This document shows, one piece after another, positions 1 to 47,977 of a DNA stretch of 47,977 bases. This DNA is from Acidimicrobiia bacterium (GTDB lineage Bacteria > Actinomycetota > Acidimicrobiia > IMCC26256 > PALSA-555): NCBI GenBank assembly GCA_009694295.1, contig SHVJ01000007.1:1-47977 (forward strand), read 5' to 3'. Both the position numbers and the translations under genes were made by a program. Under the pieces are notes generated by a model. It did no database searches, was not told the DNA's origin, and saw only the letters and a list, made by a program, of their open reading frames with translations. How positions within the stretch are numbered: position 1 is the stretch's first letter; each line of letters begins with the position of its first letter.

Positions 1-336
1 GCAGTACACGATGTTGGGGTTGACCTTCTTGGCATCCTCGTACGCGATGCCCAGACGCGCCGCGGTACCGACCGTCATGTTGTGGTGAACGATGTCGGCC
101 TTCTCGATGAGCTTCATCGCGATCTCTTTGCCGCGCTCGTGCTTGATGTCGAGTGCGATGTCGCGCTTGCCGCGCTGACAGCCGATGAACGGCTGGTTCA
201 CGAAGCGCATGCCGTCGCCCGTGAGTGGCTCCACCTTGATGACGTCGGCGCCGAGGTCGCCGATGATCATCGGACCGAACGGCCCCGCGAGGTACTGGCC
301 GAAGTCGATGAGGGTGACGCCCTCGAGTGGGTTCAT
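1..336 (-). CDS. CaiB/BaiF CoA-transferase family protein (N-terminal part; gene runs off window start)
   Basis: Reverse-strand translation MNPLEGVTLIDFGQYLAGPFGPMIIGDLGADVIKVEPLTGDGMRFVNQPFIGCQRGKRDIALDIKHERG... is typical of class III CoA-transferases; the stop lies outside the window. Confidence 0.85.
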   Translation of the reverse strand, partial: MNPLEGVTLIDFGQYLAGPFGPMIIGDLGADVIKVEPLTGDGMRFVNQPFIGCQRGKRDIALDIKHERGKEIAMKLIEKADIVHHNMTVGTAARLGIAYEDAKKVNPNIVYC

Positions 337-1523
337 GCGCTCACCTTGGTGAACTTCGCGATGGCGTCGGCCGAGTAGCCGAGCTCACCAAAGATCTCGT
401 CGTTGTGCTGACCAGGCCGTGGCCGCGGACCCTTCACCGCGCCCGGCGTGGACGCGAGGTGGATGGGCAGGCCCACCTGGGTGGTGTGGCCGAAGTCGGG
501 GTCGTCGATGTCGACGATCATGCCGTTCGCCATGAGTTGCGGGTGAGGTGTGCCCGAACCGCCGAGCTGGTCGCCCATCGGCACGATCTGCTCGATGGCG
601 TGGTTGTTCGCCTGGAACGTCTCGACGAGCTCGTCGCGCTTGGCCGAGAGGTACGCCTGGTCGCGCTTCTCCGTGATCGCCTCCCGCTGCTCGGGCGGGA
701 GCGTGCCGAAGGTTGCGATGTCGACGTTGGCATCCACGCCGAGGAGCTCGTCCTGACTCTTCACCGGCGTGAGGCCGCTCATCATCGACGGGTGCACCCA
801 GCCGTCTGAGACCTTGAAGATCATCTGCTGGTGACTGCCGGCCGGATACGACTTGCTCATCGTGGTCCAGAAGTCGCCCGGCGCCTTCGTGGCGTGCGTC
901 CAGATCTGCGTGGTGTAAAGGAACGCGCCTTGCAGGAGTGAGGTGCGCACGTGCTGGCCGCGGCCCGTCGCTTCCCGCGCGATCAGCGCCGTGATGATGC
1001 CCGTCGGCACGAGGAACATCGCACCCATGCTCGGCATCGGCATGTGCAAGAAGATCGGGCCGAGTCGCCAGCCGGGTTGCTCCCACTGCTGGCCGCTCGC
1101 GGCCTGTACGAGCGCGTCGTAGCCCGGCTTCTGCGCGAGCCGATGCCCGTCGGGGTACGCAGGGCACGAGCCGTAGATCAGTCGCGGGTTGAGCTCGTGC
1201 ATCGCGTCGTAGCCGATGCCGAGGCGGTCCATGACGCCGGGCCGGAACGTCTCCATGATCACGTCGGCGTCGGCCGCGAGCTTGCGGAACGCGTCGAGCC
1301 CATCGGGGTTCTTCAGATCGATCGTGACCGAGCGGCGCGATCGGTTCCACACCGCGTACCCGTCGTAGCCGCGGAACGGGTCGCCACCGGGTGGCTCGAT
1401 CTTGATGACGTCGGCGCCCTGCTCGGCGAGCATGAGCACCCCGAGCGCGCCCGCGATGCCCCACGACAGGTCGAGCACACGAACTCCGTCAAGGGCACCA
1501 GGCATGAAGGGGGATTCTTGCAC
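333..1523 (-). CDS. CaiB/BaiF family (class III) CoA-transferase
   Basis: 396 aa; GVRVLDLSWGIAGALGVLMLAEQGADVIKIEPPGGDPFRGYDGYAVWNRSRRSVTIDLKNPDG; ATGA overlap with the next gene at 333-336. Confidence 0.92.
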   Translation of the reverse strand: MQESPFMPGALDGVRVLDLSWGIAGALGVLMLAEQGADVIKIEPPGGDPFRGYDGYAVWNRSRRSVTIDLKNPDGLDAFRKLAADADVIMETFRPGVMDRLGIGYDAMHELNPRLIYGSCPAYPDGHRLAQKPGYDALVQAASGQQWEQPGWRLGPIFLHMPMPSMGAMFLVPTGIITALIAREATGRGQHVRTSLLQGAFLYTTQIWTHATKAPGDFWTTMSKSYPAGSHQQMIFKVSDGWVHPSMMSGLTPVKSQDELLGVDANVDIATFGTLPPEQREAITEKRDQAYLSAKRDELVETFQANNHAIEQIVPMGDQLGGSGTPHPQLMANGMIVDIDDPDFGHTTQVGLPIHLASTPGAVKGPRPRPGQHNDEIFGELGYSADAIAKFTKVSA

Positions 1524-1565
1524 CGACCTGACGCCCGTGTCAGAACGCGGGAGCTCGTGCCCTGA

Positions 1566-1970
1566 CTACGGCAGCAGGGTGAGCGCCGCGACGTGGTTCG
1601 GGCGAACCACGGTGAAATGGCGGCGGTCGAGGGTGGCGACGCGCTCGATGCCGAGCCGTTCGGCCGCGGCAATCACCGATGCGTCGATGGCGCCGAGGGG
1701 CATGTCTGCGTATGTGCCGACCAGTTCTGCGATGCGAAGCCAATCCACCGCGTCGACAGGGTGCGCGATCAAGTTCCCGCGGGCAAAGTCGCCGAGGAAT
1801 CGGATTTCGGCCAATGCTCCGAGCCGTCGCTCGATGAGCTGGATGACCTCGGTGATCACAAGTTCGGGAACGAGGAGTGGTCCGGGATCCGTTTCGAGCA
1901 GTTCATTGCACTCGACGTGAGAGCGGTCGCCCGCGTCGAGGTAGGCGTAGAGCGGGCCGGCGTCGATCAG
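1566..1970 (-). CDS. PIN-domain (VapC-like) toxin, probable non-canonical CTG start
   Basis: Open frame reads (L)IDAGPLYAYLDAGDRSHVECNELLETDPGPLLVPELVITEVIQLIERRL...DASVIAAAERLGIERVATLDRRHFTVVRP, a PIN fold with its first catalytic Asp in LIDAGPL. The provided ORF starts only at internal GTG 1859, which would delete that Asp. The CTG at 1970-1968 overlaps the antitoxin TGA (CTGA). Confidence 0.7.
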   Translation of the reverse strand: MIDAGPLYAYLDAGDRSHVECNELLETDPGPLLVPELVITEVIQLIERRLGALAEIRFLGDFARGNLIAHPVDAVDWLRIAELVGTYADMPLGAIDASVIAAAERLGIERVATLDRRHFTVVRPNHVAALTLLP

Positions 1971-2218
1971 GAGCGCGATCGGAGTTTCTCTTCGACGATC
2001 TCGGCGAGGATCTGGTCGACGCGCTTGGAGGTATCCGTGTAGCCGCTGTTGCCCGCGGCTGTTCCGAGGAGGTGTCGACGCCTCCCGCCCTTCGGGGCGC
2101 CGAGATGAGTCTCGATCGCCTCGCGGGTCAGTTCAGAGATCGTGAGCTTGCGCCGGGCCGCCTCGAGGCGCAAGCGAGCGTCGAGGTCGTCGGGCAGCTT
2201 CACCGTGGTGCGCTTCAT
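1967..2218 (-). CDS. Ribbon-helix-helix (CopG/VapB-like) antitoxin
   Basis: MKRTTVKLPDDLDARLRLEAARRKLTISELTREAIETHL is a classic RHH pattern, directly upstream of the PIN ORF. Confidence 0.8.
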   Translation of the reverse strand: MKRTTVKLPDDLDARLRLEAARRKLTISELTREAIETHLGAPKGGRRRHLLGTAAGNSGYTDTSKRVDQILAEIVEEKLRSRS

Positions 2219-2219
2219 A

Positions 2220-2233
2220 GTATGCCAGCATAC
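2220..2233. promoter_or_regulatory. Dyad GTATGC-CA-GCATAC abutting the antitoxin start codon; candidate toxin-antitoxin operator
   Basis: Perfect 6+6 inverted repeat one base upstream of the antitoxin ATG (2218). Confidence 0.45.
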
Positions 2234-2249
2234 CCTCAGAGACGACCGG

Positions 2250-2987
2250 TCAGACCTCGTCCAACGGGATGCGATCGGACTCTTCGGGTTGGCGGCCGAG
2301 GCGCATGGGTGAGGTTGGTGCTTCGACCATGAGGACTCGGCGCTTGGCTGCGTCCATCGTGCGTTGACGGGCGCGCCAGGCGGCGAGGCGGTCGTCGTGC
2401 TCGGCGGCTTCGAACTCGGCCCAGGTGTGCCAGTCGGGGATCGACCAGATGACGACGGCCTCGGTGTCGTCCACCATCGCGACCGAGAAGGCGCCGACGA
2501 GCTCGAGGCCGAACGCTTCGACGACGGGCTGACCGACCTCGTGCAGCGCGTCGAGGTAGTCGCCCGACGTGCCGGCGGGCATGGTCACGAGCTCGTGGGC
2601 GAACACCGCGCCGTGCACCTCCTCGGCGAGGAGCTCGTCGATCGATCGGGTCCATTCGCAGGGCACGAGGATGCGGTCGAACCCGCCGCGCCGGAACTCC
2701 GCGGCTTGCGCCCACCACGCCGCGAGCGACGGGTCCTGAAGCGTGGCGTGGGAGAACTCGTGCTCGAAGTTGGTGGCGAGTCCGTGCCAGCCGTCGAGCT
2801 CCCACATGTTGACGGTCTGCGGCCACGCGCCGGTCGAGCCGACGACGCCCCACACGCCGTAGCACTGCATGTTGCGCTCGCGGATCGCGACCGGTACCCA
2901 GTTCGCCGTCATGTGGTGCATGTACTTGGCCCGGTTCTGGCCGCGGATGTCGATGAACTCGTGGATGTAGAGCTTGTCGTTCGCCAT
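2250..2987 (-). CDS. NIPSNAP-like / dimeric alpha-beta barrel domain protein
   Basis: MANDKLYIHEFIDIRGQNRAKYMHHMTANWVPVAIRERNMQCYGVWGVVGSTGAWPQTVNMWELDGW...; ATG at 2987. Confidence 0.6.
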   Translation of the reverse strand: MANDKLYIHEFIDIRGQNRAKYMHHMTANWVPVAIRERNMQCYGVWGVVGSTGAWPQTVNMWELDGWHGLATNFEHEFSHATLQDPSLAAWWAQAAEFRRGGFDRILVPCEWTRSIDELLAEEVHGAVFAHELVTMPAGTSGDYLDALHEVGQPVVEAFGLELVGAFSVAMVDDTEAVVIWSIPDWHTWAEFEAAEHDDRLAAWRARQRTMDAAKRRVLMVEAPTSPMRLGRQPEESDRIPLDEV

Positions 2988-2995
2988 GTTGGCGG

Positions 2996-3883
2996 TCAGT
3001 CTGCCGCTTGGCTGCGATCCGCGGCGATCCGCCCACCCACGATCCGTTCGAACGCCGACACATCGCCGGCATAGGGCTCGGATGCGCGAGGCCAGTGCAC
3101 GACGAGATCGGTCACGCCGATCTCGCGGTAGCGGTCCATGACCGCCCCGAACTCCCGTTCGGATGCAAGCCCGGCGTCGAGCTGTGGGCCGGTGAGCACG
3201 AGGCGCCCGAGCGTTGCGGGATCCCGTCCCGCGGCCGCGCACGCGTTGTCGAGCTGCCGCATCTGCTCCACGACCATGTCGGCACCGGCGTCGGGCCCGA
3301 CCGGGGGTGGCGTCACGCGATCACCGGTTGTCACCCAGGTCTTGGCGTGTTCAGCGGCGAGCCGCATGCCGCGCGCGCCGGTCGCGGCGATCGCGAATGG
3401 CACTCGGGGCTGTTGTACGCACCCGGGATATGTGCGCGCGCCGTCCGCTGAGTAGTAGCGCCCTCGGCTCGAAGTCTCAGGCTCTCGGAGCAGGCGATCC
3501 AGCAACTCGACGAACTCCGTGAAACGGTCTGTCCGCTCGCGCGGCGGCCACGCCGGTTCGCCGAGCACGGTCGCATCCCATCCGACGCCGCCCGACCCGA
3601 TGCCGACGAAGAGGCGACCGCCCGACACGTCGTCGAGGGTCACGAGCTCCTTGGCGAACGTCACGGGATGGCGGAAGTTCGGTGAGGCGACCAATGGTCC
3701 GATCTGGATGTGGTCGGTCACGGTCGCCGCGGCTGTAAGCGTCGGTATCGCCCCGAACCATGCTGAGTCGCGCAACGATCGCCACGCGAGATGGTCGTAG
3801 GTCCACGCATGGTCGAAGCCCAGCTCCTCGGCGCGACGCCAGAGCAGCTGGGCCTGCGACCAAGGAAGGTCGGGGAGAATCAC
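2996..3883 (-). CDS. LLM-class (F420/flavin-dependent) oxidoreductase
   Basis: MILPDLPWSQAQLLWRRAEELGFDHAWTYDHLAWRSLRDSAWFGAIPTLTAAATVTDHIQIGPLVASPNFRHPVTFAKELVTLDDVSGGRLFVGIGSG. Confidence 0.9.
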   Translation of the reverse strand: MILPDLPWSQAQLLWRRAEELGFDHAWTYDHLAWRSLRDSAWFGAIPTLTAAATVTDHIQIGPLVASPNFRHPVTFAKELVTLDDVSGGRLFVGIGSGGVGWDATVLGEPAWPPRERTDRFTEFVELLDRLLREPETSSRGRYYSADGARTYPGCVQQPRVPFAIAATGARGMRLAAEHAKTWVTTGDRVTPPPVGPDAGADMVVEQMRQLDNACAAAGRDPATLGRLVLTGPQLDAGLASEREFGAVMDRYREIGVTDLVVHWPRASEPYAGDVSAFERIVGGRIAADRSQAAD

Positions 3884-3985
3884 GACACCGAGACGCGTGC
3901 TCGCACGTTACCGGACCGCCCGATGGTGTCGAGGAGACGCGGCGATACGATCAGCGTCGCCGTTCGAGCACGGGAGCGTCGCAGC

Positions 3986-5269
3986 ATGCAGACCGAAGAC
4001 ATGATCATGATCAGCGTGGACGACCACCTCGTCGAGCCACCCGACATGTTCGACGGACGGCTTGCGGCCAAGTACGTCGACAATGCTCCGAAGGTCGAGC
4101 GCACGCCGAATGGCGACGACGTGTGGGTGTTCAACGGCGAGACCATCCCCAACATCGGTCTGAACGCCGTCGCCGGCCGACCGAAGGAGGAGTACGGGGT
4201 GAACCCGACCGCCTTCGACGAGATGCGCTCCGGTTGCTTCGACCACGTCGAGCGCGTCAAGGACATGAACGCCGGCGGCCTGCTCGCGTGCATGTGCTTC
4301 CCATCGTTCCCGGCGTTCTCAGGTCGCTTGTTCGCCGCCTGCACCGACAAGGACCTCGCGCTCGCGGTCACGCATGCGTACAACGACTGGCACATCGACG
4401 AGTGGTGTGGCTCGCATCCTGGGCGCTTCATCCCGATGGCGCTGCCCATCCTCTGGGATCCCGAGCTCGCAGCCGTTGAGGTGCGCCGCGTCGCGAAGAA
4501 GGGCTGTCACTCGATCACGTTCACTGAGAACCCGGCCGCACTCGGCCTCCCGAGCTTCCACACCGAGCACTGGGATCCACTGTGGAAGGCGCTGGTCGAC
4601 GAAGGATCGATCCTCAACATCCACCTCGGGTCGTCGGGGAAGCTCGCCGTGACCGCGCCCGACGCGCCGATGGACGTGATGATCACGCTCCAGCCGATGA
4701 ACATCTGCATGGCCGCGGCCGACCTCGTGTGGTCGCGCGTGTTCAAGGAGTTCCCGACGCTCACCGTCGCGCTGTCCGAAGGCGGCACCGGCTGGATCCC
4801 GTACTTCCTCGACCGGCTCGACCGCACCTACGACATGCACCACTTGTGGACCGGGCAAGAGTTCGGCAACAAGGTGCCGTCCGACATCTTCCGCGAGCAC
4901 TTCCTCACCTGTTTCATCGCGGATCCGGTCGGGCTTGCGATGCGCGATGAGATCGGCATCGACAACATCTGTTGGGAGCAGGACTACCCGCACTCCGACT
5001 CGTCGTGGCCCAAAGCGCCCGAGGAGCTCAACACGATGGCGGCGAAGTACGCGGTCTCTGATTCCGACCTGAACAAGATCACCTACGAGAACGCGATGCG
5101 CTGGTACCGGTTCGATCCGTTCGCACATCGGGCCAAGGACCAGTGCACGGTGAAGGCGCTGCGCGCCGAGGCTGCGGGACACGACGTTTCGGAGCAGTCG
5201 ATGAACAAGCGCAACCAGGCGCCGCTCAAGATCTCCCTCGGCGAGCTCGCCGCCAAAGCCACCGCGTAA
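3986..5269 (+). CDS. Amidohydrolase family (metal-dependent hydrolase, amidohydrolase_2 type)
   Basis: MQTEDMIMISVDDHLVEPPDMFDGRL...; HTEHWDPLWKALVDEGSILNIHLG; DNICWEQDYPHSDSSWP near the C-terminus. Confidence 0.9.
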   Translation: MQTEDMIMISVDDHLVEPPDMFDGRLAAKYVDNAPKVERTPNGDDVWVFNGETIPNIGLNAVAGRPKEEYGVNPTAFDEMRSGCFDHVERVKDMNAGGLLACMCFPSFPAFSGRLFAACTDKDLALAVTHAYNDWHIDEWCGSHPGRFIPMALPILWDPELAAVEVRRVAKKGCHSITFTENPAALGLPSFHTEHWDPLWKALVDEGSILNIHLGSSGKLAVTAPDAPMDVMITLQPMNICMAAADLVWSRVFKEFPTLTVALSEGGTGWIPYFLDRLDRTYDMHHLWTGQEFGNKVPSDIFREHFLTCFIADPVGLAMRDEIGIDNICWEQDYPHSDSSWPKAPEELNTMAAKYAVSDSDLNKITYENAMRWYRFDPFAHRAKDQCTVKALRAEAAGHDVSEQSMNKRNQAPLKISLGELAAKATA

Positions 5270-5273
5270 CCCG

Positions 5274-5354
5274 CAACCCCAAGACCCCGGTTCTGGAGAG
5301 CGTGGTGGGCGCGTCGCGCCCACGAGACTCTCCAGAACGGGGGGTTTTGGGTTG
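5274..5354. terminator. Nested inverted repeat between convergent genes; bidirectional terminator candidate
   Basis: Outer arms of 27 nt (4 mismatches) CAACCCCAAGACCCCGGTTCTGGAGAG / CTCTCCAGAACGGGGGGTTTTGGGTTG around an inner perfect hairpin GTGGGCGCG-T-CGCGCCCAC, exactly between the convergent stops at 5269 and 5355. Confidence 0.75.
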
Positions 5355-6686
5355 TCAGGACTCCTGGTTGGAGGGCCACTCGGGGCGGTAGTAGCCGTCG
5401 AAGCGGAGCTCGCCGCCGCGGAGCTCGCGGATCGTGAGGAAGTCGCCCTTGTACCCCTTGTGGTCGCCGGGGCCGAACTGCACGTAGCACGACGGGCCGC
5501 CGTTCGTTGCCGGCATCCAGCGGATCTTGTCGAGCCCGTCGCGCACGTGACGCGGTGTGGGGATCGCGGCGTTCGCGATGCCGTGGATCGCAGCGCGGGC
5601 GGTGTCGTACGCGAGGGCGACTACCACGTTGCGGGTCTCGCGCCCGAAGCGCGCCTTGAACCGCTTCACCATCGCGTTGTAGTTGGGGTTCATGCCGTCT
5701 TCGCCGAGCTGGTCGACGCCGTGCCACCCCTCAAGGCCCTCGGCCCACGCGTTCGAGTTCGAATAGAACATGAACGCGGTGCCCATCACGCGCGGCGGAT
5801 CCCAATCGAGCGCCTTGAACGCCTCGGCGAAGTGGAACGTGGCGTAGCCGTACCCGCCGTAATAGATGCCTTCGGTACCCATGTCGCGCATGTCAGCGAG
5901 GTTCTGTTGCATGTTGCGCGGGTTGGGTTCGAGCTTCACCTCACGGGTGATGGTGAGCCCCAGGCGCAGCGCCTCGTCGCGGAAGTAGTCGGCGTAGTCG
6001 CGCCCCGATGAGCCGACCTCCCAGAACATGCCCACCTTCTTGAGGCCGCGCTGGTAGAGCCAGTTCGCGCACATCACGCCTTCGGTGGGGATGTCGCCGT
6101 TCGCGACCGTGTAACAGAAGTCGCTCGCGAACTTGTGCGCGCCCGTCCACCCGATCACCGGAACACCAATCTCCTCGGCATACGGCTGCAACGTCAGGCA
6201 GTTGTCGGAGATCATCGGTCCGAGGATCACCACGCAGCCCTGCTCGACGAGCCACTTGTAGCCGTCGATGAGCTTGCGGTAGTTCTCCCGCGGCAGTCCA
6301 CGCGCGTCTGCAGTGATGATCGCGACCGGGCTGCGACCCCACACGCCTTCGTTGAGCGCATCTTCGATCGCGAGGATTGTCGGGTCGATCCAGTCGGCGA
6401 GGAGCTGGCCGAGGTCCATGTCGACGAGCACGCCGATCTTCACCGGCTCGAACGGATCACCCTGAGTCTTGAGCCCGCGCGTCGGCGGGTAGATCACGAT
6501 CTCGGCGACGGCCTTCTCAGTGGGTGTGCCCCCGCCTTCGTACCAGGTCTTGCCCTCGCCGCCCTCGCCCTCGAGGTACGAGCTGGTGCCGAACTTCACG
6601 TTGCACACCGCGCGGTCGGCCTGCGCGATCCCGAGATCGACGGGCGCGTCGAACATCCGCTCCGCGTACTTGTGTCGTTCGGTCAT
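5355..6686 (-). CDS. LivK-like ABC-type substrate-binding (periplasmic-binding fold) protein without obvious signal peptide
   Basis: FEPVKIGVLVDMDLGQLLADWIDPTILAIEDALNEGVWGRSPVAIITADARGLPRENYRKLIDGYKWLVEQGCVVILGPMISDNCLTLQPYAEEIGVPVIGWTGAHKF. Confidence 0.8.
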   Translation of the reverse strand: MTERHKYAERMFDAPVDLGIAQADRAVCNVKFGTSSYLEGEGGEGKTWYEGGGTPTEKAVAEIVIYPPTRGLKTQGDPFEPVKIGVLVDMDLGQLLADWIDPTILAIEDALNEGVWGRSPVAIITADARGLPRENYRKLIDGYKWLVEQGCVVILGPMISDNCLTLQPYAEEIGVPVIGWTGAHKFASDFCYTVANGDIPTEGVMCANWLYQRGLKKVGMFWEVGSSGRDYADYFRDEALRLGLTITREVKLEPNPRNMQQNLADMRDMGTEGIYYGGYGYATFHFAEAFKALDWDPPRVMGTAFMFYSNSNAWAEGLEGWHGVDQLGEDGMNPNYNAMVKRFKARFGRETRNVVVALAYDTARAAIHGIANAAIPTPRHVRDGLDKIRWMPATNGGPSCYVQFGPGDHKGYKGDFLTIRELRGGELRFDGYYRPEWPSNQES

Positions 6687-6753
6687 GCGCGCAGGGTATC
6701 CGGGCGCGGCGCAGCGAGAGGAGCGAGCGGAGCTCGCCAGGGAGCGAACGGCC

Positions 6754-6776
6754 GCGAGCCGGGTATCCCGGCTCGC
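6754..6776. repeat. Perfect hairpin GCGAGCCGGG-TAT-CCCGGCTCGC (intergenic hairpin family, copy A)
   Basis: 10-bp perfect stem with 3-nt loop; related hairpins at 11266 and 41147. Confidence 0.7.
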
Positions 6777-6802
6777 AGAGAGCGACCGCGACTGGGTGTA
6801 GA

Positions 6803-7555
6803 TCAGGCGTCGGCGACCTCGTCGGCGATGGCATGGAGGATGCCAGCGAACTCCTCGGGGTGTGTGACGGCCGGGATGTGGCCCGAGTCGATCTCGATCA
6901 CACGCGGCGGCTTCGGGAGCCGAGCGATGTTGGCGTCCTGGAGCGCCGGCGGTGTGGGCCGGTCGCGCAGGTGTCTCACGTAGGTGACGGGCACGTCGCC
7001 GATCGCCGACCAATACACCGGCTGGTAGTAGAAGTTCATCGAGTCGGGTACGCAGCGCTCGGGGTCGTTGATGTACGCGACGAGATCGTCGTCGAGATCG
7101 TCACCGCCATAGGCCTGACGCACCTTCTCTGGCGCTTCCGGACCGGGCGTTTGCAGCACCCAGCCGTCGCGGCGCGCAGCGTCCATCGCCTCGATCACGC
7201 GGTCGCGGTGCGATGTCTTCATCACGTCGAGCGCAGTTCCACCTTCGGACGGAACGGTCACGGCCGAGAGCACGATGTGGCGCACGGCCGGTGCCAGCGC
7301 TGCGACCACGCCGGGTGCGAACAATCCGCCCGACGAGTGTGCGACGAGCACGATCTCGTCGAGTCCGGCGGCGCGCACGTCGTCGACCACCGACGCGACG
7401 CACTCGTCGACCGTGAGCGTCATCGGATCGGCGGGCTTTCCCGCGCGTCCGGGCAGATCGACGGCCAGCGCCGGGTGATGGAGATGCGGCAGCAGCCGAT
7501 CCCAGTACGCCCCCGACATGCCGCCACCGTGGAGGAGGACGAACGTGACGCTCAC
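6803..7555 (-). CDS. Alpha/beta hydrolase
   Basis: MSVTFVLLHGGGMSGAYWDRLLPHL...VAHSSGGLFAPGVVAAL...DSGHIPAVTHPEEFAGIL. Confidence 0.9.
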   Translation of the reverse strand: MSVTFVLLHGGGMSGAYWDRLLPHLHHPALAVDLPGRAGKPADPMTLTVDECVASVVDDVRAAGLDEIVLVAHSSGGLFAPGVVAALAPAVRHIVLSAVTVPSEGGTALDVMKTSHRDRVIEAMDAARRDGWVLQTPGPEAPEKVRQAYGGDDLDDDLVAYINDPERCVPDSMNFYYQPVYWSAIGDVPVTYVRHLRDRPTPPALQDANIARLPKPPRVIEIDSGHIPAVTHPEEFAGILHAIADEVADA

Positions 7556-7561
7556 GATGGA

Positions 7562-8542
7562 TCAGGCCGACACGGCGGGCAGCACCTTCTCGGCGACGCG
7601 CTTGAGGTACGGCCATGCGATCGCGGGCGGCAGCCCACCGCACAACGGGTGCAACGGTAGGAACCCCGCGGTGCGCACATGCTCCACTGCTTCGTCGACG
7701 GAGAAGATCTGGTGCGACGCGCGTTCGGCGCGCAGATCGTCGGCAGTCTTGGCGCGCGACAAGCTGGCAGTCGTTGCATCGCCGGGGTTCCACGCGGCGT
7801 ACATCAAGACGTCGTGCATGAGGTAGGGCCCGAGCTCGTCCCATGCGGCGTCGAGATCGTCGGCCACGAACACGGTGCTCGGCGCCGCAGGATCGGGCAG
7901 CGACAAGGCTCCGGGCGCGTGGCCTGCGGCCTCAGCCGCGGCCCGATACGCAGGTTCGAGCTCGGGGATGTTGGTCTGGGCGAAGAAGTCGAGGCCGTAC
8001 CGACCAGCTCGACGCGCCGCGGCTGCTGTGCCGCCGCCATAGGCGATGCTCGGTCCGCCCGGTGTGAGCGGCGCCGGGGTCACATGGATCTTGCGCCCGT
8101 CGTGCTCGAACGGCTCACCGGAGAGCGCCTTGAGCAGCACCTCGATGTGCGTGTCGGCGAGCGCGCCACGCTTGCCCATATCGAGACCGAACATGGCGAA
8201 CTCTTCGGGGCGATACCCGAGACCGAGTACGTAGGACACGCGTCCATTGCTCAAGTGGTCGAGCACCGCGATGTCCTCGGCGAGACGCACCGGGTCGCTG
8301 AACAGGAAGAGCGACGCCGCGATCATCATCGGCATCGTCGTCGTGCGCGTCGCCATCGCCGCGGCCATCACCAGTGGCGACGGCAGGTAGCCGTCGGGCG
8401 ACGCGTGATGCTCCGACAGCGCGATCGTCATCCCGCCGTTGCTCTCGGCCCACTCCGCCATGTCGACCGCGGCTGCGTACAGCTCCGCGGGTTTCGGTCC
8501 ACCCGAAGGGGCGCGCAGATCGAAGCGCATCATGTAGCTCAT
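7562..8542 (-). CDS. LLM-class flavin-dependent oxidoreductase
   Basis: MSYMMRFDLRAP...MTIALSEHHASPDGYLPSPLVMAAAMATRTTTMPMMIAASLFLFSDPVRLAEDIAVLDHLSNGRVSYVLGLGYRPEEF. Confidence 0.92.
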   Translation of the reverse strand: MSYMMRFDLRAPSGGPKPAELYAAAVDMAEWAESNGGMTIALSEHHASPDGYLPSPLVMAAAMATRTTTMPMMIAASLFLFSDPVRLAEDIAVLDHLSNGRVSYVLGLGYRPEEFAMFGLDMGKRGALADTHIEVLLKALSGEPFEHDGRKIHVTPAPLTPGGPSIAYGGGTAAAARRAGRYGLDFFAQTNIPELEPAYRAAAEAAGHAPGALSLPDPAAPSTVFVADDLDAAWDELGPYLMHDVLMYAAWNPGDATTASLSRAKTADDLRAERASHQIFSVDEAVEHVRTAGFLPLHPLCGGLPPAIAWPYLKRVAEKVLPAVSA

Positions 8543-9333
8543 GTGAAGTCGGAACCTCCATCTACGTTGACGTTGGCGCCGGTCATGTATGAGTTGCAGC
8601 GCGACGCCAAGAACGCGACGACCGCGCCGATCTCCTTGGGATCACCGGCCCGCGGCAAGTGCGCGGGGTGGCCGAACTGCTCATTGATTCCCGTCATGAT
8701 CGCGTAGAGGTCGCTGCTATCGATCCCCGCGCTCTTGGCCCACCGTTGCACCGACTCGGTGGCGATCGTTCCGGGCGACAATGTGTTCACGAGGATCTCG
8801 TCGGCAGCGAGCGACAGCGACAGGTTCTTCGACACGCTCGTGAACGCGGCCTTGGCCGCGGTGTACGCAACCAGTCCTGCGCTCTGGCGTTTTGTGGAAT
8901 GTGCGGAGAGATTCACGATCCGCGCCCACTCAGCCTTGCGCAGCAACGGCAGCGCGGCGCGCACACAGCGGACCATCCCCATGGTGCCGAGGTCGATGGC
9001 CTCTAGCCATTGCTCATCGGTGAGGTCCTCGAACCCGGCCACCGCGCCTGGTCCAGTGGCATTCACCAGGACGTTGAGCTCACCCCATCGCTCGTCCACG
9101 ACTTGAAACGCGTGCTCGACCTCATCGGCCTTCGTGATGTCGGTCGACACGCCGAACGCGTCGGGGCTGCCGCGTTCGGTGAGCTCCGCAACGGTCGCGT
9201 CGAGTTCGGCCTGCGTACGAGCGAGTACCGCGACGCGCGCGCCGTCGTCGGCGAAGCAGCGCGCCGAGGCGCGCCCCATGCCCTGCGTCCCGCCCTGGAC
9301 GACGACAGCCGCGTTGGCGAGCCCGAGATCCAT
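8539..9333 (-). CDS. SDR-family NAD(P)-dependent oxidoreductase
   Basis: AAVVVQGGTQGMGRASARCFADDGARVAVLAR...YTAAKAAFTSVSKNLSLSLAADEILVNTLSPGTIATES. Confidence 0.93.
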   Translation of the reverse strand: MDLGLANAAVVVQGGTQGMGRASARCFADDGARVAVLARTQAELDATVAELTERGSPDAFGVSTDITKADEVEHAFQVVDERWGELNVLVNATGPGAVAGFEDLTDEQWLEAIDLGTMGMVRCVRAALPLLRKAEWARIVNLSAHSTKRQSAGLVAYTAAKAAFTSVSKNLSLSLAADEILVNTLSPGTIATESVQRWAKSAGIDSSDLYAIMTGINEQFGHPAHLPRAGDPKEIGAVVAFLASRCNSYMTGANVNVDGGSDFT

Positions 9334-9376
9334 CTCGTCGTCCGTCGCCCGTCAGTCGCCCGTCACGTGCACCTGA

Positions 9377-10639
9377 TCAGGTGGTGCAGTTCGTGACTTC
9401 GGGGTCGGGTGGGCCGGACGGTGAGACCTCGGAGTCGCTGTCCTTGAAGCGCTGGTTGATCCACGTGATCATGTCGTTGAGTGACGGTTGGACGACCCCG
9501 CCATGCGTCTGACCGGGATAGAGCCAGCGCTCCACCGACGCGATCGTGCAGAGGTGCTCTTTGAGGAGCACGCTCGAGATCGGTGGGATTGTGCCGTCGT
9601 CGCCGCCGTGGATGATGAGCAACGGCACGTCGTTCTCTTCCGTGAAGTTCTGCGCGTCGTTCTCGTCGAGGATCACCTTCCAGGCCGGCACGGCGTACGG
9701 ATCGACGGAGCCGATCTCCGAGTAGTCGTACTGCTGGGCGAGATCGTGCACGTACGAGAGGCAGCCATTCTCAAGTTCCGGCAGGAGCTCGATGCCCTTG
9801 GGTGTGAGGACCTCGTCGAGCGGCGCGGCCTCGTCGCCGTAGGCCGCGTTGAGCCCACCGGCCGCCATCATGAGGTACTGGCGTTCCCCACTGTCCTTGA
9901 GGAACGCGTACAGCGACGCGAGCTGCGACGGCGGCGCACCGGCCACCACGCCGTGGAGCGTGAGCTCAGGTGCGTAGTCGGCCGCGATCTTCCAGGCGAA
10001 CAGCGCGGTGTGTCCGCCCTGGGAGTGGCCCCAGATCACGTAGTCGCGACCCGTGTGCGCAGGCTTGAACGTGCGCGCCGCGCGGGCGATGTCGATCGTG
10101 TTGCGTCCGGCGTTCTCGCCCGCGATGTAGGGGTGGAGGCCAGGTGTGCCGAGACCCTGGTAGTCGGTCGCGGTGATGACCCAACCCTGCGTGAGCAGCA
10201 TGTTGGTCTCGGGAACGGCTTCGGTCGGCGAAAGCGACGGCGCGCACTCGTCGGCCATCCCGGCCGTGCCGTGAGCCCACGTGACGACCGGCCAGCCTCC
10301 CTTGGGCGCGGGACCGCTCGGCACGACGATGGTGCCCGTGACGGGTATCGCGTTGTCCTCGAGATCGGTCGACGTGTACATGACGCGGTACACGGTGCCG
10401 TCGATCTTGGGCGCCTTGATCTTCTCGAACCTCACGATCTTGCCCGGCTTCCCAGGGATCTTCCCGGGCACCGCGTAGAACTTCGGCAGCCCTTCTGGTG
10501 CTGGCGCCTTCGAGCTCTCGGTCGCACTCGTTGCGCTCGCGCCGATTGCTGTTCCGGTCAGGACGGCGAGAGCCACCACCGTCGTGAGCACGGACGTGCG
10601 GAGTGTGTGTGGTCGAGTGATGACGGCAGCCTCGCGCAC
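9377..10639 (-). CDS. Secreted lipase-like alpha/beta hydrolase (secretory lipase family)
   Basis: Signal-peptide-like N-terminus after a GTG start (REAAVITRPHTLRTSVLTTVVALAVLTGTAIGASA), GHSQGGHTALF nucleophile elbow, LLIIHGGDDGTIPP, GQTHGG. Confidence 0.82.
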   Translation of the reverse strand: MREAAVITRPHTLRTSVLTTVVALAVLTGTAIGASATSATESSKAPAPEGLPKFYAVPGKIPGKPGKIVRFEKIKAPKIDGTVYRVMYTSTDLEDNAIPVTGTIVVPSGPAPKGGWPVVTWAHGTAGMADECAPSLSPTEAVPETNMLLTQGWVITATDYQGLGTPGLHPYIAGENAGRNTIDIARAARTFKPAHTGRDYVIWGHSQGGHTALFAWKIAADYAPELTLHGVVAGAPPSQLASLYAFLKDSGERQYLMMAAGGLNAAYGDEAAPLDEVLTPKGIELLPELENGCLSYVHDLAQQYDYSEIGSVDPYAVPAWKVILDENDAQNFTEENDVPLLIIHGGDDGTIPPISSVLLKEHLCTIASVERWLYPGQTHGGVVQPSLNDMITWINQRFKDSDSEVSPSGPPDPEVTNCTT

Positions 10640-10688
10640 ATCACCCGTCCCATGCGGATTCCGCCGCCAGTTGGGTACCCTCGAGGGC

Positions 10689-11255
10689 ATGACGACCGAG
10701 ACGCGATCCACCGACCTGCCCGACGCCCCCAACTGGCGCGGCATCAACCACCTCGCGTTGGTCACGCCCGATATGGATGCCACCGTGCGCTTCTATGCCG
10801 GGGTGCTTGGCATGCGTCTTGCGGCCACGCTCATGGCCGGCCCCATGCGCCACTACTTCTTCGAGATGCAGGACGGGAACACCGTCGCCTTCTTCGAGGT
10901 GGAAGGCATGGAGACGTTCGCGAAGCCCGCGGGTGGGCCGAGCGATCGTGTGATCCAGCTCGACCATCTGTCGTTCAACGTGCCCGACGAGTACGCGCTC
11001 GAGCTGCTGCGCAAGCGACTACTCGCCGCGGGTTGCGAGGTCACAACGGTCGTCGACCACAGCATCATGCGGTCCATCTACTTCCACGACCCAAACGGCA
11101 TCGCGCTCGAAGCGTCGTGGTGGGTGACCGACCCGACGGGCCGTCCGACCGACTACACCGACGACGGCATCTTCGCCGACCCCGATCCCGTGCCCGCCGT
11201 CGTTGAACTCCGCCGCGGCGCCATCGAGTCACTCCCGAAGACGCGGCTTGCCTAG
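10689..11255 (+). CDS. VOC (glyoxalase/bleomycin-resistance) family protein
   Basis: GINHLALVTPDMDATVRFYAGVLGMRLAATLMAGPMRHYFFEMQDGNTVAFFEV...YFHDPNGIALEASWW. Confidence 0.9.
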   Translation: MTTETRSTDLPDAPNWRGINHLALVTPDMDATVRFYAGVLGMRLAATLMAGPMRHYFFEMQDGNTVAFFEVEGMETFAKPAGGPSDRVIQLDHLSFNVPDEYALELLRKRLLAAGCEVTTVVDHSIMRSIYFHDPNGIALEASWWVTDPTGRPTDYTDDGIFADPDPVPAVVELRRGAIESLPKTRLA

Positions 11256-11265
11256 CGCGCTCGCT

Positions 11266-11288
11266 GCGGCGCAGGGTACCTGCGCCGC
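11266..11288. repeat. Perfect hairpin GCGGCGCAGG-GTA-CCTGCGCCGC (hairpin family, copy C)
   Basis: 10-bp perfect stem with 3-nt loop, between convergent genes. Confidence 0.65.
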
Positions 11289-11360
11289 GGACGCTCGCCA
11301 GCGCCTGCGAGCACCTGCGCTCCCTCCGATCGCTCCGGTGCCGCCTCACCTAACTCTGGA

Positions 11361-12080
11361 TCAGCGGAAGCCGAGGGAGACCTTGGAGCCGGTGACCCAC
11401 TCGAAGAGCTGCATGCCGAAGTAGATGCCACCGGCGATGCCCGCGAGCTGGAGCACGATCGCGTACACGCGCAAGTTGCGGGGCTTCGCGCCATCACCAG
11501 ATATTGGGGCGCCAGGCGGTGGTGGAGTGCCCGCCGCGCTCAGGCGGAGCCGGTCGCGGATGCTCTCCTGCCGGGAAGATCCTTGGCTGAACGAATCCAC
11601 TCGGGTCTTCACGCGTGACTCATGGCCGTGCACGAGCGCCGCGATGAACAAGATGAGCGGCACGCCACCCATCAAGAAGAAGACGACGGCGCACACGATC
11701 CAGCCCGCCGACGCCCCGCTGCCGAAGCTGTCGGGCGGGTTGATGCCGTAGTCGGCGAAGTTGAAGCCAAGCGAGATGAACAACGCGGGCCAGGCGAGCA
11801 GCGTGAGGTTGATCTCAAATGCGCTGATCGCGTAGACGCCCAGGAAGATCAGACCCAAGAAGATCGACCCGACCATGAGGCCGGGTACGCCGCTGGGGCA
11901 CTGCACGCGCGGCTGGAACGGGGTGTTGCCGCTCGCGCACACCCCACCGATGTCCATGATCGAGCGCATGCAGAGGAACAGCACGCACAAACCCGCGCAC
12001 GCTCCGGCGATGCCCACGAACGTGAGCACCGACCGACGAACGACGATCGACCTGGGGGTGTGTGCATCCACCGTGGTCAT
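11361..12080 (-). CDS. Multi-pass membrane protein of unknown function
   Basis: MTTVDAHTPRSIVVRRSVLTFVGIAGACAGLCVLFLC... with about four to five hydrophobic segments. Confidence 0.65.
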   Translation of the reverse strand: MTTVDAHTPRSIVVRRSVLTFVGIAGACAGLCVLFLCMRSIMDIGGVCASGNTPFQPRVQCPSGVPGLMVGSIFLGLIFLGVYAISAFEINLTLLAWPALFISLGFNFADYGINPPDSFGSGASAGWIVCAVVFFLMGGVPLILFIAALVHGHESRVKTRVDSFSQGSSRQESIRDRLRLSAAGTPPPPGAPISGDGAKPRNLRVYAIVLQLAGIAGGIYFGMQLFEWVTGSKVSLGFR

Positions 12081-12100
12081 CGACGTGACGGTACCCCGGG

Positions 12101-12155
12101 TGCTCCCAAGGGGGTGCTCCCAAGGGGGTGCTTCCAAGGGGGTGCTTCCAAGGGG
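12101..12155. repeat. 14-bp tandem repeat, 4 units (TGCTYCCAAGGGGG) between divergent genes
   Basis: Units TGCTCCCAAGGGGG x2 then TGCTTCCAAGGGGG x2 (last one base short). Confidence 0.9.
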
Positions 12156-12201
12156 TCGCGCTGGGATCCTTGTGCCGACGGCTCGCAACGCCCACAATCA
12201 A

Positions 12202-12795
12202 GTGGTGGCGAACGGTCCGAGAGGCGGAGGTGGCCCGAGTGGTGGCGGGTGGTCCGACGAGCCTCCGGAATGGATGGGTCTTGGCGCGGAAGGTTCGCAG
12301 GCTCCACGAAGCGGGCGCCGCGGGCCGCCGCGGCAACCGGGCTACGACGACGGCGGTTGGGGGCGCCCAACGCCACGGGGTCGCTCGGCCGTCCACGATC
12401 CGTGGGGCGGGCGGCGGGGGATCGGGCTGTCCGGCCTCCCCATCCCGCCGAAGTGGTTGGGTGGTGTGGTGATCGTGCTGTTCGCCTTCCTGCTCGGACG
12501 CTGCACCGCGGGTGGTGGCGATGAGACCGCAGAGACCATCACCACGACGACGACCACACTTCCTATCCCCACGACGGTCGCGATCCAGGCCACCTACACC
12601 GTGCGGGAGAACGACATCCTTGCGGAGATCGCGGGTCGTTACGGGGTGACGATCGAGGCGATCGCGTCGGCGAACCCCGAAGTCACCGACATCAACAACA
12701 TCTTCCGGGGGCAGGTGCTCAAGATCCCGGCAATTCCCACGGCGGCCACGGTGCCGCCTGCGACCACTCCGACCACCAAGAAAAAGGGCAACTAG
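12202..12795 (+). CDS. LysM-domain membrane-anchored protein
   Basis: Gly/Arg/Pro-rich N-terminus, one TM (WLGGVVIVLFAFLLGRC), Thr-rich linker, then YTVRENDILAEIAGRYGVTIEAIASANPEVTDINNIFRGQVLKIP (LysM). Confidence 0.85.
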   Translation: MVANGPRGGGGPSGGGWSDEPPEWMGLGAEGSQAPRSGRRGPPRQPGYDDGGWGRPTPRGRSAVHDPWGGRRGIGLSGLPIPPKWLGGVVIVLFAFLLGRCTAGGGDETAETITTTTTTLPIPTTVAIQATYTVRENDILAEIAGRYGVTIEAIASANPEVTDINNIFRGQVLKIPAIPTAATVPPATTPTTKKKGN

Positions 12796-12855
12796 CCGCT
12801 ACTCCACCGGCCGCTAGCCTCTGGCGCCGAAGAACGATGTGGCCAGGAGGCGATC

Positions 12856-14307
<1,452 letters not shown>

Positions 14308-14324
14308 ACGAGGGCAAAGCAGCC

Positions 14325-15305
14325 ATGGCGTTCATGAGCACCCTGCGGTTCAACTGCGTGCAGCCGGGTCTCGAGCCGAACGAGATGGGCGCGCGGTACC
14401 AGGGGTTCGTCGAGATGGCGCGGTACGCCGACGAGCACGGTGTGGGGATCCTGACGCTCGAAGAGCATCACGGTGCCGACAACGGCTGGTCGCCATCGCC
14501 GATGATCATGGCCGGGCTCGTCTTCGGCGCGACGAAGACGCTGACCGTCAGCATCTTCGCGTTGTTGCTCCCGTTGCACGATCCGCTGCGAGTCGCCGAA
14601 GACATCGCGGTCCTCGACCTTGCGAGCGGCGGTCGACTCACCACGGTGCTCGGACTCGGGTATCGACCTGAGGAGTACGCCGCGCACGGCAAGGACTGGA
14701 AGCAGCGCGGCAAGCTCATGGACGAGTGCGTCGACACATTGCTCAAGGCATGGACGGGCGAGCCGTTCGAGTTCCGAGGCACGACGGTACGAGTGACGCC
14801 GAGGCCGCTCACGCAACCGCACCCGATGATCCTGCTCGGCGGAACGAGCAGGCCCGCGGCGCGGCGCGCCGCGCGCTTCGGGTTGCCGATGATGGCCGCG
14901 GCGCACGTCGACTGGCTCGAGCCGTACTACTACGAGCAGTGCAAGGAGCACGGTACGCAGGGGTTCTACATGGATCCCGGTGGTGACTTCGCGAGCGTTC
15001 ATATCGCCGAGGATCCCGACAAGGTCTGGGCCGAGCTCGGCCAGCACTTTCTGCACGAGGCGACCACGTACCACGCGTGGCAGACGTCCGACATCCAGTC
15101 ATCGGCGCACTCGTATGCGTCGACGGTCGACGAGCTGCGCGCCGAGGGCCTCTACCAGGTGCTCACCCCCGCGCAGGCGATCGAGCGCGGCACGTCCAAG
15201 GGGTCGATCAACTTGCACCCGCTCGTGGGCGGCATGCCGATCGACGCCGGGTGGGACAGCCTGCGTCTCTATTGCGAGCAGGTCCTCCCGAAGCTGTCGT
15301 CGTGA
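14325..15305 (+). CDS. LLM-class flavin-dependent oxidoreductase
   Basis: MAFMSTLRFNCVQPGLEPNEMGARYQGFVEMARYADEHGVGILTLEEHHGADNGWSPSPMIMAGLVFGATKTLTVSIFALLLPLHDPLRVAEDIAVLDLASGGR. Confidence 0.93.
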   Translation: MAFMSTLRFNCVQPGLEPNEMGARYQGFVEMARYADEHGVGILTLEEHHGADNGWSPSPMIMAGLVFGATKTLTVSIFALLLPLHDPLRVAEDIAVLDLASGGRLTTVLGLGYRPEEYAAHGKDWKQRGKLMDECVDTLLKAWTGEPFEFRGTTVRVTPRPLTQPHPMILLGGTSRPAARRAARFGLPMMAAAHVDWLEPYYYEQCKEHGTQGFYMDPGGDFASVHIAEDPDKVWAELGQHFLHEATTYHAWQTSDIQSSAHSYASTVDELRAEGLYQVLTPAQAIERGTSKGSINLHPLVGGMPIDAGWDSLRLYCEQVLPKLSS

Positions 15306-15384
15306 CCGCGGCGGAAGCGGCACGCGCTTCGGCGTGATCGCGCCGTGCCATGATGACGCCCTTGTTCTTCTAGGAGGAGCCAGC

Positions 15385-15840
15385 ATGCGTCGAATGGTGT
15401 GGGTCGTTGCAGTCTCGGTGGCGTTGGCGATGGCGCTTTCGGGCACCGCGGTAGCCGCCCAGGGTGAGCCGCTCTCGAAGAAGGACTACATCAAGGCCGC
15501 CGACAACATCTGCCGGCAGGCCAACCAGTTGCGCGACGAGACGGCCACCTCCGACTTCGCCGACATCCCTGCCGGCGGGCAGCCGACGTTGGAGCAGATG
15601 ACTACCTACATCACCGACATCGATCCCATCAACCGCCAGGAGCTCGATGGGCTCCGTGAGCTCCCGGCCACGTCAGGCGAGAAGAAGAAGGTGAAGAAGG
15701 TCTATAAGGCGGTCGAGAAGGGGTTCGACGCCATCTTCGCCGACCCGGGCCTGCTGCTCAGCGACACCAATCCCTTCGCCAAAGCCGACAAGCTCGCTCA
15801 GAAGTACGGGTTCAAGGTCTGCGGCTCGTCGAGCGGGTGA
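15385..15840 (+). CDS. Small secreted protein of unknown function
   Basis: Signal peptide MRRMVWVVAVSVALAMALSGTAVAAQG; helical; GTGA overlap with xseA; GGAGGA ribosome-binding site upstream. Confidence 0.75.
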   Translation: MRRMVWVVAVSVALAMALSGTAVAAQGEPLSKKDYIKAADNICRQANQLRDETATSDFADIPAGGQPTLEQMTTYITDIDPINRQELDGLRELPATSGEKKKVKKVYKAVEKGFDAIFADPGLLLSDTNPFAKADKLAQKYGFKVCGSSSG

Positions 15841-17126
15841 ACGGCGGGCGGCTCCCACTCGACCCCGATGCCGTCGATGGGGAAGCCGTCGACACGACGT
15901 TCACAGTCGGGGAGCTGAACCAGGCGATCGCTGGGGCGGTTGGTGGAGTCTTCCCGCGCCCCGTGTGGGTGCGGGGCGAGATCCAGGCGCTCAAGAAGTC
16001 GAAGAACGGCCACACGTACTTCGAGCTGGTCGAGAAGGACGGGAACCGCGATCGACTGCGCGCCGTGCTGCCCGTCGTGTTGTTCCGTGACGCGCGAGCG
16101 GCGGTGAACCGCACGTTGCGCGAGACGCCAGGTGTGAAGGTCACCGACGGCGTTGAGATCCGGATCTCCGGTCGCGTCGACTTCTACCCGGTGAGCGGTC
16201 GGCTCCAACTCGTGATGAACGCCATCGATCCGGTGTTCACCGTTGGGAAGCTCGCGGCCGATCGTGAGCGCGTGCTGCGCACCTTGGCTGAGGAACGCGT
16301 GTTGCGTCGCAACGGTGAGCTCGAGCTCCCGCTGGTCCCGTTGCGCGTCGGGCTCGTCACCAGCGGTGGGAGCGCGGCGTATCGCGACTTCATGCACGGC
16401 CTCGAAGAGAGCGAGCACGCGTTTCGCGTAGTTCACGCGGATGTTCGGGTCCAGGGCTCAGGGTCACCGCGTCGCATCGCGTACGCGCTGAGACGTTTGG
16501 CGACGCTGGACGTCGACGTTGTCGTGATCGTCCGTGGGGGTGGTGCCCGCAGTGATCTCGCGTCGTTCGACACCGAGATCGTGGCGCGGGCGATCACCGA
16601 GATGCCGATGCCGGTGGTCACCGGAATCGGACACGAGATCGACCGCACGGTGGCCGACGAAGTTGCGCACACGTGTTGCAAGACGCCGACGGCCGCCGCC
16701 TCCCTCCTCGTGGAGTCGGTCGATGGCTACGAAGGGCGGCTCGCGTGGTTGGCCCACCGGGTGTCGACGCGAGCCCGGAGTGCATGCACGATGGCGCGCC
16801 GCGAGCTCGACGAGATGGCCCGGCGCGTGCACCGCGGCGTCCCGGTTGCCCTCAACCGGGAGGCGCAGCTCATCGATGGGCGCCACCGCCGAGTGGTCGA
16901 CGCCGGCCGTCGCGGCACGCGCCAGGCGTCGCAGCGACTCGACGCGGCCGGCGACCGTCTGCGTGCGCTCGACCCGCGGCGGGTTCTCGAGCGCGGCTAC
17001 ACGATCACTCGCACTAGCGCCGGCACGATCCTGCGCGCCGCGGTAGGGGTGAAGGGTGGCGACGAGCTGGTCACTGAGACGGCCGACGGTGTCGTGCACA
17101 GTCGTGTCGAGCAGGAGGCCAAGTGA
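15837..17126 (+). CDS. xseA: Exodeoxyribonuclease VII large subunit
   Basis: FTVGELNQAIAGAVGGVFPRPVWVRGEIQALKKSKNGHTYFELVEK...GLVTSGGSAAYRDFMHGLEE...VVIVRGGGARSDLASFDTEIVARAITEMPMPVVTGIGHEIDRTVADEVAHTCCKTPTAAASLLV. Confidence 0.96.
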   Translation: MNGGRLPLDPDAVDGEAVDTTFTVGELNQAIAGAVGGVFPRPVWVRGEIQALKKSKNGHTYFELVEKDGNRDRLRAVLPVVLFRDARAAVNRTLRETPGVKVTDGVEIRISGRVDFYPVSGRLQLVMNAIDPVFTVGKLAADRERVLRTLAEERVLRRNGELELPLVPLRVGLVTSGGSAAYRDFMHGLEESEHAFRVVHADVRVQGSGSPRRIAYALRRLATLDVDVVVIVRGGGARSDLASFDTEIVARAITEMPMPVVTGIGHEIDRTVADEVAHTCCKTPTAAASLLVESVDGYEGRLAWLAHRVSTRARSACTMARRELDEMARRVHRGVPVALNREAQLIDGRHRRVVDAGRRGTRQASQRLDAAGDRLRALDPRRVLERGYTITRTSAGTILRAAVGVKGGDELVTETADGVVHSRVEQEAK

Positions 17127-17389
17127 AGGAACCTGGATACGCCGAGGCGATGGCAGAGCTCGAGGAGATCCTCGAAGAGCTCGAGGGCGACGATCTCGAT
17201 ATCGACCTGTTGGCCGATCGAGTGCGGCGCGCGAGCGAGCTCATCGCGAGCTGTCGCACCCGGATCGCTCGGGCGCAGGCCGACGTCGAGAGCATCGTGA
17301 CCGACCTCGCCGACTTCGAGGGGGACGAAGACGAGTCCGACGACGAGGCTGATGAAGAGCCTGATGAAGAGGGTGAGGAAGCGGGATAG
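17123..17389 (+). CDS. xseB: Exodeoxyribonuclease VII small subunit with acidic C-terminal tail
   Basis: YAEAMAELEEILEELEGDDLDIDLLADRVRRASELIASCRTRIARAQADVESIV; GTGA overlap with xseA. Confidence 0.92.
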   Translation: MKEPGYAEAMAELEEILEELEGDDLDIDLLADRVRRASELIASCRTRIARAQADVESIVTDLADFEGDEDESDDEADEEPDEEGEEAG

Positions 17390-17436
17390 CGTCCGGCTTC
17401 TGGTAGAGACCGCCGGGACACCGGTGGTACCTAGGG

Positions 17437-18843
17437 GTGACGGCTATGCCGTTCGTGCTCGGAGTCGATTCGTCGTCACAGTCGACGCTGGTCGAACTGC
17501 GCGACGCCGACAGCGGTGAGATCTTTGGATCAGGGCGCGCCGCGCACGCCGATCCCACAGCGAGCATCGAACAGGAACCACTCGCATGGTGGAACGCGCT
17601 TGTTGATGCGCGTCGCGACGCTGGCGGCACGTTGGGTGTGAGCGCAGTGGCCGTCGCGGCGCAGCTGCACGGTCTCGTCGTTGTCGACCAAGAAGGTCAG
17701 GTGATCCGACCGGCACGGATGCGCGACGACCCCGAGGCCAGTCGCGACGCCGAGTCGTTGGTGCACGCGCTCGGTGGGCCCGAGCAGTGGGTGCACGCGT
17801 GCGGCTCTGTACCCGATGGCGCGTTCTCGGTGGCGAAGCTTGCGTGGCTCCGCCGGACCGAGCCGGGGGAGTTCGCACGGATCGCCAAGGTCATGGCGCC
17901 GCACAGCTGGTTGACCTTTCGGTTGAGCCGCAAGGTGGTCACCGACCGCGCGGGCGCTTCGGCCACCGGGTACTACTCACCGCGCGACAGCGAATGGCGC
18001 CCCGACCTGCTCGCGCTCGTCGATCCCGACAAGAGCTGGGGACCGTGCCTTCCGCGTGTGTTCGAGACCTCACAGCCGGCCGGGGATCGCGACGGTGTGA
18101 TGATCGCCCCAGGAACCGGTGAGCCGATGGCCGCCGCGCTCGGAGTTGTGCTCCAACCGCGTGACGTCGTGGTATCGCTCGACCATGGCTACGTGTTCAC
18201 GATTCGCGATCGTCCGACCGAAGACCCGAGCGGGCGAGTCCAGGGTCTGGCCGATGGCACGGGCCGCTTCCTGCCATGCGTGTCGTCCACCGGTGCGATA
18301 GGTGCGCTCACGTCGTTCGCCCGCGTCCTCGGCGTCGACGCCAACCGCTTCGATCGTCTCGCACTCGAAGCGCCGCCGGGCGCGCAGGGTGTCATGTTGC
18401 GACCGGCCGGGACTCGCATCGGTTCCGGGCGTCGCGCCGCGGGCGGTGTACTCAGTGGTTTCGACGCCAATCTCTCTCCGGAGCTCGTGGCCCGCGCCGC
18501 GGTCGAAGGCGTCGCGCACCAGCTCCTCGACGACGTCGACGCGCTGCGTCATGCCGATGTACCGGTTGGGGGCCGCTTCATCCTGCTGGGCGGCGGCCGC
18601 AGTCACGCGCTGACACAAGCGCTCGCTGATCTCTCGGGTCGCGCGGTCGCACTCCCAAAGGGTGATCGCGCGGTGGCCGGTGCGTGCGTGCTCGCGGCGG
18701 CGGCGTTCCACGGCAGTGGGCCCGGGGATCTCGCCTTGGCTTGGGGGCTTGATCGGGCGCGCGAGCTCGAACCCAATCCGAACACCGATGCCGAAGAGCT
18801 CAGGGCGGTGCACAAAGCCGCGGTGCGCAACGCCGAAGAGTGA
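17437..18843 (+). CDS. FGGY-family carbohydrate kinase (xylulokinase-like)
   Basis: FVLGVDSSSQSTLVELRDADSGEIFGSGRAAH...EPLAWWNALVDA...GLVVVDQEGQVIRPARMRDDPEA...GGRFILLGGGRSHALTQALADLSGRAVALP. Confidence 0.9.
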   Translation: MTAMPFVLGVDSSSQSTLVELRDADSGEIFGSGRAAHADPTASIEQEPLAWWNALVDARRDAGGTLGVSAVAVAAQLHGLVVVDQEGQVIRPARMRDDPEASRDAESLVHALGGPEQWVHACGSVPDGAFSVAKLAWLRRTEPGEFARIAKVMAPHSWLTFRLSRKVVTDRAGASATGYYSPRDSEWRPDLLALVDPDKSWGPCLPRVFETSQPAGDRDGVMIAPGTGEPMAAALGVVLQPRDVVVSLDHGYVFTIRDRPTEDPSGRVQGLADGTGRFLPCVSSTGAIGALTSFARVLGVDANRFDRLALEAPPGAQGVMLRPAGTRIGSGRRAAGGVLSGFDANLSPELVARAAVEGVAHQLLDDVDALRHADVPVGGRFILLGGGRSHALTQALADLSGRAVALPKGDRAVAGACVLAAAAFHGSGPGDLALAWGLDRARELEPNPNTDAEELRAVHKAAVRNAEE

Positions 18844-18864
18844 CTCGTCCAGCCGTTGAGACGT

Positions 18865-19362
18865 TCAGGCGTTGCGTTCGCGGCGCTTCTGATGCCAGCG
18901 CACACCGCCCTGAAGCGCGGCGAGGATCGTGTCGTTGTCGCGTGACAGGCGACGGTGCACCCAACGCTCGAGACCCAAGCGTCGCATCCACGGGTTGAAC
19001 GTCTCGTACGTCTCGCGGAAGTGGATGCGTGTGCGTTTGTTGCCGAGATCTTCGAGGCGGGTGTGACCGGTGGCGCGTGACCAGAGCGGTTTGCCGACCG
19101 CGTCGTAGCGCCACGACTCGTTCGGCTTCACCTCGGTGAGCCACTCCCACGACTGGCCGACGCCGCCGGACCCCAGAACGCGGGGGACCGGGAAGTGGCA
19201 GTGCCGCACCAAGCCTTCACCGATCTCGTCACCAGGATGCAGGATGTCGATGCGGGTGTTCACGTCGCGCGGCTGCGGCCGATCGTCACCGCGGTACCAG
19301 AAGACTTCCCACACGTCTTCGACGGGCGCGTTGACATCGACGGAGAAGTTGTGCTCTTGCAT
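18865..19362 (-). CDS. SRPBCC (START/polyketide-cyclase-like) family protein
   Basis: MQEHNFSVDVNAPVEDVWEVFWYRGDDRPQPRDVNTRIDILHPGDEIGEGLVRHCHFPVPRVLGSGGVGQSWEWLTEVKPNESWRYDAVGKPLWSRATGHTRLEDLGNKRTRIHFRETYETFNP. Confidence 0.78.
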   Translation of the reverse strand: MQEHNFSVDVNAPVEDVWEVFWYRGDDRPQPRDVNTRIDILHPGDEIGEGLVRHCHFPVPRVLGSGGVGQSWEWLTEVKPNESWRYDAVGKPLWSRATGHTRLEDLGNKRTRIHFRETYETFNPWMRRLGLERWVHRRLSRDNDTILAALQGGVRWHQKRRERNA

Positions 19363-19410
19363 CAGGACTTCTGCATTTCAGATCTTCTGCATTTCAGATC
19401 TTCTGCATCA
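19360..19410 (-). repeat. 16-bp tandem repeat ATGCAGAAGATCTGAA forming three 4-codon mini-ORFs between VOC stop and SRPBCC start
   Basis: Minus strand: ccc TGATG cag aag atc TGA a ATG cag aag atc TGA a ATG cag aag tcc TGATG caa gag cac. Confidence 0.95.
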
Positions 19411-19749
19411 GGGGCTCACCTGGATCAGGCAGAACTCGTTGCCTTCGGGATCGGCCATCACCTGGAAGTTCTCGCCGTCGTCCTCCATGACGAGGTCGCC
19501 GAGCCGGATGGCACCGAGCGACTCCGCTCGTTCGATGGCACTCGGCAGGTCGTCGACGTCGAAGTCGAGGTGCATGCGGTTCTTGCCCAACTTGGCTTCC
19601 GGGACCCGCTGGAAGCCCAAGGCGATACCGCCCGACTCGGGCGCCTGGAGTGAGCACCAGTCGGGTTCGCGCGAATCGATCTCCACCCCGGTCAGCACCT
19701 GCCAGAACTCGGCGAGCTGCTCAGGCTCCATGCAGTCGAACACCACCAT
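19408..19749 (-). CDS. VOC (glyoxalase-like) family protein
   Basis: MVVFDCMEPEQLAEFWQVLTGVEIDSREPDWCSLQAPESGGIALGFQRVPEAKLGKNRMHLDFDVDDLPSAIERAESLGAIRLGDLVMEDDGENFQVMADPEGNEFCLIQVSP; a GTG start at 19767 is an alternative. Confidence 0.9.
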   Translation of the reverse strand: MVVFDCMEPEQLAEFWQVLTGVEIDSREPDWCSLQAPESGGIALGFQRVPEAKLGKNRMHLDFDVDDLPSAIERAESLGAIRLGDLVMEDDGENFQVMADPEGNEFCLIQVSP

Positions 19750-19782
19750 GCTGGGTCGGGGCTCCACGGATCCGAATGTACC

Positions 19783-21297
19783 GTGACGCTCGTGGCTCCG
19801 GACCCAGAACCCCACCCTGAACCTCAGGTCCCTGAACCTCAGGTCCCTGAACCTCAGGTCCCTGAACCTCAGGTCCCTGAACCTCAGGTCCCTGAACCTC
19901 AGGTCCCTGAACCTCAGATTGCCGACTCGCTGCTCGACCTCGTAGGCAACACGCCACTGGTGCGCCTCGGCCGAGTCGGCCGCGACCTCGAGTGTGATCT
20001 GGTTGCCAAGGTTGAGATGCTGAACCCCGGAGGCAGTGTCAAGGATCGTCCGGCGATCGCGATGATCGACGCGGCTGAGCGCGACGGCTTGCTGTTGCCC
20101 GGTGGCACGATCGTCGAACCGACTTCGGGCAACACCGGCGTCGGCCTTGCGATTGTTGCCGCGCAACGCGGGTATCGCTGCGTGTTCGTGATGTCCGACA
20201 AGATGAGCGACGAGAAGGTTGCGCTGTTGCGCGCGTACGGCGCCGAAGTGGTGGTGTGCCCGACCGCGGTGCCGCCCGAGCACCCCGATTCGTACTACTC
20301 GGTTGCGGATCGCCTCACGAACGAGATCCCCGGTGCGTTCCGTCCAAACCAGTACTACAACGCGGCGAACCCTGATGAGCACGAGCGCAGCACCGGTCCC
20401 GAGATCTGGGCGCAGACCGCCGGACGCGTCACGCACTTCGTGGCCGGCGTGGGGACGGGTGGCACGATCACCGGCGTCGCGCGCTACTTGAAAGCGCAGA
20501 ACCCGAACGTGCAGATCATCGGCGCCGACCCCGAAGGTTCTGTGTTCTCGGGTGGCACCGGCCGTCCGTACCTCGTCGAAGGCGTTGGCGAAGACTTCTG
20601 GCCGCCTACGTATGACCCGACGGTCGTGGATCGAACCGTGATGGTGAGCGACGCCGAGTCGTTCGCGGCGGCGCGTCGCGTCACCCACGAGGAAGGCTTG
20701 CTCATTGGCGGTTCCGGTGGCACGGCGGTACATGCCGCGTTGGTGGTCGGCGCCGACCTCGGACCCGACGATCTCGTGGTCGTGCTGCTTCCCGACTCCG
20801 GACGTGGGTACATCTCGAAGATCTTCAACGACGAGTGGATGATGCGGTTCGGGTTTCTGCGCGCCGACGGACCGGTCGCTGCGGACGTGCTCGCAGCGAA
20901 GCACGGCGCGGCCGATCGGACGATGCCTGATCTCGTGCTCATCACACCCGACGAGCCGGCGCGACGCGCGTTCGGTCTCATGCGCGACCTCGGCGTGTCG
21001 CAGGTGATCGTGAGCGTGGCGACCGAGCTTCCACTCGCAGCCAAAGAGGTGAGTGGCACGCTCACCGAGCTCCAGCTCATGGACAAGGCGTTCCACGATC
21101 CGGCCGTGCTCGACCGGCCGGTTCGCGACGTGATGGAGCCCACGCTCCCGATGGTCGGGATCGGCGAACCGGTCTCGATCCTCGTGGAGTACCTCGATCG
21201 CGCAGCCGGCGTGCTCGTGCTCGACGGCGGTCACCCCATCGGAGTGCTCACCACCCAAGACGTCCTGAGCTTCCTCGCCGAACGGTCCCCCGGATGA
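19783..21297 (+). CDS. cbs: Cystathionine beta-synthase (PLP domain + C-terminal CBS domains) with N-terminal PEPQV repeat
   Basis: LLDLVGNTPLVRLGRVGRDLECDLVAKVEMLNPGGSVKDRPAIAMIDAAERDG...PTSGNTGVGLAIVAAQRGY...GVGTGGTITGVARYLK...GSGGTAVHAAL; C-terminal VRDVMEPTLPMVGIGEPVSILVEYLDRAAGVLVLDGGHPIGVLTTQDVLSFL. Confidence 0.93.
   Translation: MTLVAPDPEPHPEPQVPEPQVPEPQVPEPQVPEPQVPEPQVPEPQIADSLLDLVGNTPLVRLGRVGRDLECDLVAKVEMLNPGGSVKDRPAIAMIDAAERDGLLLPGGTIVEPTSGNTGVGLAIVAAQRGYRCVFVMSDKMSDEKVALLRAYGAEVVVCPTAVPPEHPDSYYSVADRLTNEIPGAFRPNQYYNAANPDEHERSTGPEIWAQTAGRVTHFVAGVGTGGTITGVARYLKAQNPNVQIIGADPEGSVFSGGTGRPYLVEGVGEDFWPPTYDPTVVDRTVMVSDAESFAAARRVTHEEGLLIGGSGGTAVHAALVVGADLGPDDLVVVLLPDSGRGYISKIFNDEWMMRFGFLRADGPVAADVLAAKHGAADRTMPDLVLITPDEPARRAFGLMRDLGVSQVIVSVATELPLAAKEVSGTLTELQLMDKAFHDPAVLDRPVRDVMEPTLPMVGIGEPVSILVEYLDRAAGVLVLDGGHPIGVLTTQDVLSFLAERSPG
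19816..19920 (+). repeat. 15-bp in-frame tandem repeat, 7 units (CCTGAACCTCAGGTC = PEPQV)
   Basis: Six identical units plus one ending GATT; each unit is itself a dyad CCTGA-acc-TCAGG. Confidence 0.97.
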
Positions 21298-21309
21298 CCC
21301 CCCACCCCC

Positions 21310-21354
21310 TATTTGGTCATTTCGCCACACATAGCGTGGCGAAATGACCAAATA
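21310..21354 (+). promoter_or_regulatory. Perfect 19-bp inverted repeat (7-nt loop) enclosing the start codon of the CGS-like gene
   Basis: TATTTGGTCATTTCGCCAC acatagc GTGGCGAAATGACCAAATA; ATG at 21344-21346 lies in the right arm. Confidence 0.85.
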
Positions 21355-22552
21355 CGAAGACGGAGCCGGGTTCGATCCCGCTTTCGATCCCGGTTTCGAT
21401 CCCGGTTTCGATCCGGGTTTCGAGACCAGGGCGATCCACGCGGGGCAGCCGGCCGATCCGCGCACGGGTGCTGTGGTCACGCCGATCAGCTTGGCGACCA
21501 CGTTTCAGCAATCGGCCGTAGGCGAGCACGCCGGCTTCGAGTACGGGCGCACCGGGAGTCCGACGCGCCAGGCGCTCGAGGAATGCATCGCGTCGTTGGA
21601 AGGCGGTGCGCACGGGCTCGCCTTCGCCAGCGGCATGGCCGCCGAAGACGCGGTGCTGCGCGCGCTCGTCGCACCGGGTGATCACGTGGTCATCCCGACC
21701 GATGCGTACGGCGGCACCTACCGACTCGTGTCGCAGGTGCTCGCGCCCACGGGCGTCGAGTGGAGCGCGGTCGACCTCACGGCGCCCAACGACCTCACCC
21801 GTTCGCTGCCCGAGAACACTCGGGTGGTGTGGGTCGAGACGCCGACCAACCCGACGCTCACATGCGTCGACATCGCCGCGGTGGCTGCCGCCGCGCACGA
21901 GCGCGGCGCGCTCGTGGTCGTCGACAACACGTTTGCGACGCCGTACCTCCAGCAGCCGCTCGCACTTGGTGCCGACGTTGTCGTGCACTCGAGCACGAAG
22001 TACCTCGGCGGCCACTCCGACGTGGTGGGTGGAGCGGTTGTGCTGACCGACGACGACCTCGCCGCGAAGATCGCGTACCTCCAGAACGCGGTCGGCGCCG
22101 TCCCGTCGCCGTTCGACTGCTACCTCGTACTGCGCGGGATCAAGACCCTGGCCGTCCGCATGGACCGTCATTGCGAGAACGCGCGTGCAGTGGTGGCCAT
22201 GCTCGAAGCGCACTCGGGTGTGGCCAACGTGCTCTATCCCGGCCTCGCCACACACCCCGGCCATGAAGTCGCCCAACGTCAGATGCGCGACTTCGGTGGC
22301 ATGGTCAGCTTCATGGCTGCTGGGGGCGAAGCCGCGGCGGTGGCGCTCGTCGCCAAGACGCGCGTCTTCGCGCTGGCGGAGTCGCTCGGCGCGGTCGAGT
22401 CACTCATCGAGCACCCCGCGCGCATGACGCATGCATCCGCCGCCGACTCTCCACTGGCTGTCGATCCGGCACTCGTGCGCCTGAGCGTGGGCATCGAGAC
22501 CGCCGCCGACCTCGTCGCCGATCTCCGCCAAGCCCTCGACGCTGTGACCTGA
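21344..22552 (+). CDS. Cystathionine gamma-synthase/lyase (Cys/Met metabolism PLP enzyme)
   Basis: FETRAIHAGQPADPRTGAVVTPISLATTFQQ...FEYGRTGSPTRQALEECIASLEGG...SGMAAEDAVLRAL...VWVETPTNPTLTCVDIAAVAAAAHERGALVVVDNTFATPYLQQPLALGADVVVHSSTKYLGGHSDVVGG. Confidence 0.95.
   Translation: MTKYEDGAGFDPAFDPGFDPGFDPGFETRAIHAGQPADPRTGAVVTPISLATTFQQSAVGEHAGFEYGRTGSPTRQALEECIASLEGGAHGLAFASGMAAEDAVLRALVAPGDHVVIPTDAYGGTYRLVSQVLAPTGVEWSAVDLTAPNDLTRSLPENTRVVWVETPTNPTLTCVDIAAVAAAAHERGALVVVDNTFATPYLQQPLALGADVVVHSSTKYLGGHSDVVGGAVVLTDDDLAAKIAYLQNAVGAVPSPFDCYLVLRGIKTLAVRMDRHCENARAVVAMLEAHSGVANVLYPGLATHPGHEVAQRQMRDFGGMVSFMAAGGEAAAVALVAKTRVFALAESLGAVESLIEHPARMTHASAADSPLAVDPALVRLSVGIETAADLVADLRQALDAVT
21371..21418 (+). 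repeat. 12-bp in-frame tandem repeat, 4 units (TTCGATCCCGGT = FDPG)
   Basis: FDPA-FDPG-FDPG-FDPG immediately before the conserved FETRAIHAGQ motif. Confidence 0.95.
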
Positions 22553-22564
22553 CGCTCGCCTGCG

Positions 22565-24694
22565 TCAACGCTGTGCGATGAGTGGGTGGAGCGTCGTGCC
22601 GGTGGTGTCGATGCGATAGACGTCGAGTGCGTTCGGCCCTGCGCGCATCAGCGAGTCGTCGAGCATCACGACGATACGAGTCTCGTCGGCGCCGTCGAGC
22701 CGGTACACAGGACCGACGCCCGCGATGATGCCGTTGAGCGCCACCGCTACCCATTGGCCCGGCTCGACGCCGATGACGGTGGCTTCGAAGAGCGACGGGA
22801 CCACCTTGTTGAAGTTGATGTGGTCGTACGCGGGCCACTTGTCTGCGTGGACGGTGCCGGCGGGTGAAGCCAGGGTGAGCGACGTGACCGGTTCATTCAC
22901 CAGCTCGCCGTAGGGCCCGATTCGGAACGGATCGTGAGGTCCGCCGTCCGAGACCAAGAACGTGTCGAGGTCGGCGGCGATGCGCCGGGCACGCACCGGA
23001 CCCGGGTAGCTCGTCCCGTCGATGAAGGGCATACGGCTGTGCATGGGCTTGGGGCCGATGAGTGACCGCCCGTCGAAGTGCCACCCCGACGGAAGGTCGA
23101 TGCCCAGCGTGTCGACGATCGTCGGGAGCACGTCGATCGTCTTTGCATCGCGCCGATCCACCTCGGCCGTTGCCTGGCCCGGGTACTTCACGAACAGCGG
23201 GACCGGGAGCAATCCGTCGCGGCCTCGAGCCGTGCTCGCGTCGCGGCGTCGCTTGCCGGGGTCGAACGAGACCCCGTGGTCGGCGGTGACGACAACGAGC
23301 GCGTCGTCGATCAGGCCGGTGCGTTCGAGACGGTCGAGGAGCTGGCCGACGAGCACATCGACGCGCATGGTTTGCAGGACGAGCCGCTGCGCGTCGACGT
23401 CGATGAGGTCGGTGCTGTCCGGGCGTATGAACGAGGACCGCGGCACGTAGTGCGCGTTGTACGGCTGGCCGTCGGGGAGCAACGTGTACGGCACGTGGGG
23501 TAGGAGGCTGTGGTGAAACCAGAGCCCGGGTGAGCGGCCTGTGCGGAGCGACGCAACGAATGCGTCGAAGCGCGCCGCCTGATCGAGGCTGTCGACGCCT
23601 GGAAGTGCATCGTGGCTGAAGTCTTCGGCGGACTCGCCCGGCTTCGGTCGCGGGGGTGCTGCTTTTGTGACCTGCCCGAAACCGGCCCAACGATCTTCGA
23701 TGGCCGGAACACCCCATTGCGTGGCCGTGCTGTCGGGGAGCACGGCGCGCAAGTAGACCGTTTGGAGGTCGTCTGTGAACGTGTCGTTGCTCGACGTTGA
23801 CGCCACCGTTGCGCGCGACCCTCGGCACAGATCGCGAGGGCAGACCCGCGTGATGGTCTCGCTCACATTGAGGCGGTGTGATCGGGCGAACAGCGTGAAC
23901 AGCGAACGCGGGTAGCTCGACGCGACCGGCACAGAATCATCAGCGGGGAGAAGTCCGGTCTGAATCGCGGGCACCGCTCGGATGGTCTGCGAGGACACGG
24001 TGGTCGCGCTCGGATACCAGGTCGCGAGGTCGGCGAGACGCGCGATGTTGGGGTAGCGGGTTGCATCGATCGCGCCGTCATCGCCGAGGAGCACACCGAG
24101 GGGGAACTCGTCGAAGACCACGACGACGATCGGCGTGCGCGTGCCCTGGAGGTCGGCGGCAACCGCAGCGGGATCGGAGGAGAAGATGAGGGTGTGCGCG
24201 GGCGTGAGAAAGACGAAGACAACGAGGAACAGCAGCGGGGTTGGGGTGAGATACGTGAGGTACGTGCGGAGCACGCGGCGGCGGTCGTAGGCGAACGCCA
24301 CGATCGCAGTGAGCGCCACAAGCAGCCCGATCCAGACGGCGGTGGAGAGCCCCATTGCGCGATGCAAGACCGGGAGCAACGTCAGCGCGACCAGGAAGCC
24401 GACGAGGACAGCGCGCACCACGCGCGCGGCAGTTGTGGACACGAACCGGGCGATCGTGAGGGCGGCGAACAGCACCAGCGGTGGGGCGATCAGCGCCACG
24501 AGTGCAAACGTGATCAGGTTCATGCCGTCCACGTCGTGGGCGACGAAGAACGTGGGGTTCCTCCCGAGCAGGTCGAAGAGCGGCTGAGCGATCGCGAAGC
24601 CACACAACCCGAAGAGCTGCGCGGCGTCGGTCAGACGGCTCGGCGGTTGGCGTCGTGTCGCCGGAGCCGCGTCCAACGGCAGTGCGCTCTCCAA
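22565..24694 (-). CDS. Membrane-anchored sulfatase / alkaline-phosphatase-superfamily protein
   Basis: N-terminal TM segments; PIVVVVFDEFPLGVLLGDDGAIDATRYPNIARLADLATWYPSATTVSSQTIRAVPAIQTG; VVVTADHGVSFDPGKRRRD; PLFVKYPGQ. Confidence 0.88.
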   Translation of the reverse strand: MESALPLDAAPATRRQPPSRLTDAAQLFGLCGFAIAQPLFDLLGRNPTFFVAHDVDGMNLITFALVALIAPPLVLFAALTIARFVSTTAARVVRAVLVGFLVALTLLPVLHRAMGLSTAVWIGLLVALTAIVAFAYDRRRVLRTYLTYLTPTPLLFLVVFVFLTPAHTLIFSSDPAAVAADLQGTRTPIVVVVFDEFPLGVLLGDDGAIDATRYPNIARLADLATWYPSATTVSSQTIRAVPAIQTGLLPADDSVPVASSYPRSLFTLFARSHRLNVSETITRVCPRDLCRGSRATVASTSSNDTFTDDLQTVYLRAVLPDSTATQWGVPAIEDRWAGFGQVTKAAPPRPKPGESAEDFSHDALPGVDSLDQAARFDAFVASLRTGRSPGLWFHHSLLPHVPYTLLPDGQPYNAHYVPRSSFIRPDSTDLIDVDAQRLVLQTMRVDVLVGQLLDRLERTGLIDDALVVVTADHGVSFDPGKRRRDASTARGRDGLLPVPLFVKYPGQATAEVDRRDAKTIDVLPTIVDTLGIDLPSGWHFDGRSLIGPKPMHSRMPFIDGTSYPGPVRARRIAADLDTFLVSDGGPHDPFRIGPYGELVNEPVTSLTLASPAGTVHADKWPAYDHINFNKVVPSLFEATVIGVEPGQWVAVALNGIIAGVGPVYRLDGADETRIVVMLDDSLMRAGPNALDVYRIDTTGTTLHPLIAQR

Positions 24695-24762
24695 GAGCCG
24701 GGACCTTATGTGTTCGCGTCACGCAATTTGACCCCGCGAAAGGGCGCTCGTAGGGTTCCATC

Positions 24763-24948
24763 GTGATCGCATACCTCGATGCCAGCACTGGCAGCATGCT
24801 CGTCGCCGCGATCGCCGGCGGTTTTGCTGGTCTTGCGGTTCTCTTCAAGTTCTTCGGACACAAGATCCTTGGCGTCTTCTCGCCGAAGCACCGGGCGGCC
24901 GCGCGTGCCGCGAAGGAAGAGCTCGTTCCCGCCGACGAAGAGCAGTAG
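24763..24948 (+). CDS. Small single-TM membrane protein
   Basis: MIAYLDASTGSMLVAAIAGGFAGLAVLFKFFGHKILGVFSPKHRAAARAAKEELVPADEEQ (61 aa); LDxxxGSML start then one TM and a charged tail. Confidence 0.75.
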   Translation: MIAYLDASTGSMLVAAIAGGFAGLAVLFKFFGHKILGVFSPKHRAAARAAKEELVPADEEQ

Positions 24949-24992
24949 TCGGCCCGAGCATTCTCTTCCAGCGGCTGACTTCCCCACCTGAG

Positions 24993-26378
24993 ATGCAGCC
25001 AGCCCCTGGTTCCTGGCGCGACCCGTCGAGCCGTGTGTTCATCGATGGTGACCGGGTGCTGCGAGTGCTCGACACCGAGGCGCTCGCCGACTTCCAAGCA
25101 CTCGTCGCAACGAAGTTCTTTCAGGATGCTGTCGCTGATGGTCGCATCGTCGCGACGAAGTTGATCGACGACGTTCCGTCCGAGCTTGCTGGCACCTGGG
25201 CAGGTGTTCTCGAACACGAGCGGATCCCGGTGATCACGTTCCCGTTCGAGTGGACCTTCTCGATGCTGCGCGATTCCGCGTTGCTCCAGCTCGATCTCAC
25301 CGAGGCTGCGTTGGCCGACGGGCTGATCACCAAGGACGCCACGCCGTACAACATCCAGTTCGTCGGTTCCCGGCCCACGTTCATCGATCTTGGATCGTTC
25401 GAGCGCATCGCTCCCGGCCAGCCGTGGTTTGGGTACCGCCAGTTCTGCGAGCAGTTCCTCAACCCGCTGCTCTTGCAATCACGCGGGATCCCGTACCAGC
25501 CGTGGCTCCGAGGCGAGCTCCGCGGTATCACACCAGCTCAGTGCCGTGCCGCGCTCCCGTTCCGGACGCGGAACCGGCCATCGGTGTTCGTGCACGTCGG
25601 GCTGCACGCGTGGGCCGAGCGCCGGTTCGCGAACTCCACTGGCGACACGACCGGTGAGCTCCGCGCGGCCGGGTTCAATCCGGCAATCGTGCGCGGTCAG
25701 GTTCGCCGCCTCCGCAAGATCGTGCAACGCCTGAAATGGGAACCGCGTGGGTCCACATGGTCGAACTACACCGAGCGTGGTCACTACACCGATGCCGACC
25801 TCGACGCGAAAGAGACCTTCGTGCGGACCGCAGCGGCGCGGCAGCGCCGGCGCCAGGTGCTCGACATCGGGGCAAACGACGGACGATTCAGCGACGCTGT
25901 GCTCGAGCACGCCGATTCCGTCGTTGCTCTCGACGCCGACCCGCTCGTGGTCGACCACCTCTACCGAAGCCTGCGCGAGCGTCACGACGAGCGAATCGTC
26001 CCGGTGTGCATGGACATCGCGAGCATGTCGGTTCCTGCCGGTTGGCGAGGGCAGGAGCGTCCGGGTTTCACGGATCGGGTCAAGCCCGACCTCGTGCTGG
26101 CGCTCGCCGTTGTGCACCACCTCGCGGTGACCGACAGCGTTCCGCTCGACGAGGTGGCAGCCATGCTGCGCGATTTCGGGTCCGACGTTGTGGTCGAGTT
26201 CCCGACGCCCGATGATCAGATGGTGCGTCGACTCGCACGTATGAAGAAGGCCGGCGTCGTGGATCGCTACACGCTCGACGTCTTCGAGGCCGCGATCGAG
26301 TCGCGTTTCGAGGTGATCGAACGCGTCACGCTGCCCTCAGCGACGAGGATCCTGTTCCACCTGCAGCCGCGCGGCTGA
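24993..26378 (+). CDS. SAM-dependent methyltransferase with N-terminal kinase-like region
   Basis: C-terminal VLDIGANDGRFSDAVLEHADSVVALDADPLVVDHLYRSLRERHDERIVPVCMDIASMS...PDLVLALAVVHHLAVTD; N-terminal ITKDATPYNIQFVGSRPTFIDLGSFERI. Confidence 0.82.
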   Translation: MQPAPGSWRDPSSRVFIDGDRVLRVLDTEALADFQALVATKFFQDAVADGRIVATKLIDDVPSELAGTWAGVLEHERIPVITFPFEWTFSMLRDSALLQLDLTEAALADGLITKDATPYNIQFVGSRPTFIDLGSFERIAPGQPWFGYRQFCEQFLNPLLLQSRGIPYQPWLRGELRGITPAQCRAALPFRTRNRPSVFVHVGLHAWAERRFANSTGDTTGELRAAGFNPAIVRGQVRRLRKIVQRLKWEPRGSTWSNYTERGHYTDADLDAKETFVRTAAARQRRRQVLDIGANDGRFSDAVLEHADSVVALDADPLVVDHLYRSLRERHDERIVPVCMDIASMSVPAGWRGQERPGFTDRVKPDLVLALAVVHHLAVTDSVPLDEVAAMLRDFGSDVVVEFPTPDDQMVRRLARMKKAGVVDRYTLDVFEAAIESRFEVIERVTLPSATRILFHLQPRG

Positions 26379-26397
26379 AGGGGGCCGGAGCAGGCTG

Positions 26398-27158
26398 TCA
26401 GCTCTTCTGGCCGGTGAGGCGACGCTGCTTGAACTGGGCTCGGATGTAGTCGCGGTTCATCAGCGCGATGAAGTCGATGCTGATCTCCTTCGGGCACGCC
26501 GACTCGCATTCGCCGTGGTTCGTGCACGACCCGAAGAACCGTTCCATCTCGTCGACCATCGCGACGACGCGTGACCAGCGCTCGGGCTGGCCTTGTGGCA
26601 AGAGGTTGAGGTGCTCGATCTTCGCCGCGGTGAAGAGTTGTGCTGCGCTGTTCGGACACGCGGCCACGCACGCGCCGCAACCGATGCACGCGGCGGCGTC
26701 CATCGCCGCGTCGGCGACTTCCTTCGGTACCGGTGTGAGGTTGGCTTCCTGCGCGGTACCGGTGGGCGCCGTGATGTAGCCACCCGATTCGATGATGCGA
26801 TCGAACGCCGAGCGGTCGACGCAGAGATCCTTGATGATGGGGAACGCAGCGGCGCGCCACGGCTCCACGGTGATCGTGGCGCCGTCCTCGAACTTGCGCA
26901 TGTGGAGCTGGCACGTAGCGGTGCCGCGCTCGGGGCCATGCGCACGACCGTTGATCATCATGGAGCACGATCCGCAGATGCCCTCGCGACAGTCGTGGTC
27001 GAAGGCAACCGGCTCCTCACCCTTGGTGATCAGCCGCTCGTTCAGCACATCGAAGAGCTCGAGGAACGACATGTCGGGGCTGACATCGTCGACCTCGTAG
27101 ATCTGGAACGCGCCGGAGTCCGACGGCCCACCTTGGCGCCAGACGTTGAGTGTGACCT

Positions 27159-27162
<4 letters not shown>
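26398..27162 (-). CDS. sdhB: Succinate dehydrogenase/fumarate reductase iron-sulfur subunit
   Basis: [35 protein letters not shown]...[24 protein letters not shown]...[15 protein letters not shown]. Confidence 0.96.
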
Positions 27163-29080
<1,918 letters not shown>

Positions 29081-29084
<4 letters not shown>

Positions 29085-29821
29085 GGCCGGACCCCGGCGG
29101 TGATGAGGAGCGGGATGGCCACGTTGCCTGTGGTGATGAGTCCGGCGAAGCCGATCGCGAACGTGCGCCGCCACGGGTTGTAGCGCGGGTTGTTGAAGCC
29201 GAGGCTCTGGAACATCGACCAGGCGCCATGGAAGATGTGGATGCCGAGCGCGAGGTTGGCGACGATGTATGCCACCGCGACCGGCACTCGATCGAAGCTC
29301 GCGATGAGGTTTCGGTACACGTTGCCGCCCACGTACCCGGGGTTCACGGTGCCGAACGTGAGATCGAGCAAGTGGAAGATCAGGAAGAGCAGCACGATCA
29401 CGCCCGTCCAGCGCATCGTGCGTGACGCGAAGCTCGCGGCGGCGTAGTCGCGTGGCGACTTGTACTGCGTGGGGCGCGCCCGACGGTTGATCATCGTGAG
29501 CTGGTACGCCGCGACGATGTGGATCACGAACGCGGCGATGAGGACGGTGCGCATGCCCCAGAGCACGACCTCGCGGGGGAAAGCTGGCTCACCGAGGCGC
29601 CGCAGCCAGTCGGCGTACTCGTTGATCTCATCCTTGCCCAGGAAGACCTTGAGGTTGCCGACCATGTGGGCAAGCACGTAGCCCAACAAGATGATGCCGC
29701 TGACCGCCATCAGCCACTTCTTGGCGACGGCTGAGCGGTAGAAGGTGACGATGAACGGCGCCTTACGGCGCGGGACGTTCACGTTCGGTGCGTCGGTCAG
29801 TTCCCCCGCGACCTTCGTCAT
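29081..29821 (-). CDS. sdhC: Succinate dehydrogenase cytochrome b subunit (b558 type)
   Basis: Five TM segments, [45 protein letters not shown] overlap with sdhA. Confidence 0.93.
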
Positions 29822-29983
29822 CGTTCCTCCGGATCACCAAGGCAGCGTTGTGACGCTAGCGCCGGGTCCTGCCGCAACTCGGATTCGGTCGGGGCGTTGC
29901 CAGTGTGTCTGGGGCGCGTCGCGAGGCCGCTGGTACGCTCCCGCGCCCACCCCCCGGCCCAACTTGCGGAAGGACGCGCGCCC

Positions 29984-31384
29984 ATGACCCGACCCGGAAC
30001 TCTCGGTGAGCTGCGAGCAAGCGGCTGGGTCTCGCGGCCGGTCAAGCAAGAGGTGCGCGAGAACGCGGTGCGCGCCATCTCGGAGGGACGGTCCGTCGTC
30101 GAGGGGGTTGTGGGGTACGACGACACGGTGCTGCCGCAGCTCGAAAACGCGCTGCTGGCATCGCACGACGTGATCTTCCTGGGTGAGCGCGGGCAGGCCA
30201 AGACCCGCATGATCCGCTCACTCGTCGGGTTGCTCGACGAGTGGATGCCGATCGTGACTGGGAGCGAGATCAACGACGATCCGTACAACCCGATCTCGCA
30301 CCACGCGCGCGTGCTCGTGGCTGAGCGTGCCGACGAGACGCCGATCGAGTGGGTGCACCGCGACCGTCGCTTCGGCGAAAAGCTCGCGACGCCCGACACG
30401 TCGATCGCCGATCTCATCGGCGAGGTCGACCCGATCAAGGTCGCCGAGGGCCGCTACCTCTCCGACGAGCTCACGATCCACTACGGGTTGGTGCCGCGCA
30501 CGAACCGCGGCATCTTCTCGATCAACGAGCTCCCCGACCTCGCCGAGCGCATCCAGGTGGGTCTGCTGAACGTGCTCGAAGAGCGCGACGTGCAGATTCG
30601 TGGCTACAAGATCCGGCTCCCGCTCGATCTCATGCTCGTGGCGTCGGCGAACCCCGAGGACTACACGAACCGCGGTCGCATCATCACGCCGCTGAAAGAC
30701 CGGTTCGGTGCGCAGATCCGCACGCACTACCCGCTCGACGTCGATATCGAGATGGACGTGGTCGAGCAGGAGGCACACATCACCGAGACCGAGGGGCTAC
30801 GCGTCAGCGTGCCGCCGTTCATGGCCGAGATCGTGTCGGAGATGAGCCAGCAGGCGCGCAAGTCGCCGCACATCAACCAGCGGTCCGGTGTTTCGGTCCG
30901 CATGTCGGTGGCGAACTACGAGACGCTCGTCGCCAACGCGATGCGACGGGCCCTCAAGAATGGTGAGGACGAAGTGGTGCCGCGCGTCAGCGATCTCGAC
31001 GCGCTCGCGCCGAGCACGGCGGGCAAGATCGAGTTCGAGACGGTCGACGACGGGCGCGAGGAACAAGTGCTCGACCGCATCGTCAAAGCCGCGGTGCTCG
31101 AGACGTTTCGTGCCAACTGCACGCCGGAGAAGCTCACCGAGCTGGTCGCCGCGTTCGACGAGGGACTCATCGTGCACACCGGTGCCGACGTGCCTGCCGC
31201 CGAGTACGCCAAGACGCTGTCGAATCTCCCGGGGTTGCGCGACACGCTGGCCGATCTCGAGGTGGCCGAGACGCCAGCCGGTGTGGCGTCGGCCGTCGAA
31301 TTTGTGCTCGAGGGCCTGCACCTCTCGAAGCGCTTGAACAAGGATGCGATGGGTGGCAAGACCGCATACCGCGGTCGCGGCTAG
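29984..31384 (+). CDS. MoxR/magnesium-chelatase-type AAA+ ATPase
   Basis: ENALLASHDVIFLGERGQAKTRMIRSLVGLL (Walker A-like), GLVPRTNRGIFSINELPDLAERIQVGLLNVLEERDVQIRGYKIRLPLDLMLVASANPEDYTNRGRIITPLKDRFGAQI. Confidence 0.92.
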   Translation: MTRPGTLGELRASGWVSRPVKQEVRENAVRAISEGRSVVEGVVGYDDTVLPQLENALLASHDVIFLGERGQAKTRMIRSLVGLLDEWMPIVTGSEINDDPYNPISHHARVLVAERADETPIEWVHRDRRFGEKLATPDTSIADLIGEVDPIKVAEGRYLSDELTIHYGLVPRTNRGIFSINELPDLAERIQVGLLNVLEERDVQIRGYKIRLPLDLMLVASANPEDYTNRGRIITPLKDRFGAQIRTHYPLDVDIEMDVVEQEAHITETEGLRVSVPPFMAEIVSEMSQQARKSPHINQRSGVSVRMSVANYETLVANAMRRALKNGEDEVVPRVSDLDALAPSTAGKIEFETVDDGREEQVLDRIVKAAVLETFRANCTPEKLTELVAAFDEGLIVHTGADVPAAEYAKTLSNLPGLRDTLADLEVAETPAGVASAVEFVLEGLHLSKRLNKDAMGGKTAYRGRG

Positions 31385-31408
31385 CTCGCCTCCCCTATCC
31401 CACTCGCC

Positions 31409-31771
31409 CTAGATCCCGCTCTTTCGGTCGTACACACCGCACGCCTGGTTGGCGAGACGGTTCACGTTGTCGACGGCTTCGCGCACGTCGGGATCGTCCT
31501 TGAGCGACGGGTCGTCGCCCACTCGTTGCAACGAGTCGAGGAAGATGTCGGCGTCGGCCTGGATCGACTTCGGCGCTGTGCGTGCGAGCTCGGCAACCAG
31601 GTCGATCTGCCGGTCGACGTCGATCTTCCCCTTCTTCTGTTGGCGCGTGATCTCGTTGTCGTAGTTGTCCGCAGCCCGGCAGAACGCCTTCGAAGCCGTC
31701 GGCTTCGCAGACCCCGAACACGCCCCCAAGACCATCACCACAAGCAAGAGGATCACACCACCGCGTCGCAT
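31409..31771 (-). CDS. Small lipoprotein of unknown function
   Basis: MRRGGVILLLVVMVLGACSGSAKPTASKAFCRAADNY...; lipobox LGAC. Confidence 0.75.
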   Translation of the reverse strand: MRRGGVILLLVVMVLGACSGSAKPTASKAFCRAADNYDNEITRQQKKGKIDVDRQIDLVAELARTAPKSIQADADIFLDSLQRVGDDPSLKDDPDVREAVDNVNRLANQACGVYDRKSGI

Positions 31772-31856
31772 CCCGCGAGTCTCGCCCGTGCGAGCCCCCC
31801 ACCTCCAACCCTCGATAGGGGGGAGCGGGCTCGGAGGGCCGGGTACGGTGGCGCGC

Positions 31857-33887
31857 ATGTCGATGTTGAGTCGCCGTCGTCGTCGGGAGCGCGATAAGCG
31901 CGGGTTCAAGTACTCGGCGTGGGACGGGTCGCAGCGTGGGTTCGATCTTGACGCCGACGCGCTGCTCGACGAGATGACCGACGACCTGCTCTACCACGGC
32001 GACCTGCACGCGTCGCTGCGCCGGCTCATGCAGCAAGGCATGAAGGACCGAAACGGCGAAGAGCTCATGGGCCTGCGCGACATGCTCCAGAAGCTCAAGG
32101 AACGCCGCAAGGAGATGCTCGAGAACTACGACCTCGGCGGCGTCTACGAAGAGATCGCCGAGAAGCTCCGCGAGATCGAGCAGCAGGAACGCGAAGGCAT
32201 CGAGCGGCGTATCGACGAGGCACTGCAGTCAGGCGACCGACGTCGCCAGGAGATCATCGACGACCTCGCCAAGGAACGCCGCGAGCAGCTCGACCAGCTG
32301 CCCCCCGACCTCGCGAGCAAGGTGCAACAGCTCCAGGAATACGACTGGATGGACGACGCTGCGCGCCAAAAGTTCGAAGAGCTCATGCAAGAGCTGCGCG
32401 ACCAGCTGATGCAGAGCTACTTCAACCAGATGTCCGAGGGCATGCAGAACATGAGCCCGGAGCGCATGCAACAGATGAAGGACATGCTCAACGAGCTCAA
32501 CCAGATGCTCGAACAGCGTGAACGGGGCGAGGAACCCGACTTCGAAGGGTTCATGGAGCGCCACGGCGAGTTCTTCCCGGGCAACCCCCAGACGCTCGAT
32601 GAGCTGCTTGAGCAGATGGCGCAGTCGATGGCCCAGATGCAACAGCTCATGAACTCGATGACGCCCGAGCAACGAGCCCAGCTCCAGGGTCTCGCCGAGA
32701 GCCTGCTGGAAGACATGGATCTGCGCTGGCAGATGGATCAGCTCTCGCGCAACCTCCAGCAGGCGTTCCCGAACATGCCGTGGCAGAAGTCGATGAACTT
32801 CCAGGGCGACAACCCACTCAGCATGGGTCAGATGCCGGGGCTGCTCGATGCGCTCGGCGATATGGACGACCTCGAGCACCTGCTCCGCCAGGCCACGCAG
32901 CCCGGCGAGCTCGCCGAAGTCGACGTCGAACGCGCCCGAGAGCTCCTCGGTGACGACGCTGCCCGCAGCCTCGAACGCCTCGCTGAGCTGGCTCGCATGC
33001 TCGAGGAGGCCGGCCTGATCGAGCAGCGCGAAGGCCGGCTCGAGCTCACGCCCCGAGGCATCCGGGCCATCGGCCAGAAGGCCCTTGGCGACCTGTTCCG
33101 CAAGCTCATGAAGGACCGCTCCGGCCGTCACGACCAGGAGCGCACCGGCATCGGCACCGACCAGGCGTACGAGCACAAGCCATACGAGTGGGGCGACCCG
33201 TTCCACCTCAACGTCGAGGAGACGGTCAAGAACGCGATCTGGCGCCAGGGGAGCGGCACGCCCGTGCGGCTCACACCCGACGACTTCGAGGTCGAGCGCA
33301 CCGAGACCACCACCCGCAGCGCGACGGTGCTCCTCCTCGACGTCTCACTGTCGATGCCGATGCGCGACAACTTCCTTTCGGCCAAGAAGGTCGCGATGGC
33401 GCTGCACGCGCTCATCACGAGCCAGTTCCCGCGCGACTACTTCGGCCTCGTGAGCTTCGGACGGGTCGCGCGTGAAGTTCCACCGGAACGGCTTCCCGAG
33501 ATGAGCTGGGACTTCGAGTGGGGTACCAACATGCAGCACGCAATGCTGCTCGCGCGGCGCATGCTCTCGCGCCAGAGCGGCACGAAGCAGATCATCATGG
33601 TCACCGACGGTGAGCCCACCGCTCACATCGAGGGCAACGAACCCTTCTTCTCGTACCCGCCGGCACCGCAGACGATCGAAGAGACACTGAAGGAAGTGAT
33701 GCGCTGCACGCGCGACGGCATCCGCATCAACACGTTCATGCTTGATGAGAGCTACTACCTGCGCGACTTCGTGGAGCGCATGATGAAGCTCAACCGCGGT
33801 CGGGCCTTCTTCACCACGCCCGACACACTCGGCGACTACGTGCTGGTCGATTTCCTCGACCAGCGCCGCAACCGACGCGCTTCGTAG
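31857..33887 (+). CDS. VWA-domain protein with long Met/Gln-rich coiled-coil N-terminus (MoxR partner)
   Basis: ATVLLLDVSLSMPMRDNFLSAKKVAMALHALI (MIDAS DxSxS) and IIMVTDGEPTAHIEG; N-terminal QQMKDMLNELNQMLEQRERGEEPDFEGFMERHGEFF... coiled coil. Confidence 0.92.
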   Translation: MSMLSRRRRRERDKRGFKYSAWDGSQRGFDLDADALLDEMTDDLLYHGDLHASLRRLMQQGMKDRNGEELMGLRDMLQKLKERRKEMLENYDLGGVYEEIAEKLREIEQQEREGIERRIDEALQSGDRRRQEIIDDLAKERREQLDQLPPDLASKVQQLQEYDWMDDAARQKFEELMQELRDQLMQSYFNQMSEGMQNMSPERMQQMKDMLNELNQMLEQRERGEEPDFEGFMERHGEFFPGNPQTLDELLEQMAQSMAQMQQLMNSMTPEQRAQLQGLAESLLEDMDLRWQMDQLSRNLQQAFPNMPWQKSMNFQGDNPLSMGQMPGLLDALGDMDDLEHLLRQATQPGELAEVDVERARELLGDDAARSLERLAELARMLEEAGLIEQREGRLELTPRGIRAIGQKALGDLFRKLMKDRSGRHDQERTGIGTDQAYEHKPYEWGDPFHLNVEETVKNAIWRQGSGTPVRLTPDDFEVERTETTTRSATVLLLDVSLSMPMRDNFLSAKKVAMALHALITSQFPRDYFGLVSFGRVAREVPPERLPEMSWDFEWGTNMQHAMLLARRMLSRQSGTKQIIMVTDGEPTAHIEGNEPFFSYPPAPQTIEETLKEVMRCTRDGIRINTFMLDESYYLRDFVERMMKLNRGRAFFTTPDTLGDYVLVDFLDQRRNRRAS

Positions 33888-33903
33888 ACAGAGTCACGGC
33901 GCA

Positions 33904-34026
33904 TCAGAAGGACGTTTGGTAGACGATCACCAGCCAGACGATCCCGAGGATCGGCAGCACGATCATCGAGCACCCAAAGGTCGTTGGTGACACGACCAAC
34001 CACAGCACCCAGAGCACGACCCTCAC
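33904..34026 (-). CDS. Possible very small membrane protein
   Basis: GTG-initiated MRVVLWVLWLVVSPTTFGCSMIVLPILGIVWLVIVYQTSF, strongly hydrophobic; start uncertain. Confidence 0.35.
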   Translation of the reverse strand: MRVVLWVLWLVVSPTTFGCSMIVLPILGIVWLVIVYQTSF

Positions 34027-34088
34027 ACCGAACCTCCTGGCCAGTGGGAAGCGTCGGAGTCGACCCCAGGCTTGCGGGTGAGTGACCT

Positions 34089-34592
34089 CTAGGTGGCGGT
34101 GAGCTCCCGCTCGTAGGCGCCGTGCGTCTCGGCGTCGAAGCAGACGAACCGCACCAGATCGATCTCGGGCGGGGCGGTCCGGCACGTGGCCACGGCGATC
34201 CGGGTGGCCGGTTCGAGCGGGTAGCCGTAGATCCCGGTGCTGATGGCTGGGAAGGCCACGGAGGTGGCCCCAACCTCGACCGCCACGTCAAGCGACCGCC
34301 GGTAGGCGGACGCCAGGAGCTCGGGTTCCCCCTGATCGCCCCCGAACCAGACCGGGCCGACCGCGTGGACGATCCAACGGGCCGGGAGATCGAAGCCCGG
34401 GGTGGCCAAGGCTTCACCGGTGGGGGCGCCGCCGAGCGCGGCGCACGCCTCGACCAGCTCGTGCCCCGCCGCGGCGAAGATCGCACCGCAGACGCCCGCG
34501 CCGGCGGCCAATTGGGGGTTGGCGGCGTTCACGATGGCGTCCACGGTCTCTCCGGTGATGTCGCCGAGGACTGCTTCCAGGCGGGCAGACAC
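34089..34592 (-). CDS. Macrodomain protein (O-acetyl-ADP-ribose deacetylase-like)
   Basis: [39 protein letters not shown]...[26 protein letters not shown]. Confidence 0.95.
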
Positions 34593-34768
34593 GCCGGAAG
34601 AGTACGTCGAAGCCCGGAATATCAGGCTCGCGCCGAAGAAATTTGCTCAGAAAACCCCCGAAAACGGATAAATGCCACCGGTATTGGCAAGTTCCCCTTG
34701 CGCCAGGCTGTCCGGGCGGGTCAAAGTAACACCGTTGTAATTCCACTGGCGTCATTACCAGAGGGGAG

Positions 34769-35071
34769 ATGCCGGTGAACGTGACCGATTTCATTGAGTT
34801 GGTGCACACCGAGGCTGAGAACACCAGTCAGCGGTGGCAAGAGCGCGCCAACTGCCTGGGGGTCGACCCCGATCTGTTCTTCCCGGAGCGGGGAGCGTCG
34901 ACCCGAGAGGCCAAGGCGGTGTGCAAGGGCTGCGAGGTCCGGTTCGAGTGCCTCGAGTACGCCCTCGCCCACGGCGAGAAGTTCGGGATCTGGGGCGGGC
35001 TCTCCGAGCGGGAGCGCCGCCGGGTGCGCCGCCAGCGGGCGCTCGAGCGTCGAGCCCGAGCCGTCGGCTAG
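34769..35071 (+). CDS. WhiB-family Fe-S transcriptional regulator
   Basis: ERANCLGVDPDLFFPERGASTREAKAVCKGCEVRFECLEYALAHGEKFGIWGGLSERERRRVRR; four Cys plus GIWGG. Confidence 0.96.
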   Translation: MPVNVTDFIELVHTEAENTSQRWQERANCLGVDPDLFFPERGASTREAKAVCKGCEVRFECLEYALAHGEKFGIWGGLSERERRRVRRQRALERRARAVG

Positions 35072-35121
35072 CCCGACCGCCTGAGCCCGACCACACCCCT
35101 CAACTCAGGTCAGGCCCTCCA

Positions 35122-35970
35122 TCACGGCCGGACCGCCAGTCGGGCTTCGATCGTCACGTCGGCGCTGAGGCCGGCCCACTCCTGGAACTCCTCGCTGCAG
35201 CGGGCCAGCTCGGCCGTCGGCAGCAACCCAACGATCTCCACCCTGGTCACCTCGAAGTCGTCGCGGCCGGCCGCGAGCCGCACGGCTGAGCACGCAGCCT
35301 CCAGGCCGGTCACCGGGAGATCCACCAGGTTCATCGACACCTGGGCCACGCCCGCCGACCCCATCAGCAGGCCGAGGGCCCGTACCCCCGGGAGCCCGCC
35401 GTCAACCTCCCGCACCTCTCGGGCGATCGCTCGGGCCACGATCATGTCGTTGGTGTCGAGCCAGCAGTTCACCGCCACCAGCGGAGGCCGGGCGCCGACG
35501 GCCACCGCGCCGAGCGTCGGGTGGGGCCGAACCGGCCCGGCGTCGGGCGTGCGCTTCACGAAGGCATCGGCCCGGAGCTCCGGGAGTGACCGGCGCTTGG
35601 GGTCGGCGTCGTCGTAGAAGAAGACGGGCAGGGCAAGCTCCTCGACGGCCCACGCGGCGAAGGCCTGGGCCGCATCGGCCGCCAAGTCGTGGTCCTCGTC
35701 GAGCGCGATGAACGGGACGACGTCGACCACACCCATGCGGGGGTGGACACCCTCGTGGCCCGTCAGGTCGACGCGGGCGGCGGCGGCGCGGGTCAACGCG
35801 CACGCTGACGTCTCGGCATCGCGCGGTCCGGGTCCGGCGAGCGTGAAGACCGCGCGGTTGTGATCGGTGTCAGCGTGCAGGTCGAGCAGGGACGCGCCGC
35901 ACGCGTCCGAGAGATCGTGGAGCACCTCGGCGTTGTGCCCCTCCGAGATGTTCGGGACGCATTCGAGCAT
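35122..35970 (-). CDS. ftcD: Glutamate formimidoyltransferase
   Basis: MLECVPNISEGHNAEVLHDLSDACGASLLDLHADTDHNRAVFTLAGP...HEGVHPRMGVVDVVPFIAL...VKRTPDAGPVRPHPTLGAVAVGARPPLVAVNCWLDTND. Confidence 0.9.
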   Translation of the reverse strand: MLECVPNISEGHNAEVLHDLSDACGASLLDLHADTDHNRAVFTLAGPGPRDAETSACALTRAAAARVDLTGHEGVHPRMGVVDVVPFIALDEDHDLAADAAQAFAAWAVEELALPVFFYDDADPKRRSLPELRADAFVKRTPDAGPVRPHPTLGAVAVGARPPLVAVNCWLDTNDMIVARAIAREVREVDGGLPGVRALGLLMGSAGVAQVSMNLVDLPVTGLEAACSAVRLAAGRDDFEVTRVEIVGLLPTAELARCSEEFQEWAGLSADVTIEARLAVRP

Positions 35971-36011
35971 TGAGGTGAGGCTAGGCGGGGGGCGCATACG
36001 CTCCGGAAACC

Positions 36012-37001
36012 ATGCGGATCGGGCTTGCTCTCCCCCAATACGACTGCTCGGTGGCAGGTGAGTCGCCGCTGACGTTCCCCACGATCGTCGAGCACGCCCG
36101 GGTTGCCGAAGCTGTGGGCTACGACTCGTTGTGGCTCTCGGACCACCTCTTCTTCGATCTCGCCAAATATGGCGGCGGCGCCGAGCGGCAAGGCGCGTTC
36201 GAGCCGATCGCGACGTTCGGCGCGCTCGCCGGTGCGGTGCCCCGCGTCCGCCTCGGCACCCTCGTGCTGTGCGAGGCGCTCCGACCGCCGACGGTGCTGG
36301 CGAAGGCGTTGGCCACGCTCGACTGCATCACGGGAGGCCGTCTCGACGTGGGGCTCGGCGCCGGTTGGTACGAACCCGAATATGCGGCGATCGGCATGGC
36401 GATGCCGCCGCCCGGCGTCCGTATCCGCCGGCTCCGCGAGGCCACCGAGCTGGTGTGTGCGCTGCTGGAGGGTGGCGACGTGACCCACCACGGGGAGTTC
36501 TTCCATGCCGACGGCGCGCGCCTCGACCCCGTGCCCATCCAGCGGCCGCGGCCCCCCGTGTTCATCGGCGGGAAGGGTGACCGACTGCTGGCAACGGTGG
36601 CCGCGGTTGCCGACGGCTGGAACACGTGCTGGGCGTGGACCCCCGACGATTACCGCGCCCGCCTCGGCGTGCTCAACCGCGCGTGTGAGGCGATCGGGCG
36701 CGATCCGACGACGGTCACCCGCTCGCTCGGGCTCTACGCGCTCGTCGGCGAGGACGAAGCCGACCTGGCCGCGCGATTCGAGCGCATGCGGGCGTTGAGC
36801 CCGGCCGGTGTCCTCGACGGCATGACCCTCGACGAGTGGCGGGTTGGCCGTCTCGTGGGCACGGTCGAACAGGTGCGCGACCAGGCGGCCACCTGGGCCG
36901 AGCTCGGCGTCGAGACCCTCATCCTCGGAGCGGGCGCAGTCCCTTTCCAGGTGGTGGGGCTCGAGGAGGTCACCGCCCTCGCCGAGGCCCTTCGGGTGTA
37001 G
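36012..37001 (+). CDS. LLM-class F420-dependent oxidoreductase
   Basis: MRIGLALPQYDCSVAGESPLTFPTIVEHARVAEAVGYDSLWLSDHLFFDLAKYGGG...VRLGTLVLCEALRPPTVLAKALATLDCITGGRLDVGLGAGWYEPEYAAIG. Confidence 0.95.
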   Translation: MRIGLALPQYDCSVAGESPLTFPTIVEHARVAEAVGYDSLWLSDHLFFDLAKYGGGAERQGAFEPIATFGALAGAVPRVRLGTLVLCEALRPPTVLAKALATLDCITGGRLDVGLGAGWYEPEYAAIGMAMPPPGVRIRRLREATELVCALLEGGDVTHHGEFFHADGARLDPVPIQRPRPPVFIGGKGDRLLATVAAVADGWNTCWAWTPDDYRARLGVLNRACEAIGRDPTTVTRSLGLYALVGEDEADLAARFERMRALSPAGVLDGMTLDEWRVGRLVGTVEQVRDQAATWAELGVETLILGAGAVPFQVVGLEEVTALAEALRV

Positions 37002-37163
37002 CGGAGCGGGAGCGGAGCAATGGTGGGCCTGCGGAGCGAGCGAAGTGGATGAAGCGAGCGGAGCGAGGCGGAAGTAGCGGAGCGGGAGCGGAGCAATGGT
37101 GGGCCTGCGGAGCGGGAGCGGAGCAATGGTGGGCCTGCGGAGCGGGAGCGGAGCAATGGTGGG
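37001..37163. repeat. 30-bp tandem repeat (GCGGAGCGGGAGCGGAGCAATGGTGGGCCT), 1 + 3 units split by 46 bp of related GAGCG-rich sequence
   Basis: Units at 37001-37030, 37077-37106, 37107-37136 and a partial unit at 37137-37163, directly after the LLM stop codon and before tatA. Confidence 0.93.
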
Positions 37164-37199
37164 GGTAGGGTTGACCAGCGAACCCACCAGGAGGCCCAA

Positions 37200-37376
37200 G
37201 TGTTCGGAGTGTCTGTGGGACCCACTGAGCTGCTGATCGTGCTCGGCATCGTGATGCTGCTGTTCGGCAGCTCACAGCTCCCGAAGCTCGCCCGTTCCAT
37301 GGGTGCGGCTTCCAAGGAGTTCAAGAAGGGCGTCGCTGAAGGCGCCACCGAGGACGAGGCCGACTCGGCCAAGTAG
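37200..37376 (+). CDS. tatA: Sec-independent (Tat) translocase subunit TatA/TatE-like
   Basis: GTG-initiated MFGVSVGPTELLIVLGIVMLLFGSSQLPKLARSMGAASKEFKKGVAEGATEDEADSAK (58 aa, below the ORF track cut-off); AGGAGG ribosome-binding site upstream. Confidence 0.92.
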   Translation: MFGVSVGPTELLIVLGIVMLLFGSSQLPKLARSMGAASKEFKKGVAEGATEDEADSAK

Positions 37377-37445
37377 CCAGTCGGGCCGCACCTCACCGCG
37401 GCACCGCACCCGGGAACCAGACAGCTACCCCCCGTCGTTCTCCCC

Positions 37446-37955
37446 ATGGTCGACGGCATCCCCACGTGGGAAGAGGTGGCTCGCGAGCATGGGAGCTTCC
37501 TCTACCGCGTGGCATACCGCTTGGCCGGTAACCACGACGACGCGCAGGATCTCGTGCAGGAGGCACTGCTGCGAGTGCGCAAGGGCCTCGAGCGTTACGA
37601 GCCGGGGTCCCTGGAAGGTTGGCTGGCCCGGATCGTGACCAACGTGTTTCTCGACGACGTACGGCGGCGCAAGCGCCGCCCCGCCGACGCATTTCCCGAC
37701 GATCCCGATCGCGTGCTGCCCGAGAGCCCGTCGGCCGAAGCGTCGAGCTCGGAGCTCTCGCAGGAGGTCCAGGACGCGCTCGCCGCGCTCCCCACCGAGT
37801 TCCGCGTGCCGGTCGTGCTCTGTGACGTCGCCGATCAGTCGTACGAGCAGATCGCGGCCGCACTCGACATACCGCTGGGCACGGTGCGATCCCGGATCCA
37901 CCGTGGCCGCCGCCTCCTGCGCGATGCGCTCACTGATCGTGAGGGGTTCGAGTGA
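37446..37955 (+). CDS. sigE: ECF-type RNA polymerase sigma factor (SigE-like)
   Basis: FLYRVAYRLAGNHDDAQDLVQEALLRVRKGLERYEPGSLEGWLARIVTNVFLDDVRRRKRR...ALAALPTEFRVPVVLCDVADQSYEQIAAALDIPLGTVRSRIHRGRRLLRDAL. Confidence 0.95.
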   Translation: MVDGIPTWEEVAREHGSFLYRVAYRLAGNHDDAQDLVQEALLRVRKGLERYEPGSLEGWLARIVTNVFLDDVRRRKRRPADAFPDDPDRVLPESPSAEASSSELSQEVQDALAALPTEFRVPVVLCDVADQSYEQIAAALDIPLGTVRSRIHRGRRLLRDALTDREGFE

Positions 37956-38416
37956 GCGGCACCGAGTTCGGAGCCGGTGAGATGGACGAGTCGTTCCTCT
38001 CCGCCTACCTCGATGGCGAGCTCGACGCCGTTGCGCGCGCGGCCTTGGATGCGCGACTCGCTGAGTCGCCCGACTGGCGCGCTGAGCTCGCAGCGCTGCG
38101 CACGGTGCGCGACGCGGTGCGGTCGCTGCCGCTGGTCGACGCGCCGCCCGGTTTCTGGGACCGCGTGCTCGCCCCGGAGGACGTCGTCGATCTCGCCGCC
38201 GCGCGCCGCGGTCGTGTCTGGGTGAGTCGATGGCGCGCGCTCGCTGGCGCTGCAGCGGCCGCCGCCGTCATGGGCGTCGTCTTCGTTCCCCGGCCTGAGC
38301 CCGTACAACCAGCGTTCGCCAAGATCACGCAATCGCACGCTGAACGCGCGTCGCTCGGTAACGACGTGGTCACGAACCTCGCGGGCGCCGTCGTGCCGGT
38401 CGGCATCGAGCCGTGA
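37952..38416 (+). CDS. Anti-sigma factor (ZAS-like fold, zinc ligands apparently lost)
   Basis: ESFLSAYLDGELDAVARAALDARLAESPDWRAELAALRTVRDAVRSLP; one TM (RALAGAAAAAAVMGVVFV); ATGA/GTGA overlaps with both neighbours. Confidence 0.8.
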   Translation: MSGTEFGAGEMDESFLSAYLDGELDAVARAALDARLAESPDWRAELAALRTVRDAVRSLPLVDAPPGFWDRVLAPEDVVDLAAARRGRVWVSRWRALAGAAAAAAVMGVVFVPRPEPVQPAFAKITQSHAERASLGNDVVTNLAGAVVPVGIEP

Positions 38417-39450
38417 GTCCAACCGTCACCCAGCGCGGCGGGCGGCGCCCAAGCGCGGCGTTGGGTGCGCTCGTGCTGGGAGCGCTCTGCGTGACCGGGC
38501 TCGGATCCGGTGCCGACGCGGGCACTCCCGACGCCGCCGAGGAGCTGTTGGTCAAGGCCCGAAAGACCGCAACGGTGGAATCGTTTGCCGGCGTGGTGGA
38601 AGTGGTCTGGCTCGACGACCAGGGGGTTGAGCACGTCGAGCGCGTCGGCGCCAGGGGTGCGGACGGCGCGTTCGTGATCGGCATCGGCGCGAGGAAGGCC
38701 GTCGGCGACGAGAACGAGCGCTTCACCAACAGCGGCGATGAGCACACCCGGTGGAAGGGCCACGGGGGGACCCGAGCCCCGCGCCCCGGCGACAGCTGGG
38801 ACCTTGAGATCGCCGGTCGCCGCCACGTCGCCGGACGGTCGGCCACCGTCGTCGTCGCCCGCGGCGACGACGGCCTCGTCCGGGCCCGGTTCGCGATCGA
38901 TCGCGAGACCGGTCAGCTTCTGCGCCGGGCCGTCCTCGACGAGCAGGGCGACGTGGTCCGCGTGATGCGATTCGTGTCGATCATCACCGGCGGTGTGGAT
39001 GCCCCGCCCCCGGCGATGCCCGGTGACGGCTTCGACGACACGCCGGTGGCGATCGAGACTCTGCCCAGCGGCTTCGTGTCCCGAGCCGATGCTGGCTCCG
39101 GATACCGCCTGCTCGGCCAGTACCTCCAACCCGACGGCGCCGTGCAGCTCTATTACAGCGACGGGTTGTTCACGGCATCGGTGTTCCAGCGATCCGGACG
39201 GCTCGACTGGGATGCACTGCCGCCGGGCACGCCGGCCGCGATCGACGGCGTGCGCGCCCGCTCGTATTCGATGCCGACCGGCACCCTCGTCGTCTGGAGT
39301 GATCGCGACGTGGTGCTCACCGCAGTGGGCGATGGCCCACCCGACGCGGTGATCGGGATCGTGGCCGAGATGAGCGGCAATCCGAGCGACGACCAGTCGT
39401 GGTTCGACGACGTCACCGACTTCGTGTTCGGCCCGTTCGACTGGGAGTGA
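38413..39450 (+). CDS. MucB/RseB-like sigma-E regulatory protein
   Basis: Signal peptide, AAEELLVKARKTATVESFAGVVEVVWLDDQGVEHVERV; FDDTPVAIETLPSGFVSRADAGSGYRLLGQYLQPDGAVQLYYSDGLFTASVFQRSGRLDWDALPPG. Confidence 0.8.
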   Translation: MSPTVTQRGGRRPSAALGALVLGALCVTGLGSGADAGTPDAAEELLVKARKTATVESFAGVVEVVWLDDQGVEHVERVGARGADGAFVIGIGARKAVGDENERFTNSGDEHTRWKGHGGTRAPRPGDSWDLEIAGRRHVAGRSATVVVARGDDGLVRARFAIDRETGQLLRRAVLDEQGDVVRVMRFVSIITGGVDAPPPAMPGDGFDDTPVAIETLPSGFVSRADAGSGYRLLGQYLQPDGAVQLYYSDGLFTASVFQRSGRLDWDALPPGTPAAIDGVRARSYSMPTGTLVVWSDRDVVLTAVGDGPPDAVIGIVAEMSGNPSDDQSWFDDVTDFVFGPFDWE

Positions 39451-39477
39451 CGCGCACCGCCGTCAGGCGGGAGCTCC

Positions 39478-39753
39478 TCAGCGGGATGCGGTGACCCTGC
39501 GCTGGCGCAGGATCCGGCGGCGCTCCCGCTCGGAGCAGCCACCCCAGACACCGTGGTCGATGCGGTACTTCAGCGCGTACTCGAGGCACTCCGACTTGAC
39601 GGGGCACTCGGCGCAAACCCGGCGGGCCCGGTCGACTCCGACGCCATCGGACGGGAAGAACTCGCCGGCGCGGGCTTCGCGGCACCGGGCCCGGAGCATC
39701 CACGCGGGCGTCCGGTGGTCGGGGGGCTGGAGGGGGAGCGACGTGTCGTCCAT
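39478..39753 (-). CDS. WhiB-family Fe-S transcriptional regulator
   Basis: ARCREARAGEFFPSDGVGVDRARRVCAECPVKSECLEYALKYRIDHGVWGGCSERERRRILRQRR. Confidence 0.95.
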   Translation of the reverse strand: MDDTSLPLQPPDHRTPAWMLRARCREARAGEFFPSDGVGVDRARRVCAECPVKSECLEYALKYRIDHGVWGGCSERERRRILRQRRVTASR

Positions 39754-39986
39754 GGGTTCAAGGGTGAAACGTAGGGTATCGGCGCCGGGTTCCCGATCGG
39801 ACCCAGAAACTTGGTGCTGGGCATCGATGTGGCCGGTCAGTTCGTCGGAATCCTTCTGTTCTCAGCATGATCTCAGCCGGGTATGAGAACTTCTCCGGTA
39901 CCGACGGCGTTGAGAGAAGACACGTTGCCCAAATCCCAAAGCAATTCCCAAGGCCCTCCCCCAACGCCTTCCCATCGAGGTGAGCT

Positions 39987-41114
39987 GTGAACGACGAAAC
40001 CCCCACCGCACCCGAACCGATTGTCGCCAGGAAGTCCACCGCGCCCGGTGGGTTCCGCCACACGCTCACTGCGGCACTGGTCGGTGGGCTGTGCGGCGCG
40101 CTCGCGGCTGGCGGCGTGTTCCTCGCCACCGACGACGACACCACCCCCGCGCAATCGAGCGCGTCGCAAGCGGTCATCTCACGCCCGTCGTCCACCCTCG
40201 ACGGTGGGAGCGACATCGCCTCGCTGCTTGCGACCGCGGAGCCCGCGGTCGTTGCCATCACGGTCGGGCAAGGGCCGGGCACCGGCGCCGGCGGCGCGGG
40301 CACCGGATTCGTGATCACCGCCGACGGGTTCATCGTGACGAACAACCACGTCGTGGAAGGCCAGACGCGCATCGAGGTGGCGTTCACCGACGGCGAGACG
40401 ATGAGTGCCCGCACCGTCGGGCGCGACCCGTCGGTCGATCTCGCGGTGTTGAAGGTCGACGGCACCAATCTGGCGTTCATCGAGCTCGGCGACTCCGACG
40501 CGGTGCAGGTCGGCGATGAGGTCGTCGCCATCGGCAACGCGCTTGCCCTCGAAGGCGGGTTGAGCGTGACGCGCGGGATCATCTCCGGCACCAACCGGAC
40601 GGTGAGGACCAACGAAGGCTCCACACTCGTCGGCATGCTCCAGACCGACGCCGCCATCAACTTCGGGAACTCTGGCGGTCCGCTGATCGACGCCGAGGGT
40701 CGGGTGATCGGCGTCAACACGGCGATCGATGCCGACGCCCAGAACGTCGGCTTCGCCATCCCCATCTCGCGGGCGAAGCCGGTGATCGACGATCTCCGGG
40801 CCGGCCGCAAGCCAGCGTTCCTGGGTGTGTCCACCCAGAACGTGACGCCGGCGTTGTCCCGTGAGCTCGGGCTGGATGTCGACTCGGGCGCGTACGTGAC
40901 GCAGGTGACCCAGGGCACCCCAGCCGATCGGATCGGGATCCAGGAAGGCGACGTGATCGTGCAGATCGGCGACGACGCGATCGAGACGTCGGCCGACGTG
41001 CTCACCGCGGTGCGCAGTCACCGGCCGGGCGATGACGTCGAAGTGATCGTCGACCGCAACGGCGAGCGCATCACGCTCACAGCCACCCTGCGGGAGCGTC
41101 CCGACGTCGAATAA
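39987..41114 (+). CDS. htrA: HtrA/DegP-family membrane-anchored serine protease with PDZ domain
   Basis: TM near N-terminus; GFVITADGFIVTNNHVVEG, DPSVDLAVLKVD, LQTDAAINFGNSGGPLIDAEGRVIGVNTAI; PDZ QVTQGTPADRIGIQEGDVIVQIGDDAIETSADVLTAVRSHRPGDDVEV. Confidence 0.96.
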   Translation: MNDETPTAPEPIVARKSTAPGGFRHTLTAALVGGLCGALAAGGVFLATDDDTTPAQSSASQAVISRPSSTLDGGSDIASLLATAEPAVVAITVGQGPGTGAGGAGTGFVITADGFIVTNNHVVEGQTRIEVAFTDGETMSARTVGRDPSVDLAVLKVDGTNLAFIELGDSDAVQVGDEVVAIGNALALEGGLSVTRGIISGTNRTVRTNEGSTLVGMLQTDAAINFGNSGGPLIDAEGRVIGVNTAIDADAQNVGFAIPISRAKPVIDDLRAGRKPAFLGVSTQNVTPALSRELGLDVDSGAYVTQVTQGTPADRIGIQEGDVIVQIGDDAIETSADVLTAVRSHRPGDDVEVIVDRNGERITLTATLRERPDVE

Positions 41115-41146
41115 ATGGGGTTCGTAGGCCTGCGACCCAGAGCGAG

Positions 41147-41177
41147 CGTTGCGGGCCGGGTATCCCGGCCCGCAACG
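41147..41177. repeat. Perfect hairpin CGTTGCGGGCCGGG-TAT-CCCGGCCCGCAACG (hairpin family, copy B)
   Basis: 14-bp perfect stem with TAT loop, downstream of htrA. Confidence 0.75.
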
Positions 41178-41235
41178 AGCGTGGCCCGAGCGGCCCAGTG
41201 CGAAGCACTGGTGAGCGGGAATTAGTGTGGCGACC

Positions 41236-41577
41236 ATGTCGATGACCACTGAGGAGCTCGAGCAGCTCCCGCCGCAAGGCCACGTGAAGATCGTGTACCA
41301 AGGACCCACCTCACCTCACTGGGAGGTGCGCGGGGTGTTCGGCGACCAGCGAGTCATCGAAGATTTTCGTCAGCGCGCGCTGGCTCGACTCCAGCTCCTG
41401 CCGCCGCACGACCCACAGTTCCGCCGCAACCGCGAGCGGGTCAACCGCGACGCCGAACGCGAGCGCCTGATCCTCGAGTGGGACTTGGGCTACGCAGAAG
41501 ACGAAGTCGCTGCCCCGGCCGCTGCAGCGCCCGCCGCGGAACCAGCCCCAACCGAGACGGCCGCTCCTACCGCGTAG
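41236..41577 (+). CDS. Conserved hypothetical protein with Ala/Pro-rich C-terminus
   Basis: MSMTTEELEQLPPQGHVKIVYQGPTSPHWEVRGVFGDQRVIEDFRQRALARLQLLPPHDPQFRRNRERVNRDAERERLILEWDLGYAEDE. Confidence 0.65.
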   Translation: MSMTTEELEQLPPQGHVKIVYQGPTSPHWEVRGVFGDQRVIEDFRQRALARLQLLPPHDPQFRRNRERVNRDAERERLILEWDLGYAEDEVAAPAAAAPAAEPAPTETAAPTA

Positions 41578-41583
41578 AGCGAT

Positions 41584-42744
41584 CTACCAGCGCTGCTCGT
41601 AGCGGTTGCGCAGCATCACGGCGGTGAGGTTCGCGAGCAAGGTGATCGCGAGCAACACGATGATCGCGGCTGCGGTGAGGGAGATTGCGAAATCGGTCTG
41701 CGCTTCGCCGCGCCAGTTGAAGACGATCTGCGGCAGCGCGGTGTACGAGGTCGTGAACTTCTGGAAGAGGTCGGCGCTGCCCGTCGTGAAGTAGCCCAGG
41801 ACCGCACCCACCAGCAGCAGCGGTGCGGTCTCGCCGATCGCCCGCGACAACGACAGGATCGTGCCGGTGAGGATGCCGGAGAACGCATTCGGGAGCACGA
41901 GGGACTTCGTGACTTCCCATTGCGTGGCACCGACCCCGTAGCCCCCCTCCCGCAGCGATCGCGGGACGGCGCGGATTGCCTCCGACGCCGTGATGATCAC
42001 GATCGGCAACACGAGGATGGCGAGCGTGAGTCCGCCCGCAATGAGGGTCCGACCCCCGGTAGCGCCGCTCAAGAGCTTGACGAAGATGCTGAGTCCCAGA
42101 AGCCCATAGACCACCGACGGCACGCCGGCCAGGTTGCGGATGTTGAGCTGGACGAAACGCGTGAGTCGGTTGTCCGGTGCGTACTCCTCGAGGAACACCG
42201 CGGTTGCGACACCGAGCGGGAACGAGATCAGCGCGGTGATGAACGCGAGGACGAGCGTCCCGAAGATCCCCTGGGCCACGCCGGCGCGGTCGGCCGAGCT
42301 CGAGACGTTGGCGCTCAAGAAGCTGCTCGTGCCGATGAAGCCGGCAATGACGAACACCACGACAATCGCCACGATCACGCCGACCACCAGACGCCAGCGT
42401 CGAGCTCGCACCGCCAGGAACAGTCCCCACGGCACTCCCACGAGCACGAGCGCGCTGGCAATCCAACCGGGGATCCCGTGCGGATGTACGAGGAACGTGC
42501 AGGTCTCGTCGATCGCTCGCCCGAGCTCGTGCGGGAACTGGGAGAGCACGAACCCGCGCGTCTTGAACACGTCGAGTCCATCGTTCAAGACGGTCGCGAG
42601 GAGTAGCACGATGAATGCGAGGCACGCGAACAGGCATGCGAGCAAGGCGACCTCGAAGGCCAGACCGGGGACGTCGAAGCGCTTTCCGCGCAGCGATCGA
42701 TCGACCGTGATCTCGCGCGGGAGCGTGCTGCCGACTGTGGACAT
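41584..42744 (-). CDS. pstA: Phosphate ABC transporter permease PstA
   Basis: Six or more TM; ATAVFLEEYAPDNRLTRFVQLNIRNLAGVPSVVYGLLGLSIF...EAIRAVPRSLREGGYGVGATQWEVTKSLVLPNAFSGILTGTILSLSRAIGETAPLLLVGAV. Confidence 0.95.
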   Translation of the reverse strand: MSTVGSTLPREITVDRSLRGKRFDVPGLAFEVALLACLFACLAFIVLLLATVLNDGLDVFKTRGFVLSQFPHELGRAIDETCTFLVHPHGIPGWIASALVLVGVPWGLFLAVRARRWRLVVGVIVAIVVVFVIAGFIGTSSFLSANVSSSADRAGVAQGIFGTLVLAFITALISFPLGVATAVFLEEYAPDNRLTRFVQLNIRNLAGVPSVVYGLLGLSIFVKLLSGATGGRTLIAGGLTLAILVLPIVIITASEAIRAVPRSLREGGYGVGATQWEVTKSLVLPNAFSGILTGTILSLSRAIGETAPLLLVGAVLGYFTTGSADLFQKFTTSYTALPQIVFNWRGEAQTDFAISLTAAAIIVLLAITLLANLTAVMLRNRYEQRW

Positions 42745-43688
42745 CAGTACGCCTCTCGCACTCGACGCACGAAGAAGTTCCCCACCATGTTCAGCAGCAG
42801 GGTCAGGGCGAAGAGCACCAGACCGAGGAAGAAGAGGCTGTTGAATGCTTGGCCGGCACCGGTCCCGCCACCACCCGCGACCTGGTCGGTGCCGGCCGCC
42901 AGCGAGGCCAGCGCCGACGTAAAGGTGAGCCCAGGGTCGCTGGGGTTCGTGGTGAAGTGGGCTTCGCCGAATGCGCCACCGGCAAGTGCGATCACCATCG
43001 TCTCACCGATCGCACGCGAGGCCGCCAGGATCAGCGATGCCACGATTCCCGAGATCGCCGCCGGCACAACGACGCGGACCACGGTTGTGATGCGGCGGGC
43101 GCCCAAGCCATAGCTCGCTTCGCGCAGTGCGTACGGCACTGCGCGCATCGCGTCTTCGCTCACTGACGCCACGAGTGGTGTGACCAGGATGCCCACACCC
43201 AAGCCCGCGGTGGCCAGGCTGAAGTCGCTCGGTCCATGCAAAAGATCCACGACGATGTTTGGCCCGATCCACGCGATGGCAAAGAAGCCCAACACGATGC
43301 TCGGAATGCCCGCGAGCACTTCGAGGATGGGCTTGAGCACGCGGCGAACGCGCGGCTTGGCGTACTCCGCGAGGTAGACGGCGGCACCGAGACCGAGCGG
43401 GACGGCGATGACCATCGCGATCGCCGACACGATGAGCGAGCCCACGAACAGCGTGGCGATGTCGAACTTGCCGATACGCGGCGCCCATTTGTCGAACGTC
43501 AACAGGGTGCTGAGATCGATGTTGCTCAGGAACGTGACCGAGTTCGCGGTGAGCGAGGCGACGATCGCGATGCTGATCGCCAGGGTGGACATCCCGGCGA
43601 CCCAGAAGCCGATGCGGATGCGTCGTTCGCGTCGGACCCGTCGGCCGTCGCCTTCGAGGCTGAGGAGACTGGGATCCAGCGCGGTCAC
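42744..43688 (-). CDS. pstC: Phosphate ABC transporter permease PstC
   Basis: VPLGLGAAVYLAEYAKPRVRRVLKPILEVLAGIPSIVLGFFAIAWIGP...DAMRAVPYALREASYGLGARRITTVVRVVVPAAISGIVASLILAASRAIGETMVIALAGG. Confidence 0.95.
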   Translation of the reverse strand: MTALDPSLLSLEGDGRRVRRERRIRIGFWVAGMSTLAISIAIVASLTANSVTFLSNIDLSTLLTFDKWAPRIGKFDIATLFVGSLIVSAIAMVIAVPLGLGAAVYLAEYAKPRVRRVLKPILEVLAGIPSIVLGFFAIAWIGPNIVVDLLHGPSDFSLATAGLGVGILVTPLVASVSEDAMRAVPYALREASYGLGARRITTVVRVVVPAAISGIVASLILAASRAIGETMVIALAGGAFGEAHFTTNPSDPGLTFTSALASLAAGTDQVAGGGGTGAGQAFNSLFFLGLVLFALTLLLNMVGNFFVRRVREAY

Positions 43689-43742
43689 GTCGGCATCCTC
43701 GCTTGTCGGTCGCTGTCGTTCAACGATCCCCCCCCAAGAATG

Positions 43743-43784
43743 GAGAAGACGGCCGGGCCGGGGGGCCGGCCGGGCCGTCTTCTC
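43743..43784 (-). terminator. Strong hairpin between pstS and pstC (attenuator/terminator candidate)
   Basis: 19-bp arms with one mismatch, GAGAAGACGGCCGGGCCGG gggg CCGGCCGGGCCGTCTTCTC. Confidence 0.7.
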
Positions 43785-43804
43785 AGGTGGTGACAGGCGG
43801 TGCT

Positions 43805-44851
43805 CTAGCGGGCTGACTTCCAGGCGTCGATCGCCGCGGTCACGTCGTCCTTGTGGAGCGGCGCGTACCCGGCTTCCTTCACCGACGCCGTCAGGTTCTT
43901 CTTCGTCATGTAGGAGTCGACGAAGTCTTTGAGGTCGGCGTTGTCGGCTGCCTTCTCGTTGTTCACGTAGATGTAGAGCGTGCGCGAGAGCGGCAGGTAC
44001 GAGCCACTCTGCACCGTCTTGATCGACGGCTTGACGCAGGTACCCGAGTCCGGGTCCTCGATGGCAACGGCCTTGAGCTTGTCGGTGTTCGCCAAGTAGT
44101 AGGCGATGCCGAGGAAGCCGATGCCGCTCTTGTTTGCCTCGACCTGCTTGACGATGTCGTTGTCGTTCGGGAACTGACCATTGGAGATGAGCGGCTCAGC
44201 GGCTTCCGCCTCACCGTCTTCGTTGGTGATGGTGTCAGTGACGTTCCCGGCCGCGACGCGCTCTTCGATGATGCTCAGGTATCCGAGCTCGATGAAGGCG
44301 TCATACGTGCCCGACTCGGGGCCCGGCGTGAACTTCTTGACCGTTCCCTTGGCCGGGAGGTTCGTGGTGCCGGTGATCTCGTTGGCCAGCTTGGAGTCGT
44401 CGGCGAGGTCGCCGGTCGATTCCGGACCGAAGATGGCGTAGAGGTCGGCCTGGCTCAGGCACTTGAGCCCGAGGTTGCTCTTCTTGTTGACGATCACCGT
44501 GAGGCCGTCGAGACCGACGGGCAGCTCCGTGAAGGTGATGCCGGCCTCGTCGCAGGCTGCGGCTTCCTCGTCTTTGATCGGGCGGGACGCGTCGCTGATG
44601 TCGGTCTCGCCGTTGCAGAAGAGCTGGAAGCCGTCGCCGGTGCCGGGACCGTCGACCCGAACGGCAACGTCGGGGTTGGTCTCGGCGTAGAACTCGCCGA
44701 TCAGCGTGGTGATCGGCTCGACGGTCGACGAGCCCGAGACGTTGATGCCCTCAGCCTGTGCAGCGGCGATGCCACCACCCACTCCGAACGTCAACACGAG
44801 CGCGCCGATCGCCGCAGAGAGCACGCGCTGCAATTGGGACTTGCGGGTCAA
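43805..44851 (-). CDS. pstS: Phosphate ABC transporter substrate-binding protein PstS
   Basis: INVSGSSTVEPITTLIGEFYAETNPDVAVRVDGPGTGDGFQLFCNGETDISDASRPIKDEEAAACDEAGITFTELPVGLDGLTVIVNKKSNLGLKCLSQADLYAIFGPES; TTG start supported by AGGAGG 7 nt upstream. Confidence 0.94.
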   Translation of the reverse strand: MTRKSQLQRVLSAAIGALVLTFGVGGGIAAAQAEGINVSGSSTVEPITTLIGEFYAETNPDVAVRVDGPGTGDGFQLFCNGETDISDASRPIKDEEAAACDEAGITFTELPVGLDGLTVIVNKKSNLGLKCLSQADLYAIFGPESTGDLADDSKLANEITGTTNLPAKGTVKKFTPGPESGTYDAFIELGYLSIIEERVAAGNVTDTITNEDGEAEAAEPLISNGQFPNDNDIVKQVEANKSGIGFLGIAYYLANTDKLKAVAIEDPDSGTCVKPSIKTVQSGSYLPLSRTLYIYVNNEKAADNADLKDFVDSYMTKKNLTASVKEAGYAPLHKDDVTAAIDAWKSAR

Positions 44852-44923
44852 TGGATTCCTCCTGAAGTGCGCGAAGTTCATGGCGTTGCGACCGTACGAA
44901 ACGCACATGGCCATGACCTTCCG

Positions 44924-44956
44924 CACAGGTGAACGACGAATGAACACAGACGTAAC
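44924..44956 (-). promoter_or_regulatory. PHO-box-like array of three 11-nt direct repeats upstream of pstS
   Basis: Minus strand: GTTACGTCTGT GTTCATTCGTC GTTCACCTGTG. Confidence 0.65.
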
Positions 44957-44989
44957 TTCAGACCTGGGAGCGGCGAGCGTCCCAAAGGG

Positions 44990-45012
44990 CGGCGGAGGGC
45001 ATCCCTCCGCCG
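44990..45012 (-). terminator. Hairpin between phoU and pstS
   Basis: 10-bp perfect stem CGGCGGAGGG-CAT-CCCTCCGCCG downstream of phoU. Confidence 0.55.
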
Positions 45013-45031
45013 AGCGAGTGCGACCAAAGGG

Positions 45032-45745
45032 TCAGGGAGTGGCGCTGTCCTGGCTGTCGGAGCGGCTGGGCATCTGACCGGTGACCATGAAGCGCACCCA
45101 CGCGCCGATGAGCACCGCATGGTCGGCGATGCGCTCGTAGTACCGACCGAGCAGCGCGAGCTGGACCGCCTGATGGAGTCCGGCCTCATCGTTCCCGCAG
45201 GTGGCGAAGATCGCGCGGAAGAGCTCCTTCTGGAGGTCGTCCATCACGTCGTCCATGTCGGGCAACGCAGCCGCGACGGCCGAGTCACCGTCGGCGAACG
45301 CGTCGACCGCAAGCTTGAACTGCACGGTCGCCTGAGAGCCCATCCGCTCGAGGAGGCCGCGCACCCGCGGTGCGAGCTCACCCGGATAGATGCGCCGGGC
45401 ACCCTTGGCGATGCTGACCGTGAGGTCGGCGGTGAGCTGGATCTCCTGGAGGATCCGCAGCACCGCGAGGAGCGTTCGGAGGTCGCCGGCCATGGGCTGC
45501 TGCGTGGCGAACATCTCGTAGACGCGCAGCTCGGCGGCTTCTTTGAGCGCATCGACCCGCACGTCGTCGTTGACGATTCGCTCGACAGCACCCAGGTCGG
45601 CGTCGAGCAGGGCTCGGGTGCTCACGCCGATCGCCTCGACGGTCAAGCCGGCGAGCGTGATCACGTCGCTGCGGATCTCGTCGAGCTGCTCGCCGAATGA
45701 TCGGCGGGTCTCCTGGGGTCCCTCGGGTGTCGGGACGCTCTGCAT
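45032..45745 (-). CDS. phoU: Phosphate signalling complex protein PhoU
   Basis: RSFGEQLDEIRSDVITLAGLTVEAIGVSTRALLDADLGAVERIVNDDVRVDALKEAAELRVYEMFATQQPMAGDLRTLLAVLRILQEIQLTADLTVSIAKGARRI; RYYERIADHAVLIGAWVRFMVTG. Confidence 0.95.
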   Translation of the reverse strand: MQSVPTPEGPQETRRSFGEQLDEIRSDVITLAGLTVEAIGVSTRALLDADLGAVERIVNDDVRVDALKEAAELRVYEMFATQQPMAGDLRTLLAVLRILQEIQLTADLTVSIAKGARRIYPGELAPRVRGLLERMGSQATVQFKLAVDAFADGDSAVAAALPDMDDVMDDLQKELFRAIFATCGNDEAGLHQAVQLALLGRYYERIADHAVLIGAWVRFMVTGQMPSRSDSQDSATP

Positions 45746-45864
45746 CGGTGCCTCGGTTTCGCGAGAGTTTGGCGAAGGGGAGTGAAGGGTGGTGAAGGGG
45801 GGGTGAAGGCATTGTGACCGCATCGCGTACCTGGCCGCACCTACTCCCTCGTGTCGCCCAGAGT

Positions 45865-45886
45865 GTTCACCTGTCGTTCACCTCGT
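45865..45886 (+). promoter_or_regulatory. PHO-box-like pair of 11-nt direct repeats in phoU-pstB divergent region
   Basis: GTTCACCTGTC GTTCACCTCGT, about 50 nt upstream of the pstB ATG. Confidence 0.7.
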
Positions 45887-45937
45887 CGCTACTGCCAGAC
45901 GACGCCGTTTCGAACGACGCCGAATACGCTGACGGCG

Positions 45938-46819
45938 ATGCCGGTTCCCGATGTGAAGCCGCCCGAGCTGAGACCTCCTGATCTGACACCGCCCGTGGTG
46001 CACGAGCAATCTTCGTCGTCGAGCTCGGACGCGGAGGAAGCCACGCAGATCGTGTTCGCGGCCGAAGCTGTGACGATCAGCTATTCGGGTGTGCCGGCGA
46101 TCGCCGACATCAACCTGACGATCAACGCGCGAGAGATCACTGCGTTAATCGGACCGTCCGGGTGTGGGAAGTCGACGCTGCTGCGTTCGTTCAACCGCAT
46201 GAACGACTTGGTGGTGGGTGCGAAGGTCGATGGGTCGATCAAGTACCACGGCGTCGATCTGTACGGGCCGCGCGTGGATCCCGTTGAGGTACGGCGACGC
46301 ATCGGGATGGTGTTTCAGAAGCCGAACCCGTTCCCGAAGTCGATCTTCGACAACGTCGCCTTCGGTCCACGCCTCAAAGGACAACGTCGGGACCTCGACG
46401 GGATCGTCGAGCGCGCGCTGATGCGCGCCGCCCTCTGGGAAGAGGTCAAGGACAAGCTGAACAACAGCGCGTTCACCCTCTCAGGTGGCCAACAGCAGCG
46501 GCTGTGCATCGCCCGATGCTTGGCAGTGGAGCCCGATGTCCTTTTGATGGACGAGCCGTGCTCAGCGCTCGATCCGATTGCAACAGCTCGCATCGAGGAT
46601 CTGATGATCGAGCTGAAGCAGGACTTCACCATCCTCATCGTCACGCACAACATGCAGCAGGCCGCCCGCACTTCCGACATGACCGCGTTCATCACGACCG
46701 ATGTCCAGGAGGGCGGTAAGCGGGTCGGCCAGCTCGTCGAGTTCGATCGGACCGGCGCGATCTTCACGAGCCCGGCGGATCCTCGGACCGAGGGCTACGT
46801 CACGGGACGCTTCGGCTGA
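45938..46819 (+). CDS. pstB: Phosphate ABC transporter ATP-binding protein PstB
   Basis: [43 protein letters not shown]...[28 protein letters not shown]...[46 protein letters not shown]. Confidence 0.97.
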
Positions 46820-46853
46820 CACTCATCGCGACGCGCCAGGTGAGCGGCGCGGG

Positions 46854-47027
46854 TCAGCTCTTGTGATCGTGGTGGCGCGACCAGGCGTCGAGGAACGACA
46901 ACATGGCGAGCACGACGTACGCAACCGCCATGGCAATCGGTATCCACCGGATCTCCGTGTCGGTGGCCGGCGACACGGCCGCGCACACGACGGCAGCCAG
47001 TGCGAAGAACGCGGCGCGACGGTCCAT
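46854..47027 (-). CDS. Small two-TM membrane protein downstream of PiT
   Basis: MDRRAAFFALAAVVCAAVSPATDTEIRWIPIAMAVAYVVLAMLSFLDAWSRHHDHKS; start codon overlaps the PiT stop (TGATG-like). Confidence 0.6.
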   Translation of the reverse strand: MDRRAAFFALAAVVCAAVSPATDTEIRWIPIAMAVAYVVLAMLSFLDAWSRHHDHKS

Positions 47028-47977
47028 CAGAAGGCCGAGACGATTCCGTACGTGACCGCCGACACGAGCGCCGCCCCTGGGATCGTGAGGATCCACGCCC
47101 ATAGGACGCGTCGTGCCATCTCCCAGCGCACTGCGGAGATGCGGTTGGCGGAGCCGACACCCACGATGGCACCGGTGATCGTGTGGGTTGTCGAGACGGG
47201 AATGCCTCGTGCCGACACGAAGAAGAGCGTGATCGCCGCCGCGGTTTCCGCGGCCATGCCACCCGCGGGCTGGAGCCGAGTGAGCTTCGAACCCATCGTC
47301 TTCACAATTCGCCAACCGCCTGTGAGAGTCCCGAGCGCGATCGCGGAGTGTGCCGCCAGCACGACCCAGAGCGGGACACTGGCGTTCGGCCCAACCTCTC
47401 CCTGCGCGATCAGCAGAGCGAGGATCACGCCCATCGTCTTCTGCGCGTCATTGCCGCCATGGCCGAGGCTGTACGCGGCCGCCGAGAGGAGTTGCCCGCG
47501 CCGGAAGAACCGGTTCAGCCGTTCGACCTTTTGGTACTTGTGGCTCGCCCACATCATGAGCACCATCAGCGAGAAGCCGAGCAACAGCCCAAGCAGCGGG
47601 GCGAGCACGATGAACACCGCGATCTTTCCCACGCCGCTGCTGATGAGCACTCCGAAGCCGCCCTTCGCGACCGCGGCCCCGGCCATGCCGCCGATCAACG
47701 CGTGCGACGACGAGCTCGGGAGGGCCAAGAAGAATGTGACGAGGTTCCAGACGATCGCGCCGGTGAGGCCAGCGAAGATCACACCGATCGACAGCACGTC
47801 CTGGACGACCACGTCTTTGGCGATCGTGCTCGCGACGGCCGTGCCGAACACGAGGAACGCCGCGAAGTTGAAGAACGCGGCCCACATGACAGCGAGTCGC
47901 GGCGAGAGCACGCGAGTCGACACCACGGTGGCGATCGAGTTCGCGGCATCGTGGAAACCGTTGACGAAGTCGAAGCC
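47027..47977 (-). CDS. Inorganic phosphate transporter, PiT family (5' end outside window)
   Basis: GFDFVNGFHDAANSIATVVSTRVLSPRLAVMWAAFFNFAAFLVFGTAVA...LALPSSSSHALIGGMAGAAVAKGG...GHGGNDAQKTMGVI...GIPVSTTHTITGAIVGVGSA. Confidence 0.96.
   Translation of the reverse strand, partial: GFDFVNGFHDAANSIATVVSTRVLSPRLAVMWAAFFNFAAFLVFGTAVASTIAKDVVVQDVLSIGVIFAGLTGAIVWNLVTFFLALPSSSSHALIGGMAGAAVAKGGFGVLISSGVGKIAVFIVLAPLLGLLLGFSLMVLMMWASHKYQKVERLNRFFRRGQLLSAAAYSLGHGGNDAQKTMGVILALLIAQGEVGPNASVPLWVVLAAHSAIALGTLTGGWRIVKTMGSKLTRLQPAGGMAAETAAAITLFFVSARGIPVSTTHTITGAIVGVGSANRISAVRWEMARRVLWAWILTIPGAALVSAVTYGIVSAF

Follow-up and report, generated by a model that had tools for sequence, protein, structure and literature searches.

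Tandem stop/start arrays at gene junctions in an acidimicrobial order: candidate relays for serial translation reinitiation

A 46-nt tandem array separates two genes of an Acidimicrobiia bacterium (assembly GCA_009694295.1, contig SHVJ01000007.1; positions 1 to 47,977, hereafter the window, comprise the 47,977 nt that were analyzed) and forms an uninterrupted succession of three 4-codon open reading frames (mini-ORFs) leading from the stop codon of a VOC/glyoxalase-like gene (VOC) to the start codon of a gene for an SRPBCC-type protein (SRPBCC). The best explanation, which we consider somewhat better than an even bet, is that a duplicated TGATG junction became a chain of mini-cistrons that relays ribosomes from VOC to SRPBCC. 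Comparable junctions recur in this order, and we propose the name stop/start relay arrays for the class to which the locus belongs: the array tiles a gene junction, the upstream stop lies in or near the first unit, the downstream start lies in the last unit, and the chain between them is unbroken.

The minus strand, on which both genes are encoded, reads ...CAGGTGAGCCCC TGATG CAGAAGATC TGA A ATG CAGAAGATC TGA A ATG CAGAAGTCC TGATG CAAGAGCAC... from the end of VOC to the start of SRPBCC. The VOC stop codon TGA (19410-19408) overlaps by 1 nt with mini-ORF 1 (MQKI*, 19394..19408, ATG1 at 19408); mini-ORF 2 (MQKI*, 19378..19392, ATG2 at 19392) starts 1 nt past mini-ORF 1; mini-ORF 3 (MQKS*, 19362..19376, ATG3 at 19376) starts 1 nt past mini-ORF 2; and the stop of mini-ORF 3 shares 1 nt with the SRPBCC ATG (19362). 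The successive stop-to-start gaps are -1, +1, +1, and -1, all within the spacing of coupled gene pairs (stop to next start about -8 to +10 nt). These observations confirm, base for base, the stop/restart chain that a sequence-only reading of the window had described between the two genes. That reading had the junction tiled by 16-bp units, which holds for two identical 16-nt units but not for the third, which is only 14 nt long: when compared with the corresponding junctions of three other genomes, the inserted array (19363..19408, minus strand) comprises 2 x ATGCAGAAGATCTGAA + ATGCAGAAGTCCTG. Tandem Repeats Finder (TRF) placed a 16-nt repeat with a copy number of 2.6 and 100% identity at 19368-19408.

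The pattern ATG-N9-TGA-N-ATG-N9-TGA matched the window twice, both times at this junction. The three-start form matched once among 58 genomes of the order, at this locus, in the one genome that carries the array. A chance origin is ruled out by the shuffle expectation for the pattern (0.01) and by the reversed control for the three-start form (0), and an assembly artefact is an unlikely source of the 46-nt insert. RNA structure was rejected as the purpose of the insert, as its fold z-score (-1.33) was unremarkable.

VOC (19408..19767, minus strand) is assigned to Glyoxalase_6 (Pfam PF18029, E = 2e-30) and could start at GTG 19767 or ATG 19749, the former lying 7 nt behind a conserved TACATT. 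This motif (window 19767-19780) is conserved across four genomes of the genus (G000, the genome of the window, and G001 to G003; loci L003 and L005), where it precedes the first start codon in the operon by about 7 nt, a placement that suggests leaderless transcripts. SRPBCC, the downstream gene (18865..19362, minus strand), resembles Polyketide_cyc2 (Pfam PF10604, E = 4e-5, below its cut-off), and its orthologues in the genus are up to 94% identical. The start assigned to it is correct: its alignments with homologues extend back to residue 1, and the homologues open with MQ(E/V/R)H. A divergent cystathionine beta-synthase-like gene 400 bp away carries seven perfect 15-bp repeats (PEPQV) at its N-terminus in G000 (window 19815-19917), a different 12-bp repeat (SGPE) in the same place in G003 (L098 2359-2413), and no repeats in G001 or G002. 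Just inside this gene (window about 19770-19790), G000 has one base more than G003 (GAGCGTC versus GAGGTC, minus strand). Unless it is an assembly error, this base shifts the conserved ATG (MYRD...) into another frame, and GTG 19783 may have taken over as the start codon.

Comparison of orthologous junctions bears on the origin of the array. The genome of the window comprises 2.1 Mb and is 64.5% complete, and the genomes compared with it are metagenome-assembled. In G003, VOC and SRPBCC are 94% and 91% identical to their counterparts in the window, and the junction reads GTGACCCCCTAA|ATGCAGGTT (TAA|ATG) without an insert, while in two genomes of another family (G039 and G022) it is a plain TGATG. 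G001 and G002 are without this VOC, and SRPBCC there starts 7-8 nt behind the conserved TACATT. Deletion of the 46 nt from G000 in silico yields an ancestral-type TGATG overlap with a G003-like layout. Collectively, these comparisons indicate that the array is a young, lineage-specific insertion. Unit number, which the sequence-only reading had proposed to compare among related genomes, indeed differs, from three in G000 to none in G003. An orthologous locus without the repeat but with identical expression had been named as a potential refutation, and the first half of this holds: G003 is repeat-free, but its genes still directly abut, such that the presence of the array makes no difference to whether coupling is plausible.

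The third unit, ATGCAGAAGTCCTG, is identical at 12 of 14 positions to ATGCAGGAG (the 9-nt SRPBCC start of the family) followed by CCCTG (5 nt of the VOC tail), and 7 of 9 positions match when the forced start and stop letters are excluded (P about 0.001). Because the inserted unit resembles the stop/start junction, tandem duplication of the overlap is the simplest origin, and the array probably arose in this way. In silico, 33% of all possible junction-spanning duplications give an immediate relay, in which a stop overlaps the next start.

Insertion of the array has displaced the SRPBCC start from its Shine-Dalgarno sequence. A Shine-Dalgarno-like AGGTGA (19416..19421, minus strand) lies 7 nt before ATG1, and in repeat-free G003 this element directly serves SRPBCC. 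The predicted anti-Shine-Dalgarno duplex at ATG1 (-3.8 kcal/mol) equals that at the SRPBCC start of G003, as opposed to -1.5 kcal/mol at both ATG2 and ATG3 and -1.0 kcal/mol at the SRPBCC start in G000. We infer serial reinitiation through the mini-ORFs as follows. The overlapping stop/start junction of VOC and SRPBCC would have been duplicated in tandem, leaving both proteins unaltered; as every copy of the junction supplies a stop together with a start, duplications of suitable length generate a chain of tiny cistrons. A ribosome finishing VOC would most likely re-start at the overlapping ATG1, read four codons, stop, and re-start 1 nt on, repeatedly, and it would reach the SRPBCC start after four hand-overs, with selection presumably preserving the coupling. 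The four successive hand-overs envisaged in the sequence-only reading are real as geometry, and frame-biased relays recur at operon junctions (see below), although the evidence for ribosome passage is comparative and comes from sequence.

It is disputed whether reinitiating ribosomes scan across gaps or need to restart immediately (PMC10666635, PMC12548453). In reporters built on six native gene pairs, reinitiation was lost or nearly so once the gap reached about 20 nt, and in Escherichia coli and Haloferax it drops sharply with distance and is nearly gone at 20-38 nt (PMC10666635); coupling over long gaps has been claimed in some published work, as discussed in the same paper. If reinitiation is limited by distance, a bare 46-nt gap should uncouple SRPBCC from VOC, whereas mini-ORFs that keep every gap within -1 to +1 would allow coupling to survive the insert.

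To define the class, we searched for tandem (RTGA N10) chains, which correspond to 5-codon ORFs with -4 overlaps, in the same 58 genomes. This yielded 104 matches versus 35 for the reversed control (12 versus 0 in G000); 60 loci were retrieved for period 14, and comparison arrays of period 13, 15, and 17 were added. Tandem relays of 5- or 6-codon ORFs were identified at 32 operon junctions in 17 genomes. All 32 of these strict chains run unbroken from the first start to the downstream gene, with a -4 gap at each step, and the downstream gene begins at the last start of the chain. Most of them have the upstream stop within the first unit; in two (L185, L213) it falls one unit later, and in three (L162, L198, L203) it precedes the array by a few nucleotides. 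The tiling and the unbroken chain are common to the window locus and the 32 strict cases. The frame relationship of the class (a period of 2 mod 3 with a -1 or -4 overlap) is attained at the window by another path, in that its unit is 16 nt with +1 gaps (a 15-nt ORF plus 1), unlike the 14- or 17-nt, -4 form of the class.

Pfam assignments show that genes flanking relays are genuine (gatA-gatB, cmk-plsC, alanine racemase (alr)-hydrolase, SDR-SDR, acyltransferase-glycosyltransferase, ArsA-ArsA, and plsY-MFS). The purN-purH junction, with gene names assigned by reading translations, is a plain GTGA in G000 and carries three units in G056 and five in G057. Where orthologous junctions were compared in sequence, most consisted of a plain overlap or a short Shine-Dalgarno spacer, and the unit sequence differs at every relay locus. 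In 11 of the 32 arrays the identity of the letters between RTGA motifs has dropped to less than 80%, with the motifs themselves preserved, which suggests that starts and stops have been kept, with the reservation that RTGA was the search key and its presence is therefore ascertained. Two sets of candidates were rejected. A perfect 14-nt TGATG chain in G000 (C21:10246) is flanked by ORFs that look non-coding and are antisense to neighboring genes. Loci L140-L144 of genus g162 fit ATGN9TGANATG but are 16-nt repeats (ATGCTGACNAGCTGAA) dispersed between genes, with inverted copies in their vicinity and mostly off stop/start junctions, so a match to the pattern does not by itself establish a relay.

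The distribution of repeat lengths provides the main argument that ribosomes use such chains. The class statistic covers four periods, 13, 14, 15, and 17 nt, with period 15 represented by a sample (about 28 of 70 arrays). According to a codon-usage classifier, co-directional junctions hosted none of 15 arrays of 13 nt and none of 28 of 15 nt, as compared to 23 of 58 of 14 nt and 9 of 17 of 17 nt; strict junction arrays thus number 32/75 for 14/17 nt versus 0/43 for 13/15 nt (Fisher P = 4e-8). Under a looser criterion of ORF length only, the corresponding values are 42/67 and 7/40 (P = 7e-6). Ratios of real to reversed-pattern matches are alike for all four periods (about 2.3-3.8), indicating that the bias concerns where arrays sit rather than raw counts; raw counts against the reversed pattern were rejected as a measure because they do not separate the periods. 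Since a 13-nt array can relay across two units and a 15-nt array can serve as an N-terminal extension, both have workable routes, and the bias is a preference and not a prohibition. Under independent downstream initiation repeat length would be irrelevant, and the observed bias says that length matters. The frame bias therefore supports, as comparative and indirect evidence, the passage of ribosomes through the mini-ORFs.

TRF was applied to 1.14 Mb of G000 and G003, chosen independently of the relay pattern except for contigs C21, C24, C28, C70, C84, and C89. In-gene arrays in this sequence fit coding constraint (88, 11, and 7 with periods of 0, 1, and 2 mod 3, respectively). Only a small number of arrays cover both the stop of one gene and the start of the next, and within this small number all are of relay type: L280 and L284 (14 nt), L308 (14 nt, its relay stopping 10 nt short of a start that has a strong Shine-Dalgarno), and the window locus, which the gene caller used did not itself mark as a junction.

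These same genomes supply the case for a neutral by-product, in which one of the many tandem arrays of this genome fell on the junction, SRPBCC is started independently, and the mini-ORFs go untranslated. Clean tandem arrays number 21 in 432 kb of G000 and G003 (about 5 per 100 kb) and 0 in 208 kb of G001 and G002, so that raw material for an array is ordinary in this repeat-rich lineage; two other arrays in G000 just copy the stop codon of a gene; the one third of junction duplications that yield a relay do so automatically; and SRPBCC occurs in G001 and G002 with no VOC upstream. We nevertheless judge this explanation unlikely, at roughly one chance in four, given that independent initiation would not account for the bias in repeat length at junctions and that the SRPBCC start in G000 has almost no Shine-Dalgarno pairing. 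The tandem-array load (L101-L137, L275-L314) is unusually heavy in G000 and G003 when compared to G001 and G002 of the same genus. Loss of NucS mismatch repair was considered as a cause of this load; NucS is present in G003 and had no match in G000, a genome that is 64.5% complete. Arrays that copy a stop codon comprise a 13 bp x 5.7 array behind clpC with TAG in each unit (L107 2610-2683) and a 10 bp x 2.6 array at the TAA that ends an agmatine deiminase-like gene (L123 9886-9911). Further perfect or near-perfect arrays lie in the window at 12098-12155 (14 bp x 4.1), 21366-21423 (12 bp x 4.8), and 37077-37163 (30 bp x 2.9).

A contingency (phase-variable) switch, in which slippage alters unit number and thereby tunes the level of SRPBCC, as the sequence-only reading had proposed, is consistent with the identity of units 1 and 2 and with copy numbers that differ between species (0 versus 3 here; 0, 3, and 5 at purN-purH). 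We consider it improbable: with efficient hand-over a change in unit number would in principle matter little, and genes behind relays (gatB, purH, alr) are housekeeping genes rather than typical contingency genes. Insertion of a MIRU-like mobile repeat at the start codon was rejected as highly improbable, for while MIRUs, as presented in PMC12548453, also bear an ORF coupled to its target by start/stop overlap, the DNA of this locus matches once in G000 with no second copy, and relay loci have units of 14-17 nt whose sequence differs from one locus to the next.

The reading of the window locus as a ribosome relay may extend further. It is possible, though we put this slightly short of even, that relay arrays constitute a general and undescribed junction architecture in which ribosomes walk 3-7 serial mini-cistrons and selection keeps only permissive repeat lengths. 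If so, repeat-length spectra at gene overlaps would reveal genome-wide where termination-reinitiation is essential, and unit number could serve as a graded attenuator of the downstream gene. The frame bias of overlap repeats provides a sequence-only readout of coupling in unculturable bacteria. Natural stop/start chains of 0 to 6 units at real operon junctions represent ready-made test constructs for the dispute over scanning and immediate restart.

We found no description of tandem stop/start relay arrays in the open-access literature, subscription papers being outside the search. Bacterial minisatellite (VNTR) arrays are likewise perfect, short, lineage-specific tandem repeats, whereas relay arrays coincide precisely with stop/start junctions, and their period preserves the frame of the relay. 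Termination-reinitiation overlaps (ATGA/TGATG) share with them a stop and start that overlap or lie within 1 nt and a distance-sensitive hand-over, to which relay arrays add three or more stop/start steps in series between the genes. ORF-11, ORF-17, and ORF-18 of integron attI1 are very short upstream ORFs that boost translation of the next gene by coupling (PMC8876359), and, as with similar short upstream ORFs, a tiny ORF delivers ribosomes to the next gene; unlike relay arrays, each stands alone as a conserved leader ORF that has a strong ribosome site of its own, with no tandem chain and away from operon junctions. The nearest known relative in how it works is the MIRU (Supply et al., 1997, cited in PMC12548453), in which, according to the citing paper, the repeat ORF couples to the target gene by a -4 overlap. 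As summarized there, MIRUs too are repeats at actinobacterial gene junctions whose ORF start/stop overlaps couple the neighboring gene, such that insertion spares expression, and some MIRU loci are variable-number tandem repeats. The geometry of a start/stop-overlapping ORF is found in relay arrays as well, with -1/+1 gaps at the window and -4 elsewhere. A shared dispersed repeat is not, as judged from the single match of the window locus in its genome and from relay units that all differ. MIRUs, in the same summary, share one dispersed and apparently mobile sequence, whereas relay arrays have at each locus their own, apparently junction-derived unit of 14-17 nt, arranged as 3-7 mini-ORFs of 4-6 codons.
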